This document shows, one piece after another, positions 1 to 64,000 of a stretch of 64,000 nucleotides of DNA. Each line of letters opens with the position of its first letter. The stretch's first letter is position 1. Both the position numbers and the translations under genes were made by a program. This stretch comes from Prosthecobacter sp. SYSU 5D2 (GTDB lineage Bacteria; Verrucomicrobiota; Verrucomicrobiia; Verrucomicrobiales; Verrucomicrobiaceae), in NCBI RefSeq assembly GCF_039655865.1, contig NZ_JBBYXL010000003.1, positions 1 to 64,000 of the forward strand, written 5' to 3'. The notes under the pieces are model-generated. The model saw only the letters and a list, made by a program, of their open reading frames with translations. It did not search any database and was not told the DNA's origin.

Positions 1-228
1 CACTGCCTGCTCTCTGAAATCATTGCTGTATCGTTTGCGGATCACGGTTCTCATAGTGCTTGTCCCTTATTTTGTGGTCCAGGATTTTAGCGCACCTCAG
101 ATGGAGAGAAGGCGGGCCCAGGGTTGCCCTCGATTGACTCGCGCTAACCCTTCGCTGTGATACGATAGCCCGTTGGGCTTTGGGATGCGGCCGGGTGCTT
201 GTCATTCGATCTGTGGACAAGCTGAGGC

Positions 229-1414
229 TCAGCGGGAGGCAGCGGCACTCCACTCGTCGAGCTTCTGCTTCAGCAGTTCCTTGGAGGGCAGGTAGAGCTG
301 ATACTCTTTGGCGTGGATGTTGGTGTCTTTCGGCAGGGTAAGCTCGACGACGGTCTTTTTGGCGGATTTGCAGAGCAGGAGGCCGATGGTGGGGTTTTCG
401 TCGGGGAGCTTCACCTCGCGGTCGTAGTAGTTCACATACATTTGCATCTGGCCGAGGTCCTGATGCGAGAGCTTGTCCAGCTTGAGATCAATGATGACGT
501 AGCAGCGGAGAAGACGGTTGTAGAAGACGAGGTCCACAAAGTAGTGGTCCTCATCAAAGGTGAAGCGCTTCTGGCGGGCCTCAAAGAGGAAGCCTTTGCC
601 GAGTTCGAGGAGGAAGTGCTCCAGACGATTGATGATGGCCTGCTCGAGGTCGCTCTCGGAGTAGCTGGCTTTTTCATCCAGTCCGAGGAACTCGAGTACG
701 AGCGGCTCCTTCAGCAAATCCTCCGGCCTGACAATGACCTGGCCTTCTTTGGCGAGCTTGCGGATGCCTGCCTTGTCCCGGCTGAGGGCGAGGCGCTCGT
801 AGAGGCAGGAGGCTTTTTGGCGTTTGAGTTCGCGAACATCCCAGTCCGCCTGCCGGGATTCAATTTCGTAAAAGCTGCGTTCGTCCGGATCTTTGATGGT
901 CATGAGCACGACGTAGTGCGACCAACTGAGGGTGAATGGAGATTTCCCAGACCGTGTCTGGCAAATTGGAGCGGGTAGTAATTTCCCAGACACTGTCTGG
1001 GAAATCTCGGACGGTTCGGATTTTTCAGACAGTGTCTGAAGAATCTCGGGACTGCCCAATTTTTCAGACACTGTCTGAAAAATCTGAGTACGGTCCTGCC
1101 AAGTGAGAAAGAACCGCCTCATGTGAGACAGATTCACGGCTGAGAACCCTCTCCCGAACTCCTCCGTGAGCCTAGCGGACAGCTCCTTCAGCAACTCAGT
1201 GCCATACGCCGCGCTTCGCTCCTTTTTGCTCGTGCTCGACAATGCGGCGGCCGATTTCGAAGTTGGTCATCACCTGGAAGGTGTCCACGACGGTGGACAC
1301 ACCGCGCCGTGCACTCTGGATGAGCTGCCGGACCTCGGTGAGAAGGGGAGTGAGGCCGTCCGGTTTGGTTTTAACCGGGGTGGTCGCTTTTTTGGAGCCG
1401 GACGGCTTTTTCAT
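229..1414 (-). pseudogene. DUF1016/YhcG-type PDDEXK nuclease, frameshifted
   Basis: This gene encodes a DUF1016 (YhcG) family protein, a predicted PDDEXK nuclease family common in accessory DNA whose cellular role is poorly defined. Translation from the ATG at 1414 gives the family's N-terminal part (LLTEVRQLIQSARRG, then FEIGRRIVEHEQKGAKR) and then stops. The rest continues in another frame from about 1214 (AAYGTELLKELSARL onward) to the stop at 229, including the C-terminal nuclease-like segment DLVFYNRLLRCYVIIDLK. The join KR/AAYGTEL would be restored by adding back one GC pair in the GCGC run near 1208-1216, so a 2-bp loss is likely, either real or a sequencing error. The ATG lies 4 bases after the thiC stop, so the two genes are probably cotranscribed. 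Between the two domains sits a 39-bp-period palindrome array (see separate entry). Confidence 0.8.
942..1083. repeat. Four 25-bp palindromes at exact 39-bp period inside the DUF1016 gene
   Basis: Four near-perfect palindromes lie at 942-966, 981-1005, 1020-1044 and 1059-1083. Their starts are exactly 39 bases apart, separated by unlike 14-base spacers. The shared core is CAGACANTGTCTG, flanked by TTTCC/GGAAA or TTTTT/AAAAA arms. The 981 and 1059 copies are palindromic to the ends; the 942 and 1020 copies have one or two mismatches. On the coding (minus) strand each copy encodes a version of QT(V/L/R)S(E/G)K, giving a 13-residue protein repeat just before the conserved SWSHY motif. The period is a multiple of three, so the reading frame survives expansion. 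Confidence 0.92.
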
Positions 1415-1417
1415 GGA

Positions 1418-3607
<2,190 letters not shown>

Positions 3608-3716
3608 CGTAACAGAAGAGGATATACGGGACCGGGCGCGGTTTCGTCAAAGCGTATTTCAGAAAGGATCGGTTAAGTTTATGAAAATTATAGTTTGCTC
3701 TTGAAATAAAGTGGTT

Positions 3717-5099
3717 ATGAAGGCAAAATTATACACCTTTATGAACAAGCTGCTGACACGATTCCTCCGCCGGGGCTCACTGGTGGCGATGGGAATGCTG
3801 TGTCTTAGCTCCGGGGCGAGGGCGGATTTGATCGGTGACTGGAACAGCCAGGTGCTGGGTGCGATCCAGGCTGAGTCCGATCTGGGGCCGGAGGCGGCGC
3901 GCAGTCTGGCGATGCTGCATACGGCAATTTACAATGCCGTGGAGGGCATCGCGGGAGATCACCATGTTTTCACCAGTGGCACTTACACGGGGCCGTCTTC
4001 ATCGGCAGCCGCGGGGGCGTCACTGGATGCGGCGGCGGCATCGGCTGCTTTTACGCTTTTGCAGGGGCTTTACCCCAGCCTGACGGGAGACTTTGCGACG
4101 CTCTATTCGGCGCAGCTCTCAGGCATCGCCGACAGCCAGTCGAAGCTGGACGGCATTAACTTTGGGACGGTCGTGGCGAATGACATCCTCAACTGGCGCT
4201 CCAATGACGGGGCCAGCAATGCGGCGGATCCGGGACTTTATACGGAAGTAGGATCGGTGGGCTACTGGCAGCCGCCAGGCCCGGGAGAGCCTGCGGTGCC
4301 GGGCTGGCGCAATGTGACGACTTTTGGCATCAGCGGCCTGGCTGGATATACGGGCAGCCTGCCGGCGACGATTGAGACCTACATCCAGTCGGCACAGTAT
4401 GCGGCGGACTACAACCAGGTGAAGGAGCTAGGCTCCGGGACGAGCGGGACACGCACGCCAGACCAGCTCAGCGCGGCCTACTTTTGGTCCGGCACCGCAG
4501 GGTCCAATGGCACGGCGGGGATGTGGAACCAGATCGCCCAGACGGTGGCGGCCAGTGAAGGGCTGGGCCTGCAGGATACCGCGCGGCTGTATGCAGCCCT
4601 GAATGTGGCCATGGCGGATGCGGCGATTGTAGCCTGGGAGACGAAGTATGATGTGGACTTCTGGAGCCCGCTGCTGGCCATCGTGAATGGCGAGGCGGAC
4701 GGAAACGGGCTGACGCTCGGAGATGAAACCTGGACGGCGCTTCTGGAGCAGTTGAACTCCCCGGCGTATTTCTCTGAGCAAAGCGCGCTAAGTGCGGCCG
4801 CTGCGGAAGTTCTGGCGTCGTTCTTTGGTGATGAGGTGGCCTTCAGCCTGATGGTGAATGTGGATGGCAATGACATCACGCGGTTCTTTGATTCCTTCAG
4901 CGAAGCGGCAGAGGAGGCAGGCCAGAGCCAAATCTGGGGTGGCGTGAGCTATGGCACCGGCCATACCGATGCGGCAGCGTCTGGAGCAGCGGTGGGCAAT
5001 GCGATTCTCGACAGCCACTTTGCGCCGGTGCCGGAGCCTTCCGGTATGATGCTGGTGCTGCTGGGAGCGGGCTTTTTCATCGGGAGACGCCGGAGGTAG
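3717..5099 (+). CDS. PEP-CTERM vanadium-haloperoxidase-like protein with degenerate active site
   Basis: The 460-residue product belongs by overall pattern to the secreted vanadium-dependent haloperoxidase/PAP2 family. It has a signal peptide (LVAMGMLCLSSGARA) and a C-terminal sorting signal, PEP followed by a hydrophobic helix and RRRR, expected to anchor it for exosortase processing. The usual vanadate/phosphate-binding residues appear to be gone. The family's WRP before AIR reads WSPLLAIV (about residue 315), SGHS reads SEQS (about 352), and the SRIYGGIH segment reads SQIWGGVS (about 403). Only the lysine of TKYDVDFW remains. A GHTDAAASGAA stretch follows. It may be a structural or binding pseudoenzyme. 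ATG 3717 was chosen over GTG 3711; ATG 3741 is also possible. Confidence 0.8.
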   Translation: MKAKLYTFMNKLLTRFLRRGSLVAMGMLCLSSGARADLIGDWNSQVLGAIQAESDLGPEAARSLAMLHTAIYNAVEGIAGDHHVFTSGTYTGPSSSAAAGASLDAAAASAAFTLLQGLYPSLTGDFATLYSAQLSGIADSQSKLDGINFGTVVANDILNWRSNDGASNAADPGLYTEVGSVGYWQPPGPGEPAVPGWRNVTTFGISGLAGYTGSLPATIETYIQSAQYAADYNQVKELGSGTSGTRTPDQLSAAYFWSGTAGSNGTAGMWNQIAQTVAASEGLGLQDTARLYAALNVAMADAAIVAWETKYDVDFWSPLLAIVNGEADGNGLTLGDETWTALLEQLNSPAYFSEQSALSAAAAEVLASFFGDEVAFSLMVNVDGNDITRFFDSFSEAAEEAGQSQIWGGVSYGTGHTDAAASGAAVGNAILDSHFAPVPEPSGMMLVLLGAGFFIGRRRR

Positions 5100-5189
5100 G
5101 CAGCTCCAGCGGGCCGTCGAAACCTTGAGGCCGCGCTGCTTCTTTAACCCCTCGTTCCCGCGCTGGGACATGGCGGGCCGCTATGGCGT

Positions 5190-5223
5190 CACCCCGTATT
5201 CGCGACTTGTCGAATACGGGGTG
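5190..5223. terminator. Perfect 13-bp inverted repeat between convergent genes
   Basis: CACCCCGTATTCG at 5190-5202 is exactly complementary to CGAATACGGGGTG at 5211-5223, with an 8-base loop. It sits between the convergent ends of the PEP-CTERM gene and katG, where a bidirectional terminator would be expected. Neither side has a clear T run, so termination is inferred from position and stem strength. Confidence 0.55.
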
Positions 5224-5258
5224 AGTCTCCGGGAGGTTTGTGTCAGATTATCCGCCAA

Positions 5259-7634
<2,376 letters not shown>

Positions 7635-7720
7635 TTAATACCTGGAAAATTTCGTTTCGTCCATAAGTGCGTAACGGAAGAACCTGGTGAACTGCCAGGA
7701 GAAGCCGGGATCTCTGCCTG

Positions 7721-8203
7721 TTATTTGAGATCGTCCAGTCCAGCACCCGCGTCCCTGTCTCCCGGCAGATTTCCTTTCGCATCGCAGGGCCGAACGCTGA
7801 CGACCACCCCTCTGCTTGCGCGGATCCAACCGGCGAATTCGCCTCCGATGGCGGAGTCAAACCGGACTTCAAAGGCATTGCCGGGCGTGCACTGATCTGT
7901 AGGCGTGAAAAAAAGCTCAAAGAGAATATTCGTTCCGCAGACTCTCTCGCACGCTTCCAATCCGCTGAGGTCTGCTTCAAGAACGCCGAAAAACCGGAAG
8001 GTGACGCGATGATTCCGGTCACATTTGAAATACCCTTGTTCATCAACCTCTCGAGTCATGTTCCAGCCGTGGATCTCACATTCAAACACCCCGTTGGTCA
8101 GCGCAAATGAGAGCAGATAAGCATCATGGAACATTGGCCAGCGGCCGAAGGCCTGAAGGACAAGTTCATGGTTGGCCAGGTAAGCTGGAACAGGAAGCGA
8201 CAC
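7721..8203 (-). CDS. Imm50-like small protein
   Basis: This 160-residue cytoplasmic protein resembles the Imm50 family as remembered: an N-terminal WP-FHDA motif (here FGRWPMFHDAYLLSF), an EIHGWNMTREVDEQGYF segment, and VTFRFFGVLEADLSGLE. Imm50 proteins are predicted immunity factors of polymorphic toxin systems, but many copies are found alone. No toxin gene is seen next to it, so a role in immunity is not shown here. The start is GTG at 8203; a nearby ATG is out of frame. Expression is separate from katG, which lies 167 bases downstream on the same strand. Confidence 0.5.
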   Translation of the reverse strand: MSLPVPAYLANHELVLQAFGRWPMFHDAYLLSFALTNGVFECEIHGWNMTREVDEQGYFKCDRNHRVTFRFFGVLEADLSGLEACERVCGTNILFELFFTPTDQCTPGNAFEVRFDSAIGGEFAGWIRASRGVVVSVRPCDAKGNLPGDRDAGAGLDDLK

Positions 8204-8350
8204 TGCTCATACCTGAGAGTGAGACATGGCTTGAGTCAAGTCATGGAAACATGCACCTGACCAAGATCGGCAATGGCAATGAAAAAGTCCTGGCTCTCCC
8301 CCCTCTTTTCTGGACATACTCAGGAGCATCAGTCTCCGCCCTTTCACTCC

Positions 8351-8863
8351 ATGAAGTCTCTTTCCCTTTTCTTGTCTTCCGCTCTCTTGCTTTGCACCTC
8401 AGGCTGCCAGACGGCTCCTGAGAAAGAGGCCGCTACCAAGCCCCTCCCGCAGCCAGCGGAACGTGTGGCGGATGTGGCGGCTGAGAGCACCAAACCGATG
8501 GTGTCTGCCTCTGGCGTGGTGACGACGGCGAGCGGGCTGCAATACCGGGTGCTGAAGTCTGGACCTGCTGGGGGGCGCTCACCCACTTTCTTTGACTCCG
8601 TGATGGTTCACTACCACGGCACGCTCACGAATGGCACGGTGTTCGACAGTTCCATGGAACGGGGGCAACCTGCGACGTTTGGAGTGGGCCAGGTGATCGC
8701 CGGCTGGACGGAGGCGCTCAAGCTCATGAAGCCGGGTGATAAGTGGCAGCTTTACATCCCTTCTCAGCTGGCCTACGGCAGTCAGGCGGTGGGCGGCAAG
8801 ATTCCTGCAAACAGCGATTTGATCTTCCAGGTGGAGCTACTGCAGATTGTGGGAGGAATGTAA
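8351..8863 (+). CDS. FKBP-type peptidyl-prolyl isomerase lipoprotein
   Basis: The 170-residue product is an FKBP-fold cis-trans prolyl isomerase likely attached to the outer or inner membrane facing the periplasm. ATG 8351 gives a lipoprotein signal (LLLCTSGC, cysteine at about residue 19), followed by a proline- and alanine-rich linker. The C-terminal FKBP domain starts near residue 55. It has the family signatures VMVHYHGTLTNGTVFDSS, FGVGQVIAGWTEAL, MKPGDKWQLYIPSQLAYG and IPANSDLIFQVELL. It resembles Mip/FkpA-type folding helpers. The upstream in-frame extension to 8273 lacks a signal sequence and was rejected. Confidence 0.93.
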   Translation: MKSLSLFLSSALLLCTSGCQTAPEKEAATKPLPQPAERVADVAAESTKPMVSASGVVTTASGLQYRVLKSGPAGGRSPTFFDSVMVHYHGTLTNGTVFDSSMERGQPATFGVGQVIAGWTEALKLMKPGDKWQLYIPSQLAYGSQAVGGKIPANSDLIFQVELLQIVGGM

Positions 8864-8917
8864 GTTTTTGGCTGCTGGAAAAGGAGCGTTGGATTCGTTT
8901 ACATGTCAGTGACTGTC

Positions 8918-9646
8918 ATGAAAACCATCCTGCCCCTGCTTCTCGCCTCTCTCATTTTCAGCGCCAATGCGGCGGATGAGGGTTTTGTTTCCTTGTTCAA
9001 CGGGAAGGACCTGACGCACTGGACGGTGCCGGAGGGTGACAATGGTCACTGGAAGGTGTTGGACGGTGTGATTGACTATGATGCTTGCAGCGAAGCACCG
9101 GCGAAGGACAAGAACCTCTGGACGGTGAAGGAGTATGGGGACTTCACGCTGAAGATTGACTGGCGGCTGAAGGAGACGACGGGGCTTTATCCGATGCCGG
9201 TGGTGCTGCCGGATGGGACGCACAAGCTGGATGATGAGGGCAAGGAGATCAAAATCCCGACGCCAAATGCGGACTCCGGCATCTACCTGCGCGGGGTGGG
9301 CAAATCGCAGATTAACATCTGGTGCTGGCCGATCGGTTCAGGGGAAGTGTATGGCTACCGGATGGACAAGACGATGCCACCAGAAGTGCGTGCGGGGGTG
9401 ACGCCGAAGGTGAGGGCGGACAAGCCGGTCGGTGAGTGGAACACCTTTGAGATCACGATGAAGGGCGACCGGCTGACGGTCGTGCTGAACGGACAGACGG
9501 TGATTGACCAGGCGCAGTTGCCCGGTGTTCCTGCCCAAGGGAAGCTGGGCTTGCAGCATCACGGTGGCAAGAACGCGACGACCGGGGAGCTTTCACCAGC
9601 ATCGAGTTTGATCCAGTTTCGGAATATTTCGATTCGGGAATATTGA
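8918..9646 (+). CDS. Secreted DUF1080 (3-keto-disaccharide hydrolase-like) protein
   Basis: This 242-residue protein begins with a signal peptide (MKTILPLLLASLIFSANAAD) and then the DUF1080 core typical of Verrucomicrobia and Planctomycetes: FVSLFNGKDLTHWTV, GHWKVLDGVIDYD, FTLKIDWRLKE, NADSGIYLRGVGKSQINIW, and WNTFEITMKGDRLTVVLNGQ. The fold is concanavalin-like. Some members hydrolyse 3-keto-glycosides, and others may only bind sugar. It is one of four such proteins in the window. A start at 8903 would add five residues. It has its own position between the FKBP gene and a convergent enzyme gene, with a REP-like pair downstream. Confidence 0.9.
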   Translation: MKTILPLLLASLIFSANAADEGFVSLFNGKDLTHWTVPEGDNGHWKVLDGVIDYDACSEAPAKDKNLWTVKEYGDFTLKIDWRLKETTGLYPMPVVLPDGTHKLDDEGKEIKIPTPNADSGIYLRGVGKSQINIWCWPIGSGEVYGYRMDKTMPPEVRAGVTPKVRADKPVGEWNTFEITMKGDRLTVVLNGQTVIDQAQLPGVPAQGKLGLQHHGGKNATTGELSPASSLIQFRNISIREY

Positions 9647-9709
9647 TTAGGCGGCTGCACCGCGATGAAATGAAGGCGTGCCGGAGTGCTTGCGGTCCTT
9701 TAAAATGAT

Positions 9710-9834
9710 GCGGGCACTCCTGCCTGCAGAGCTAGGGCCTGTTAAGCTACGGGAGCAGATGGAAGCGCCCTCTTTGGCCTGACAGGAACACGGGGGCAGG
9801 TAACCTTCGAAGAATCGCGGGCAGGAGTGCCCGC
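9710..9834. repeat. Pair of REP-like palindromes in inverted orientation
   Basis: An 18-base unit at 9710-9727 and its reverse complement at 9817-9834 differ at one base. Each unit is itself a small hairpin: GCGGGCA, a four-base loop, then TGCCCGC (TGCCTGC in the left copy). The pair flanks about 90 bases between the convergent DUF1080 gene and the HAD/glycosidase gene. This is the arrangement of a BIME-type repetitive extragenic palindrome; transcription-end protection or folding is possible. Confidence 0.75.
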
Positions 9835-9845
9835 AGTACTTTTAG

Positions 9846-11918
9846 TCAGGCTTCGTCGAGGCCAACTTCGTGGCAGGCGAGGATGAATTCGGCGGCGGAC
9901 CAGGCCTGGTAGGCTTTGCCCATGGGGTTGCCGGTGCGGGCGTGGGCCCATTCGTTGAATTCCCACTCGGCCTGGACACCGCGCTGGTTGATGCGGGCGA
10001 GCTTGAGAAGCTCCTGGAGGGCCAGGGGGCGCATGCCGAGACGGGTGATGTATTGCACCCACTTTGCACCGATGAAGGGCCAGATGCCGCCGTTGTGGTA
10101 ATGGTGGGGGAGGTTGAGCAAATTGACGGCGTAGTAGGGCTTCCAGTCGGGATCGCCGGGGGCCACCACAGGGTAGAGATTGGTGACGGGGAAAGGTTCA
10201 TTAACCCCGACACCCCACATGAAACGGAAGGAATGGCGTGCGCGCTCGACATCCAAAACGTTGAAGAGGAAGGCGAGGAGGTTGCCATAGACATCGCAGC
10301 GCCAGTTGAAGTCAAAGGGGGTGACCTGGGCGAGGAGGTAAGCGGTATCGCCAAGGCTGAACTGCATGTCCGCAAAGGTCCGGGTGCTGTTGGGACTGAG
10401 GGCGGTGGTGGGCCAGAAACGCTGGAGGATGGCCATCTTGATACTCTGCGACCAGCGGAGGTATTCACCGGCGCGTTTGCCCTGGCCAAGCGCTTCAAGC
10501 AGGCGGCCAAAGGCGATGTTGGCGCGGTACCATATGACCTGGTCAACGAGGACGTTATACGAGCGCCCAAAGAGATCCGTCCAGTCGCCCGCTTCGGGAA
10601 TTTCAATCAGGGCATCGTAATTGGAATCATGCGCAGTGAGCCAGTCCATGGCCTTCTGGAGGGCGGGGAGATGCTCGCGAATGAAGGAGGTCTCTTTGGT
10701 GACGCGGAAGTATTCATACGCGGCGATGATGACCCAGAGGCCGCCATCAATGGAGCAGATGCCGCCGACGCCGGAGTAATCTGGTACGCCGTCTTCAATG
10801 CGTACATTGGCCGGGATCTGACCATGAGGGGAGGCGTGACTGAGAAGAGTGCGGAGGGTCTCGCGCTGACAGTCGCGGATGGCAACGTCATCCAGGCTGA
10901 GGGAGGCAATGACGGTGATCGCACCGTCGCGGGCCCAGACGCTGCGGTAGTTGGCATCGGTGCCGCGGGTCTCGTTGTCTTCCAGCGAACAGGCGGAGAA
11001 ACCCAGAGGGGTGATGTTCTTTTTGAGAGCCTCCACGGCTTTGCGCTGGGCGAGCTGGAGATAGGCGCGGTCCTCCGGGGTAAGGGCCTCAGGTGAGGCC
11101 TCATTGAGGATCTGACGCATCTCCGGCTCGAAGTGTTTTTCCCGGGGATCTTCGGCGGCTTCAAGACTGCAAACGGAAGGAACGATGCCGTAGTGAAGGA
11201 GACCCTCCAGGACACCATCTGCGCAGATACTTTGGGCACGGTAGCAGGGAAGTCCGAGCGTGGCCTCCACCAGCTCAGGCTGCGAGTTTTCCACCACGAT
11301 GCCCCGGACGCCGGGGATCTGGAACATGGCGCTATCATTACCCGAGTCTCCAGCAACGAGGGCTTCGTAGCTGGGGATCTGGAGGTGCTTGAGTAGCCAT
11401 TCCAGCGCATTGCCTTTGTTAGCGTATTTGGGAAGGACGTCGAGATCGCGGCTGCTGGAATACACGACCATGGTTTCGAGTCCGGCCTCGGAAAGTGCGC
11501 TTTCGAGGGCGGTGATCTGCTCAGGCGTGGCCTGATGGAGATACCAGCTTGATTTGAAGGCATTTTGATACTGGCTGGGCTGTTTGACGGCACTGGTCAT
11601 GCTGAGGACGACTTGCTCAGCCCGGGCACGGTCCCAGTTTTCGCTCATGATCTCGGCGAACTCGCGCATGACGGCGCGGCGGTGCATGTCATAGATCATG
11701 GTGCCGACACCGCAGATAAGGTACTGAGGGGTGGGGAGATCCGAACGTTGGATGGTGCGGAGGGCGTCCTGGAGGAGGCGTCCGGTGTTATAAACGAGGG
11801 TGGGGCGTCGGTCTTCAGGCATGGTTTCCCAGACCTGCTTGAAAAGCATGGTGGAGTCCGGTTTGCCGAGGAGGGTGCCATCAAGGTCGGAGCAGAGGAG
11901 CTTGAGATTGGGGCTCAT
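9846..11918 (-). CDS. Fusion of HAD sugar-phosphatase and glycosidase-like (alpha/alpha)6 domain
   Basis: The 690-residue product joins two enzymes. Residues 1-250 form a HAD-IIB phosphatase like sucrose-phosphate or mannosylfructose-phosphate phosphatase, with motif I CSDLDGTLLG, motif II YNTGR, the lysine of NKGNALEWLL and motif IV GDSGNDSAM. Residues from about 265 look like an amylo-alpha-1,6-glucosidase/GH100-type helical barrel: NYRSVWARDGAITVIAS, CSIDGGLWVIIAAYEYF, AGDWTDLFGRSYNVL and HHYHNGGIWPFIGAKW. The enzyme therefore could both finish synthesis of a sugar and hydrolyse it. It follows the GT4 synthase gene by 53 bases on the same strand, as expected for a synthase-phosphatase pair. 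Substrate is not decided by the sequence. No signal peptide is present, so it is cytoplasmic. Confidence 0.85.
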   Translation of the reverse strand: MSPNLKLLCSDLDGTLLGKPDSTMLFKQVWETMPEDRRPTLVYNTGRLLQDALRTIQRSDLPTPQYLICGVGTMIYDMHRRAVMREFAEIMSENWDRARAEQVVLSMTSAVKQPSQYQNAFKSSWYLHQATPEQITALESALSEAGLETMVVYSSSRDLDVLPKYANKGNALEWLLKHLQIPSYEALVAGDSGNDSAMFQIPGVRGIVVENSQPELVEATLGLPCYRAQSICADGVLEGLLHYGIVPSVCSLEAAEDPREKHFEPEMRQILNEASPEALTPEDRAYLQLAQRKAVEALKKNITPLGFSACSLEDNETRGTDANYRSVWARDGAITVIASLSLDDVAIRDCQRETLRTLLSHASPHGQIPANVRIEDGVPDYSGVGGICSIDGGLWVIIAAYEYFRVTKETSFIREHLPALQKAMDWLTAHDSNYDALIEIPEAGDWTDLFGRSYNVLVDQVIWYRANIAFGRLLEALGQGKRAGEYLRWSQSIKMAILQRFWPTTALSPNSTRTFADMQFSLGDTAYLLAQVTPFDFNWRCDVYGNLLAFLFNVLDVERARHSFRFMWGVGVNEPFPVTNLYPVVAPGDPDWKPYYAVNLLNLPHHYHNGGIWPFIGAKWVQYITRLGMRPLALQELLKLARINQRGVQAEWEFNEWAHARTGNPMGKAYQAWSAAEFILACHEVGLDEA

Positions 11919-11971
11919 GGAGGAATGAGGGAACGAAAACTAATGACGAATTTCGAATGACTGGAATTTGA

Positions 11972-13342
11972 TCAAATATCCACGCTTTGGCGCCAGATAG
12001 AACTCACGTCGGGGGTTTCGGCGGCATCCACGCCGGTGTGGAGACGGTCTTCGACGGCACGGAGGAGTTGCTGCGCGATGCCGCTCCAGGCAAAGAGGGC
12101 ACGCACGCGAAGACTGCCCTGCTGGCTGATGCGGTTGCGAAGACGCTGATATTTGAGAGCCTGGAGAAGGCAGATGCCGAATTCCTCAATATCTTCGGTA
12201 TCGGTGTAGAGAGCATGGACACCGAAATCCAGAGCACGATACAGGCCACCGCGAGTAGTGACGACAGTGGGGGTACCGGAGGCGAGGGCCTCAATGGCGG
12301 TCATGCCAAAAGGCTCATAGCGGCTGGACAGGGCAAAGACATCGGCGGCGCGATAATAATCGGCCATCTGTTCATCCGGGAGGGAATCGGTGATGAGGAC
12401 TTTATTCTGGAGGTTGTGCTCCACAACAAGCTCTTGCAGCTCTTCGAGCATGCGGGAATCCCCAGGATCTGAGGACTGCATGCTGACGGCGAGGCGGAGC
12501 TTGGCCTCCGGGATGCGGGTGGCGACGATGGCGAAGGCGCGGATGAGGAGGTCGAACCCTTTGTTACGGGCGAGGCGGCCGATGGAGGCGATGACAGGCC
12601 CATGATAATTCATTTCAGTTCGTATGCCCTGACGGCTGGCCTCACTGACCGGGAAGAAGCGGTTGTCATCGTAGCCGGGGGGGATCATGCGGATCTTGGC
12701 CGGGGCGACTCCGTAGTCTGAAGCGATGAGGTCCGACTGCGGCGGGGTGGTGGCGATGACCATGTCACACTCCTGGAAGAGGCGCTGCTCATGACGGACA
12801 CGAGCGGTGAAATTAAACTGATCTTCGAGCTTTTCCGTATCCTCCGGGGCGGCGTCTTCCATCTGGCTCTTTTTCCAGGAGCCGAGGGAGTGCGGGGTGT
12901 GCAGGTGAGGGATGTTAAGCGCATTGGAAAGGGACTGTCCGGCGAGGCCGGCATCCCAGTAATGACTGTTGATGAAGTAATAAGAGAGGTTCTGTTTTTT
13001 GATCAACCGGAGGGCATTTTCGACCCACTCGGGGATGTTTTTATAAAGCTGCTCCTTCGGGATGAACTCGTTGCTGCCGCAGGGGACACGGAGGATGGTG
13101 ACGTTTTCATCCACCATCTCAGTCTCAGGCTGGTTGTCAAAACGGCGGGTCCAGATGTCCACTTTGTAGCCTAAGCGGGCTAGCTGCTTGGAGAGCTCGA
13201 TGACAAAGACGACCTGGCCGCCGGTATCGGGTGCGCCGAGCGGAGGCTGGGCGGCGACGTAACCGTGGGTGGAGATCATGGCGATGCGGCGACGCATGCG
13301 CCTGCGGGCGGTGGGGGGAAGTTTCGCTGGAGGGGTGCTCAT
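11972..13342 (-). CDS. GT4 glycosyltransferase, mannosylfructose/sucrose-phosphate synthase-like
   Basis: This 456-residue retaining glycosyltransferase resembles Agrobacterium mannosylfructose-phosphate synthase (MfpsA) and the related sucrose-phosphate synthases. The N-terminal acceptor half carries IAMISTHGYVAAQPPLG, DTGGQVVFVIELSKQL and INSHYWDAGLAG, followed by HTPHSLGSWKKSQM. The nucleotide-sugar half has IPPGYDDNRFFPVSE, IGRLARNKGFDLLIRAF and the catalytic E-x7-E region SRYEPFGMTAIEALASGTP. The likely reaction is transfer of mannose or glucose from a nucleotide sugar to fructose 6-phosphate to make a compatible solute. The adjacent HAD phosphatase supports this. Choosing mannose over glucose rests on remembered similarity only. 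Confidence 0.87.
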   Translation of the reverse strand: MSTPPAKLPPTARRRMRRRIAMISTHGYVAAQPPLGAPDTGGQVVFVIELSKQLARLGYKVDIWTRRFDNQPETEMVDENVTILRVPCGSNEFIPKEQLYKNIPEWVENALRLIKKQNLSYYFINSHYWDAGLAGQSLSNALNIPHLHTPHSLGSWKKSQMEDAAPEDTEKLEDQFNFTARVRHEQRLFQECDMVIATTPPQSDLIASDYGVAPAKIRMIPPGYDDNRFFPVSEASRQGIRTEMNYHGPVIASIGRLARNKGFDLLIRAFAIVATRIPEAKLRLAVSMQSSDPGDSRMLEELQELVVEHNLQNKVLITDSLPDEQMADYYRAADVFALSSRYEPFGMTAIEALASGTPTVVTTRGGLYRALDFGVHALYTDTEDIEEFGICLLQALKYQRLRNRISQQGSLRVRALFAWSGIAQQLLRAVEDRLHTGVDAAETPDVSSIWRQSVDI

Positions 13343-13588
13343 ATTTTGGATTCTGAGTTCACACCGCGCGGAGCCAGAAGACGGGCCTCCTCAGAGAACC
13401 CTGGCATATCGCAAATGCGGATACCTTTTTGCTACGGGCGGCATTTCACATGGCCAACCGAAAAGACCCGCCAGGGATGTCGCTTAGCCACATCTTTACA
13501 TCGGCACGGACCATCGCTTTAGCCGTACAAACAGGCATTCTTTTAATCAAGCCCCGAGATGGGTCCAGATGCAACGTCACAAACCAAA

Positions 13589-14329
13589 TCAGGGAGCGGC
13601 TGTGGCAGGCTGAATGAGGGCAGCTTTGTTTTTAGCCCAGTCTGGATTTGGCTGTGCTTGCCAAACCTGGAGATTCCGTACGCTGCCTTCGGTGGCCATG
13701 ACGAACATGAGGCTGTGCTTGTCCGTGGCGATAAGAGGATGACTGCCGGTGAGGCTTTGGCCATTGACGGTGCCGACCATCTCATCTCCAAGGATTTCAA
13801 AAACGACGGTATGCCATTCGTCAAGCTTGAGGGGCGTTTTGAGAGCGCCTAGCGGGACGGATTTATCAGGCCCGCCGTGGTCGTTGTCATCCTTGCTGAT
13901 ACGGAAACCGGTTTCATTGAGATGGATGCTGCAGACGTAGTCTTTGGCATCCACGGTGCGGATGCTGATGCTGCGGCTTTTGCGGCCATTCATCGGCACG
14001 TTGTTCATGCGCACCTGGCATTGGATGATGACGTCTTTGAAAAGGAATCCGTAAGAGGCCGTGGCAGGATGCTGGACCTCCGGAGTTTCGCGACCGGTGA
14101 ATACACCGTCCTCGACCGCCCACTTGCCGCCACGGGGGACAGCATTCCAGCGCCAACCGGAGAAGCCGCTGGCGAAGCCTTTGGAGATGCCATCAAAAGG
14201 CTTTAAGGGGGCGGAAAAGTCCTGGGTGACGAGGAGCTTTCCACGCTTTGTCATGAGGGTGGGCTCCTCTGCGGCAGACAGAGAGAGAACACCCAGGATG
14301 GTGAGGGAAAGGAGCAGCCAGACTTTCAT
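13589..14329 (-). CDS. Secreted concanavalin-fold protein, DUF1080-like
   Basis: The 246-residue protein has a signal peptide (MKVWLLLSLTILGVLSLSAAEE) and a beta-sandwich pattern like DUF1080/LamG proteins: GKWAVEDGVFTGRE, FKDVIIQCQVRMNN, ISIRTVDAKDYVCSIHL, LDEWHTVVFEILGDEMVGTVNGQSL and a final VRNLQVWQ. It probably binds or acts on extracellular carbohydrate, but no catalytic residue set can be named. It lies 9 bases after the end of the esterase gene, so the two are probably cotranscribed. About 245 bases without a gene separate it from the glycosyltransferase start; nothing was recognised there apart from room for a promoter. Confidence 0.75.
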   Translation of the reverse strand: MKVWLLLSLTILGVLSLSAAEEPTLMTKRGKLLVTQDFSAPLKPFDGISKGFASGFSGWRWNAVPRGGKWAVEDGVFTGRETPEVQHPATASYGFLFKDVIIQCQVRMNNVPMNGRKSRSISIRTVDAKDYVCSIHLNETGFRISKDDNDHGGPDKSVPLGALKTPLKLDEWHTVVFEILGDEMVGTVNGQSLTGSHPLIATDKHSLMFVMATEGSVRNLQVWQAQPNPDWAKNKAALIQPATAAP

Positions 14330-14338
14330 GACACAAGA

Positions 14339-15211
14339 TTACTTCAGCAGGTTCAGGGAAGACAGGAAAGCATCGCTACGGGCGAGGGTTTCATCGAAGA
14401 GTTTCTGGTCGCTCATAAGGTAGCCGTGGACGCCGCCTTCGTGGATGACGAGCTCACTTTTGTTACCGGCTTTGAGCATGGCCTCGTGGAAGTTTTTGGC
14501 GCCGATGAAAGGGGTCACGGTATCGCCGGTGCCGTGGAAGGTGATGGTGGGCGGCAGGCCGGAGCGGACGTGATGGACCGGAGACAGTTCCTGCCAGGTG
14601 TCGCCAATTTTGGCCTGGCCATAGCCTTCCTTGGAAGTGTCAATCACAGGAAACAGAAGCACAAGGGCATTGGGTGTGGTGGAGATGCTGAGGTCTTCTC
14701 CGTCTTCGTTGACCTTGTCAAACAGGGCGGTGGCAGCGGCGAGGTGGCCCCCGGCGGAGCCGCCGCTGACGATGATCTTTTCCGGATCAATGCCCATCTC
14801 CTTGGCATGAGCGCGGACATAACGAACGGCACTGCGGGCATCCTTGACACAGTCATAGACGCTGACACCTGCCTTTGCGTTATTCAGACGGTACTGAACA
14901 CTGATGCCGACGAGGCCCTGCTGGGTGTAATGATCTGCGAAAGGGAACATGCGCTGCGGATTCCCGCCGGTCCAGCCGCCGCCGTGGATCGTGATGAAGC
15001 AGGCGCGGGAGTCGGTAGCTTTGTGACCGGCAGGCTCGAAGATATGCATGGCAAGCTCCTTATCCCCTGCCCTTTTATAAACCACAGTGCGAGTGGGGGT
15101 GAGCTTGGCCGCCATCTGGTCAACGGCGTCCGGCTTTTTGACTTTAGTCTGGGCGCTGAGGGTGGATGTGGCCAGGGCAGCCAGAAGGAGGAGGCGTGGA
15201 AAAAGGGTCAT
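14339..15211 (-). CDS. Secreted alpha/beta-hydrolase (esterase/acetyl-esterase type)
   Basis: This 290-residue enzyme has a signal peptide (MTLFPRLLLLAALATSTLSAQ) and an alpha/beta-hydrolase fold of the hormone-sensitive-lipase/BD-FAE kind. The oxyanion motif is ITIHGGGWTGG (about residue 95), the nucleophile is in VSGGSAGGHLAA (about 165), and the C-terminal histidine is in IHEGGVHGYL. An acidic partner is likely in FHGTGDTVTPF. Such enzymes remove acetyl or other ester groups from plant or algal polysaccharides. It heads a two-gene unit with the DUF1080-like gene downstream. Confidence 0.88.
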   Translation of the reverse strand: MTLFPRLLLLAALATSTLSAQTKVKKPDAVDQMAAKLTPTRTVVYKRAGDKELAMHIFEPAGHKATDSRACFITIHGGGWTGGNPQRMFPFADHYTQQGLVGISVQYRLNNAKAGVSVYDCVKDARSAVRYVRAHAKEMGIDPEKIIVSGGSAGGHLAAATALFDKVNEDGEDLSISTTPNALVLLFPVIDTSKEGYGQAKIGDTWQELSPVHHVRSGLPPTITFHGTGDTVTPFIGAKNFHEAMLKAGNKSELVIHEGGVHGYLMSDQKLFDETLARSDAFLSSLNLLK

Positions 15212-15268
15212 GGCGAGTGGATGAAACGTGGGTAGTGAGGGTAAGTTTGCGACAAGATGCTACCGCGA

Positions 15269-16171
15269 TCACGCACGGGGGTGGGCAGAGTTATACACCT
15301 CCTTCATGCGCTGGGTGGAAACATGAGTGTAAATCTGGGTGGTGCTGAGGCTGGCGTGACCGAGCAGTTCCTGCACGCTGCGAAGATCCGCCCCGTTATT
15401 CAAGAGGTGTGTGGCGAAGCTGTGGCGGAGCTTGTGCGGGGTGACGTGGATGGGCAGGCCGGACTTTTTCCAGTATTTGTCCACGACATCGGCAATGGCC
15501 TGGTTGGTGATGCGTTTGCGCAGCTTGCTGAGGAAGAGGGGGCCGCTGTGGACACCTGCTTTGACGCGATAACGCTGGATGGCCTCCATGGCGGGAGTGC
15601 CGATGGGGAGCAGGCGCTCTTTGCGGCCCTTGCCAATGACACGGACGGTATCGCTGTAAGAATCTACGTCCTCGACATTGATGCTGGCGAGCTCACTGAG
15701 GCGCATGCCGGTGGAGTAGAAAAGCTCCAGGATGGCTGAATCACGCTCACGGGCCCAAAGCGGTGCAGCGCGCTCTTTTTCCAGCTTCATGGGCAGATCC
15801 AGCATGTCGGTGATCTGCGTGAGGGTTAGTACGACAGGCAGTTTTTTTTCCTGCTTGGGAAGCTGGACATCCAGGAGGGGATTTTGTTGCAGCCCTTGGC
15901 GGCGGGTGAGCCATTTGAAAAAGGAACGCAGGGCGGAGAAGTGCAGGCGGATGGTGGCGCGGGCCATCTCGCGCTTCATCTGGCCAAAGAGATACTTCCG
16001 GAAATCGTCGGCGGTGAGGGCTTCCCAGGTGGTGAATTTTTTCTGCGCAGCGCGGAAGGTGTTTAGAGCGTGCGCATAGTTTTCCAGGGTGCGCGGGGAC
16101 GAGCGCCGCTCCACCTCCATGAACTGGAGGAAGGCCTCGCCAAGGGAATCGGGCGGCAGCGGGGTGGACAT
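15269..16171 (-). CDS. xerC: Tyrosine recombinase XerC/XerD type
   Basis: The 300-residue protein is a Xer recombinase, which resolves chromosome dimers at dif during cell division. The SAM-like N-terminal domain includes FLQFMEVERRSSPRTLENYAHALNT. The catalytic domain has the first arginine in YSTGMRLSELASI (about residue 165), HKLRHSFATHLLNNGADLRSVQELLGHASL, and the nucleophile in TTQIYTHVS. Length is normal for the family. ATG 16171 was chosen because it begins the conserved region; an in-frame extension to 16210 would overlap the next gene. It is surrounded by secreted hydrolase genes rather than division genes. No dif site was recognised in the window. Confidence 0.93.
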   Translation of the reverse strand: MSTPLPPDSLGEAFLQFMEVERRSSPRTLENYAHALNTFRAAQKKFTTWEALTADDFRKYLFGQMKREMARATIRLHFSALRSFFKWLTRRQGLQQNPLLDVQLPKQEKKLPVVLTLTQITDMLDLPMKLEKERAAPLWARERDSAILELFYSTGMRLSELASINVEDVDSYSDTVRVIGKGRKERLLPIGTPAMEAIQRYRVKAGVHSGPLFLSKLRKRITNQAIADVVDKYWKKSGLPIHVTPHKLRHSFATHLLNNGADLRSVQELLGHASLSTTQIYTHVSTQRMKEVYNSAHPRA

Positions 16172-16191
16172 GATTTCCCCGCTAGATAGCG

Positions 16192-17481
16192 CTACTGGCC
16201 ACGGATGCAATAGACGGCCTGCTCACTGCGCAGAATGAGCCTGTCACCGACCACAGCGGGTGTGGCGTGGAACTGGGTATCATCTCCGGCGATGACATTG
16301 TGGGCGAGTTTTTCAAAGGTGGGTTTGGCGGCAATGACATAAGTACCGCCACGACGGGAGACGCAGTAGAGGCGGTCGCCAATGAGGACGGGGGAGGCAT
16401 AGAAGGGCTTGCCACGGCCACGGCCTCCGCCGGATTCGATGGCGCGCTCACGATAGACATCCTTACCAGTGGCAGCTTCCATGCAAAGGGCAAATCCCTG
16501 GTCATTGATGACATACAGGTGCCCATTGTGAAGGATGGGGGTGGGGACATAGGAACTGCTTTTGCTGGTCCAGAGAATGTGGCTGGAAGTAACGTCACCC
16601 TGGCCACCGAGCTTGATGGCGGCACTGCCCTGCGTGGGGTAACCGCCATAGAGATAAAAGCGGTCTTTGTCCTGAATGAGGCAGGGGGAGATGTTACCGG
16701 GGAGATTATGCGTGGCGAACCAGCGCATCTTGCCCGTGTCCGGGTTCAGGCCCCAGACTTCCTCCGCGATGGCGAAGACAAGGTCGGTGCGGCCGCCGGA
16801 TTCCATGAGTGAGGGGGTGCCATAGGCGAGATCAATTTTGTCACCACCGGCTTTCCAGAGCTGCTTACCGGTCTTTTTATCCAGGGCAAAGAGGGCTTTG
16901 CTTTCATCGGTGGCATTGAAGATGACGGTATCCTTGTAAAGGATAGGGCTTCCGCCGGATCCCCAACGGCGACTGCCGGAGCCGGTGCCGAGGGACGTCC
17001 GCCAAATCTGCTTACCCTCCATATCGAAGGCATAGGCACCGCTTTTGCCAAAAAAGGCATAGATGCGCTCTCCATCACTGACAGGGGTGTGGGTGGCATA
17101 ACCGTGCTCGGTGATAAAACCCTCAAACGGGTCCTCACTAGCGGCTGAGGGAACGACGGTCTCCCAGAGCTTTTTGCCATCGGCGAGGTTCAGACAAATC
17201 AAGTGACGTTGAAGCTTCGTGGGGTCTTTGGCAGATTCTTTATCCCCATAGCCGGACCAGCAGGTGAAGATGACCTTTGCTCCGATGACGATGGGGCTGG
17301 ACGAGCCGGGTCCGGGAGCCTGGAATTTCCAGGCGAGGTTCTCTTTTTCTGACCAGGTGAGCGGAATGTAGGCTTCCTTCACCACCGCTGCGCCGGTGGG
17401 GCCGAGAAAGCCGGGCCAGTCGGCAGCAAGGATGGGAGCGGACAACGTGAGGGCGGTGGCCAAAAAAAGCGGGAGTTTCAT
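16192..17481 (-). CDS. Secreted PQQ-like beta-propeller protein
   Basis: The 429-residue product has a signal peptide (MKLPLFLATALTLSAPILA) followed by ADWPGFLGPTG, the usual opening of planctomycete/verrucomicrobial PQQ-like propellers. Repeated blades contain the tryptophan-docking pattern, for example LICLNLADGKKLWETVV, ALDKKTGKQLWKAGG, GLNPDTGKMRWFATH and CMEAATGKDVYRER. The fold is that of BamB and quinoprotein dehydrogenases, but nothing shows a PQQ cofactor or an enzymatic activity. ATG 17481 fits the signal peptide; the longer frame to 17568 overlaps the next gene and was rejected. Confidence 0.88.
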   Translation of the reverse strand: MKLPLFLATALTLSAPILAADWPGFLGPTGAAVVKEAYIPLTWSEKENLAWKFQAPGPGSSSPIVIGAKVIFTCWSGYGDKESAKDPTKLQRHLICLNLADGKKLWETVVPSAASEDPFEGFITEHGYATHTPVSDGERIYAFFGKSGAYAFDMEGKQIWRTSLGTGSGSRRWGSGGSPILYKDTVIFNATDESKALFALDKKTGKQLWKAGGDKIDLAYGTPSLMESGGRTDLVFAIAEEVWGLNPDTGKMRWFATHNLPGNISPCLIQDKDRFYLYGGYPTQGSAAIKLGGQGDVTSSHILWTSKSSSYVPTPILHNGHLYVINDQGFALCMEAATGKDVYRERAIESGGGRGRGKPFYASPVLIGDRLYCVSRRGGTYVIAAKPTFEKLAHNVIAGDDTQFHATPAVVGDRLILRSEQAVYCIRGQ

Positions 17482-17552
17482 GGAGCGGAGTGAAACAGGT
17501 AACGCGAAGGGAAGTTGCGCAGGACGCAAGAAACTCCAAGATACCGCTTCGC

Positions 17553-18212
17553 TCATTGCCCTTCCCACAGCTTGATGTGATCAATCTGGCAGGTGCCTAA
17601 ATCCACGGCTTTGAAGTCAATCTGCTGCTGACCGGCCATGTCTATGTGGGGGCTGGTGAAGAGGTGCTTTTTGCCGTTGATACTGAGAAGGAGGGTGCCT
17701 TTTTTCAGTTCGATGGCGATGTCCACCCATTCGTTCAGCGGCAGCAACGGCTCTTCGATCTCGACGGTTTCGACATTTTTCTTGATCGTCAGCGTGGTCT
17801 TCTTTTCGCCGAAGACCAGGGTGTGGACGTGGTGGCCGAGATCGAGGAGAGGAAACTTGGGGTGGTAGGCTTCGGCGTTGTAACGCATGCGCAGGGTGCA
17901 GACGAAGTTTTCCGGGACCTTATGGAGCCAGATGACGGGCTTGAACCCGGCGTGGGCTTTGTCGCCTTTGGCGATCATTTTTTCCTGGAACTCCTTCGAG
18001 GACTGGCTGCCGGTGAGGATGCCGTCCTTGACCTCCCAGGTGCTGCTTTGGCGGACTTCCCAGAAGTCAGTATTGAGGGGGCCGTCGAAGGTGTCTTCAT
18101 AGACCAGCTTGGTGCTTTTGAAGAGCTCCGGCTGATAGTCCGGGGTGGCGGCGGGGAGATTGGAGGTCAGAAAGCCGAGGGACAGGGACAGCAGGAGGCA
18201 GGGCAGTTTCAT
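17553..18212 (-). CDS. Secreted concanavalin-fold protein, DUF1080-like
   Basis: This 219-residue protein has a signal peptide (MKLPCLLLSLSLGFLTSNLPAA) and a LamG/DUF1080-like beta-sandwich: LVYEDTFDGPLNTDFWEVR, STWEVKDGILTGSQS, FVCTLRMRYNAE, LNEWVDIAIELKKGTLLLSINGK and a closing CQIDHIKLWEG. It is similar in layout to the product at 13589-14329. Function is unknown; extracellular sugar binding is a guess from fold. It ends 71 bases before the propeller gene begins and may be cotranscribed with it. Confidence 0.78.
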   Translation of the reverse strand: MKLPCLLLSLSLGFLTSNLPAATPDYQPELFKSTKLVYEDTFDGPLNTDFWEVRQSSTWEVKDGILTGSQSSKEFQEKMIAKGDKAHAGFKPVIWLHKVPENFVCTLRMRYNAEAYHPKFPLLDLGHHVHTLVFGEKKTTLTIKKNVETVEIEEPLLPLNEWVDIAIELKKGTLLLSINGKKHLFTSPHIDMAGQQQIDFKAVDLGTCQIDHIKLWEGQ

Positions 18213-18282
18213 GGATAGGCCCGATAACGCGGCAGGCGACACGGTCTTGCAGCCCCCGTCCCCTGCCCTTTGCCCACCCGGG

Positions 18283-19179
18283 TCAGCCTGCCTTCAGGAT
18301 TTCATCAAAGAAGGCGATGGTCCTGTCCCAGGCAAGTTTGGCGGCGGCCTCGTCATAGCGGGGTGTGGTGTCGTTATGAAACCCGTGGTTGGCACCGGGA
18401 TACATGTGGGCGGTATAGCGCACGCCGGCCTTTTTGAGGGCGGCTTCATAGGCGGGCCAGCCTTCGTTGACTTTGGCATCGTGCTCGGCGTTGTGGATGA
18501 GAAGGGAGGCCTTGATCTTTGGCACATCTTCAGCGGCAGGCTGGCGACCGTAGAAGGGCACGGCAGCGCGGATGACATCGGGCAGCCTAACGGCAAGTGT
18601 GTTAGCCATGCCGCCGCCGTAGCAGAAACCGACGACGCCCACCTGGCCGTTGCAATCGGTGTGAGTGGCCAGCCATTTGGCAGCAGCGACGAAATCCTCG
18701 GTCATCTGGGCGGGATCGCGCTTGGCCTGCATCTCGCGGCCTTTGTCGTCATTGCCTGGATAACCACCCAGCGGGAAAAGGGCATCAGGACCAAAGGCGA
18801 GGTATCCTGCGAGGGCGACGCGGCGGGTGACGTCTTCAATGTAGGGATTGAGACCGCGATTTTCATGAATGACGAGCACACCGGGGAGCTTGTCTGTGGC
18901 TTTGGCAGGTTTGGCCAGAAGCCCGCGCATTTTTCCGGCTCCCTGGGGAGAGTCATAATCTGCAAAGGCGGACTGCACGCGGGGATCGTCCTTTTTCACC
19001 TGCTCGGCCAGTGCATAGTTGGGGCTGAGCAGATCCAGCAGAGCTGCCGCCGTGAGGCCGCCTGCGGCGAAGCGTGAGGCGCGCTCCAGGAAGCCGCGCC
19101 GGTCCACGCGCCCATGGGCATAATCATCATACAGATTGAGGAGGTCTTGGGGGAAATCGGCGGCGGTCTGGCGTTTCAT
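18283..19179 (-). CDS. Dienelactone hydrolase family protein with Tat-type signal
   Basis: The 298-residue enzyme has an N-terminal twin-arginine motif ([10 protein letters not shown]) before a hydrophobic stretch, so it is probably exported folded. The dienelactone-hydrolase triad is visible: cysteine in [15 protein letters not shown], aspartate in [12 protein letters not shown], and histidine in [20 protein letters not shown]. An oxyanion segment [17 protein letters not shown] precedes it. The natural substrate is unknown, since related proteins hydrolyse many esters and lactones. ATG 19179 starts the recognisable protein. The divergent helicase gene begins 139 bases away. Confidence 0.88.
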
Positions 19180-19317
19180 AGGTTGGAGAATAAGGAAATG
19201 CGGCTGGCAAAGGAAGCCTGAAGTGAATCGGGGTGATTGGAATGAATGCGCTTGTGAAGAAAGATCCTGCCAAAGCATTCCGCTGGCATTTGGCCCGATC
19301 CTGACGGATGGCAGGGC

Positions 19318-20436
19318 ATGTTAAAACCCTTTAGAGAGCTTGGTGTGCGTGAGGATCTGATCCGTGGACTGGAAGAACTGGGGATTGTCGCGCCCACGCA
19401 GGTTCAGCAGCGGGTGATTCCTTTTTTGTTAAAAGAGGGTGCGGATCTGGTGGCGCAGGCGCAGACGGGGACAGGCAAGACGGCGGCTTTTGGCCTACCG
19501 CTGCTGATGAAGATGGACCCGAAGAAACCGCAGGTGCAGGGCCTGGTGATTGCGCCGACGCGGGAGCTGGCGAAGCAGATCGGCAAGCAGCTTTTTAAAT
19601 TTACCAAGCAGGTGCAGGACCGGATCTTTGTGGAGGTGATCACGGGCGGGGACAACATTGACCGGCAGGTGGAAGCGCTGAAACGGCCGACACACATCGT
19701 GGTAGGGACACCCGGGCGGATCATGGACATGATCGAGAGGCGGGCGCTGTCGCTGGACACGGTGAAGCAGGTGGTGCTGGACGAGGCCGACGAGATGCTG
19801 AGCATGGGCTTCAAAAAGGAGCTGCAGGCGATCCTAAAACTGACGACGCAGCGGCAGAGCACGTGGCTTTTTTCAGCGACTTTTCCTGAGGCTATCCACA
19901 CGCTAATCAAGGGCTGCATGGCGCCGAATCCACACACGATTCAAATTGACCAGGGGCATGTGGTGAACCGGGACATTGACCACCGGTTTGTGATCATCAA
20001 GCCAGAGGAAAAGACGGAGTACATCAGCGACTTCCTCAAGCGCCAGAAAGAGGGCCGGGGACTGATCTTCTGCCGGACAAAGGCGGACGCCAACACTCTA
20101 TGCCGGGAGCTGACGGCGCTGGGCCTGCCGGTGGATGTGCTGCAGGGAGACCTGATGCAGAAGGAGCGGGACAAGGTGATGCGGGCGTTTAAAAAGGAGC
20201 GGGTGCAGTTTCTGGTGGCCACGGATGTCGCGGCGCGCGGAATTGATGTGGCGGACCTGGCGTTTGTGATTCATCACCAGCTTCCGGACCAGTTGGAATA
20301 CTACACGCACCGCAGCGGCCGGACGGCACGGGCAGGCAAAAAAGGGATGTCGCTGTGCCTGATCCACCCAAAGGAGAAGTGGAAACTGCCTCAGTTGGAA
20401 AAGGCGCTGCATGTGACCTTTCGCGAGCTGAGGTAG
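19318..20436 (+). CDS. DEAD-box RNA helicase
   Basis: This 372-residue ATP-dependent RNA helicase contains the full motif set: Q motif ([17 protein letters not shown], then PTQVQQ), motif [11 protein letters not shown], Ia APTRELAKQ, Ib [45 protein letters not shown] and [15 protein letters not shown]. It ends soon after motif VI, so it lacks the RNA-binding C-terminal extension of DbpA or CsdA types and is nearer the minimal RhlE-like form. It likely remodels RNA in ribosome assembly or decay. A Gre-like gene follows 83 bases downstream in the same direction. Confidence 0.95.
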
Positions 20437-20519
20437 GTGGCAGCGGTGGGCGCGCCATTCCGCCACACGCAGGCCAATTGGCTGGAGCGATGCATGGTTA
20501 TAGGAAGCCTGCCCCAGCC

Positions 20520-20966
20520 ATGAGCCGCGCATTCGTCAAAGAGGACATTGATATCCCGGAACGCATCACGCGCCGGAGATCTGTTTCCGGACTGCCGCCG
20601 GGGGCGCTCAATCTGATCACGGCGAGGGGTGCGAAGCAGTTGAAAGCGCGCTTTGCGGCGCTCAGCAAGGCGGACCAGGATCCTGAGGCCCATGCTCACT
20701 TGAGGGAAACTTTGGAATCCATGACGGTCGTGGAGCCACAGGTTTCCTCTGGGGCCATCGTCTTCGGCAGTCGTGTGACGCTGCGCAATGCTGCTGGCCA
20801 GGTGGTTCAGTACCGCATTGCAGGCGTGGACGAGGTGGATCTGGAGCCGGAAAATGTGAGCTGGGTCTCCCCGCTGGGGAAGACTCTGCTGGCCGCCAAT
20901 GTGGGGCAAGGCCTCCGCCTAACCAAAGATGACAAAACACTTTGGACCGTGGTCCAGGCAGACTGA
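20520..20966 (+). CDS. GreA/GreB-family transcription elongation factor-like protein
   Basis: The 148-residue product has the C-terminal Gre FKBP-like domain (VVEPQVSSGAIVFGSRVTLRN, YRIAGVDEVDLEPENVSWVSPLGKTLLAA). Before it is a short N-terminal helical part, with ITARGAKQLKARFAAL matching the start of the Gre coiled coil. The coiled coil is shorter than in GreA, so it may bind RNA polymerase near the secondary channel without classical cleavage stimulation. ATG 20520 (MSRAFVKEDIDIPERI) fits Gre-like openings; the frame extends upstream over the helicase end without similarity. Confidence 0.82.
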   Translation: MSRAFVKEDIDIPERITRRRSVSGLPPGALNLITARGAKQLKARFAALSKADQDPEAHAHLRETLESMTVVEPQVSSGAIVFGSRVTLRNAAGQVVQYRIAGVDEVDLEPENVSWVSPLGKTLLAANVGQGLRLTKDDKTLWTVVQAD

Positions 20967-20983
20967 GCGATGATACCGAGACA

Positions 20984-21754
20984 CTACTTTTTGCCCAGCC
21001 ACTCGACACTGAGGATCTGGGACACTTCCGTCTTGCCGCCTGCCTCGGGGATGGTTTCCATGGATTTTTTCCACGTGACCCGGCACTTTTTGCCCGCAAA
21101 GGCTTGTGGATTTTCGAGAACCTTTTCGACCGATGCATCGGGCGTCAAGATAAAGAAAGACAGGTCTGCCCCGGATGACGTGCGCATGTTCCAGTGGAAG
21201 TAATCACCCTGTTCAATGCCCGTAAAAACTCCTTCTGCCACCTGGGCGGCTTTTGCCTTCCCCTTCCCTGCACCTTTGTTTTTGAGAGCCTTCAGGAAGG
21301 CGGCAGCATTGGATGTCAGGCGTTCTCCTTCGGAGACATAATCCTCGGCATGGAGGATCCCGCCATCTTTATCATTGGTCAGCCATTTGAAGATGGCACC
21401 GTCTTTAAAATAGAGGCGGTTTTCGATGATTTTCGGAGACTTGCTGAGGTGGTCCTTTTTATAAGTGCTGAACACGAAGAGCGGCTTTCCATCTTCTAGA
21501 TAATATTCCTCCACACCGTCGCCGTCTTCGTTGGAGACCGCGATGATCTTGAGGACCTCACCTCCCTGCATCCAGCCAGTCAGCGAGAAGACCAGCGGGT
21601 CGTCTTTATAGGTGGCTGACACCTTCTGGAAGGACTTCTCACTGTCATTGATGCGGGAATACACTGCGCGGTGGTGCGCGGTGTCATTTTGGGCATGCGC
21701 AGCGGGTGACAAAGCCAGGATGGCAATAACGTGAAGAAGTGAGAAGGTTTTCAT
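20984..21754 (-). CDS. Secreted protein of unknown function
   Basis: I do not recognise this 256-residue family. It has a signal peptide (MKTFSLLHVIAILALSPAAHA). A first half resembles a beta-rich repeat (FSLTGWMQGGEVLKIIAV, GVEEYYLEDGKPLFVFSTYK, ENRLYFKDGAIFKWL), similar in style to periplasmic proteins that track MORN-like output lines. After a lysine/alanine-rich linker (about residues 155-170) the C-terminal part (GVFTGIEQGDYFHWNMRT, FAGKKCRVTWKKS) resembles an OB-like domain. It converges on the Gre-like gene with 17 bases between stops. Confidence 0.7.
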   Translation of the reverse strand: MKTFSLLHVIAILALSPAAHAQNDTAHHRAVYSRINDSEKSFQKVSATYKDDPLVFSLTGWMQGGEVLKIIAVSNEDGDGVEEYYLEDGKPLFVFSTYKKDHLSKSPKIIENRLYFKDGAIFKWLTNDKDGGILHAEDYVSEGERLTSNAAAFLKALKNKGAGKGKAKAAQVAEGVFTGIEQGDYFHWNMRTSSGADLSFFILTPDASVEKVLENPQAFAGKKCRVTWKKSMETIPEAGGKTEVSQILSVEWLGKK

Positions 21755-21838
21755 CGGCTAGGTCTGTTGCAGGAATGTGGTGAGAAATGACTGAAAGCGT
21801 TTGAACCTTTTTTATGGATAAGAATTTGGAGCCCGGAA

Positions 21839-22240
21839 TCAGTCCTCCCCGCTCACTTTCCCTCGGTTCTTTTTTACGCCAGAGCGATTTTTTTTGGTTT
21901 TGAGTATGCGGTTCTTTAAGCCGCGCGGGCGGGGGCGGTTTTGACGGCGGGTTTTCTCGCGCTCGTTTTGCAGGGCCATCCTGGCTTCTTCCCGTGCGGA
22001 TTCCAGGCGGTCGCAGAGTTCCATGCGGGCCCAGTAGCGGTTCATGACCTGGGATCGCTCGCGCTGGCAGCGGACTTCCAGACCGCTGGGGACATGGCGA
22101 AGAACAACGGTGGAGGAGGTTTTGTTGATCTTCTGCCCACCGGGGCCGCTGCCGCGCACAAACTCCTCCTGCAAGTCTTCCTCGCGAACGCGGAGCTTGG
22201 TCAGGCGTTTTTGAAGAACTTCTTCATTTGGCAGCGACAT
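21839..22240 (-). CDS. Peptide chain release factor-like (GGQ) protein
   Basis: This 133-residue protein contains the release-factor catalytic loop GSGPGGQKINKTSSTVVLRH and little else. An N-terminal helix precedes it and a long basic tail follows (NRPRPRGLKNRILKTKKNRSG). No codon-recognition domain is present, as in ArfB and the C12orf65-like family, which hydrolyse peptidyl-tRNA on stalled ribosomes and use a basic tail to reach into the mRNA channel. A rescue role is therefore likely. ATG 22240 (MSLPNEEVLQKRL) is the family-like start. The divergent sdhC begins 193 bases away; that gap holds the promoters and nothing else I could recognise. Confidence 0.87.
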   Translation of the reverse strand: MSLPNEEVLQKRLTKLRVREEDLQEEFVRGSGPGGQKINKTSSTVVLRHVPSGLEVRCQRERSQVMNRYWARMELCDRLESAREEARMALQNEREKTRRQNRPRPRGLKNRILKTKKNRSGVKKNRGKVSGED

Positions 22241-22433
22241 GAGGTCAGTTTGCCTCCGGTGTTCTAAAAAGAAAGGGCCTGAATCGGTTACTTTCGGGGT
22301 CAACCCTCCCCTCGCATCCCAAAAGAGCCTGAAGACAGGATAATGACACCGTTTCGCAATATAAGATGTAACGAAAATTTGATGTGCGGCTTGCACGAAT
22401 GGCTCGTATTGCCAAAGTGAAATCACACCACCC

Positions 22434-23147
22434 ATGAGCGCCGTTTTTGACACATTATCCCGATTTTACAGCTCCTCCATTGGCAAGAAGATCCTTGTCG
22501 CCCTGACCGGGCTCGTTCTTGTCGCCTTTATTCTGGGGCACATGATCGGGAACCTGCTCGTTTTTGCCGGACCGGAGGCTATCAATGAATATGGCCACAT
22601 GCTCCAGTCCTCCCTGCACGGCGCAGGGGTGTGGATCGCCCGTATCGGACTGCTGTTGGCCGTAGGGGTACACATTCTGGCCACCGTCCAGCTCACGATC
22701 GCCAACCGCGCTGCTCGTCGGGAAGCTTATGGACAGCAAAAATTCCAGGTTTCCAGCACCGCTTCCCGCACGATGATCTGGAGCGGGCTGACCATTCTGG
22801 CTTTCATTGTCTATCACCTGATGCACTTCACCGTCCGCGTGGGGAATGAATACAACAACCCCGCGCTCTACAGCTATGACCTGCATGGTGTGGAAGTGCA
22901 CAATGTTTACAAGATGGTCATTGATGGATTCTCCTGGTGGCCGGCATCGGTCTTTTACATCATCGCCATGGTGCTGCTGTGCAGCCACCTGAGCCACGGT
23001 GTGGCCAGCATTTTCCAGACGCTGGGCCTGACCACCCACCGCACCTGGCCGCTGATCCAGAAGGCTGGCTGGGCCTTCGCCCTCCTCGTCCTCGTTGGGA
23101 ACTGCTCCATCCCCATCGCCATCCTCGTCTTCGGATACGGCAGATAA
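22434..23147 (+). CDS. sdhC: Succinate dehydrogenase cytochrome b subunit SdhC
   Basis: The 237-residue membrane protein is the single-subunit di-haem cytochrome b558 type anchor of succinate:quinone oxidoreductase, with about five transmembrane helices. Recognisable features are [16 protein letters not shown], the haem-ligand histidines in [13 protein letters not shown] and [20 protein letters not shown] and [18 protein letters not shown]. No separate SdhD gene is present, as expected for this type. It leads the sdhCAB operon and is followed by sdhA 50 bases later. Confidence 0.95.
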
Positions 23148-23197
23148 CCTCTCTGGCATCACTCACTCGCGCACCCGTCCAATTTACCTTCCCCGCC

Positions 23198-25114
<1,917 letters not shown>

Positions 25115-25136
25115 GTTTTATTCACATCACACTGTC

Positions 25137-25925
25137 ATGTCCCTCCTCAATCTTCACCTCAAAGTCTGGCGTCAGAACCAGGGCAAGCCTGGACACTTCC
25201 AGGACATCGAAGCCCATGAAATCCCGGATCATGCCTCCTTCCTGGAGATGCTGGACATCGTCAATGAGCGCCTCATTGCCAAGGGGGAAGAGCCGGTCGC
25301 CTTTGACCATGACTGCCGCGAAGGCATCTGCGGCTCCTGCTCCATGACTATTAATGGCATGCCTCATGGCCCGGAAAAGGCCACCACGACCTGCCAGCTG
25401 CACATGCGCAAATTCCGCACCGAGGACACCATTTGGATCGAACCCTTCCGTGCCCACGCCTTCCCGGTCATCAAGGATCTCATTGTGGACCGCACGCCAT
25501 TCGACCGGATCCAGCAGGCGGGCGGCTACATCAGCGTGCGCACTGGTGCCGCCCCGGATGCCAACAGCATCCTCATCGGCAAGGAAGTGGCCGATGCGGC
25601 CATGGATGCTGCGGAGTGCATCGGCTGCGGTGCCTGTGTGGCAGCCTGTAAAAACGCCAGTGCTATGCTCTTCGTTTCCGCCAAGGCCGGACAGCTCAAT
25701 TCCCTGCCCCAGGGCCAGCCGGAAAAAAACCGCCGCACCCTGGCCATGGTCCGCCAGATGGACAAAGAAGGTTTCGGCGCCTGCACCAACCAATATGAGT
25801 GCGAGGCCGCCTGCCCAAAGGAAATCAGCGTGCGCTGGATCACCAAACTGAACCGGGACTATGCTCTGGCAGCCACCAAGGAAGCCTTTGGCGGCAGCAT
25901 CGAGCGTGCAGGTGGCGGGGATTGA
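25137..25925 (+). CDS. sdhB: Succinate dehydrogenase iron-sulfur subunit SdhB
   Basis: The 262-residue subunit carries electrons from SdhA to the membrane anchor through three Fe-S clusters. The 2Fe-2S ligands are in [16 protein letters not shown] (about residue 60). The second cluster is in [15 protein letters not shown] (about 163) and the third in [11 protein letters not shown] (about 222). It follows sdhA by 22 bases and completes the operon. About 55 bases then separate it from a porin gene with the same direction but probably separate function. Confidence 0.97.
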
Positions 25926-25979
25926 TTCCTCCGTCCGCTGACGTCCTGTTGAAACCCCGTTCATTGCCAAGAAGAATCA

Positions 25980-27344
25980 ATGCCCCGCGCATTGTGGTTT
26001 AGATTCCCAGTGCTGGCAGCACTGGTCTTCTGCCAGTCATCCGCGCCAGGGGCTTCGGCCCCATGGCTTCTGTCGGATGCCATGGGTCTGCCCTTCTGGT
26101 TCAGCCTCAAGGGTGAAATTCGTGCCCGTTATGAAACCCTGGATGAGCAATTTCGGGCTCGACTTGAAGGCAGCGACCAGGTGCTCGCCCTCCGCTCCAG
26201 TCTTCTCATGGAGGCAGATCTGGCCCCGGTTCAGGTCACGGCGGAAATCCTCGACGCACGCCAGCTCCTTGCAGATTCCGGCTCCGCGCTGGACACCACC
26301 ACGGTCAATACCCTGGAGTTGCTGCAAGCACACCTGGAATGGGACCTTGGGACACTGGGCAAAGGCCGGCAGCACCTGCGGCTGGGCCGGGAAACCGTCA
26401 ACCTCGGCAGCCGCCGCCTCATGGCGCGCAATGCCTTTCGGAATACCATCAATGCCTACACCGGAGCTGACTGGCGGTGGGAAACGAAAGCCGGCCACTC
26501 AGTGCGTGCGATGTGGCTTCTTCCAAACCAGCGACAGCCCGATGACCTGACCTCCCTTCAGGACAACGACAGCGCTTTTGATGATCAGGATTTTGATCTC
26601 CAGTTTTGGGCGCTATACGCCACCCTTCCCCTCCCCCCGGTCCGGGCAGAGCTGGAACTGTACGCCTTCGGGCTTCATGAAAGCGGATCCGGCACCCGCC
26701 ATCGGCAGCTATATACCCCTGGGTTCCGTCTCGTCCGCAAACCCGAAACGGGCCAGGTGGACTTTGAAGCAGAATCCGCCCTTCAGCTTGGCACTTCCAG
26801 CAGTTCCGTGAATGGCTCCGCAATAAGCCACCAAGCCCTTTTTCTGCACCTGTCGGTTGGTTACAGCGCCAACCTGCCCTGGCGGCCCCGGCTCGGCCTG
26901 GCCTATGATTATGCAAGCGGTGACAGAAAGCCAGATGATGGAGATAACAACCGGTTCGACACTCTCTATGGAGCCCGGCGCTTCGAATACGGACCCACGG
27001 GCAGCTATGGCGCAATCGCCCGCAGCAATCTCAGTTCCCCAGAACTGCGCCTTGATTTCACACCGGCAGTGAACACAGAGTTCATGATCGCCCATCGTGG
27101 TGTTTGGCTGGCCTCAGGCAAGGATGCCTGGACTGCTGCCGGAGTGCGTGATGCCAGCGGCAGGTCAGGAAAATTCGTCGGCCAGCAACTGGAAGCCCGC
27201 CTCCGCTGGGACGCTATCCCTGGAAACCTCCGCGTGGAAACAGGCATCGCCCAAATTTTCCCCGGACGCTTCCAGGAGTCTGCCCCAAATGGCAAACCAT
27301 CTGATACCACCTACGCCTATTTTGAAATGACCTGGTGGTTTTGA
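25980..27344 (+). CDS. Outer-membrane porin, alginate-export (AlgE)-like
   Basis: This 454-residue protein has an N-terminal signal sequence, then a pattern of alternating short beta strands and turns through to a C-terminal aromatic residue (YAYFEMTWWF), as in outer-membrane barrels. Segments such as FSLKGEIRARYETLDEQFR, LRLGRETVNLGSRRLMARN, RNTINAYTGADWRWE and LAYDYASGDRKPDDGDNNRFDTLY match the alginate-export/AlgE-like family. It probably lets a polyanionic or other solute through the outer membrane. It is followed 80 bases later by a large periplasmic TPR protein. Confidence 0.85.
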   Translation: MPRALWFRFPVLAALVFCQSSAPGASAPWLLSDAMGLPFWFSLKGEIRARYETLDEQFRARLEGSDQVLALRSSLLMEADLAPVQVTAEILDARQLLADSGSALDTTTVNTLELLQAHLEWDLGTLGKGRQHLRLGRETVNLGSRRLMARNAFRNTINAYTGADWRWETKAGHSVRAMWLLPNQRQPDDLTSLQDNDSAFDDQDFDLQFWALYATLPLPPVRAELELYAFGLHESGSGTRHRQLYTPGFRLVRKPETGQVDFEAESALQLGTSSSSVNGSAISHQALFLHLSVGYSANLPWRPRLGLAYDYASGDRKPDDGDNNRFDTLYGARRFEYGPTGSYGAIARSNLSSPELRLDFTPAVNTEFMIAHRGVWLASGKDAWTAAGVRDASGRSGKFVGQQLEARLRWDAIPGNLRVETGIAQIFPGRFQESAPNGKPSDTTYAYFEMTWWF

Positions 27345-27424
27345 GCCAGAATGTCAGGCGGGCACGGAACTGGGCGACGAACGCGTTGGCAAAATGGCCG
27401 ATTTTGATCTAGCATAAAAATCTC

Positions 27425-29965
27425 ATGCTCCGCGCCAGCCGATACTTTTTTTTTCTGCAGACCCTTTGCTGGGCCTGGGCTCTGCCTTTGCGGGGTGAAG
27501 AACTTCAGGAAAATGGGGACTTCAGACTCGCGCGCCAGGCTCTCATTGAAGGCCTGCCAGGAGTGGCCGCGGTTAAAGCCGGCCGGCTGCTGCAAGAAAA
27601 CCGTTGGAATACAAAAGACCGTCAGACTTTGACCGCATTGACAGTAGAAGCATGGGTCAGGGCGAAAAACGGTGGCGCTGCACTGGCTCTTTTGGGTGAA
27701 GTTTCCATTCCCGATGAATCTTTCTGGAAAGCACAGTCACTGGTGCTGAATAGCGAGCTGGATGCTGCCCGCCAGTTGCTGGAGGACAGGTTCCTCGCCG
27801 GTGAGTCTTCACAGCAGGAGCAGATGTTGCTGGCCCAGGTCTGGCTGTCCACCCGGCAAACTTCCCAGGCCCGGAATTTGCTGGCTTCATTGCGCGAATC
27901 TTCCCCGCCAGCCATGGCAAGACAGGCGCGCGTGATGCTTGATGAACTGGACATTGACAGCGGCAGGACACAGGCCGCCCTTGAGGACCTTAACCATCTT
28001 CCCAAGCTTCTGGAAGACCCGGTCGCGCGGCTGATCCGGGCAAGGGCCTTGCTGGCGCTGGCGCGGTACCCGCAGGCGGAGAAAGCCTTTCGCAACATCC
28101 TGTCTGCTACTGGTGGTGGTGAACGTGTTCATCACCACGCCGCCGTGCTGCTGGCTGAAACATTTCTACGCCAGGACAAAATCGCCGAGTGCCTGGAAGC
28201 TTTGGTCCAGTTTCTGGACAACACTCCGGAAAGCGACCTCTGGACGGAAGCATTCGGTTTACTGTACGAGGCATTGCAAAAGGAGCCATCCACCACGCTG
28301 CCTCCCAATGCCGCCCTGCGCTGGATTACTGAGGGGAATTCAACACAACGTCAGGCAATCCAGGTAAAACCCTCCATGCAGGAATTTCAAGGTCATGCCA
28401 TGCTGTTGCTTTCCCGCTGGTTGCTGAGCCAGAAACGTATCATGGAAGGAGTGGGGTTGCTGGAGGCCATGATCCAGGTCTATCCAGATCATTCCCAAGG
28501 GGCGGAAGCCATGCGGCTGGCTCTTGAAACCTATGGCAGCCTCAAGGTGGACGGCCGCGTGACCACGCTTGCCAACCAATGGCGTCTCCGTTATGGCGGA
28601 GGCCAGTCGGCGATGGTGGACTTCGTCACCGGCGGAACAGCCTACACCCGCCGCGAATTTAACCAGGCGGCGACACTTTTCCAAGCTGCGGCCAATGTCG
28701 CAGCCACTCTTGCTGAACGCCGCTCATCTCTTTACAATGCCGGCGTAGCCGCCCTTCGTGCCGGAGAAACGGCCTTGTACCAAAGCATCCTGGGGCAGCT
28801 TGAAATTGTCAGCGCAGGCGCTCCGGACGCCGTTACCACGGAAGATGCCGCAGCAGATCTGGAACTGGATGACGCTCTGGACAAAGCCTCACGCAACGAA
28901 GCCAGCGCCAGCGCTGAACTACGCTCCTTTATCCAGAAACATGCAGGTCACCGCCGGCTAGCCGAAGCTCATCTGGCTTTGGCTGAAACCTTGCTGGCGC
29001 AGATTCCAACTGAGTTTGTGGCCATTGAAACCGCCCTCCGTACAGCTTCCGCCCTGCCGGGGCTTACCGAACCCCAACGCCAGCAGATCGCCATTGTCCG
29101 CCTGTGGGCTTTGGACAAGCAGGGACAGCTCAAGGCGGTGACTGCTGCCGGCAGCGAATTTCTCAAAACCTGGCCGGAGGCTGTCCAGGCACCGGGCGTC
29201 CGCATGAAGATCGCGGATGCCTACTACCGTCTGGAAAATTTCGCCAGCGCCCGGACGGAGTTTGAACTGGTGGCCCAGGAAAATGCCGACTCTCCTTTTG
29301 CCGAGACCGCGCTCTACTTCGCCGGAATGGCCGCCATTTCCACCATGAGTGATGAAGGACGTGAAGCCGCCATCAACCGTTGGCAGGAACTGGCCGAGCG
29401 TGGCGGACCCTTGAGCATCCCTGCCCGCCAGCAGCAGGCCCTGGCCAAACGCCGTGCAGGCCAGGAATCCGAAGCCTTGAATCTGCTGGACAGCCTCCTC
29501 ACAGAAAAAAACCTACCCGAAGACATGCGCCGCTCCCTCATTTGCGAACGTGCGGAGATTCTGATGCTCATTGGCAAAACGGATACCTCCCAACTGGACA
29601 AGGCCGTCACTGCCCTTCGCGACCTGATCCGGGAAAGCAATCTCAACTATCTGTGGAGCGCCCGCGCTGGCTACACCCTGGCCGCCGTGCTGAATGCTGC
29701 CGGACGTAACGTGGAAGCCCTGGAGGCCTGCTACGACGTGGTCCAGGCCAGTGGCTTCACGGGCCCGGCCAACCCGGCAGAATACCGCTGGTTTTACCGC
29801 GCCGGATTCTTCGGCATTGAGCTTCTGGAAGCCAGCAAGCAGTGGGATGCAGCGGCCCTTCTGGCTGAAAAAATTTCCCTGTCCACAGGAGAACGCGCCA
29901 ATGAGGCCAAGGAACTCGCCACCCGCATCCGGCTGGAGCATTTTTTGTGGGACGCCGGGCAGTAG
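27425..29965 (+). CDS. Secreted tetratricopeptide-repeat protein
   Basis: The 846-residue protein has a signal sequence (YFFFLQTLCWAWALPLRG) and is then almost wholly helical repeats of TPR type. Examples are LARQALIEGLPGVAAVKAGRLL, RARALLALARYPQAEKAFRNIL, EFNQAATLFQAAANVAATL, RLENFASARTEFELVAQENADSPFAETALYFAG and AAVLNAAGRNVEALEACYDVV. No enzymatic domain is seen. It is likely a periplasmic scaffold, comparable in architecture to AlgK or YbgF-like helpers of envelope machines. Its position just after the AlgE-like porin suggests the two form an export or uptake unit; this is inference. Confidence 0.85.
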   Translation: MLRASRYFFFLQTLCWAWALPLRGEELQENGDFRLARQALIEGLPGVAAVKAGRLLQENRWNTKDRQTLTALTVEAWVRAKNGGAALALLGEVSIPDESFWKAQSLVLNSELDAARQLLEDRFLAGESSQQEQMLLAQVWLSTRQTSQARNLLASLRESSPPAMARQARVMLDELDIDSGRTQAALEDLNHLPKLLEDPVARLIRARALLALARYPQAEKAFRNILSATGGGERVHHHAAVLLAETFLRQDKIAECLEALVQFLDNTPESDLWTEAFGLLYEALQKEPSTTLPPNAALRWITEGNSTQRQAIQVKPSMQEFQGHAMLLLSRWLLSQKRIMEGVGLLEAMIQVYPDHSQGAEAMRLALETYGSLKVDGRVTTLANQWRLRYGGGQSAMVDFVTGGTAYTRREFNQAATLFQAAANVAATLAERRSSLYNAGVAALRAGETALYQSILGQLEIVSAGAPDAVTTEDAAADLELDDALDKASRNEASASAELRSFIQKHAGHRRLAEAHLALAETLLAQIPTEFVAIETALRTASALPGLTEPQRQQIAIVRLWALDKQGQLKAVTAAGSEFLKTWPEAVQAPGVRMKIADAYYRLENFASARTEFELVAQENADSPFAETALYFAGMAAISTMSDEGREAAINRWQELAERGGPLSIPARQQQALAKRRAGQESEALNLLDSLLTEKNLPEDMRRSLICERAEILMLIGKTDTSQLDKAVTALRDLIRESNLNYLWSARAGYTLAAVLNAAGRNVEALEACYDVVQASGFTGPANPAEYRWFYRAGFFGIELLEASKQWDAAALLAEKISLSTGERANEAKELATRIRLEHFLWDAGQ

Positions 29966-30000
29966 GTTTGCCCGCCTCCTGACATCCGGTTAAAAAAAAC

Positions 30001-30027
30001 TTTCCGGAAAACTGGCTTGCCTATAAT
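30001..30027 (+). promoter_or_regulatory. Promoter with palindromic operator candidate
   Basis: A consensus -10 hexamer TATAAT lies at 30022-30027, 24 bases before the ATG of the small RHH-like gene. The perfect palindrome TTTCCGGAAA at 30001-30010 covers the place where the -35 box would be. The layout fits autoregulation by a small dimeric repressor, but binding is not shown. Confidence 0.5.
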
Positions 30028-30051
30028 CACATCACCACACATCATTTTGCA

Positions 30052-30225
30052 ATGGCACTCACAACAAAAGACCAGGCATGCATTACCGTGGACAAGAAGC
30101 TGATGAAGGAGGGCAAAAAGCTCGCCAAGCTGGACCGCCGGTCTTTCTCCTCCTATGTGGAGCATCTCATCGCCAAGGATATTCAGCGCCATGAACGCGC
30201 CCAGGCCAAAAAAACCTCGGAGTAG
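30052..30225 (+). CDS. Small ribbon-helix-helix-like protein
   Basis: This 57-residue reading frame (starting MALTTKDQACITVDKKLMKE) has the proportions of a ribbon-helix-helix DNA-binding protein. A short strand, ACITVD, is followed by helix A (KKLMKEGKKLAKLD), a turn, and helix B (SFSSYVEHLIAKDIQRHE), then a basic tail AQAKKTSE. Such proteins are antitoxins or small autoregulators. A good -10 box and a palindrome lie just upstream. No toxin gene follows; TerC begins 180 bases downstream. The gene is too short for routine open-reading-frame cutoffs. Confidence 0.65.
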   Translation: MALTTKDQACITVDKKLMKEGKKLAKLDRRSFSSYVEHLIAKDIQRHERAQAKKTSE

Positions 30226-30404
30226 CTTCGCGATACCAGTCCAAGAGGGGATGCTTCCGCCGATTTTTTCATTGGATGACTTCACGGGACACCGTTCCCA
30301 TGACAGTTCGACAATCAGGCAATGATAAAATCTGCCCATAGTTCTAATGGGCAAACGCTCATTTTGCTGTTGAGAGCCGTATTTGATGGCGGCTTTCCAT
30401 TTCT

Positions 30405-31415
30405 ATGTTTGAAAATTCCCTCAACGCATTCAGGGCCATTACCACGCTCGATGTGCTCGCCTTTCTGGTGCCATTTGTCGTGGCGGTGGCCATTGACCTG
30501 CTGACCCACAAGAAGGGCCAAAAGATCACCATGGGCAATGCACTCAAGTGGTCCCTGATCTGGGTCGCCTGTGCAGCCGTCTTCTCGGGTTATGTCTGGT
30601 GGACTTTTGAAAACAACCCTCGCCAGGAACAGTTTGGAGGCATGGTCCGCATGCTTGACGGCTCCGGGGCCATCAGCCTCTACGCCACCGGCTATGTCCT
30701 GGAAAAGGCGCTTGCTCTGGACAACCTATTCGCTTTCTACCTCATCTTCAAGTCCTTCGGTCTCACCCTGGATAAGAACCAGCACTACCAGCATCGCATT
30801 CTGTATTGGGGTATTCTTGGGGCCATCGTGTTCCGGGTTTTCTTCCTGGGCCTGGGAGCTTTCATGGCCAATGCCAGTCCGTATGTCCTGATTGCGTTTG
30901 CTCTCATTGTGCTCTGGACGGTCTGGAAAATGTGGAAAAGCTCAGGCCACGCAGTGGAGGTTAACTATACCAACCATTGGTCCGTCAACCTCATGCGCAG
31001 GGTTATGAAGACCAATCCCTCCATTGAAAGCGGACGCTTTTTTTCCCATGGCGTCACCCCGCTGTTCCTATGCCTTTTCTGCATTGAGGTTTGCGATGTC
31101 GTCTTCGCCTTTGATTCCATGCCCGTTATTGTGGCAGTGGTGAGGGACCCTTATTTGATGATCACTTCCAGCCTGTGGGCCACAGCAGGACTGCGCAGCC
31201 TCTACTTCCTGCTTGTCGCTGCCCAAAGCCGCCTTTGGGCGCTGGACAAGGCCATCATGATTCTGCTCATTTTCGTTTCCTTCAAGCTTATCGCCAGCGC
31301 TTTTGGATACCATCTGGACCCCGGCGTCAGCGTTTCGATTGTCGCCTTTATCCTGACCGCTGGCGTCATCATGTCCATGGCCGTACCTGACCCAAAAATC
31401 CTCAAGGAGGATTAA
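30405..31415 (+). CDS. TerC/Alx family membrane protein
   Basis: The 336-residue integral membrane protein belongs to the TerC family, whose studied members export manganese or other metal ions. About nine hydrophobic segments are visible. The two conserved acidic segments, EKALALDNLFAFYLIF (about residue 100) and VCDVVFAFDSMPVIVAV (about residue 230), carry the aspartates thought to line the metal path. The family's manganese riboswitch (yybP-ykoY) was looked for in the 180 bases upstream and not found; only a 7-bp hairpin TGCCCAT/ATGGGCA around 30333-30354 is seen. Confidence 0.93.
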   Translation: MFENSLNAFRAITTLDVLAFLVPFVVAVAIDLLTHKKGQKITMGNALKWSLIWVACAAVFSGYVWWTFENNPRQEQFGGMVRMLDGSGAISLYATGYVLEKALALDNLFAFYLIFKSFGLTLDKNQHYQHRILYWGILGAIVFRVFFLGLGAFMANASPYVLIAFALIVLWTVWKMWKSSGHAVEVNYTNHWSVNLMRRVMKTNPSIESGRFFSHGVTPLFLCLFCIEVCDVVFAFDSMPVIVAVVRDPYLMITSSLWATAGLRSLYFLLVAAQSRLWALDKAIMILLIFVSFKLIASAFGYHLDPGVSVSIVAFILTAGVIMSMAVPDPKILKED

Positions 31416-31451
31416 TCTGACAGGGGAGTGCTTTGGCGGTTAACCCGCCTC

Positions 31452-32198
31452 CTACCCCACCTGGCCCGTAGCATTGACCAGGGTGCCCATTGGCTCACCC
31501 ACGAGTGCGCGGCGGATATTATCATCTTCATTCATGCTGAAGACGATGATGGGCATGTTGTTTTCCATGCACAGGGAAAAGGCCGTCGCATCCATGACCT
31601 TGAGCTGCTGGGTCAGGCAGTCATGGAAGCTGATGTTGTCATACCTGACGGCGTCAGGATTTTTGTTCGGGTCGGAGCAGTAGATGCCGTCCACCTTTGT
31701 AGCCTTGAACACACAATCTGCACCGATCTCGCTGGCACGCAGCGCAGCCGTGGTATCTGTGGAAAAGAAAGGGTTGCCGGTGCCCGCTGCGAAAATGACC
31801 ACTCGTCCCAGCTCCAGGTGGCGCATGGCCACCCGGCGGATGAAGGGCTCGGCGACGTTTTTCATTTCAATGGCGCTCTGAACGCGGGTGGGCACGTCCA
31901 TGGCTTCAAGCATGGACTGTAGCGCCAGGGAGTTCATCACCGTGGCCAGCATGCCCATGTAGTCGGCCGTGGCACGCTCCATGCCTTTGTTGCTGGCGCT
32001 CACGCCCCGCCAAAAGTTGCCCCCGCCGACGACCACGGCAATCTCCAGCCCGGTCTGGTGCGCGGCTTTGATCTGGGCCGCAATGTCCTCCACAATCGGA
32101 GGTGAAATATTGTCAGTGCTGCCGGGCTCCCGCAGAGCCTCACCACTGAGTTTGAGAAGAACGCGCCTGAATTTCCGAGTGCCTGTATGATCGCCCAT
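31452..32198 (-). CDS. pyrH: UMP kinase PyrH
   Basis: PyrH phosphorylates UMP to UDP in pyrimidine nucleotide synthesis. The 248-residue product has the amino-acid-kinase fold with [13 protein letters not shown] at the N-terminus, [54 protein letters not shown] and [18 protein letters not shown]. Length and motifs are normal for hexameric bacterial UMP kinases. It is not next to tsf or frr, its usual partners. The YkgJ-like gene lies upstream on the same strand with about 105 bases between. Confidence 0.96.
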
Positions 32199-32303
32199 GT
32201 ACGTTTAGATTTCACACGTCATACATGAACCGCCGGATGATGCAAAGGAGGAAGTTGGCATTTGTTTCGCTGGCAGGGACCAAATACGATACTTCCCTGA
32301 TAG

Positions 32304-32648
32304 TCAGACCTCGATGGCTTCGCACTTCTCCCGCCAGCCGGGGAAGTTCCACACATTGGGAAAGCCCGCACACTGGACGGGCTTCACCTTTTGGATGCGG
32401 CAGGAGTTCACCCCCTCCAGGAACAGGCACTCGCCGTTGGGCTTGTCGATGATGGACAGCCCCGTGCGGTTTGCATTCAGACGGGTGCAGTCGCGGATGA
32501 AGTCCTCCTCAGGCATCCCGACATACGCAGCGATGGTGGTCACCTCCTCAGCGGTCACATTCACATCTCCTGGCCAGCGGCAGCAGTTTCCGCAGCGCTG
32601 GCACTGATAGTAGGGCTTCGTTTTGTCAAGGGATGGGTGGGCATTCAT
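32304..32648 (-). CDS. YkgJ family cysteine-cluster protein
   Basis: This 114-residue protein has the YkgJ zinc/iron-binding cysteine pattern: YQCQRCGNCCRWPG at the start, CLFLEGVNSCRIQKVKPVQCAGFP near the end, and a final WREKCEA. The family chelates a metal, probably an Fe-S cluster or zinc, with no settled function. Its start lies 51 bases from the divergent start of the gene at 32700. Confidence 0.9.
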   Translation of the reverse strand: MNAHPSLDKTKPYYQCQRCGNCCRWPGDVNVTAEEVTTIAAYVGMPEEDFIRDCTRLNANRTGLSIIDKPNGECLFLEGVNSCRIQKVKPVQCAGFPNVWNFPGWREKCEAIEV

Positions 32649-32699
32649 GAAAACTTTAACACTCGCACGGTTCGTGCGGCGTTATACATAGTTCATCGA

Positions 32700-33488
32700 A
32701 TGATACGTCTCTTGCAACGCATGGATGACACCCAGCCCCGGCACGCCGAGGGCGGGGCGACTGGCGCAGGCCCCACCCTGCGGCCTGTGACTTTGCTTGC
32801 AGATGCCGGTGAAACGGCTGAAACGGCCCTGGAAGACTGGTCAAGGGGTCTGGACTGGGTGCACTGGCTGTTTTCCAGCATCCGCCAGCGGCAGGCTGGC
32901 ATCCACTTTCACGCGGCCGACTTGCCGCAGCCTGGCCTGTATCCTCGCTCACCCGTCACCCGCCAGGCGCTGGCCGCGCGGTGGGAAAACTTTGCCCAAA
33001 AAGACCTGCGCGGTCCGCTGGGGCTCGCCCTCGTCCAGGCCTGGCAGGTGGCCCGCGATCTGGATCTGGTCCGTTTGCAGGAACTGGATGCGGAACTGGA
33101 TGCTGCGCTCACCGGGCGTGCCCGTGCGGACAGCCGCGAGGCGGGTGCGAGACTGCTCCAGGGAACGCGCGGTGCCCGTTATCAAGGGCTTCTCGGACGC
33201 TACCGGACACTCCAGGAGGAAAGCCGCACACCGGGGCACTTTTTCATCGTCTGGCCCGCTGCGGCGCACTTTTTCCAGCTCAGCCTGGCCAGCACCATTG
33301 CGGAATACATCCGGCTGGAGTGGGATCTGGCCACCCGCCACCTGCCTGCCCCGGCCGCTCCGTTGAGCCTGCAGAGCATTACCACCCTGACCGGTCATCT
33401 CATGCATGCCCGGGTCAGCGGCCTCACCTTGCTGGGGCAGAGTGAAGACGAGGAGTCCTCCCAGCCGCAGAAAACGGGCAGTTTATAG
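32700..33488 (+). CDS. Helical protein of unknown function
   Basis: I do not recognise this 262-residue protein with confidence. It is alpha-helical, rich in alanine, leucine and arginine, with no signal peptide. Segments ALEDWSRGLDWVHWLFSSI, LVQAWQVARDLDLVRLQELD and ADSREAGARLLQGTRGARY faintly recall the UreF urease accessory family, but no urease genes are near and the resemblance is weak. ATG 32700 was chosen because it follows the divergent YkgJ start; ATG 32721 is an alternative. The frame continues upstream antisense to the YkgJ gene and is not coding there. Confidence 0.6.
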   Translation: MIRLLQRMDDTQPRHAEGGATGAGPTLRPVTLLADAGETAETALEDWSRGLDWVHWLFSSIRQRQAGIHFHAADLPQPGLYPRSPVTRQALAARWENFAQKDLRGPLGLALVQAWQVARDLDLVRLQELDAELDAALTGRARADSREAGARLLQGTRGARYQGLLGRYRTLQEESRTPGHFFIVWPAAAHFFQLSLASTIAEYIRLEWDLATRHLPAPAAPLSLQSITTLTGHLMHARVSGLTLLGQSEDEESSQPQKTGSL

Positions 33489-33541
33489 CCTCTCTTTGAC
33501 AAGCCCGCCAACCCGCGCTCCTTGCTCCACCCTCCTCTTCT

Positions 33542-34732
33542 GTGGACGCACCCACCAGCCGCCGCAAACTCGCCCTTCTTTTTTTCTGCACCGCCATGCC
33601 CATGGGCATGTGGAACGTGCCGCTGGCCAATATTTACGCGGCCTATGGAAGGGAGCACCTGGTCCCCTGGGTGCTGGCCACCACGGCTGTCGCTGCCTTC
33701 ATCTCCCCTTTGTTCGTCGGCGCACTGGCAGACCAGAAAATGTCCCCCACCCTGCTGCTACGCTGGCTGGCGCTGGCCACAGGACTGGCCTTGACGCTCA
33801 GTTGCACCGCCCTGGCCTACGGCTGGAATGACGGGCTGGTGCTGGTTTGCGCCCAAATTCAGGCCCTGGTGGCCACACCTGTCTGGAGCATCACCAGCAG
33901 CATTGTCTTTTCCCAGCTGCAGACGCCCACCAAGCAGTTTGGCCCCCTTCGCGCCTGCGCCACTTTTGGCTGGATGGCAGGCTGCTGGATTGTCAGTTTT
34001 GTGCTTCATGCCGATGCATCCCTCGTCGCCGGATACACGGCGGCAGGACTCTGGATGCTGGTCATGGGCCTGTCCTGGATGCTGCCCATGATCCAGCCGG
34101 GGGACATTCAGGGCAAACGCAGTTTCCGGCAAATCCTGGGGCTGGATGCGCTAGACCTCCTGAAAAACCGCGATCACCGCGTGGTCTTCATCACGGCCGC
34201 CCTTTACAGCATCCCGCTGGCCGCTTTTTATCCCTATACGGCCCGGCATTTGAAGGACCTCGGGGTGGAAAACGTCTCTGCCGTCATCTCCCTGGCGCAG
34301 ACGACGGAGGTCTTGACCATGCTGCTGCTGGCAGGAGTACTGGCCCGTTTCAGGCTGAAGTGGGTCTTCATGTCCGGCATCGCCATCTGCGTACTGCGTT
34401 ATGCCTTCAATGCCCAGGACACCCGGACCTGGATCATGATCGGCACGACCCTGCACGGCTTTGCCTTCACTCTCTATTTCATCACTACCCAGATTTATCT
34501 GGAGGAGCGCATTGACCGCAAATGGCGTGTCCGCGCCCAGGCCCTGCTTTACCTGCTGATGAGCGGCGTGGGAAACCTCATCGGCTACCTGGGCGGCGGC
34601 TGGTGGCATGCGTCCTGCACCCAGGCTGGCATTACTGACTGGACACGATTTTGGCTGGGAGAATCCGCGCTCACGGCCTGCGTATGTCTGTTTTTCGTCT
34701 TTGCCTACCGGGGCATCCGGGCGGCGAAATGA
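33542..34732 (+). CDS. Major facilitator superfamily transporter
   Basis: The 396-residue protein has about twelve membrane segments in two halves. It resembles the nucleoside:H+ symporter/MFS_1-like group in FISPLFVGALADQKMSP (the loop 2-3 motif), FGPLRACATFGWMAGCWIVS and VGNLIGYLGGGWWH. Substrate cannot be told from sequence; nucleosides or a sugar are possible. The start is taken as GTG 33542, which gives a short hydrophilic lead before the first helix; ATG 33596 would start inside that helix. Confidence 0.85.
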   Translation: MDAPTSRRKLALLFFCTAMPMGMWNVPLANIYAAYGREHLVPWVLATTAVAAFISPLFVGALADQKMSPTLLLRWLALATGLALTLSCTALAYGWNDGLVLVCAQIQALVATPVWSITSSIVFSQLQTPTKQFGPLRACATFGWMAGCWIVSFVLHADASLVAGYTAAGLWMLVMGLSWMLPMIQPGDIQGKRSFRQILGLDALDLLKNRDHRVVFITAALYSIPLAAFYPYTARHLKDLGVENVSAVISLAQTTEVLTMLLLAGVLARFRLKWVFMSGIAICVLRYAFNAQDTRTWIMIGTTLHGFAFTLYFITTQIYLEERIDRKWRVRAQALLYLLMSGVGNLIGYLGGGWWHASCTQAGITDWTRFWLGESALTACVCLFFVFAYRGIRAAK

Positions 34733-34795
34733 ACCCGCCTGACACTTTCCTGCCGCTTGCCTCGGTGCCCGCCACCGTGTAAGTCCCTGTCCTCC

Positions 34796-35494
34796 ATGAA
34801 ATTCAACCACCTCGCCTCACTTGCCTTTATCCTGGCCCTGACTGCTTGCAACCCGGCCGAAGTCAAATCCAATGATGCGGCTCCTGCTTCAGCAGCCACC
34901 GCCCCAACCGAAACGGATGGCTGGGTATCCATGTTCAATGGCAAGGACCTCTCCGGCTGGAAGTCCAACGAAGAAACGCCCGGCAGTTTCTCCATTGAAG
35001 ACGGCGCTCTGAAGGTCAGCAATGGCCGCGCCCACCTATTTTATGTCGGCCCCAATGGCGACGCCAAGTTCACGGACTTTGAATTCAAAGGCAAGGTGAA
35101 GCACATGCCCGGCTCCAACTCCGGCCTCTACATCCATACGGAATACCAGGACAAAGGCTGGCCGGAAAAAGGCTACGAATGCCAGGTGAACAGCACCTCC
35201 CACAAGGACCCCAAAAAGACCGGCGGCCTCTATGCGGTCAAAGACGTGCTCGATACCGCCCCAGTGGGTGATGACGAGTGGTTCGACTACAGCATCAAGG
35301 TGGAAGGCAAGCGCATCATCATCAGCATCAATGGCAAGGTCACCTCTGACTTCACCGAGCCTGATGGCTGGGATCCGGCCACGGCTTTGAAAAACATGGC
35401 AGGCCGCAAGCTCAGCTCCGGCACCATGGCCATCCAGGCCCATGATCCGAAGAGCGTTGTGTATTTTAAAGACCTTTACATCAAGGCTCTGTAA
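34796..35494 (+). CDS. DUF1080 lipoprotein
   Basis: The 232-residue product has a lipoprotein signal ending LALTACN (cysteine at about residue 18), an alanine-rich linker, and a complete DUF1080 domain. That domain includes GWVSMFNGKDLSGWKSN, SFSIEDGALKVSNGRAHLFY, FEFKGKVKHMPGSNSGLYIHTEY, GYECQVNSTS, GGLYAVKDVL and WFDYSIKVEGKRIIISINGK. Some relatives act on 3-keto-disaccharides. Unlike the other three DUF1080-type proteins here, it is membrane-anchored. A strong terminator follows at 35525. Confidence 0.92.
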   Translation: MKFNHLASLAFILALTACNPAEVKSNDAAPASAATAPTETDGWVSMFNGKDLSGWKSNEETPGSFSIEDGALKVSNGRAHLFYVGPNGDAKFTDFEFKGKVKHMPGSNSGLYIHTEYQDKGWPEKGYECQVNSTSHKDPKKTGGLYAVKDVLDTAPVGDDEWFDYSIKVEGKRIIISINGKVTSDFTEPDGWDPATALKNMAGRKLSSGTMAIQAHDPKSVVYFKDLYIKAL

Positions 35495-35524
35495 AGCCTC
35501 CGCCAGAAGGCAGACGTATCATAT

Positions 35525-35554
35525 GGGCAGGGGATACCCGTCCCCTGCCCTTTT
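35525..35554 (+). terminator. Rho-independent terminator
   Basis: GGGCAGGGGA at 35525-35534 pairs perfectly with TCCCCTGCCC at 35541-35550 around a six-base loop, followed by TTTT. It lies 31 bases after the DUF1080 lipoprotein stop and separates it from hsp33. Confidence 0.85.
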
Positions 35555-35567
35555 CCTCTTCAAGCTC

Positions 35568-36365
35568 ATGAGCCAGATGCTCAATCCAGATCTCTCCGCC
35601 ACCGAAATCCGCTGCTACTTTGTCCGCAAGCGCAACTGCCTGCTTGTACGCGGACGGTTCGGCCCGGTGTACATGGATTATTACCTGCACCTCATGCAGC
35701 ACAGCATCAAGCATCCCGACCGCCTGGATGAAATGCTCAAAGACGCCATTGCGGGAGTGACTTTGCATTTGTCCTCCAGACCGCATGATGAAGGATGCGC
35801 CTGGACCATTAATCTCAACGACCCGCTGCTGAACCTTTTCGTCACAGGAGCGACGATCCCCGGCCGGGTGACAGGTCGGCTCTTCACGGAAGATGTGAAA
35901 GACACGGGCAAGTCCATCTTCATCGCCCAGACCACTCGCAATCACATGCAGCCGCGCCAGAGTATGATCGAGTTCACCGGAACCGACATTCTTTCTGCCG
36001 TGGAGCAATTTTACACGCAGAGCGAACAGCGGCTCACGCGCATCTTCCGCCTGGAGGATGAAGACTTTGTCCAAATTTCCGCCGAGCCCGATGCGGATGA
36101 AGAATGGCTGGCCGGGCTCACGGATGCGGACATCCCCAAGCTGGACGAGACGGAGCATCTGACGCTGCTGGAAACGCGCACCTACGTCTTCGACTGCGGC
36201 TGCACCCCGGACCGCATGTTCCCCATGCTCAGCCGCCTGAACAACGAAGATCTGGACTTCATCTTCGAAGACGGCTCCGCCACCATCACCTGCCCGCGAT
36301 GTGCTGCTGTTTTCCGCACCCCGAAAGCCGATTTCGACGAATGGAAAGCACGCCAGACTGCGTGA
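35568..36365 (+). CDS. hslO: Hsp33-family redox-regulated chaperone
   Basis: Hsp33 holds unfolding proteins when oxidants make its zinc centre come apart. The 265-residue product begins IRCYFVRKRNCLLVRGRFGPVY, has the core GRVTGRLFTEDVKDTGKSIFIAQTTR, and ends with the zinc motif C-x-C (DCGCTPDRM, about residue 206) and C-x-x-C (ITCPRCAAVF, about 244). The length is slightly below that of E. coli Hsp33. ATG 35568 follows the terminator; the open frame further upstream is noise. It heads a tight group with an Fe-S carrier, a J protein and YjbQ. Confidence 0.92.
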   Translation: MSQMLNPDLSATEIRCYFVRKRNCLLVRGRFGPVYMDYYLHLMQHSIKHPDRLDEMLKDAIAGVTLHLSSRPHDEGCAWTINLNDPLLNLFVTGATIPGRVTGRLFTEDVKDTGKSIFIAQTTRNHMQPRQSMIEFTGTDILSAVEQFYTQSEQRLTRIFRLEDEDFVQISAEPDADEEWLAGLTDADIPKLDETEHLTLLETRTYVFDCGCTPDRMFPMLSRLNNEDLDFIFEDGSATITCPRCAAVFRTPKADFDEWKARQTA

Positions 36366-36386
36366 TCCGCATCTCTTTTTTGAACC

Positions 36387-36767
36387 ATGACCGCAACCGC
36401 CCCTCACGCAGCACCTAACTACAAGCTCGGCAATGAGAAGCTCATCAAAGTGCTTCCCAATGCCGCACGCAAGCTGAACGGCCTGCTGACCAAACAGGGC
36501 CGCTCAGAAAACGGCGCCCTGCGCATTGCTGTCGTCGGTGGCGGCTGCTCCGGCCTGCAATACAAAATGGATCTTGTGGACGGTCCGGCCAACCGCGACA
36601 TCATGGTCGTCTCAGGTGATGTGCGGGTGCTCATTGATCCGAAAAGCGCCCTCTTCGTCAGCGGTTCTGAACTCGATTTTAGCGATGATCTTCAACAAGG
36701 CGGCTTCAAAGTCACCAACCCCAATGCGGTCGTCACCTGTTCCTGTGGCGAAAGCTTTGCCGCCTGA
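36387..36767 (+). CDS. A-type iron-sulfur carrier (IscA/ErpA-like)
   Basis: The 126-residue protein delivers Fe-S clusters to client enzymes. It has the three conserved cysteines: one in VVGGGCSGLQYKMDL (about residue 54) and two in TCSCGESFAA at the C-terminus. The start of the domain KVLPNAARKLNGLL is typical. It lies 21 bases after hsp33 and 9 bases before the J-protein gene, so the genes are likely one transcript. Confidence 0.94.
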   Translation: MTATAPHAAPNYKLGNEKLIKVLPNAARKLNGLLTKQGRSENGALRIAVVGGGCSGLQYKMDLVDGPANRDIMVVSGDVRVLIDPKSALFVSGSELDFSDDLQQGGFKVTNPNAVVTCSCGESFAA

Positions 36768-36776
36768 CCTGCCGCC

Positions 36777-37346
36777 ATGTCAGCCGATGCCTTCAGCCTC
36801 CTGGGCCTGCCTCCGCGCGCAGCTCTGGATGAGGAAACCCTGCAAGCCGCCTATCTCCAGGCGACCCGCCTGGTGCATCCCGACCAAACAGGTGGCGACA
36901 CCTTGCAGAGTGCTGAATTAAATGCCGCGAAGGAGATCCTCAAATCTCCTGTCACGCGGCTGAAGCACCTGATTGAAAACCACTCAGACACGCCCTGGCG
37001 TGCTGTGCCGCTAGATGCCGCTTTGATGGGCCTGTTTGAAAAGCTCGGCCCGCTGCTGCAAGCCAGTGCCAGCTTCCTCAAAAAGAAGCAGTCCGCGAGC
37101 ACTGCGCTGGCCAAGGCGCTACTCGCCAATGAGGAGATGCGCCTGCGCGAATCGCTGGAAGATCTCGGCCTGCGCATTGAGGAACTCTGGCAGCAGATCG
37201 AGGCCCAGCTTGACGTTTATGATTCCCGCATTGCCGAATCGGATGCCAGTGTCTGGCCTGAGCTGCAAGGCATCCAGGCCCGCCTCGCCTACCTGTCCAA
37301 ATGGCGCTCACAGATCCGTGAGGTCCTGCTTGGTCTTATGCTTTAA
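36777..37346 (+). CDS. HscB-like J-domain co-chaperone
   Basis: The 189-residue product starts with a J domain (FSLLGLPPRAALDEETLQAAYLQ) carrying the HPD triad in TRLVHPDQTGG, and has a helical C-terminal half of the HscB kind. HscB guides the Hsp70 HscA to the scaffold IscU so that a finished Fe-S cluster is released. No hscA or iscU is adjacent here, so the partner must be elsewhere. It follows the A-type carrier with a 9-base gap. Confidence 0.85.
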   Translation: MSADAFSLLGLPPRAALDEETLQAAYLQATRLVHPDQTGGDTLQSAELNAAKEILKSPVTRLKHLIENHSDTPWRAVPLDAALMGLFEKLGPLLQASASFLKKKQSASTALAKALLANEEMRLRESLEDLGLRIEELWQQIEAQLDVYDSRIAESDASVWPELQGIQARLAYLSKWRSQIREVLLGLML

Positions 37347-37371
37347 GAGCAAAAACCCGTCCTTTCTAACC

Positions 37372-37794
37372 ATGCCTGCACACGCCGAAAGTTTCCGCCT
37401 CAGCACCCGTGGCAAAGGCACGTATGAGATCACTGAGCAATGCCAGCGGATCATTGCCAGCAGCGGCATCCGCACTGGTACTGCAACTATTTTTGTCCAG
37501 CACACAAGCTGTTCCCTGGTCATCTATGAAAACGCCGATCCCTCCGCGCGGACCGATCTGCACAGCTTCTTTGACCACCTCGTGCCGGAAGACACGCCTT
37601 ACTTCGTTCACACTCATGAAGGCCCGGATGACATGCCCAGCCACCTGCGCATGGCGCTCACGCGCACCAGTGAGGTCATCCCCGTGATGAACGCCCGCCT
37701 GGCACTTGGCACCTGGCAGGGCATCTTTCTCTTTGAGCACCGTCGAGCATCCCACACCCGCAGCATCGTCGTCAGCGTTGTTGGGGAGGCGTGA
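37372..37794 (+). CDS. YjbQ/UPF0047 family protein
   Basis: The 140-residue protein matches the YjbQ family, described as a secondary thiamine-phosphate synthase. It has GTATIFVQHTSCSLVIYEN (a metal/active-site histidine and serine region), ADPSARTDLHSFFDHLVP, HEGPDDMPSHLRMALT and a closing LGTWQGIFLFEHR. ATG 37372 matches the family start. It is the last gene of the Fe-S/redox group and converges with the response-regulator gene 9 bases away. Given the thiamine link it could also relate to thiC 34 kb away, which is only a remark. Confidence 0.93.
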   Translation: MPAHAESFRLSTRGKGTYEITEQCQRIIASSGIRTGTATIFVQHTSCSLVIYENADPSARTDLHSFFDHLVPEDTPYFVHTHEGPDDMPSHLRMALTRTSEVIPVMNARLALGTWQGIFLFEHRRASHTRSIVVSVVGEA

Positions 37795-37803
37795 AGGCAA
37801 CAG

Positions 37804-38430
37804 TCATACCCGCACCAGTCCCCGGCGAATGGCCTCTGCCGTCGCCTGCGCCCGGTCATTGACCTTGAGCTTCATCAAGATGCGGCTGACGTGCTGTTTC
37901 ACGGTGTCCTCGCCAATGCCAAGTGTCGCGGCGATTTCTTTGTTGGCATTGCCCTGAGTGACGAGGGTCAGGATCTCACGCTCACGGGGGGTGATTTCGG
38001 GCTCTGCCGTGCGCTCCCGAAGACGGGCTTCCAGATCCGCAGGCAGCCATCGCTCCCCGCGTGCGACTGTGCGGATGGCGCTCAAAAGATCTTCACGTGA
38101 GGATGACTTCTGCAAGTAACCCAGCGCACCGGCTTTAAGTGCGGCCTGCACTTCTTCATCCCGGGCAAAGGTGGAAAACATCAGCACGCGCGCCTCTGAA
38201 TGAGCAGCGATGAGACGAGCAGTTGCCTCGATTCCGGAGATGCCGGGCAACTGTAAGTCCATCAATACGACCTGCGGTTTCAGTTTTCCAAAAGCCTCAA
38301 GGGCCAGCTCACCCCGGTCCACCTCGCCGATGACTCGCAGGTCATCTTCAAGTTCAAGAGATGCCGCCAGGCCGCTGCGCACCACGAAGTGGTCATCCAC
38401 GAGAAGAAGAGTGAGAATCGTATCCGCCAT
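37804..38430 (-). CDS. NarL/LuxR-type response regulator
   Basis: This 208-residue regulator has a receiver domain with the acidic pair in LLVDDHFVVRSGL, the phospho-acceptor in VVLMDLQLPGISG (about residue 58), the signalling residues MFSTFAR and lysine in LGYLQKSSS. The C-terminal LuxR helix-turn-helix is ITPREREILTLVTQGNANKEIAATLGIGEDTVKQHVSRI. It is encoded 13 bases after its probable kinase gene. Target genes are unknown; the convergent YjbQ and divergent neighbours give no hint. Confidence 0.94.
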   Translation of the reverse strand: MADTILTLLLVDDHFVVRSGLAASLELEDDLRVIGEVDRGELALEAFGKLKPQVVLMDLQLPGISGIEATARLIAAHSEARVLMFSTFARDEEVQAALKAGALGYLQKSSSREDLLSAIRTVARGERWLPADLEARLRERTAEPEITPREREILTLVTQGNANKEIAATLGIGEDTVKQHVSRILMKLKVNDRAQATAEAIRRGLVRV

Positions 38431-38443
38431 GATGAGTTCGAAT

Positions 38444-40516
38444 TTAAAGGGGCAGGGTGACGCGCACTTCAGTGCCATGTGGGGTGACATTCAACCATTC
38501 TGCCTCAGCGCCGATGCGCAGGCAGCGTTCACGAATGCCCATGCAGCCAAAGTGACCCGACTGCCCATGGGTGGCCGAAGTGTCCAGGCCCTGACCATCG
38601 TCACTTATGATTAGGCTTAGCTGTCCAGCCTCCACCCTCAGAGCCAGGCTGACGGAGGAAGCCTGCGCATGCTTGAGCACGTTCGTCACTGCCTCCTGCG
38701 CAATCATGCGCAAATGATGAGCCACATGCACCAGCAGCGTTGGCAGGGGCGGTTCTACATGGACTGTCACAGACAGCTCTTCACTCCGGGTCCGGTCAGC
38801 CAGCTCTTGCAGTGCTGCGGGGAGGTCAGTTACGCTGTCGGGGTCCGCACGCAGATCGGCCACCAGGTTGCGCGCCTCCGTCTGGATGCGAGAGACAAGA
38901 TGGCGAGAGGTGTCCATGAGCTGTTTTGCTTTCGGCTCCAACGGGCGTGTCACCGCTGCATCCAGGCGCAGAGACAGGCCGGCCAGCTCCTGCTCCAGCG
39001 TGTCATGAAACTCACGGGCAATGCGCTGCCGCTCCTCCAGCGCTGCTTCATGCGAGATCCTGTGCCGCAGGGCCTCCCCTTGTTTAGAAACCTGCCGCCT
39101 AAGCAGAGTGATCCATAACAGGCCGCCGGCCACGACTGCCAGCAGCAGCCCGATCACCCCCAGTAGCCGCTCAGCCGTCCACCACGATGGCGCACGTAAA
39201 ACTTTCAGATCATCCGCGTTGCGCAAAAGCAGCACCGCGCTCTCCGGCCGCGAGCGAAACCCCTTGTCGGTGGAGGAGTCCACCCGACAGATGCCCGTCA
39301 GCCGTAGCAGCGAGCCCTGCCTGGGCACATCCATCTCGCCCACATCCGGCACCAATGCCCGCAGCGGCATGTCTGCGGAAGCGAGCCGCAATTCCCAGCC
39401 TGATCCGGTGCGGAAAACATCCACCAGTTCCGTCTCCAGCCTCACCAGATCCGCATCCAGAGCGCCCTCGCGAATGTCGGCCAGAGAGACTTCCACGGGC
39501 GATGCATCGTGTGCTTCATCCACTGGATTACCCACAACCACGGCATCCGTGAGGCTGGCGCTAAAACCCTCCATGTTGGGAAATCCGGCCACATCCAGCC
39601 GCTGGCCGGATCTTAGCGGCAGGGGCCGCACCAGCCGCACCGCCAAAGCCGCAGGCCGTGTATTCACCGCCGTTTCCGGCTCAGGCGATGAAGGCACCAT
39701 GGCTTCAGCCGCCAGATCCCGGATAAAAACCTGCCCGTCAGGAAACGATGCCAGGACGATGCCCTCCGTCCTCACCCGATGGCCGAAATCCTGAATGCGC
39801 CCCGGATCAAAGCGCAGCAGCCGGGCCGCCGGAATCGTCGCCAGAGCCTCCACTGCAGGTGCATCCTTCAGTATCTTCACGTCACTCCAGTCGCTGACGC
39901 GGAGATAAGGAAACACGAGCTGCCTGCGGTCATTGATGCCGCCCGCCGCCAGCCCGGTGACTTGCAGCCGTGCATCCACCCAGGGCTCCAGATTGTCCGG
40001 TAAGGGAGCATCCACCCGCACCTCCACCACCCGGCTGCCTAACGAAAGATGCAGTACGGACCGGTTCTCCTCCGGCACAGAAAGCCGCCGGCCTATGCCC
40101 TCCACCTGCACCCTTTGATAATGAAAGCGCCCGGTGGCCAGATCCTCGTAGCCTGCCACCGCAGGCACAGGCGGTTCCCCTGCCCCCAGCACCTCATAGG
40201 AGTCCGCCACAATCCCGGCCAGATACAGCCCCGGCAGACTTTGTCCTTTTACATGCACCCGGTCGCCAACTCTCAGCGGGATGGTGCGTGGACTGGCCCT
40301 GAAAAACGTTCCCCCGGTCTCGTCCTGGATGAATATCGTTCCGCTGACCGGAGCCTCAATAAAACCCACTACCGCCTGGAGATCCACCGGCACCCCGGTG
40401 AGTGCCCGGTCAGGTGACAAGGCCCGCACCTCCGCCGCACGCGTCAGCACCTCCTGGGCCTGGCCGCCAAGCGCCAGCCCCAAAAAAAGAAATGCCAGAA
40501 ATCCCCCTACCCTCAT
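38444..40516 (-). CDS. Sensor histidine kinase (HisKA_3) with large OB-like sensor region
   Basis: The 690-residue kinase has a signal sequence and about 420 extracytoplasmic residues, in which repeated short beta-rich modules resemble OB-fold nucleic-acid- or oligosaccharide-binding domains. Examples are VDLQAVVGFIEAP, IFIQDETGGTFF, LRVGDRVHVKGQ, and again FHYQRVQVEGIGRR and HRVRTEGIVLAS. A transmembrane helix at about residue 450 (LLGVIGLLLAVVAGGLLWI) leads to a NarX/LiaS-type kinase: the H-box EFHDTLEQELAGLSLRLD (about 499), N-box AQEAVTNVLKHAQAS and G-box SDDGQGLD. It partners with the downstream LuxR regulator. The ligand is not known. Confidence 0.9.
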   Translation of the reverse strand: MRVGGFLAFLFLGLALGGQAQEVLTRAAEVRALSPDRALTGVPVDLQAVVGFIEAPVSGTIFIQDETGGTFFRASPRTIPLRVGDRVHVKGQSLPGLYLAGIVADSYEVLGAGEPPVPAVAGYEDLATGRFHYQRVQVEGIGRRLSVPEENRSVLHLSLGSRVVEVRVDAPLPDNLEPWVDARLQVTGLAAGGINDRRQLVFPYLRVSDWSDVKILKDAPAVEALATIPAARLLRFDPGRIQDFGHRVRTEGIVLASFPDGQVFIRDLAAEAMVPSSPEPETAVNTRPAALAVRLVRPLPLRSGQRLDVAGFPNMEGFSASLTDAVVVGNPVDEAHDASPVEVSLADIREGALDADLVRLETELVDVFRTGSGWELRLASADMPLRALVPDVGEMDVPRQGSLLRLTGICRVDSSTDKGFRSRPESAVLLLRNADDLKVLRAPSWWTAERLLGVIGLLLAVVAGGLLWITLLRRQVSKQGEALRHRISHEAALEERQRIAREFHDTLEQELAGLSLRLDAAVTRPLEPKAKQLMDTSRHLVSRIQTEARNLVADLRADPDSVTDLPAALQELADRTRSEELSVTVHVEPPLPTLLVHVAHHLRMIAQEAVTNVLKHAQASSVSLALRVEAGQLSLIISDDGQGLDTSATHGQSGHFGCMGIRERCLRIGAEAEWLNVTPHGTEVRVTLPL

Positions 40517-40579
40517 AACCTCAATGGACTCCTGCCAGCCACGAAATGCAACCCGCGCCGCACCTCCCTTTCGTGGGGT

Positions 40580-41689
40580 TTACTCCCGCCTCTTCCCCAG
40601 CAGCTTCATTGCTACCAGGATCGTCACCAGCAGGACTCCGAGCGATATCACGCCGGATATAAGCGCATTTTTTCCAGGAGACGCGACTTCCTCTACCACG
40701 GGTTCGGTCATCACCGTCACTGGGGCGGCTTCTTCGGCCAGATGGGCCAGGCTGGGCAGCTCGCGCTCCAACAAAGGGGATGCTTTGGCCATGGCGGTCC
40801 AGTTGGCTGTCAGCAGCAGGTCAGTGCCGGGGTTTTGATCCTTCACCTGGCAGGAGCATTTGCCGATCAGGAATGTCGCGGCCTGCTCGATGGTCTCCGC
40901 CCGGATGCCCTGGCCGACCAGGGCATACAGCGCCCGGCCACGCCCAAAGATGGGAAACACCATCGGCTCGTCCACTTCATCCAGGCCGGGTTCTGTCGCC
41001 AGCAGCATCTGGACGAAGACCTTCTCTTTCACGTCTTCACGCGACACCCGGACGACGGAAAACTCCAACCTCAAATCATCCTGCCCCACGGACACCAGCC
41101 CGTTGGCGATGTCCTGCGCCTCCAGTTCGGGCAGCGTCAATACGCCCGTCAGATATTCCAAGCGTTCCTCCAGCACTTTGGCGGCAGCTTCATCCGCCGC
41201 CTCATCACCGGATTCCACCATGACCCACACGGCGCTCTGCCCTTGGGCAAAACGTTCGGCCACTTCCTGCCTCGCAGGGGAATCGGCCACATGCGCCAGC
41301 TCATCCAGCCGAGCCGTCAGAAAAGGCTCGGTCAGTCCGGTGCTGCAGGGAAAACGCAGCGCCACCTGCGGCATCGGTGCGTCCTTTGGCAGCTGGTTCC
41401 AGAGTTCTTTAAATTCGGCTCCAGGCTCCTGATCCACATTCACGGCGACCACATTCAGGTTGGCCCGCCGGCCATCGGCTCCATCCGGAACCAGCGCCTC
41501 CATCCGCACTTTTTGTTCGGCAGTCAGTTCCCCCTGATGAAAGACGACGGCCTGAAACGGATCCGCCTCCCAGTGCTCCAGCGCATACCGGAAGACCGGC
41601 ACGGAGCAGGCCCAGACCGTCACCGCCATCATCCCGAATATGACAAGGAAAGAGCAGACTGGGGAAAGGGAAAAAGGGGGGAATCTCAT
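40580..41689 (-). CDS. Membrane-anchored protein of unknown function
   Basis: I do not recognise this 369-residue protein. It has an N-terminal hydrophobic segment (VCSFLVIFGMMAVTVWACS), a long outside-facing region, and a C-terminal helix NALISGVISLGVLLVTILVAM followed by LGKRRE. The middle (FRYALEHWEADPFQAVVFHQGELT, then VALRFPCSTGLTEPF, AVWVMVESGDEAADEAAAKVL) has a thioredoxin-like flavour, and a later GKCSCQVKDQNPG holds two cysteines. It may be an envelope protein monitoring another system. It starts 88 bases from the divergent PQQ-propeller gene. Confidence 0.65.
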   Translation of the reverse strand: MRFPPFSLSPVCSFLVIFGMMAVTVWACSVPVFRYALEHWEADPFQAVVFHQGELTAEQKVRMEALVPDGADGRRANLNVVAVNVDQEPGAEFKELWNQLPKDAPMPQVALRFPCSTGLTEPFLTARLDELAHVADSPARQEVAERFAQGQSAVWVMVESGDEAADEAAAKVLEERLEYLTGVLTLPELEAQDIANGLVSVGQDDLRLEFSVVRVSREDVKEKVFVQMLLATEPGLDEVDEPMVFPIFGRGRALYALVGQGIRAETIEQAATFLIGKCSCQVKDQNPGTDLLLTANWTAMAKASPLLERELPSLAHLAEEAAPVTVMTEPVVEEVASPGKNALISGVISLGVLLVTILVAMKLLGKRRE

Positions 41690-41776
41690 GAGAAAGGATA
41701 GTGGCGGACAGATGGTTACGTATGGACTGCGCGCCTCTTTGCATCGCAAGCATTTTGGCCACCTTCCCAACCAGTC

Positions 41777-44700
41777 ATGAAAGCGCTCCCCTGCCTCCTG
41801 TTATCTGTCTCCTTGCTGACCGCCGCCAGGGCAGACTGGCCCACTTATCAGCATGATAACAGCCGCGTCGGCCACACGGATGAAGCCCTCAAGGCCCCAC
41901 TGACCCCGCGTTGGGAATACGCTTCCCCTGCCCCGCCGCAGATGGCCTGGGCCGGTGAAGATGGACGCGTGATTGAAGGCCTGGAACTGCGCAACCGCGT
42001 ACGTTTTGACGATGCCTTCCAGGTCGCCATTGCCGACGGCCGCGTTTACTTCGGCTCCACGGTGGATGGCCGCCTGACCTGCCAGGATCTGGCGACAGGC
42101 AAAGAACTTTGGTCCCATTTTACTGATGGTCCCGTGCGCCTCGCCCCGGCAGTTCACGATGGCAAAATCTACTTTGGCTCCGATGACGGCCATGCCCGCT
42201 GCCTGGATGCTAAAACCGGCACCGTCATTTGGGATCTGCGAGCCGGGCCCAATGACGAGCGCATCCTGGCCCGTGGCCGAATGATCTCCCGCTGGCCCGT
42301 CCGCACCGGCATTCTGGTGGATAATGGCATCGCCTACTTCGGCGCGGGTGTCTTCCCCCACGAAAATATTTACCTCTACGCTGTTGAGGCCGCCACGGGC
42401 AAAGTCGTCTGGGTGAATGACACCCTAAGCCAGGAAGACGCCGGCCGTAACGACCTCTCTCCCCAGGGCTATCTCCTGGCCACCAAAGACCTCCTTTTTG
42501 TGCCCTCCGGCCGCGCCCTTTCTGTCGCCTTTGACCGCAAGACCGGCCAGCAGGTGAACAAACCCACCCCCGGCTGGCGCGGCGATGCCGGTGGCCAGAT
42601 CGGCGGTTCCCAGGCCATGTTGGTGGACGACCAGATCCTTGCCGTCGGTGAGCATCAGATCCTGGCGCTCGACCAAAAAACCGGCAAGACTGGCTACGCG
42701 TGGTTCCACGGCCGCCAGATCACCATGACCGGCAAAACAGGCTTCATGTCCACAGGCAAGGCCATCATCGCCATTGACCGCGAAGCCCACGCCCAGGGCA
42801 CCCGCGAGCGTCACGAACATGAAATGGCCGTGAGCAAAATCACCAAGGACCTGCGCGGCCACCCAGCCCTGGCCGACTTGAAAAAGGTGGACAAGATCAC
42901 CGCCGAACTCAAAGCCGCCGAGAAGGCAGACAAGCAGACCGAAGTGGACAAACTCAAAGCCGAACTGGCTGTGGCAGCCAAGGCGTATGAGCCCAAACGC
43001 ATTGATTACACGACCAAGAAGGACAAGCTGGCCATGCACAAGGAGGCCCTGGCCGATATGAAGGACAGCGGTGTTCTCTGGACCTACCCCACCACGCTGG
43101 AATCCTCGCTCATCCATGCCGGAGGCACCGTCATTGCAGGCGGGCTAAATGAAGTCGTCTGCCTGGATGCAACCAGCGGCAAAGTTCTCTGGCAGACCGC
43201 AGTCGAAGGAGATGCACGCGGCCTCGCCGTCGCCGATGGCCACCTCGTCGTCAGCACCACCAGCGGCCACGTTTATACCTTTGCCGATGCCACCCGCACC
43301 AGTCTTCCGGCGCTGGCGAAAACACCCGCCGTCGAAACCAACCCTTTCCCCAAGGACGATCTCACTGCACTCTATGAACAGGCCGCTGAATCCATCCTCA
43401 AGGAAACCGGCATTCAGGATGGCTTCTGCCTCGTCCTGGGCAGCGGTGAGGGCCGTCTGGCTTATGAACTGGCCAAGCGCAGCCGCCTTTCCATCTTTGG
43501 TGTCGAGGCAGATAAAACCAAGGTCAACAGCGCACGTGAAACGCTGCTGCGCACCGGCCTCTACGGCTCACGAATAGTCATTGACCACCTGGACCTGTCC
43601 ATGGTCCCCTACTCCAGCTACTTCGCCAACCTCATCGTGTCTGATGAGCTCCTGCTGACCGGCAAAATGCCAGGTCTCCCGGTCGAAGTGGCCCGCACCC
43701 TCAAACCCATTGGCGGCATGCTTTGCCTCGGCGTACCGGCTACCGCCACAGATGCTGTCAAACAGGCAGCCGCCAAAAGCGTTACCGAATGGCTTACAGC
43801 CACCAAGCTGGCGGAAGAGAAGGCCACCCAAAAGACTTCCGGCACCTGGTCCATGCTCACCCGTGCCGCTCTGCCCGGCGCAGACTCCTGGTCCCATCAG
43901 TATGGCAATGCTGCTAACACCAGCAGCAACAACGACCAGCGCGTGAAAGATGGTCTCAGCATCCTCTGGTATGGCGATCCCGGCCCGGGCGAAGCCGTCA
44001 ACCGACACGACGGTGCCGTCGGCCCGCTTTCCGTCAATGGCCGCCTGTTCATCCAGGGGCATGAGAGCATCAAAGCTCACGATGCCTTCAATGGTCAGTT
44101 CCTTTGGGAAGTGAAGAATCCAGGAGCCATGCGCACTGGCGTTTATAAAGCCCGCGAGCCTGGCAATATGGCCGCCAGCGATGACCATCTTTATACCATC
44201 ATCGCCGACCGCTGCCTGCAGTTTGATGCCGCCACCGGCAAGCTCGTCCGCGAGTTCACCATCCCTAATGCAGGCAGCCAGCCGGACTTAGAATGGGGTT
44301 ACATCGCTTATCACGAAGGTCTGCTCTATGGGACCTCCACGTTACGCATTGCAAATGCCGCCGAGCAGGCCCGCCGGGGCAAAGATGTTTCCATTTCCAC
44401 CGACACCCTCTTCGCCTTTGATGTGAAAACCGGCGACCTCGCTTGGAAGCACACTGGCAAGCACATCGCCCACACCACCGTCGCCATTGGCGATGGCCAC
44501 CTCTTTTTCATTGATGCCTCCCTCACTCCTGCCCAGCGCGAGGAAATGCTGCGCCAGGACAAGACGGAGTTGTCCAAGCTGAGCGGTAAAGAACGTGAAC
44601 TCGCCGAAGAACGCCTCAAGGAAGCCGACCTCCGCATGGCCGTCTCTCTCGATGCCAAAACCGGTGCCCAGCTTTGGGCGCAGCCTGTGGACGTGACGGA

Positions 44701-45865
44701 TTGCAGCGAGATCGGCATCGGCGGCGGCGGGCTCACTCTCATGTATCACAACGGCCACATTGTGCTCGGTGGAGCCAATGCCAACGGCCATTATTGGGAG
44801 CAGTTCCTCGCTGGCGAATTCGCCCGCAGGCGCATCGTTGTGCTGGATGCGGTCAAAGGCGGGAAAGTCTGGGCGAAGGATGCCAACTACCGACACCGCC
44901 CGGTCGTCATCGGCAATGAAGTCGTCGCCGAACCCTGGTCCTATGACCTCTACACGGGCGACCAAAAGATGCGCAAGCATCCGCTTACCGGTGAGGAATC
45001 CCCGTGGATGTTCGCCCGCCCCGGTCATCATTGTGGTGGCATCTCTGCAACGGCCAGCATGATGTTCTTCCGCTCCAAATCCACTGCCTATTACAACATG
45101 GAAGAGGATGAAGGCACCGGTCACTTCGCCGGTCAGCGCCTCGGCTGCTGGATCAATACCATCCCTGCCAACGGCCTCGTCATGATCCCCGAGGCCAGCG
45201 CCGGTTGCGTCTGCCTCTTTTCCATCGCCGCCACCGTCGTTTTTGAGCCTCGTGATGACCGTATGCGCTGGGGAGTTTACAGCGCCAGCGGCTCTTCCAC
45301 CCCAGTGCAGCACATGGCGCTGAACCTGGGCGCCCCCGGCGACCGCCGCGATGCCCATGGCAAGCTCTGGCTCGGCTATCCCCGCCCCTCCTCCCGCGCC
45401 GGCATTGACCTGCCTTTGAATCTGAAGCCGGATTTCCTCAAGGAAGGCAGCTTTTTTGCCCTCAATGAAGACAAGGTACAGACCGCCGGGGCCGACACTC
45501 CCTGGCTCCACGCCTCCGGTGCCCGCGGACTCCAGGCCATCACCGTCCCGCTCATTGGCAAAGGCCAGCCTGAGCAGACCTACACCGTGCGCCTCCACTT
45601 CTCCGCCCCCGAAGGTGACCAGCCCGGCCAGCGTGTCTTTGATGTCTCGCTCCAGGGTAAGACCGTTCTCAAAGGCTTCGACATCGCCTCCAAAGCCGGT
45701 GGGCCAAACCGCGCTCTTGTTGAGATCCTCGAAAACATCTCCGTGACTGACACGCTGCATCTTGAACTGAAGCCAACCACGGAGCAGCCGCCCCTCCTAC
45801 ACGCCATCGAGATCCTCCGCACCGATGCCGAAGAAATCAAAGCTGGCGTCGCCGGGCGGCTTTAA
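41777..45865 (+). CDS. Giant secreted PQQ-like propeller with internal methyltransferase-like domain
   Basis: The 1362-residue product has a signal peptide (MKALPCLLLSVSLLTAARA) and opens ADWPTYQHDNSRVGH. Beta-propeller blades occur in two blocks (about residues 20-510 and 715-1200), for example CQDLATGKELWSHF, CLDATSGKVLWQTAV and FDVKTGDLAWKHTG. A charged helical insert lies at about 347-430 (TAELKAAEKADKQTEVDKLK). Between the propellers, at about 531-660, is a Rossmann-like segment with a glycine-rich VLGSGEGRLAYELAK loop and a following acidic strand FGVEADK, as in class I SAM methyltransferases. A C-terminal beta domain closes the protein. SAM is not expected outside the cytoplasm, so the domain may have lost catalysis. 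No function can be assigned. Confidence 0.85.
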   Translation: MKALPCLLLSVSLLTAARADWPTYQHDNSRVGHTDEALKAPLTPRWEYASPAPPQMAWAGEDGRVIEGLELRNRVRFDDAFQVAIADGRVYFGSTVDGRLTCQDLATGKELWSHFTDGPVRLAPAVHDGKIYFGSDDGHARCLDAKTGTVIWDLRAGPNDERILARGRMISRWPVRTGILVDNGIAYFGAGVFPHENIYLYAVEAATGKVVWVNDTLSQEDAGRNDLSPQGYLLATKDLLFVPSGRALSVAFDRKTGQQVNKPTPGWRGDAGGQIGGSQAMLVDDQILAVGEHQILALDQKTGKTGYAWFHGRQITMTGKTGFMSTGKAIIAIDREAHAQGTRERHEHEMAVSKITKDLRGHPALADLKKVDKITAELKAAEKADKQTEVDKLKAELAVAAKAYEPKRIDYTTKKDKLAMHKEALADMKDSGVLWTYPTTLESSLIHAGGTVIAGGLNEVVCLDATSGKVLWQTAVEGDARGLAVADGHLVVSTTSGHVYTFADATRTSLPALAKTPAVETNPFPKDDLTALYEQAAESILKETGIQDGFCLVLGSGEGRLAYELAKRSRLSIFGVEADKTKVNSARETLLRTGLYGSRIVIDHLDLSMVPYSSYFANLIVSDELLLTGKMPGLPVEVARTLKPIGGMLCLGVPATATDAVKQAAAKSVTEWLTATKLAEEKATQKTSGTWSMLTRAALPGADSWSHQYGNAANTSSNNDQRVKDGLSILWYGDPGPGEAVNRHDGAVGPLSVNGRLFIQGHESIKAHDAFNGQFLWEVKNPGAMRTGVYKAREPGNMAASDDHLYTIIADRCLQFDAATGKLVREFTIPNAGSQPDLEWGYIAYHEGLLYGTSTLRIANAAEQARRGKDVSISTDTLFAFDVKTGDLAWKHTGKHIAHTTVAIGDGHLFFIDASLTPAQREEMLRQDKTELSKLSGKERELAEERLKEADLRMAVSLDAKTGAQLWAQPVDVTDCSEIGIGGGGLTLMYHNGHIVLGGANANGHYWEQFLAGEFARRRIVVLDAVKGGKVWAKDANYRHRPVVIGNEVVAEPWSYDLYTGDQKMRKHPLTGEESPWMFARPGHHCGGISATASMMFFRSKSTAYYNMEEDEGTGHFAGQRLGCWINTIPANGLVMIPEASAGCVCLFSIAATVVFEPRDDRMRWGVYSASGSSTPVQHMALNLGAPGDRRDAHGKLWLGYPRPSSRAGIDLPLNLKPDFLKEGSFFALNEDKVQTAGADTPWLHASGARGLQAITVPLIGKGQPEQTYTVRLHFSAPEGDQPGQRVFDVSLQGKTVLKGFDIASKAGGPNRALVEILENISVTDTLHLELKPTTEQPPLLHAIEILRTDAEEIKAGVAGRL

Positions 45866-45881
45866 CACCGAACTGCGGTCC

Positions 45882-45953
45882 AATTGGCAGACGCCAAATC
45901 CACATAAGGCATTGCCCCACAAGCTAAAATCTCGAGTTATTCGAATTGGCAGA
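45882..45953. repeat. Direct repeat AATTGGCAGA upstream of the sigma-factor gene
   Basis: The ten-base sequence AATTGGCAGA occurs at 45882-45891 and 45944-45953, 62 bases apart, in the 175-base gap before the sigma-factor gene. The spacing is close to whole helical turns. A regulatory role is only a possibility. Confidence 0.3.
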
Positions 45954-46040
45954 ATTAGCTTCTTAGCCGATTGAAAAGGACAAAAAGAGATCCATTAAGG
46001 CTCCCTTTTTACTGTTTTCAGTCTGCGGAATCCGACCTGC

Positions 46041-46601
46041 ATGGATAAAAAACCATCCATCCTGCCATTCGAGCCAGGAACGGCATCCAAGCCGCCCGGA
46101 GTTTTTGACCGTCTGCTTGCTGACCACTCGGCCTCCATCCGCCTATATGTCAGGTCCCTGATGCCTGGTTATGAAGGGGCGGATGACCTGGCCCAGGAAA
46201 CTCTCCTGAAGCTCTGGGAAAAGCGCGACCAGTATGCAGAAGGCACCTATTTCAAGGCCTGGGCTTTTCAATTCGCCAAGTTCCTGGTGATGAACCAGCG
46301 GCGCAAGCTGGCCCGCTCTCCCGTGGTGCTGCTGGATGACGAAATGGTGGAGCAGATTGACCGGCGGTGGATGGAAATGGAGGAGCCGCCGATGGATGAT
46401 CAGCATTCGGCGCTGAACCAGTGCCTGGAACTGCTGAAAACGGAAGACCGGCAGCTTTTGCATGCCAGATATGCAACCGGCATGTCCCTGGAAACATATG
46501 CTGTGCAAGAAGGGACCCGGCCAGGAACTTTGAAAGCCCGTTTGTTCCGTCTTCGGGACGCCCTTCGTGATTGTATTGACAGACGCCTTGGAAATTCATG
46601 A
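46041..46601 (+). CDS. RNA polymerase sigma-70 family factor (ECF-like)
   Basis: This 186-residue sigma factor has region 2 (HSASIRLYVRSLMPGYEGADDLAQETLLKLWEKRDQY, then FKAWAFQFAKFLVMNQRRK) and a region 4 helix-turn-helix (MSLETYAVQEGTRPGTLKARLFRLRDALRDC). It resembles the short Rhodopirellula/Verrucomicrobium sigma group. Its stop overlaps the start of the FecR-like gene (ATGA), so the two are translationally coupled, as in surface-signalling systems controlling polysaccharide uptake. It probably directs the degradative genes downstream. Confidence 0.93.
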   Translation: MDKKPSILPFEPGTASKPPGVFDRLLADHSASIRLYVRSLMPGYEGADDLAQETLLKLWEKRDQYAEGTYFKAWAFQFAKFLVMNQRRKLARSPVVLLDDEMVEQIDRRWMEMEEPPMDDQHSALNQCLELLKTEDRQLLHARYATGMSLETYAVQEGTRPGTLKARLFRLRDALRDCIDRRLGNS

Positions 46602-48031
46602 CCCCCACTCCTCCAGAAGATCCTTTTCAACTGAATCGCAGGCTTGATCGGCTGATCGAAGGCAGTTTGACGGCGGAAGAAGCAGAGGAGGTCCAGGCCT
46701 GGATGAAGGCAGATCCGAAGATTCTCAGCCTGTATCTGGACAAGATGCGCACGGAATCCCTGCTGCGGGACCATGCTTGGCCGGAGAATCAAAAGGCTGT
46801 CCGGTGGCACCTGTTGTCCAGCCGTCCTCTAGCCTGGGCGGCTGCGGCTGTTATTCTTGTTTCAGCCATCGGCCTCCTGCTGCGTTTCCAACTTGGCCAG
46901 GGGACGTCTTCCGTCTCCAATGCCTCCAGCCTGCCGGCCATTGAATTTTCTGCCGCATCCGTTTTCGAGACCACATTGGCTCAGTTGCCGGAAGATGGCA
47001 GGCTGCAGTTTGGGGACGGCGTCATCATGAATGACGGAGCCGTCTCCATCCGCCTGCCCAGCGGTGTGGAGGCGGCACTCAAAAGTCCCTCCCGCTTCGC
47101 CATTACCGGGCCTAACCGGCTGAAACTGGATGAAGGAGCGGGCTGGTTTCGTGTGCCTCCTGCGGCGAAGGGCTTTGCCGTGGATCTCCCGGAAATGGAG
47201 GTGGTGGATCTGGGCACGGTTTTCACGGTCAGTGTGGATAAAAACGAACATCAGGTCCAGGTGGAGCAAGGTCTGGTGGAGGTCCGGCAGCGACAGAGGG
47301 AAATTCCCACTCAACAATTGAAGGCGGGGGAAAAACTGGTGCGGCGTGCGAATCAGCAGACGGTGCAGGTGATTACGGGAACTTCGTTGATGGACCCTCC
47401 CTCCATGACGGAAAAGCCGGAGATCGTTTTCCAGGAATCACTGACTTCGGTGCCTGACCAGCCGTTCACAGAAAGGCAGCCTTTGAAGGGAACCTGGAAA
47501 GTGCTGGAAGGTGATCCGCAGGTGAGCAATGGACGCTTTGCGGCGAAGTCGAGCTTCACTCATCTGATGGGCCGCTTTACCCGTCCGGTGGAGCCATCGG
47601 AAAATGCAGTCATCATGGTCAGCTTCAAGTCGGCCTCGCCCATGTCTTTATTCCACTCCAGAGGCTTTGCCGGAGTCAGTCTGTTTGATGGAGATGGTGA
47701 GATGTTCTTCCTTGGGGATAAATACACCGACTCCTATTCATGGGAGCTGGTGGCCTATGGCAGGAACTTTTGGAAGCCTGGCGAGGGCCAGAAAAAGCCG
47801 GCTTACAATCTGGCCATCCAGGGCAGTGAGGAGACTTTCACGCTGCGTTACCGGCAGCGCACTGGTGCCTTTGAGGTTTACCGCGGGTGGGGCGTGCAGG
47901 GGCTGCCGGTCGTCCGTGGAATGACAGATCCGGGGCTGCGATTTGATGGAGTGCGCGTGGCCAATGGTCAAGGTGGTGACTTCTCATTCGAGGACCTTCA
48001 GGTCTCCGTGGTTAAAGATAAGACGGAGTAA
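46598..48031 (+). CDS. FecR-like anti-sigma/surface signalling protein
   Basis: The 477-residue product has a cytoplasmic N-terminal segment (LDRLIEGSLTAEEAEEVQAWMK), a membrane helix (LAWAAAAVILVSAIGLLLRF, about residue 75), and a FecR domain. The FecR part includes IRLPSGVEAALKSPSRF, LDEGAGWFRVPPAAKGFAVDLPEMEVVDLGTVFTVSV and VQVEQGLVEVRQ. The C-terminal 190 residues form a separate beta-rich domain (GFAGVSLFDGDGEMFFLGDKY, TLRYRQRTGAFEVYRG), which is like LamG domains and could sense extracellular sugars. It overlaps the sigma-factor gene by four bases and should hold that sigma factor inactive until a signal arrives. Confidence 0.87.
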   Translation: MTPTPPEDPFQLNRRLDRLIEGSLTAEEAEEVQAWMKADPKILSLYLDKMRTESLLRDHAWPENQKAVRWHLLSSRPLAWAAAAVILVSAIGLLLRFQLGQGTSSVSNASSLPAIEFSAASVFETTLAQLPEDGRLQFGDGVIMNDGAVSIRLPSGVEAALKSPSRFAITGPNRLKLDEGAGWFRVPPAAKGFAVDLPEMEVVDLGTVFTVSVDKNEHQVQVEQGLVEVRQRQREIPTQQLKAGEKLVRRANQQTVQVITGTSLMDPPSMTEKPEIVFQESLTSVPDQPFTERQPLKGTWKVLEGDPQVSNGRFAAKSSFTHLMGRFTRPVEPSENAVIMVSFKSASPMSLFHSRGFAGVSLFDGDGEMFFLGDKYTDSYSWELVAYGRNFWKPGEGQKKPAYNLAIQGSEETFTLRYRQRTGAFEVYRGWGVQGLPVVRGMTDPGLRFDGVRVANGQGGDFSFEDLQVSVVKDKTE

Positions 48032-48133
48032 CTGGACGGAGGATTTGGGGTCGTCCGCTGCCGTCACCCTGTTTTTTTGGAAACAGTGCAACCGGACGGA
48101 GGGTCAGGACATTTGCAGGCAGCCCAATCCGTT

Positions 48134-49336
48134 ATGAGATCCCTTTGCACCGCCATCTTTGGCCTCCTCTTCCTTTCGCCCGCCATTGCTGCCCCATCGG
48201 GACAGGAGCTCACGGCCCGTCAGGACCGGCGGCGCATTCTTTATTTGGCAGACAATGCACTAAAAATGGAGCCGGTGAGCATTGTTCAGAATCAGTCCCC
48301 TTTGAGCGAGGGCAGGCCTAACGAGTTCTTCTCCATGAGCGACTACTACTGGCCTGATCCCGCGAAACCGGATGGCAAGCCCTACATCATGCGGGATGGC
48401 CAGTCGAATCCTGGCAATTTCAACAAACATCGCGAAACACTAATGGCGATGCGGGATGCCGTCTCTGCCCTGGCCGCAGCTTTTATCCTCACTCAGGATG
48501 AGCGTTATGTCGAAAAGGCGGTCGCGATGCTGAAGGTCTTTTTCCTGGATGAAGAAACGCGCATGCATCCCAGTCTGGACCATGCCCAGGCCATCGTTGG
48601 CAAGCCGACACCGGACCGTGGCACGGGGCTCATTGATACGTTGCACCTGGTGGAAATCCCCCTGGCTGTGATGAGCTTGAAAAAATCAAAAGCGATGACG
48701 CCAGAACTGTACAAAGGCCTGAGTCAATGGTTTTCAGATTACACCCGGTGGTTCATCACCAGCGGCAAGGGAAAGAACGAGGCCAAGGCGCGGAACAACC
48801 ATGCTGTCGCCTACTGGCTTCAGGTGGCCGCCTTTGCCACCCTTACAGAAGACACCGGCCTGCTGGAAGAATGCCGGCGACAATTTAAAGAGGTCTTTGT
48901 CACTGTGCAGATGGCTGCTGACGGCAGCTTCCCTTTGGAACTGGGCCGCACCAAACCTTATGCCTATTCCATTTTCCAGCTCGATAACATGACGGCGCTC
49001 TGCCAGTTGCTGTCCACGGAAGAGGATAACCTGTGGGCCTTCACCACAGCGGACGGCAAGTGCATGGCCAAAGCGGTGGCTTATCTTTACCCTTATCTGG
49101 CTGACAAATCATCCTGGCCGCTGCCTCCGGACATCCACGCCTGGGAAGGCTGGCCCGTCCGTCAGCCCGCCCTGCTTTTTGGCGGTATCGCATTTCACGA
49201 GGACAAGTATCTGCGCCTGTGGCGTCAGTTGCCGCCTGATTCCGCCGATTTTGAAATCCGACGTAACAATGCCATCACCCAGCCCTTGTTATGGACGTCC
49301 CTTTTTGACCACTCGACTGCTGCCCGCCGCCCCTGA
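48134..49336 (+). CDS. Secreted alginate-lyase family protein
   Basis: The 400-residue protein has a signal peptide (MRSLCTAIFGLLFLSPAIAAP) and an alpha/alpha barrel like PL5-type alginate lyases. Typical segments are FFSMSDYYWPDPAKPDGKPYI, the conserved ARNNHAVAYWLQVAAF around the active-site asparagine and histidine, and FPLELGRTKPYAYSIFQLDNM. The substrate is likely a uronic-acid polysaccharide, but family members vary. It sits between the FecR-like gene and an oxidoreductase and ahead of two sulfatases. Confidence 0.88.
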   Translation: MRSLCTAIFGLLFLSPAIAAPSGQELTARQDRRRILYLADNALKMEPVSIVQNQSPLSEGRPNEFFSMSDYYWPDPAKPDGKPYIMRDGQSNPGNFNKHRETLMAMRDAVSALAAAFILTQDERYVEKAVAMLKVFFLDEETRMHPSLDHAQAIVGKPTPDRGTGLIDTLHLVEIPLAVMSLKKSKAMTPELYKGLSQWFSDYTRWFITSGKGKNEAKARNNHAVAYWLQVAAFATLTEDTGLLEECRRQFKEVFVTVQMAADGSFPLELGRTKPYAYSIFQLDNMTALCQLLSTEEDNLWAFTTADGKCMAKAVAYLYPYLADKSSWPLPPDIHAWEGWPVRQPALLFGGIAFHEDKYLRLWRQLPPDSADFEIRRNNAITQPLLWTSLFDHSTAARRP

Positions 49337-49370
49337 CCGTTCACCATCTCAATCAGCCCCTGATATATCC

Positions 49371-50708
49371 ATGAACACAACCGCCACCTATCTCAACACT
49401 CGCCGTCAATTTCTCCAAAAAGCCAGTGCCAGCCTCTTTGCGGCCCCTTTCATCACCAGCGGACTTCGCGCCGCATCACCTAACAGCAAGCTTCGTCACG
49501 CTGCCTTTGGCGCAGGCGGCATGTCGTGGCGGGACATCGTCTCCCTGGCGGACCACCCCATGCTGGAGCTGGCCGCCGTCTGTGATGTGGATACGCGCCA
49601 GTTTGCGAAAGTCAAAAAGCAGTTCCCCAAGGCCAGGCTGTATCAGGACTGGCGGGAGATGTTGGAGAAAGAAGGCGACCGCATTGATTCTGTGAACGTC
49701 TCCACACCCGACCACATGCATGCCCCGATGGGGCTTCAGGCCATGGAAATGGGCAAGCATGTTTATGGACAGAAGCCCCTGGCCCAGACCCTGCATGAAT
49801 GCCGCAAACTAATGCTCAAAGCCCGCGAGAAAGGGGTGATGACCCAGATGGGCATCCAGGCATCCTCAGACTTTACCGAGCGTTACGCCGTGGAGCTGGT
49901 TCACCTCGGCCTCATCGGCAGGGTGAAGGAAGTCCATACCTTCTCCCACAAAAAATGGGGTGACATGCAGCCTGTGCCCGCGATCTCCAGTCCCGTTCCT
50001 GCGGAATTGAACTGGGATCTCTGGCTGGGATCCGTCACGGACCGCCCTTTCATTGACGGCTATTATCATCCCAAGGAATGGCGCAAGCGCCGTGACTTCG
50101 GCACTGGCACTCTGGGAGACATGGGCTGCCACATGTTCAGCGGCTGGTTTCGCGCATTGGATCTCGCCGCTCCCATTGCCGTCAAATCCATCGGCACGGC
50201 GCCCGTCAATGCGGTAAGCTGGTCCACCGACTGCATTGTGGAATACACCTTTAAAGGCACCTCCCGCACCGAAGGCGACAGCATCAAAGTCACCTGGTAT
50301 GATGGCGATGCACGGCCGCCTGCAGAAATCATGGCCCACGTTCCTGCTGGCAAATTTCCTGAGCAGGGCAGCATCTACATCGGCACAGATGGCGTGCTCC
50401 TCCACCAGCACACCAGCACCCCCATGCTGTACCCCCGCGAAAAATTCACCGGCATCCGTTATCCCAAGCTGGAGCCACGCAACCACTGGTTCGATTACAT
50501 TGACTGCTGTCTGAAAGGAGGCAGCACAAGGCCCACCGCCAATTTTGATTATGCGGCACCTCTCACCGAGGCCGTTTTGCTAGGCTGCATCGCCACTGTT
50601 TTTCCCCAGGAAAAGCTGACCTGGGATGCTGCGGCCCTGCAGATCGGCGGCAATGAAACCGCCGCAAAAATGGTTACCCGCGAGTATCGTGCTGGTTGGG
50701 AGATCTGA
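49371..50708 (+). CDS. Gfo/Idh/MocA family oxidoreductase with Tat signal
   Basis: This 445-residue dehydrogenase-like protein starts with a twin-arginine signal (NTRRQFLQKASASLFAAPF). It then has an NAD(P)-binding Rossmann fold (LRHAAFGAGGMSWRDIV, LAAVCDVD) and the family's active-site region MGKHVYGQKPLAQTLHE, with the lysine kept. The C-terminal substrate domain includes GTGTLGDMGCHMFSGWFRAL, whose aspartate and histidine are typical. Exported members of this family modify sugars, often with a tightly bound cofactor. It follows the lyase gene by 34 bases; the frame upstream of 49371 overlaps that gene and is not used. Confidence 0.92.
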   Translation: MNTTATYLNTRRQFLQKASASLFAAPFITSGLRAASPNSKLRHAAFGAGGMSWRDIVSLADHPMLELAAVCDVDTRQFAKVKKQFPKARLYQDWREMLEKEGDRIDSVNVSTPDHMHAPMGLQAMEMGKHVYGQKPLAQTLHECRKLMLKAREKGVMTQMGIQASSDFTERYAVELVHLGLIGRVKEVHTFSHKKWGDMQPVPAISSPVPAELNWDLWLGSVTDRPFIDGYYHPKEWRKRRDFGTGTLGDMGCHMFSGWFRALDLAAPIAVKSIGTAPVNAVSWSTDCIVEYTFKGTSRTEGDSIKVTWYDGDARPPAEIMAHVPAGKFPEQGSIYIGTDGVLLHQHTSTPMLYPREKFTGIRYPKLEPRNHWFDYIDCCLKGGSTRPTANFDYAAPLTEAVLLGCIATVFPQEKLTWDAAALQIGGNETAAKMVTREYRAGWEI

Positions 50709-50755
50709 TTTCTGATTTCATCGCTTCCATGCCTTGCCTTTTTTAGACTTCACTC

Positions 50756-52276
50756 ATGACCGCCTCCCGTTTTATCCGCCACTGCACTGTCGCCACCCTG
50801 GGGTGTCTGCTTGCCGTCCATCCACACGCCGTGGCAAAGGAGACACCCGCTCATCCGAATGTCCTCTTCATTGCTGTGGATGATCTCAATGACTGGATCG
50901 GCTGCATGAAAGGACATCCGCAGGCCAGGACACCTAATATGGACCGGCTGGCTCAGCGAGGGGTGCTCTTTACCAATGCCCACTGCGCAGCACCGGTATG
51001 CCTCGCGTCCCGCACCGCCTTGTTCAGCGGCCGTTATCCGGACCAGACAGGCGTATTCAGCAACTGGGGCGAGACCAAAGGCAAGCCGCCTGCCGAGTCG
51101 CTTCAAATGCCGCTGCATTTCTCAGCCTCAGGCTATGAAACTCTGGGTGCCGGCAAGCTCTATCACTCGGCATCTCCTCAGTTCTTCGATGATTATTACG
51201 ATACAGAAAACCGCTGGAGCCCCTTCACACGCGAGCAGGCCAAATACACAGATGCGGAGTTGCCCAGCAAAGGCAGCCCAAAACCGGAACACCGGATTCA
51301 AAACGGACCCGGCGGGCGCGATTGGATACTGCCTCTCAACGGCCTGCCGAGCGAGCGCAATCCGGACAGCAAAGAAGGCGAATCCTTTGACTGGGGACCT
51401 GTGGATGTATCTGACGACGAAATGGGCGACACACGGGTGACCAACTGGGCCATCCAAAAACTCGGTGAACCGCGCGCCAAACCGTTTTTCCTCGGCACAG
51501 GTTTCTACCGTCCTCACATCCCCCTCTTTGCACCCCAGCAGGACTTTGATGCATTACCACCAGCAGAAGCCATTGAGCTTCCTGCCAGCATTCCGGATGA
51601 CCTGGATGACCTCGGGGAGGCCGGAAAAAGGTTTGCCCTAGATCCCATCACCGCTGGCACTCACAAGCTGGTAACAAACTACGATCAATGGAAACCCGCC
51701 GTCCGCGCCTATCTGGCCTGTATCACCTATGTGGACCGCCAGATTGGAAGACTGATGGAGGAGTTGGAAAAGAGCCCCCACACCGGCAATACCTGGATCA
51801 TCCTCTTTAGCGACCACGGCTGGCAGTTAGGCGAAAAGCAGCACTGGGGGAAATGGACTGGCTGGAGAACCTCCACACGCGTTCCGTTGATCATCGTTCC
51901 GCCCACCGGCTTTGGAGACGCCGCACGCGGAAAGGCTTGTACTGAACCGGTGAGCCTCATGGACCTGTATCCCACCTTGATCGAAGTCTGTCATCTTGCC
52001 AAAAAAGAAGGCATCTCCGGCCAGTCATTGGTCCCGCTGTTAAAGAACCCGTCGCTAGAAACCGGACGCGCTGTCGTCACCGCCTTTGATCCTGGAAACC
52101 ATTCACTCTCCACGCGAGAGTGGCGTTACATGCGGTATGCCAATGGTGAGGAAGAACTGTACGACATCCAAGCGGATCCCCATGAATGGCATAACCTGGC
52201 CCATTTCCCCGCCCATCAAGCCAGGCTTGCCGGACTCCGCCAAAAGTTGGATGAAGAACTGAAAATCATTCGTTAA
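50756..52276 (+). CDS. Sulfatase, iduronate-2-sulfatase-like
   Basis: The 506-residue enzyme removes sulfate esters. It has a signal peptide, the metal-binding NVLFIAVDDLNDWIG, the formylglycine motif CLASR in APVCLASRTALFSGRYPDQTG (about residue 82), and FFLGTGFYRPHIPLFAPQ. The second metal site is LFSDHGWQLGEKQHWGKWT. The whole pattern is that of iduronate-2-sulfatase-type family S1 enzymes. Activity needs conversion of the cysteine by a formylglycine-generating enzyme, which is not in the window. The next sulfatase starts three bases after its stop. Confidence 0.93.
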   Translation: MTASRFIRHCTVATLGCLLAVHPHAVAKETPAHPNVLFIAVDDLNDWIGCMKGHPQARTPNMDRLAQRGVLFTNAHCAAPVCLASRTALFSGRYPDQTGVFSNWGETKGKPPAESLQMPLHFSASGYETLGAGKLYHSASPQFFDDYYDTENRWSPFTREQAKYTDAELPSKGSPKPEHRIQNGPGGRDWILPLNGLPSERNPDSKEGESFDWGPVDVSDDEMGDTRVTNWAIQKLGEPRAKPFFLGTGFYRPHIPLFAPQQDFDALPPAEAIELPASIPDDLDDLGEAGKRFALDPITAGTHKLVTNYDQWKPAVRAYLACITYVDRQIGRLMEELEKSPHTGNTWIILFSDHGWQLGEKQHWGKWTGWRTSTRVPLIIVPPTGFGDAARGKACTEPVSLMDLYPTLIEVCHLAKKEGISGQSLVPLLKNPSLETGRAVVTAFDPGNHSLSTREWRYMRYANGEEELYDIQADPHEWHNLAHFPAHQARLAGLRQKLDEELKIIR

Positions 52277-52279
52277 AAT

Positions 52280-53764
52280 ATGATGCCCCGACTCCTGATC
52301 CTATTGTTGTGTGTCCTTCCGCATCTGGCCGGGCAGGCCGCGCCGCCAGCCCGCCAGCCAAACATCCTCTGGCTAATCGGAGAGAACCTTTCCCATGATC
52401 TGGGCTGCTACGGAGCCAAAGATGTCCATACGCCCAACCTGGACCGTCTTGCAGAGGAGGGAGTCCGGTACACACGCGTGTTCGCCACCAATCCAGCCTG
52501 TGCCCCCAGCCGCTCAGCCTTCTTTGCAGGCATGTACCAGACCACCACGGATACCCACCCCATGCGGTCCCACCGTGACGATGCCTTCAAGCTGCCCGAA
52601 GGCGTACGCCCCGTGACTCACCGGCTCAAGGATGCCGGTTACTACACGGCCAACATCAAAACGGTAGGAAAGGAAACCGTCGGCACCGGGAAGCTGGACC
52701 TGAACTATGTCAACGAGGGTCCCATTTATCATGAACAGTCCGGCGAATGGGAGGCCGTCAAATCCCGCCAGCCTTTTTTCGCCGTCGTCAATGCAGAAGA
52801 AAACGAGTACGATATCTATGACCGCAAAAGTGCGGAGAAAGACCGCGTCGAGTGGGTGGGTGAGCGCATCCATGTCCAGCATGCCAAGCCTGATACCGTC
52901 ACCCCGCCGCCATATTATCCGGATCATCCCGTGGTGCGACAGGAGTGGGCGCGATATTTGAACTCAGTCTCAGGCATGGACCTCCGCTTTGGCAAAGTGC
53001 TGGCCCAATTGCGCGCCGACGGGCTGGAGGATGACACCATCATCATCTTCTTCGGTGATAACGGCCAGCTGGAGCCTCGGGGCATTCACTGGTGTTATGA
53101 CAACGGTTTGCGAGTGCCTATGATCATCAAATGGCCCAAAAACTTCCCCGTCCCGGCCCAGATCAAACCGGGGACGGTGGATGACCGCATCCTCAGTCTG
53201 ATTGATGTGACCGCAACAACCCTGGCCCTGGCCGGGCAGCCCAAACCTCCGCTCATGCAGGGCCGCGTCTTCCTGGGAGATAAGGCTGAACCTCCGCGCA
53301 CCTTTGCCTTCGCCGCCCGTGACCGCATTGACGAGACCCAGCAGCGGATCCGTTCCGTTCATGATCAACGCTATCATTACATCCGCACCATCTCCAGCGG
53401 ACCCACATTTGCATCGCTGAACCGCTACAAGGAAAAATGCTTCGCCATTATGCCCGTCATGCGTGAGCTGCATGCCCAGGGGAAGCTCATCGGTCCGGCC
53501 CTGGATCTCATGAAGCGCACCGGCCCCTGTGAGGAGCTTTACGATACCCAGGCAGACCCTCACGAGATCAAAAATCTCGCCACCTCCCAGGATCCCTCTC
53601 ATCGCGAAACCCTCCTTCGCCTACGCGCCGCCCTCGATACCTGGATGGTCGAAACTGGTGACCGTGGAGCCATCCCCGAGCCCCCTGAAGTCGTCTCCCC
53701 CTTTACGGGAGAGATGCACCAGTGGTTCGGAACCCCCGCTTGGGCACTGCCCAACAAGAAATAA
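52280..53764 (+). CDS. Sulfatase, heparan N-sulfatase-like
   Basis: This 494-residue sulfatase has a signal peptide (LLILLLCVLPHLAGQAA), NILWLIGENLSHDLGCYG, and the formylglycine motif CAPSR in NPACAPSRSAFFAGMYQ (about residue 74). The second metal site is IIFFGDNGQLEPRG, and the C-terminal part EELYDTQADPHEIKNLA is shared with many sulfatases. It resembles the sulfamidase/heparan N-sulfatase group. It is tightly linked to the preceding sulfatase, so the pair likely removes two kinds of sulfate from one polysaccharide. Confidence 0.92.
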   Translation: MMPRLLILLLCVLPHLAGQAAPPARQPNILWLIGENLSHDLGCYGAKDVHTPNLDRLAEEGVRYTRVFATNPACAPSRSAFFAGMYQTTTDTHPMRSHRDDAFKLPEGVRPVTHRLKDAGYYTANIKTVGKETVGTGKLDLNYVNEGPIYHEQSGEWEAVKSRQPFFAVVNAEENEYDIYDRKSAEKDRVEWVGERIHVQHAKPDTVTPPPYYPDHPVVRQEWARYLNSVSGMDLRFGKVLAQLRADGLEDDTIIIFFGDNGQLEPRGIHWCYDNGLRVPMIIKWPKNFPVPAQIKPGTVDDRILSLIDVTATTLALAGQPKPPLMQGRVFLGDKAEPPRTFAFAARDRIDETQQRIRSVHDQRYHYIRTISSGPTFASLNRYKEKCFAIMPVMRELHAQGKLIGPALDLMKRTGPCEELYDTQADPHEIKNLATSQDPSHRETLLRLRAALDTWMVETGDRGAIPEPPEVVSPFTGEMHQWFGTPAWALPNKK

Positions 53765-53922
53765 ACAAACCATTAAAAACAGCCCCCGGTGTACCTTCAG
53801 CGGAGTGCTCTTTTAGAAGCATTGACGACGACAGGGGATCCAAAACCATCCAGGTCACCTTTGTCCCAGGTGACACCATGGGTCAGGCAAAACAGGGTTG
53901 GCACCGTTTTCGCGTTGGCCTC

Positions 53923-55749
53923 TCAAATCCGGCAGATGAGCAGCTCGCGCTCATAGATCAGCTCTTTGGGCAGGTGATTCTTCAGATCAATGAACAGTTC
54001 TTCGTGGGAGAGAATCTCCTGCCTCCACGCCGCGCGATCAAACCGTTGCAATTCGTTGAATCTCTCTTCGGAGAAATCCAGCCCTGTCCAGTCAATATCC
54101 TCGTAGCTAGGGACCCAGCCAATAGGGCTTTCTTTCGCCATGCCGTGACCGTTGGCGCGCGCCGTGATCCATTGCAGCACGCGCATGTTTTCGCTGAAGC
54201 CAGGCCAGAGGAACTTGCCCTCGGCATCTTTGCGGAACCAGTTCACATGGAACACGCGCGGCGTAGCGCTGAGGCTGCGCTGCATGGATATCCAGTGGCG
54301 GAAGTAATCGCCCATATTATAACCACAGAAGGGCAGCATCGCCATAGGGTCACGGCGCACCTTGCCGATGGTACCTGCGGCGGCAGCGGTCATCTCGCTG
54401 CCCATCGTCGCTCCTATGTAAACGCCGCTGCTCCAGTTGAAGGACTGATACACAAGGGGCATCGTGGTGGCGCGGCGTCCGCCAAAGATGATGGCGCTGA
54501 TGGGCACACCCTCCGGTTTTTCCCAATCGGGATCAATGGTCGGGCACTGTGCGGCCGGGGCGGTGAAGCGTGAGTTCGGGTGGGCGGCTTTGATGCCCTT
54601 TTCCTTCGCGATCTCCGGAGTCCAGGGATTGCCCTGCCAGTCAATGCACTGTGCAGGCGGCTCATCCGTCATGCCTTCCCACCACACACCGCCATCGGGT
54701 GTTAGCGCTACATTGGTAAAGATCGTTTTTTCCCTCAGCGAAGCCATGGCGTTGGGATTCGTCTGTGCGCCGGTGCCGGGGGCGACTCCGAAGAAACCCG
54801 CTTCGGGATTGATCGCATGCAGCCGGCCATCCGGGCCGGGCTTGATCCACGCAATGTCATCGCCCACCGTCCACACCTTCCAGCCTTGCTTCTGAAAATG
54901 CGCCGGTGGGATGAGCATCGCAAAGTTCGTCTTGCCGCAGGCACTGGGGAAGGCTGCGGCGACATACGTTTTCTTACCTTGAGGATCTTCCACCCCCAGA
55001 ATGAGCATGTGCTCGGCCATCCAGCCTTCATCGCGTGCCATGGCGGAGGCGATGCGTAGGGCAAAGCATTTTTTGCCTAACAAAGCATTGCCACCGTAGC
55101 CGCTGCCGTAGCTCCAGATCTCGCGCGTCTCAGGAAAGTGAACGATGTATTTCTCCTGGTTGCAGGGCCAGGGCACATCCTTCTCGCCATGTTGCAAGGG
55201 CGCGCCGACAGTATGCATGCACGGCACCACGCGTTTTTCTGATTTGTCGATCAACTCAAATACCGGCTTCCCGATGCGGGCCATGATGCGCATGTTCACG
55301 ACGGCATACGGCGAATCCGTGAGCTGCACACCGATCTGGGACATCGGCGAATCCAGCGGCCCCATGCTGAAGGCCAGCACATACATCGTGCGGCCCTTCA
55401 TGCAGCCATTGAACAGCTCGCGCAGTTTTTTCTTCATCTCGAAGGGATTGACCCAGTTGTTCGTCTCTCCCGCTCCATCTTTTGAAGCACTGCAAATGAA
55501 CGTGCGATCCTCAACACGCGCCACGTCACTGGAGTCCGAGCGGGCCAGGAAACAGCCAGGCCACTTTTCTTCATTCAGCCGGATGAGGGTGCCACCGGCG
55601 ACCATCTCATCGGTCAGGCGGTCATATTCCTCCTGTGATCCATCCACCCAGTGGATGCAGTCAGGCTTGCAGAGCGTGACCATCTTTTTCACCCAGCGCA
55701 GCAGGTGGACGTTATTGCTTAGGGGGGTGGAGCTGTTGGATTGAATCAT
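53923..55749 (-). CDS. pckG: Phosphoenolpyruvate carboxykinase (GTP)
   Basis: PckG converts oxaloacetate and GTP to phosphoenolpyruvate, the entry to gluconeogenesis. The 608-residue product has the GTP-type motifs: the substrate-site region [16 protein letters not shown], the P-loop [31 protein letters not shown], the [21 protein letters not shown] region and FIFGGRR-like [18 protein letters not shown]. It is cytoplasmic and of normal length. ATG 55749 ([15 protein letters not shown]) fits. Upstream on the same strand are the chimeric gdhA/thioesterase remnant and putA, which would feed carbon into it. Confidence 0.96.
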
Positions 55750-55814
55750 GACAGGCGGTTTGTGGAAGTTCTCAATAGATCGCCCAGGCCTCATTGACAA
55801 CCTTAAGCCTTGCC

Positions 55815-56172
55815 TCATCCCGCCTTGGGGACAAGGCGGCGAAGTTGGCCGGTTTGATGCCTTTTGACCTGTTCAGCCGTGATTGGCACACAAGGTGGAA
55901 CAAGCACGGGTTTGCGCTGCTCATCCACGGCAACCATCGTGAAGATGCAACTGTTGACGTGTCGCTTCACCTGTGTCCGCAGGTTCTCCGCCACGACCTT
56001 AATACCGATCTCCATCGAGGTGTTGCCTGTGCTGTTCACGCTGGCGAGAAAGGTCACCAACTCACCTACATGAATCGGCTGGCGGAACATGACTTGATCC
56101 ACCGAAACAGTCACCGCATAGCGTCGCAGTAGCGGCTTGCGCAGGCATAGGCCACCTGATCCAGGAGTTTTG
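55815..56172 (-). pseudogene. Acyl-CoA thioesterase (hotdog) fragment, start lost and frameshifted
   Basis: This is the main part of a YciA-like acyl-CoA thioesterase. KLLDQVAYACASRYC reads in one frame up to about 56125, and YAVTVSVDQVMFRQPIHVGE, SMEIGIKVVAENLRT and NSCIFTMVAVDEQRKPVLVPP continue in another to the stop at 55815. A single missing base near 56120-56127 explains the shift. The usual N-terminal part with the HGG motif is absent; instead the sequence runs from a glutamate dehydrogenase start through an 11-G run. It is therefore a remnant, or an assembly error at the G run. Confidence 0.8.
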
Positions 56173-56189
56173 CGCGGATTGCAGGCGCC

Positions 56190-56518
56190 CCCCCCCCCTT
56201 GGCACCTCCATATGGCAGGCCGGTGAGCGCGCACTTCCAGCTTATCCACATCGCCAGCTCGGCGACTTCGCCAAGGGCCACGTCTTGATGAAATCGCATC
56301 CCGCCTTCGGTCGGCCCAAGTGAAAGATGATGCTGCACCCGGTAGCCAGGGAAGACTTTCACTTCACCGCTATCCATGCGCACAGGCACGGCGACGGTGA
56401 GTGAGCGCTTCGGATACTTGACGCGTTCACGTTCAGATTGCGGCATCTGCAAAAGATCGGCCACGAGGTCGAACTGCTCGCAGGCCATGTCGAAGGTAGG
56501 ATGCTTGCAGACGTCCAT
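56190..56518 (-). pseudogene. gdhA: Glutamate dehydrogenase fragment (N-terminal quarter)
   Basis: ATG 56518 opens about 105 residues of a Glu/Leu/Phe/Val dehydrogenase: MACEQFDLVADLLQMPQSER, YPKRSLTVAVPVRMDSGEVKVF, GYRVQHHLSLGPTEGGMRFH and SWKCALTGLPYGGAKGG. The last is the substrate-lysine motif, but the catalytic lysine region and the whole NAD domain, about three quarters of the gene, are missing. The sequence goes straight into an 11-G tract at about 56187-56198 and then into a thioesterase. It starts 18 bases after the putA stop, so in an intact form the operon would take proline to glutamate to 2-oxoglutarate. Confidence 0.85.
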
Positions 56519-56536
56519 GAGTTGGCGTGATGAGTT

Positions 56537-59500
56537 TCAACCACGGCGGGCCGTCGCTGGGTCGGGTAATTGGCCGTAACGGTGACGCGTCTCGCTCACG
56601 GCTTGCTCGCGCAACCAGCGTGTCAGCTCGATTCGTCCTGATGCGAGCAATGGGGCGTTGATCCAGTTCAGTCCGGCCTCATAGGCGGCACTCAAAACTT
56701 CGCCGCTAGGGGTAGAGATCGTGCGGATGAATTCAGCATCTTTTGCCAGTGTGGGCAGTCGTGCGATGAATTGAGAGTCATTCTCTTCCTCACGCAGGCT
56801 CAGAGTCAAAGGGGTGCCAGTAATTTGTGCGGCGAGTTTGGCACGTTGGATAGTTTTTTCATCGCGCCCATCCAGCCGCAAGATTACACCCCGGCTCGGA
56901 CGGTAGCGAAACACATTCGACTCGCAGCGCAGCGCGGAAGGATCATGCTCGATAGTGAAGTGCGTGCTCCACGCGGCACGGTAGTCGTCATCCCGTACGT
57001 CTGCATCGCTCAGGTGGCAAAAGCTCAGAACATAATTCGGCCCGCCCGCTTTAGCACCAGGGCCGATGCATGACTTTTTCCATCCGCCAAAGGGCTGCCG
57101 CTGCACGATGGCCCCGGTGATGGGGCGATTGATATACAAATTTCCTGCCTGGGCCCGGTCTCGCCACCATGCAACTTCTTCGGGGTCAAGAGAGTGAATT
57201 CCGGCAGTGAGGCCAAAGTCGGTGGCGTTCTGCCATTCGGTAGCCTCAGCAAGGGAAGCGGCCCGCATGAGGCCGAGCACGGGTCCAAAACACTCGGTAA
57301 GATGGAACCAAGAACGAGGCTTCACACCAAGCTTGATGCCAGGCGTCCATGCGCAGGGATCGTCGCCGAATTGGCGTGGTTCGAGCAACCATTCTTCACC
57401 TTCATCAAGAGTGGTTAGTGCACGTTGCAAGTCATCACCAGGTTTGACCACAAGCGGCGTGACAATGCTGCTTGGATCAGTCGCGGGGCCAGCGTGGAGG
57501 CTGGCGGCAGCATCACGGAGCTGGCGGCGAAAGGCGGGGTCATCATACACTTCAGCCTCAAGAATAGCGAGGCTCGCGGCACTGCACTTTTGGCCGGAGT
57601 GCCCAAAGGCAGAGCGCACTAGGTCCTTGATGGCAAGTTCGCGGTCGGCTTGAGCCGTGATGATGAGAGAGTTTTTACCGCTCGTCTCAGCATAGAGCGG
57701 TAACGACGGACGCCAGCTTTGAAACATACGTGCGGTTTCATATCCTCCAGTGAGGATGACGCCTGCGATGCGTGAGTCTGTAAGCATGGTTCTGCCCGTC
57801 TTGCCATCGCAGGGGAAGAAATGCAGCACCCCGCGTGGCACGCCAGCGGCCCAGAGCTGTTTCACCATCAGCCATGCGATTTGGGAGGTGGCACGTGCGG
57901 GTTTGAATACCACGCTGTTGCCCGCCATCAGCGCCGCGAGCACGCCCCCCGCAGGAATCGCATACGGAAAATTCCACGGTGATACCACTGCGACGATGCC
58001 CAACGCCTCGGCTTTGACTCCAGCAGGCGCTTCAGCGGTGCGGGCGTAATAGCGCGCAAAGTCAATGGCCTCGGACACCTCTCCATCGGCATCATTGATG
58101 GCTTTCTTGCCGTCCACACGAAGACAGGCGAGGCTTTCAAATCGCTGCGCCGACATCAGGTCAGCGACACGGTTGAGGATACCGGCGCGACCTGATATCC
58201 CGAGCCCCTCCCAACCTTGTTGAGCCTCGGCTGCTGACTGGAGCATCACTTCGAGATCTGGCAGCGAGGGCAGCGCCTCTGGCGTCCAGGCGCGAATGGC
58301 CGTATCCAAGGCGGTGCGAGTCGCAGGCTGCGTCCAGTCAGAGTCTGGCTCGTTTTCGAACGTTTGCGTCGTGCCGGGATCAACCGCCGGCCGGTCGCGA
58401 CGCGACTCGGCAGAGACCGTCATCCGTTCGTTCCAGCCCTGGATGAAGCGCTGCTTCTGGGCCTCCCACTCCACCGAGCCTGGGCGCATGGCAAACATGT
58501 CTCGCAAGAAATTCTCAGGGGCAGTATTCTCATCAAGCCGACGCACGAGATAAGCCATTGCACTCAAGAAGTCGTGGGTCTGCACCGCAGGCGCGTAGAG
58601 CAGCAGCCCACCTGCCGCATCCCGCACGGCACGGGCTTGGTGGTTTGCCATACCCTCCAGCATCTCAATTTCCACCTGCTGCGTGACTCCATTCCGTTTG
58701 CGAAGCGTGAGCGCGAGAGCGACATCGAAAAGGTTGTGGCTCGCCACACCGAGTCGCACAGCTTTGGCATTCAGCGGATCACAACCGAACTCAAGCAACC
58801 GACGGAAGTTTGCATCCGTTTCAGCTTTGGTCTGATATGGGGCTCGATGCCAGCCATGCATCTCCGCCTCGACATTTTCCATGGCAAGGTTGGCACCTTT
58901 CACGATACGGATCTTGATGGGAGAGCCTCCCTCCGCGACACGACGTCCAGCCCAGGCAGAGAGAGACTGCATCGCAGAAAAAGAATCAGGAAGGTAAGCC
59001 TGCAAAACAATGCCTGCGGAGAGCTGATGAAACTCCCCTTCATCCAGCACCTCTTGAAAAGCCGCCATTGTCAGTGCGAGGTCGCGGTATTCTTCCATGT
59101 CGAGATTTACAAATTTCCCACCCTGCTTCGCGGCGCGAAACAGCAAGCGCAGGCGGTCCTTAATCGCCGTCAGCGTCTGGTCCCAGGCAACCAGATTGAT
59201 CTGGCTGAAGATGGCCGAGATCTTTACTGAAATGTAATTCACCGCCGGGTCTGCGAGATGACCCAGAACGGCCTCGAGACGATGCTTTGCCTCTTCCTCG
59301 CCGAGCACGGCCTCACCGAGATGATTCAAGTTGATGCGGAAGCCTTCACTTGAGCGGGAAATCAGGTAGCGATGCAGCGGCTCCTTCTCACCGGGCAGGA
59401 TCACCCGTGCACTGTCCATTCTCATGCGCGCCGCCACAGCCTTCATAACCGCCTTCGGCAAAAACAGGCTGCCTAGAGCACCAAGCTTTATCAACAGGCG

Positions 59501-59827
59501 ATCCAGCAAGGGAAGGAAATGGGGAATGCCAAACACTCTGATGAGCCCACGCCACCGGCGCGCGGACGTAGCGGCATCGTGGCTGCGGAAGACTTCATCC
59601 ACCATCGCAAAGGTGAACGCCTTGCCTCGAGGGTCATTCATAAGCCTGCCGAGCTTGGCAGCTTCGGAATGTTCGGAGGACGTTTGCTGCCGCAACGCAG
59701 ATGTCAGCAATACCTCCGCACACTGGACCACAGTATGGCATAATTCATCATTAACAGAGATCTCGTTCGTCGGCAGGAGGCTACTGGGCGGCGTGGAAGC
59801 GAGTGATGAAATGGTCATGGCTTGCAT
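56537..59827 (-). CDS. putA: Bifunctional proline dehydrogenase / L-glutamate gamma-semialdehyde dehydrogenase
   Basis: PutA oxidises proline to glutamate in two steps. The 1096-residue product has a proline dehydrogenase barrel at about residues 100-450 (SEGFRINLNHLGEAVLGEEEA, NYISVKISAIFSQIN, NLDMEEYRDLALTM, GIVLQAYLPDSF, IRIVKGANLAMENVEAE). The aldehyde dehydrogenase domain at about 520-960 has GIVAVVSPWNFPYAIPAGG, the glutamate in LYAETSGKNSLI and the nucleophile cysteine in GHSGQKCSAASLAIL. No N-terminal DNA-binding domain is present, so it is not self-regulating like the E. coli protein. A PAS-AraC regulator is divergent 122 bases upstream. ATG 59827 was chosen over TTG 59845; ATG 59818 is also possible. 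Confidence 0.95.
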   Translation of the reverse strand: MQAMTISSLASTPPSSLLPTNEISVNDELCHTVVQCAEVLLTSALRQQTSSEHSEAAKLGRLMNDPRGKAFTFAMVDEVFRSHDAATSARRWRGLIRVFGIPHFLPLLDRLLIKLGALGSLFLPKAVMKAVAARMRMDSARVILPGEKEPLHRYLISRSSEGFRINLNHLGEAVLGEEEAKHRLEAVLGHLADPAVNYISVKISAIFSQINLVAWDQTLTAIKDRLRLLFRAAKQGGKFVNLDMEEYRDLALTMAAFQEVLDEGEFHQLSAGIVLQAYLPDSFSAMQSLSAWAGRRVAEGGSPIKIRIVKGANLAMENVEAEMHGWHRAPYQTKAETDANFRRLLEFGCDPLNAKAVRLGVASHNLFDVALALTLRKRNGVTQQVEIEMLEGMANHQARAVRDAAGGLLLYAPAVQTHDFLSAMAYLVRRLDENTAPENFLRDMFAMRPGSVEWEAQKQRFIQGWNERMTVSAESRRDRPAVDPGTTQTFENEPDSDWTQPATRTALDTAIRAWTPEALPSLPDLEVMLQSAAEAQQGWEGLGISGRAGILNRVADLMSAQRFESLACLRVDGKKAINDADGEVSEAIDFARYYARTAEAPAGVKAEALGIVAVVSPWNFPYAIPAGGVLAALMAGNSVVFKPARATSQIAWLMVKQLWAAGVPRGVLHFFPCDGKTGRTMLTDSRIAGVILTGGYETARMFQSWRPSLPLYAETSGKNSLIITAQADRELAIKDLVRSAFGHSGQKCSAASLAILEAEVYDDPAFRRQLRDAAASLHAGPATDPSSIVTPLVVKPGDDLQRALTTLDEGEEWLLEPRQFGDDPCAWTPGIKLGVKPRSWFHLTECFGPVLGLMRAASLAEATEWQNATDFGLTAGIHSLDPEEVAWWRDRAQAGNLYINRPITGAIVQRQPFGGWKKSCIGPGAKAGGPNYVLSFCHLSDADVRDDDYRAAWSTHFTIEHDPSALRCESNVFRYRPSRGVILRLDGRDEKTIQRAKLAAQITGTPLTLSLREEENDSQFIARLPTLAKDAEFIRTISTPSGEVLSAAYEAGLNWINAPLLASGRIELTRWLREQAVSETRHRYGQLPDPATARRG

Positions 59828-59949
59828 GATACCATCGTGCCGCAATGGGATAACCTGGTCGTGGAAGTATTCCCTTCCCGGCTAGACGAAAAAATACAAA
59901 TTCAACCACAAAGATTGCATATAGTTGGCCAGCCCCCCATCTTCCCACC

Positions 59950-60714
59950 ATGGCCTCCAAAGCATCAGCATCACGTTCGCCAACTCAGCGCGACGTAATC
60001 TTCTTGAAAGCCCCAGGCTTGGAGGCTTCCGAGGTGCTTTTCGACTCCATCAGCGACGTGCTTTTCTGTGTGAAGGATCGCAACCGTCGCTACGTCGCGG
60101 CCAACGAAGCCTTCATCCGCCGTGCAGGCCTTCAGAACAGGAACGAACTGCTCGGTCGCACCGCACGCGAAGTCTTTCCGACCATCCTGGCAGCCGGCTA
60201 CGAGCAGCAGGATGAAGAGGTTTTCACAAAGGGGGTGACCGTGCGTGACCGGCTGGAGATGATCACTCAAGGAGGCGGCTCCGTCGGCTGGTTTGTTTCA
60301 CAGAAGGTGGCCGTAAAATCAGCAGGTGGTGAAATCATCGCACTGGCAGGCATCTCCCGGGATCTTGACACGCCAGCAAAGCATGGCCGCGAGCTGGGTG
60401 TGCTGGCCGAGGTCCTGGACATTCTCCATCGGGACTGTGCGAAACCCTTGCGTATCGAGAAACTGGCGAAGAAATCGGGTCTTTCCTGGAGCCAGTTCCA
60501 ACGTCGCGTCCGTGGCATCACCGGACTGACCCCGCGCCAGTTGTTGACGAAATCCCGGATTGAACTTGCCGCCGAGGCGTTGCGCAACGGCAGCGACGCG
60601 CTGAGCATGGTCGCCTTCGACTGCGGCTTCTATGATCAGGCCGCCTTCAGCCGCCAGTTCCGTTCCGCCACCGGCCTGACTCCAGGTGAATATCGGCGGG
60701 CTTTCAAGGAATGA
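59950..60714 (+). CDS. PAS domain AraC-family transcriptional regulator
   Basis: The 254-residue regulator has an N-terminal PAS domain (LFDSISDVLFCVKDRNRRYVAANEAFIRRAG, ELLGRTAREVFP) and a C-terminal AraC DNA-binding domain with two helix-turn-helix motifs (IEKLAKKSGLSWSQFQRRVRG and SMVAFDCGFYDQAAFSRQF, closing LTPGEYRRAF). The PAS domain probably binds the effector. It is divergent from putA, so control of proline use is the simple inference; the shared 122-base region would hold both promoters. No clear operator was recognised there. Confidence 0.92.
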   Translation: MASKASASRSPTQRDVIFLKAPGLEASEVLFDSISDVLFCVKDRNRRYVAANEAFIRRAGLQNRNELLGRTAREVFPTILAAGYEQQDEEVFTKGVTVRDRLEMITQGGGSVGWFVSQKVAVKSAGGEIIALAGISRDLDTPAKHGRELGVLAEVLDILHRDCAKPLRIEKLAKKSGLSWSQFQRRVRGITGLTPRQLLTKSRIELAAEALRNGSDALSMVAFDCGFYDQAAFSRQFRSATGLTPGEYRRAFKE

Positions 60715-61000
60715 ACTTCATTCCAATTTTCAAATAGATAAGCCTTATCGTTCATTTCATTCAGGACGATTATCTGAAGACACCCATCCCTTTTCGATTC
60801 CTCACCATAATCCGGCTCCAGTTTCAAAGCTCGTCATCCGAGCATAGTTTGATTCTTGGTATCCCCCGTTATCAAGAGGTTCCATGCCGGAAATGCGATT
60901 CTCCCCAAGATTCTGTTCTGGGCCGTCTTGTGGTTCAGTGCCGGAATGTCCATACCCCGAAGATATCCTCGGAGTGCCTTGTGTTTTCCCCTCCGGTCAG
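60715..61000. other. Non-coding stretch before the integrated element
   Basis: No gene, tRNA or repeat was recognised in this stretch after the AraC-type gene. A frame of about 91 codons beginning at 60849 has no family resemblance and runs into the attachment-site remnant, so it was not called. Confidence 0.5.
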
Positions 61001-61035
61001 CCACCACCTTAATTCGTTGAAAATCAAGGTGGTGG
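61001..61035. repeat. 10-bp inverted repeat at the integration site
   Basis: CCACCACCTT at 61001-61010 is exactly complementary to AAGGTGGTGG at 61026-61035, with 15 bases between. The right arm overlaps the CCA end of the tRNA/tmRNA remnant. No T run follows on either strand, so a core site for the recombinase is more likely than a terminator. Confidence 0.7.
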
Positions 61036-61055
61036 AGGCGAGGGGAATCGAATCC
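61030..61055 (-). other. tRNA/tmRNA 3'-end remnant, probable att site
   Basis: The minus strand reads a T-loop TTCGATT (61046-61052), then CCCCTCG, then CCTCCACCA ending at 61030. This is the 3' end of a tRNA-like molecule, closest to tmRNA as remembered. No matching 5' acceptor strand (GGAGGCG) or body is found beyond 61055, and the 5' half of the T stem is not complementary, so only the 3' end is present. With an integrase gene 136 bases away, this is best explained as the displaced end of an attachment gene. Confidence 0.7.
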
Positions 61056-61190
61056 TTACTGGAGAGTGTTGCCGAATTTCCAATACCGTTGATATCCAAC
61101 GTTTTACGCATCATTTACCGTTAGGGCCATTTAATGAAATACCGGGAAAAATAGGCTTTTACCCTGTATTCCCGTGTGTAAAAGTGTGTC

Positions 61191-62360
61191 ATGGCAGAGA
61201 CTCAGGAGATTACTTTCGGCAATGTATCCGTGTATATCCGGCCCCGTGCAGATAGCCGATGGGTCATCTACTGGCGCGAGGCTGGGAGCGGCAAACAGAC
61301 CACCGCAAAGAATGAAACGCGGGCCAAAGCCAAGGCCATGAAGGAAGCCCGGCGTATCTCTTCCACTCAGGGAGGCCGGATCCTGACCATTGAGGATGCG
61401 CAGATTGTCGAGCTGGTGAAGAAGCTGGCAGGCGAGAGGCCTGCCTTTTCCTGGCTCCGAGAGATTGAGGACTGCCAGGCCCAATTGAAAGGTGCCACCA
61501 TCCCGGATGCCGTCAGACATTACCTCGCCTCTGGCACCCTCGCCATTGAGCGCGTGGTTTTCAGCGCAGCCAAGACGCGCTTCCTTCTCCAGCACAATGC
61601 CGGCAAGTCCCGCTACACGCTGGCCGGACTGCGCAAAGAGCTGGACGGCTTCGATAAGGCTTTTCCAGGGGTGATGTTGACCGAAATCAGCCAGGCTGAA
61701 ATCCTGAGCTGGATTGGACGCGGCTCCCCTGCCCCGCGGTTCCGCAACAACCGGCTCCACACGTGGAAGAACTTCTTCAACCGGTGCAAAGAATGGAATT
61801 TCTGGCCCAAAGGCAATCCTCATCCTGCAGATGGAATCAAACCTCTGCAGGAGCCGCGGTATGCAGTGCCCATCTGGGAACCCGCCACCGCTCATGCCAT
61901 CCTGGAAATCCTTCCGGACGAACGACGGCCGTATCTCATCATTGGCTGCTGGCTGGGTCTGAGGCCTTTCGAGCTCACACGCCTGGAGTGGAAGCATTTC
62001 GAATGGGACCGGGGCTATTTGAACGTCACTGCTGCGGTTGCACAGAAGACGATGGAGGAAAGGTTTGTGCCGCTGAACCCGAAAGCCAAGGCCCTTCTGG
62101 CTCCGTGGAGAAATGCCACTGGTAAATGCTGCTTCACCCATGATCGGGAGGAAATCAGTAAGGCCGCCCGCAACGCCAAGCTCATCGAGACCTGGCCCCA
62201 GGATGTCATGCGGCACAGCTACATCTCCTACCGCATCGCCAGCGGGGTTTCAAAGCACCAGGTGGCAGAGGAGGCCGGTAACTCGGAGACGGTCATCAGG
62301 AGGCGCTACCGCAGGCCGCTGAGGAAAGAGGACGGGGCAGAGTGGTTCCAAGTAAAATAA
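61191..62360 (+). CDS. Tyrosine-type site-specific integrase
   Basis: The 389-residue protein is a phage-integrase-family recombinase that would insert or excise the element. The N-terminal part (ADSRWVIYWREAGSGKQ, NETRAKAKAMKEARRIS) is an arm-binding domain, and the middle is a core-binding helical domain. The catalytic half has the first arginine in GCWLGLRPFELTRLEWKHF (about residue 256), MRHSYISYRIASG (about 339) and the nucleophile tyrosine in RRRYRRP (about 371). The HxxR box is degenerate (PQDVMRHS), as in several verrucomicrobial integrases. It starts 136 bases from the tRNA/tmRNA remnant and reads into the element. Confidence 0.9.
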   Translation: MAETQEITFGNVSVYIRPRADSRWVIYWREAGSGKQTTAKNETRAKAKAMKEARRISSTQGGRILTIEDAQIVELVKKLAGERPAFSWLREIEDCQAQLKGATIPDAVRHYLASGTLAIERVVFSAAKTRFLLQHNAGKSRYTLAGLRKELDGFDKAFPGVMLTEISQAEILSWIGRGSPAPRFRNNRLHTWKNFFNRCKEWNFWPKGNPHPADGIKPLQEPRYAVPIWEPATAHAILEILPDERRPYLIIGCWLGLRPFELTRLEWKHFEWDRGYLNVTAAVAQKTMEERFVPLNPKAKALLAPWRNATGKCCFTHDREEISKAARNAKLIETWPQDVMRHSYISYRIASGVSKHQVAEEAGNSETVIRRRYRRPLRKEDGAEWFQVK

Positions 62361-62506
62361 GCGGGCCGAATATTGGATCAAACGTCACTTGCCATTGACT
62401 TGAACACCTGACCGCATGAATACATGCTGCATCAGCCAAAACATTTTCTCTCAAAATACCGTCTGAAAGCGTCAATTCTTGCGTATATAGTCCATACCCA
62501 GCAACC

Positions 62507-63703
62507 ATGACCTATTCGCAAACACACCCTTGGATCAAGTTTGACACTTCCAGCGTCAAGATGAATGATCCACGTCTCTGCCTTCAGTTGGGAGAAATTG
62601 CTTCAAAATGTGAGCATCTTGCAGGCGCTCCGCTTAAGCCGACAATTGCCGACCAACTCCACAAAGTCTTTCTCGCAAAGGGTGCCCTGGCAACTACCGC
62701 GATTGAAGGGAACACTTTGAGTGAGGAGCAGGCTATTCAACAGGTTGAAGGCACGCTTAATCTTCCACCTTCGCAACAATATCTACAGCAAGAAATTCAG
62801 AATATCATTGATGTCTGCAATGAGGAAGTAGCAGCGCAAACGAGCCTATACGGAGAAAAAATGTCCCTCTGCACCAGCCTGATAAAGAACTATAACAGGC
62901 GTGTTCTGGAGAAACTTACCTGTGAGGATGGTGTTGTTCCTGGCGAATTTCGGTCTCACTCCGTGACAGTAGGAAATGTCTACCGCGGGGCACCGGCTCA
63001 AGACTGCGAGTATTTGGTGGAACGAATGTGCGAATGGCTCAATAAGGAGTTTATTCCCACCGAAGATGATTTTCGGGTTCCTTACGCCCTAGTTAAAGCG
63101 GTGCTTGCCCATGTGTATCTTGCGTGGATTCACCCCTTCGGCGACGGGAACGGGCGAACAGCAAGACTCGTCGAGTTTCACATTTTATTCACAAGTGGGG
63201 TGCCCCTGCCAGCTGCCCACCTGCTGAGTGACCACTACAATAAAACGAGGAGCCAATATTACCGTGAGTTGGACAAGGCCAGCAAGAGCGGAGGAGACCT
63301 GATGCCATTCATCAAATACGCAACGCAGGGTTTTTTAGATGGCCTTCGGGAGCAGCTAAAGCTTGTCCGAAGCCAACACATGATTGTTGCATGGGAAAAC
63401 TACGTCCATGAAATGTTTCTCCCGAACAAGAACTCACCCACTCAAAAGAGGCGGAGAGATCTCGTTTTGGAGCTTCCCACTGAGCTAATCCACCTTTCAG
63501 AGCTTGAAAGCAAGTATCCCCGTATTGCCTTGATGTATGCAAAGGAGGGCGAACGAACACTCCAACGAGACCTCAATGCCATTCAGACCATGGGGCTTGT
63601 TGACCGATACTATGGTTCGGTTCGTGCCAAACGAGAAATCATCAATGCATTCCTACCGCGGCAGGTCCGCCCAAAGCGAAAGCCCAGAGAAAGAAAGGCA
63701 TAA
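62507..63703 (+). CDS. Fic family AMP-transferase-like protein
   Basis: The 398-residue protein contains the complete Fic active site HPFGDGNGRTAR (about residues 210-221), which transfers AMP to a protein hydroxyl. The N-terminal inhibitory helix motif TTAIEGN (about residue 63) is also present, placing it in the self-inhibited class II. A winged-helix-like C-terminal part (ELIHLSELESKYPRIALMYAKEGERTLQRDLNAIQTMGLV) follows. Base composition is visibly more A+T-rich than in the chromosome to the left, which fits recent arrival with the integrase. No separate antitoxin is needed for this class. A terminator follows. Confidence 0.93.
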   Translation: MTYSQTHPWIKFDTSSVKMNDPRLCLQLGEIASKCEHLAGAPLKPTIADQLHKVFLAKGALATTAIEGNTLSEEQAIQQVEGTLNLPPSQQYLQQEIQNIIDVCNEEVAAQTSLYGEKMSLCTSLIKNYNRRVLEKLTCEDGVVPGEFRSHSVTVGNVYRGAPAQDCEYLVERMCEWLNKEFIPTEDDFRVPYALVKAVLAHVYLAWIHPFGDGNGRTARLVEFHILFTSGVPLPAAHLLSDHYNKTRSQYYRELDKASKSGGDLMPFIKYATQGFLDGLREQLKLVRSQHMIVAWENYVHEMFLPNKNSPTQKRRRDLVLELPTELIHLSELESKYPRIALMYAKEGERTLQRDLNAIQTMGLVDRYYGSVRAKREIINAFLPRQVRPKRKPRERKA

Positions 63704-63716
63704 TTTCGCCCACACA

Positions 63717-63750
63717 CCCCCGGCAGCCGCAAGGCTCCGGGGTTTATTTT
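63717..63750 (+). terminator. Rho-independent terminator after the Fic gene
   Basis: CCCCGG, one bulged C, AGCC, a GCAA tetraloop, GGCT and CCGGGG form a strong stem at 63718-63742, followed by TTTATTTTT. It lies 13 bases after the Fic stop codon. Confidence 0.88.
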
Positions 63751-63790
63751 TGATTGACGAGGATGGTGGGGGAAATGATAGGGGTGGCGA

Positions 63791-64000
63791 ATGCGCCTAA
63801 TTCTTATCCTTGCCGCCGCTATTCTTTGTTCTTGTGTTACCGTAAATACAAACGTCACCAGGTTTCATACATTGCCCCCGAAAGGAAATGGAGAGACATT
63901 TTATGTTGAGGCTCCTCCTCATGTGGGACCGCTGGAGTCTGCCTCACATGCGGCGCAAATTTCCGCAGGGTTTCAGCAATACGGTTGGAGGCCATCGGGC
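63791..64000 (+). CDS. Putative lipoprotein, cut by the window end
   Basis: The frame opens MRLILILAAAILCSC, a lipoprotein-type signal with a cysteine at residue 15, and continues VTVNTNVTRFHTLPPKGNGE, FYVEAPPHVGPL and QISAGFQQYGWRPSG to the end of the window with no stop. The FHTLPPKG-type opening is like DUF4136-style lipoproteins, but too little is present to name a family. It begins 41 bases after the Fic terminator and belongs to the element side. Confidence 0.65.
   Translation, partial: MRLILILAAAILCSCVTVNTNVTRFHTLPPKGNGETFYVEAPPHVGPLESASHAAQISAGFQQYGWRPSG

Follow-up and report, generated by a model that had tools for sequence, protein, structure and literature searches.

Outside the locus described here, the GH100 family of alkaline/neutral invertases (e.g., Anabaena InvA and InvB and Arabidopsis CINV1) is, to our knowledge, known from cyanobacteria and plants. 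Mannosylglycerate and glucosylglycerate hydrolases, which share its general fold class, break down compatible solutes. In bidomainal sucrose-phosphate synthases (SPS; GTD-PHD), sucrose-making domains are joined in modular fashion, as described in the accessible part of PMC4390843. The spsA-sppA-frkA-amsA operon of Synechococcus PCC 7002 brings synthesis, phosphatase, fructokinase and sucrose breakdown together in one unit, according to the accessible portions of two reports (PMC11046441; PMC9971976). For trehalose, the part available of a paper on its evolution (PMC1769515) describes synthase-phosphatase fusions, none of them with a trehalase. The enzyme families considered below are known already, but the fusion of a sucrose-phosphate phosphatase (SPP) with a GH100-like domain appears not to have been reported in print: no description of it was found among the matches listed from openly available full texts, judged by their titles and abstract openings.

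We analysed the window, i.e., the whole 64,000-nucleotide stretch of Prosthecobacter sp. SYSU 5D2 DNA. On its minus strand a GT4 glycosyltransferase gene comes first and is followed, after 53 bp, by a gene for a 690-aa fusion protein, which is present as a single copy in its own genome:

11972-13342, minus strand: GT4 glycosyltransferase gene, SPS-like, 456 aa
9846-11918, minus strand: fused gene, SPP domain plus GH100-like glycosidase domain, 690 aa, one open frame
11187-11906, minus strand: SPP (S6PP, HAD-IIB) domain, residues 5-244; PF05116 5.3e-66
11064-11186, minus strand: linker, residues 245-285; variable, low model confidence
9849-11063, minus strand: GH100-like (alpha/alpha)6 glycosidase domain, residues 286-690
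10575-10577, minus strand: Asp448 (GDWTD), aligned with InvA catalytic Asp188
9951-9953, minus strand: Glu656 (EFNEW), aligned with InvA catalytic Glu414

Both open reading frames of the earlier note were confirmed at exactly the stated ends, and the phosphatase joined to a helical-barrel glycosidase that it described is indeed found, as an S6PP domain and an (alpha/alpha)6 GH100-like domain in one chain. It had further placed synthesis and breakdown in a single chain, which holds for the last synthetic step and for breakdown, but not for the synthase; since the latter is encoded by the neighbouring gene, only that last step and breakdown share the chain. The segment NYRSVWARDG, singled out in the earlier note, corresponds to residues 323-332, and across residues 251-280 of the linker the full-length AF2 model has block means of pLDDT of 55-70. 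Rfam and tRNA scans gave no match at the locus, a search there for a sigma-70-like promoter found none, and terminator counts were at about the level of shuffled sequence.

The N-terminal half is predicted from its sequence to be an SPP acting on sucrose 6-phosphate (S6P). It matches Pfam S6PP (PF05116) over residues 5-244 with 223.2 bits against a gathering score of 20.3, and it resembles Synechocystis SPP (1s2o) both by sequence (4e-34) and by fold (Z 28.6, rmsd 3.4, 239 aligned residues, 34% identity). The HAD motif set, which we take to be DxD, T/S-G-R, K and GDxGND, reads D11-L-D13, N44-T-G-R, K168-G169 (NKGN) and G190-D-S-G-N-D in the window protein. Among the 24 fused rows of alignment A1, DxD is kept in 23 and GDxGND in all; in one fusion, L008, the SPP motifs are damaged. 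Because the domain reaches 163.4 bits with TIGR01485, the plant/cyanobacterial SPP equivalog, and thus stays below its cut-off of 183.65, we filed it under the S6PP family and not under that equivalog.

The GT4 protein was compared with SPS and MshA. By sequence it comes closest in the PDB to T. elongatus SPS (TeSPS; 6kih, 5.8e-51), nearly tied with MshA (3c48, 2.8e-50). Its score is higher with the MshA model (TIGR03449, D-inositol-3-phosphate glycosyltransferase; 229.7 bits, cut-off 462.5) than with the SPS model (TIGR02472; 195.1 bits, cut-off 576), and it lies below both cut-offs. In TeSPS, Q51 serves for fructose, R178 for the phosphate of S6P, and H158 and E331 for catalysis, as given in the accessible text of PMC7264703. 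The GT4 protein has residues aligned with TeSPS Q51, H158, R178, R249 and E331, and departs from TeSPS at A48 (Thr), R105 (Lys) and R253 (Asn). Equivalents of Q51, R178, H158 and E331 are kept in 34 of 35 GT4 rows (five being bidomain synthases), the 35th (L040) being unreadable there, and the MshA chain 3c48 has Met where TeSPS has Gln51. The earlier note's pairing of a synthase with a phosphatase is supported, the predicted product being a non-reducing disaccharide.

The glycosidase half is best explained, from its sequence and models, as a putative alkaline/neutral-invertase (GH100)-like sucrose hydrolase. Pfam Glyco_hydro_100 (PF12899) matches residues 524-681 with 50.5 bits against 23.6, covering profile positions 274-429 of 435, and the chain also matches GDE_C (residues 327-678) and MGH1-like_GH (residues 462-673), the E-values being 1.7e-13, 4.3e-11 and 8.4e-9, respectively. 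The full-length AF2 model has pLDDT below 50 at residues 443-453 (with Asp448 inside), 519-539, 577-583 and 592-613, and its VIA ranking ties GH100 with the 'Glycosidase' series 5z3a-e. Given the weakness of this model, a GH-only AF2 model (residues 262-690) was built instead from 44 rows; it has a mean pLDDT of 90.4, its least certain part being the ten-residue block containing Asp448 (mean 67). In a Foldseek search of the PDB with the GH-only model, rows 1-28 are all GH100 invertases (E 1.9e-16 to 2.0e-14), the next family follows at 6.6e-10, and glucosylglycerate hydrolases are among the later rows. Direct structure comparison with InvA gave Z 38.7 (rmsd 3.0, 381 aligned), against 35.3 for the best non-GH100 structure and 34.3 for the GH63 mannosylglycerate hydrolase 4wvb; profile comparison with InvA gave 1.3e-24 over positions 39-422, against 7e-10 for the next family and 3.3e-7 for 5ohc.

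Alignment A2 comprises 44 GH rows (28 fused and 16 separate, the partial L004, L014 and L015 being left out). Asp448 and Glu656, presumably the general acid and the base, are invariant in all 44 rows, as are R330-D331, W446 and the H-N-G-G-x-W positions. A catalytic role for Asp448 is suggested by its counterpart InvA Asp188, as described in the accessible part of PMC6995568. Where GH100 has Arg430 (InvB numbering; residues counted by hand), a residue close to the catalytic Glu, the alignments show a gap of three residues, and owing to the absence of this Arg we call the domain GH100-like, not a GH100 member.

A search for the same domain order in other genomes, as the earlier note had proposed, found that the fusion recurs, at 29 loci in all. 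Sampling of Verrucomicrobiota, the window's phylum, showed it as a single open frame in 18 of 194 genomes (own genome counted), and sampling around a Planctomycetota record showed it in 1 of 149. It is also present in metagenome-assembled records that bear the titles Lentisphaerae, Sumerlaeota, Rhodothermia and Saprospiraceae, every phylum beyond Verrucomicrobiota being represented by one record each. The fusion is intact at 28 loci; in the remaining one (L004) an in-frame stop interrupts the GH part near its start, and L004 also has a cut end. The single open frame in many independent genomes rules out chance, misassembly or a sequencing artefact for the window's own lineage. In all 28 other fusion loci the GH domain is more similar to the window protein than the SPP domain is. 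Both domains are under purifying selection, with dN/dS of 0.05-0.09 for GH (three pairs, dS close to saturation); the linker lies above both domains in all three pairs, and GH is the lowest of the three segments in each, in one narrowly. In the GH tree, one change is enough if fused and separate homologues form two clades, a division with support of 47/86 that is found in 44% of 200 bootstrap trees and at which long branches meet.

Because longest-ORF picks of neighbours went wrong in GC-rich loci (antisense frames), neighbour counts were taken from tblastn. A GT4 gene lies within 2 kb of the fusion in 27 of 29 loci, with one intervening gene in L060. In 8 of 29 loci a PfkB sugar-kinase gene lies no more than 0.25 kb downstream of the fusion (the L070 kinase, which served as query, is itself one of the eight); tblastn found no such gene in the window, and 21 of the 29 loci have none within the locus sequence examined. 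The kinases are weakly identified: two of them (L034 and L061) score best with the fructokinase model, at 80.8 and 83.6 bits against a cut-off of 450 and barely above 5-dehydro-2-deoxygluconokinase. The partner synthase of one fusion (L068) passes TIGR02472 (597 vs 576 bits), its own phosphatase motifs looking degenerate by eye. SPP, GT4 and GH are present as separate adjoining genes in L069 and L012. In L072 and L073 a distant stand-alone GH homologue lies between an MFS gene, which at 1e-15 matches the sucrose/proton symporter model and no other in NCBIfam (99-102 bits, cut-off 511), and a PfkB kinase that scores higher with the 5-dehydro-2-deoxygluconokinase model than with fructokinase; Bacillota homologues of the GH domain lie among other sugar genes. 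What the analysis shows is the order of the genes, the domain composition, the predicted fold, the conserved catalytic residues and the recurrence of the set, fused or separate.

Our reading is that the two genes probably form a compact, putative sucrose module, its substrates, both enzyme activities and any regulation being what we infer. GT4 would couple an NDP-hexose, UDP- or ADP-glucose being the likeliest donors, with fructose 6-phosphate to give S6P, the SPP domain would dephosphorylate this to sucrose, and the GH100-like domain further along that chain, using Asp448 and Glu656 as its catalytic pair, would split sucrose into glucose and fructose; in some relatives, the PfkB kinase encoded next door could turn fructose back into fructose 6-phosphate. 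With a sucrose-forming and a sucrose-removing step on one chain, the cell could adjust the size of its sucrose pool, be it a compatible solute or a carbon store, through regulation of the two opposed activities. The 'make and break' enzyme of the earlier note stands as the most economical reading of these predicted activities. Counting against the sucrose module, both halves active together would waste activated sugar. Also against it are the GT4 and SPP scores below the curated cut-offs, the distance from GH100 structures (low identity, a Pfam match to part of the profile, the gap at Arg430, the uncertain model block around Asp448), the weak kinase and symporter scores, the loci in which no kinase was found, the damaged motifs of L008 and the surroundings of the Bacillota homologues. 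Sucrose accumulation under salt stress is described for the planctomycete Rhodopirellula baltica in the accessible part of PMC3694870, and for a verrucomicrobial haloalkaliphile the portion available of PMC13274419 names glycine betaine as the only osmolyte possibly made, which is neutral for the sucrose reading.

The same logic could apply to another disaccharide, with GT4 taking GDP-mannose or another donor together with fructose 6-phosphate, and GH hydrolysing mannosylfructose or a new glycosyl-fructose. This agrees with the window GT4 being below every curated SPS cut-off, with the nearness of the GH fold to the GH63 enzyme 4wvb and a PF22422 match, and with the other sugar genes around the Bacillota relatives. 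We nevertheless consider it unlikely, as the closest structures and profile matches are GH100 invertases, a TIGR02472-level SPS replaces GT4 beside one fusion, and distant homologues adjoin symporter-like and PfkB genes (weak scores). With a GH100-closest glycosidase and that SPS, sucrose is likelier than mannosylfructose or the new sugar considered in the earlier note, even though the window GT4 lies below the SPS cut-off.

It is improbable that the GH domain acts as a glucosidase on some other cell sugar, such as a short alpha-glucan or glucosylglycerate, fused to SPP for co-expression only. The joint matches to GH100, GDE_C and MGH1-like_GH and the glucosylglycerate hydrolases in later Foldseek rows would fit such an enzyme, but GH100 is clearly ahead by fold and profile, GH keeps the company of GT4 and SPP in both fused and separate form, and eight loci have a PfkB kinase. 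A sucrose sensor or regulatory domain that controls SPP or the partner GT4, not acting as a hydrolase in the cell, would avoid a costly futile cycle and would recall the bidomainal SPS whose phosphohydrolase domains are without SPP residues and have an unknown role (accessible part of PMC9971976). Its likelihood is nonetheless very low, given the invariance of the catalytic pair, R330-D331, W446 and H-N-G-G-x-W, the dN/dS of GH, lowest of the three segments in all three pairs (narrowly in one), and the transporter and kinase genes beside stand-alone GH homologues. That the C-terminal half merely binds sugar, which the earlier note allowed for should catalytic acids be lacking, is rejected as the leading reading by the invariant pair, the Asp448 loop being the least sure part of the model.

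Returning to the sucrose module, a more far-reaching version would be a single-chain sucrose homeostat in several phyla, in which SPP and GH100-like activities are switched against each other by a signal such as ionic strength, pH or sucrose/S6P and which replaces separately regulated SPP and invertase; we offer this tentatively and regard it as rather doubtful. If the sucrose module is real, Verrucomicrobiota and allied groups have sucrose synthesis together with dedicated breakdown, and a single chain with two opposed enzyme activities would make control of a compatible-solute pool directly testable.

Compared with known systems, the fusion adds a diverged GH100-like branch. It shares with the GH100 invertases the predicted fold, a whole-domain profile match and the catalytic Asp and Glu, and with InvA the HNGGxW motif, but it is only about 20% identical to the GH100 structures, lacks Arg430, is joined to SPP and lies beside a synthase gene. 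Mannosylglycerate and glucosylglycerate hydrolases (4wvb, 5ohc) have the same fold class as the GH half and rank below the GH100 invertases, 4wvb by structure (Z 34.3 vs 38.7 for InvA) and 5ohc by profile. With Synechocystis SPP the fusion has in common an SPP domain with HAD motifs. It is modular in the manner of bidomainal SPS, but these join the phosphatase to the synthase, whereas the window protein joins it to a putative breakdown enzyme. Finally, breakdown in the PCC 7002 operon is by a separate protein, an amylosucrase (GH13), whereas here the phosphatase chain itself would carry it out through its GH100-like domain.

The earlier note placed a mannosylfructose/sucrose-phosphate synthase-like gene and a phosphatase-glycosidase here, proposing that synthesis and breakdown share a chain to control a compatible-solute pool or to handle a new sugar. 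Both open reading frames are found exactly at the place it named:

11972-13342, minus strand: GT4 glycosyltransferase, 456 aa
9846-11918, minus strand: fused protein with Pfam sucrose-phosphatase and six-hairpin glycosidase domains, 690 aa

The two ORFs run in the same direction, 53 bp apart. Domain searches agree that the first is a GT4 and that the second carries phosphatase and glycosidase in one chain, residues 5-244 being the Pfam sucrose-phosphatase (SPP) domain and about 286-690 the six-hairpin glycosidase (GH), which matches GH100, GDE_C, rhamnosidase-6H and MGH1-like profiles. The host genome has a single copy of the fused protein and no GH100 match besides it; its S6PP matches beyond the fusion are two partial ones (26.6 and 23.2 bits; cut-off 20.3), both within a single 277-aa frame of another contig. 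A REP-like inverted repeat (9702-9842) lies directly behind the fused gene, and a 15-base core of it has 14 genomic copies, including the two at this gene, and none when read backwards as a control. ORFs 8903-9646 and 13589-14329, both with a 3-keto-disaccharide-hydrolase domain (E 2.4e-35 and 7.6e-5, the latter below the family cut-off), flank the locus on either side.

The glycosidase half resembles invertases. Residues 262-690 were modelled with 44 relatives, 28 of them fused and 16 separate; the mean pLDDT is 90.4, falling to 67 in the ten-residue block holding Asp448. Foldseek rows 1-28 are exclusively GH100 alkaline/neutral invertases (E 1.9e-16 to 2.0e-14), followed by GH116 at 6.6e-10, and profile searches return invertases at about 1e-24 to 1e-22 across the whole domain, with the next family at 7e-10. 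VIA-align gives Z 38.7 to the Anabaena invertase InvA (rmsd 3.0, 381 aligned, 22% identity), 35.3 to the top non-GH100 entry and 34.3 to mannosylglycerate hydrolase 4wvb. The InvA catalytic residues Asp188 and Glu414 (PMC6995568) correspond in the alignment to Asp448 and Glu656, both invariant across the 44 rows. A third GH100 residue, Arg430, is absent from the fused domain in the alignment, and we therefore call the domain GH100-like rather than a GH100 member. Distant stand-alone homologues come from the phylum of the Rhodothermia record (24-30% identity). In two loci (L072 and L073), a stand-alone GH lies between an MFS gene and a PfkB kinase. The MFS gene has a single NCBIfam match at 1e-15, to the sucrose/proton symporter model (102.5 and 99.4 bits; cut-off 511); for the kinase, 5-dehydro-2-deoxygluconokinase is the best model and fructokinase the second. 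In L077 the kinase next to the GH is of uridine-kinase type. Bacillota homologues (35-42%) sit in other sugar clusters, one of them beside a SIS-domain protein and a NAGidase-family glycosidase (L016).

By tblastn we compared 29 fusion loci (the window, L002-L011, L052-L068 and L070), all stop-free except L004, whose frame is interrupted by a stop and whose end is cut off. In 27 of them a GT4 is no more than 2 kb away, the exceptions being L008, which starts at a contig end, and L053, where some 4.9 kb of upstream and 7 kb of downstream sequence contain none. The GT4 opens the gene order in 24 loci and closes it in L010, L011 and L068. In L060 another gene intervenes:

8277-9983 of L060, opposite strand: sodium:solute symporter gene, between GT4 and fused gene

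With the L070 gene as tblastn query, a PfkB kinase was found at most 0.25 kb downstream in eight of the 29 (L007, L053, L056, L057, L060, L061, L062 and L070) and none of this kind in the window; downstream sequence is shorter than 1 kb in L004 and L058. Both kinases that were scanned against NCBIfam score highest with fructokinase (80.8 and 83.6 bits; cut-off 450), barely above other PfkB models. L070 (5308-9069, the same locus as L034), from a genome of the Planctomycetota sample, reads GT4, SPP, SPP-GH, kinase, with the stand-alone SPP immediately before the fusion and the last two genes overlapping. Elsewhere the parts are separate: L069 has SPP, GT4 and GH in that order, L012 has all three within 6 kb, and in L013 GH and GT4 adjoin, with an SPP match on another contig. 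Finding one gene set fused here and split up there is a usual sign of a single pathway. A fusion-bearing genome (G143) also has a second GT4-SPP pair with no GH domain (L071).

The distribution of the fusion is patchy. Across species genomes, one scan found 18 loci, eight with the GH part only and ten with approximately the whole fused protein (54-84% identity; in L004 residues 4-614 only, as far as the contig end). These ten records, all metagenome-assembled, are titled Prosthecobacter, Akkermansia, Verrucomicrobiales, Verrucomicrobiaceae, Verrucomicrobiota or Verrucomicrobia (two), Lentisphaerae, Sumerlaeota, Rhodothermia and Saprospiraceae. The title Akkermansia muciniphila (L003) is probably wrong; that sequence shares 77% identity with the window protein and falls together with it and the Prosthecobacter sequences. 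The same domain order, which the earlier note suggested seeking in other genomes, is indeed present: 194 genomes were sampled from the window's phylum, of which 18 have the fusion (own genome included), one the GH part alone and 15 an SPP match alone (E 1e-20). In the window's own genus, one of three genomes has no match. Around the Planctomycetota record (149 genomes), we found one fusion, three GH alone (32-33%) and five SPP matches alone, the record itself having a GH at 60% and a separate SPP; around the Rhodothermia record (198), one fusion, in the record itself, six distant GH alone and 11 SPP matches alone; around the Bacillota record (199), GH in that record only. With one record per phylum outside Verrucomicrobiota, mis-binning is possible case by case, but L010 and L011 cluster in the tree (99/96) and have their own gene order in common, GT4 last.

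As to the sugar, the GT4 itself does not, on these scores, decide it, since the MshA and SPS models give 229.7 and 195.1 bits, both far under cut-off, and its nearest solved relatives, SPS 6kih and MshA 3c48, are practically tied. In T. elongatus SPS (6kih), Ala48 and Gln51 bind fructose, Arg105 and Arg178 bind the phosphate of S6P, and loss of His158 or Glu331 abolishes all activity (PMC7264703). The Gln, Arg178, His158 and Glu331 recur in 34 of the 35 GT4 rows (29 of the window's type, five bidomain synthases), row L040 being unreadable there; Ala48 becomes Thr or Asn, Arg105 becomes Lys, and Arg253 is mostly Asn. MshA 3c48 has Met at the Gln position. The strongest clue to the sugar is L068, of the window's own family, where the fusion adjoins a bidomain synthase that scores 597 bits against the curated SPS model, above its cut-off of 576. 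In the synthase's own phosphatase half, inspection by eye shows that DxD and GDxGND are gone, which would leave the fused SPP as the functional one.

We consider it fairly probable, as the best reading, that the GT4 and then SPP would synthesize sucrose, that the fused GH domain would hydrolyze it, and that a kinase would return fructose. Both halves active together would burn activated sugar, making control of the two activities the main question. Several sequence features speak against this reading: GT4, SPP, kinase and symporter scores all under cut-off; 20% identity to GH100 with Arg430 absent; the window's lack of such a kinase; and the damaged SPP of L008 (86-814), where DLNGT and LTGW replace DxD and NTGR. 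In L008 the GH catalytic pair is intact, and the genome has another SPP match.

Elsewhere in the window, a riboswitch sits just upstream of a presumed thiamine gene, the minus-strand ORF 1418-3499:

3506-3615, minus strand: TPP riboswitch (Rfam RF00059), 64.3 bits

ORF 15269-16210 looks, by eye only, tyrosine-recombinase-like. Near 22000 the GC skew switches sign and its cumulative curve reaches a maximum, suggesting a replication boundary.

In its arrangement, the locus has a close analogue in the spsA-sppA-frkA-amsA operon of Synechococcus PCC 7002 (PMC11046441; PMC9971976). A cyanobacterial sucrose review describes GTD and GTD-PHD arrangements (PMC4390843). Among the matches listed from open-licence PMC literature, titles and abstract openings report no SPP-glycosidase fusion. 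The enzyme families are already known; what is new is that the final step of synthesis is joined to that of breakdown.
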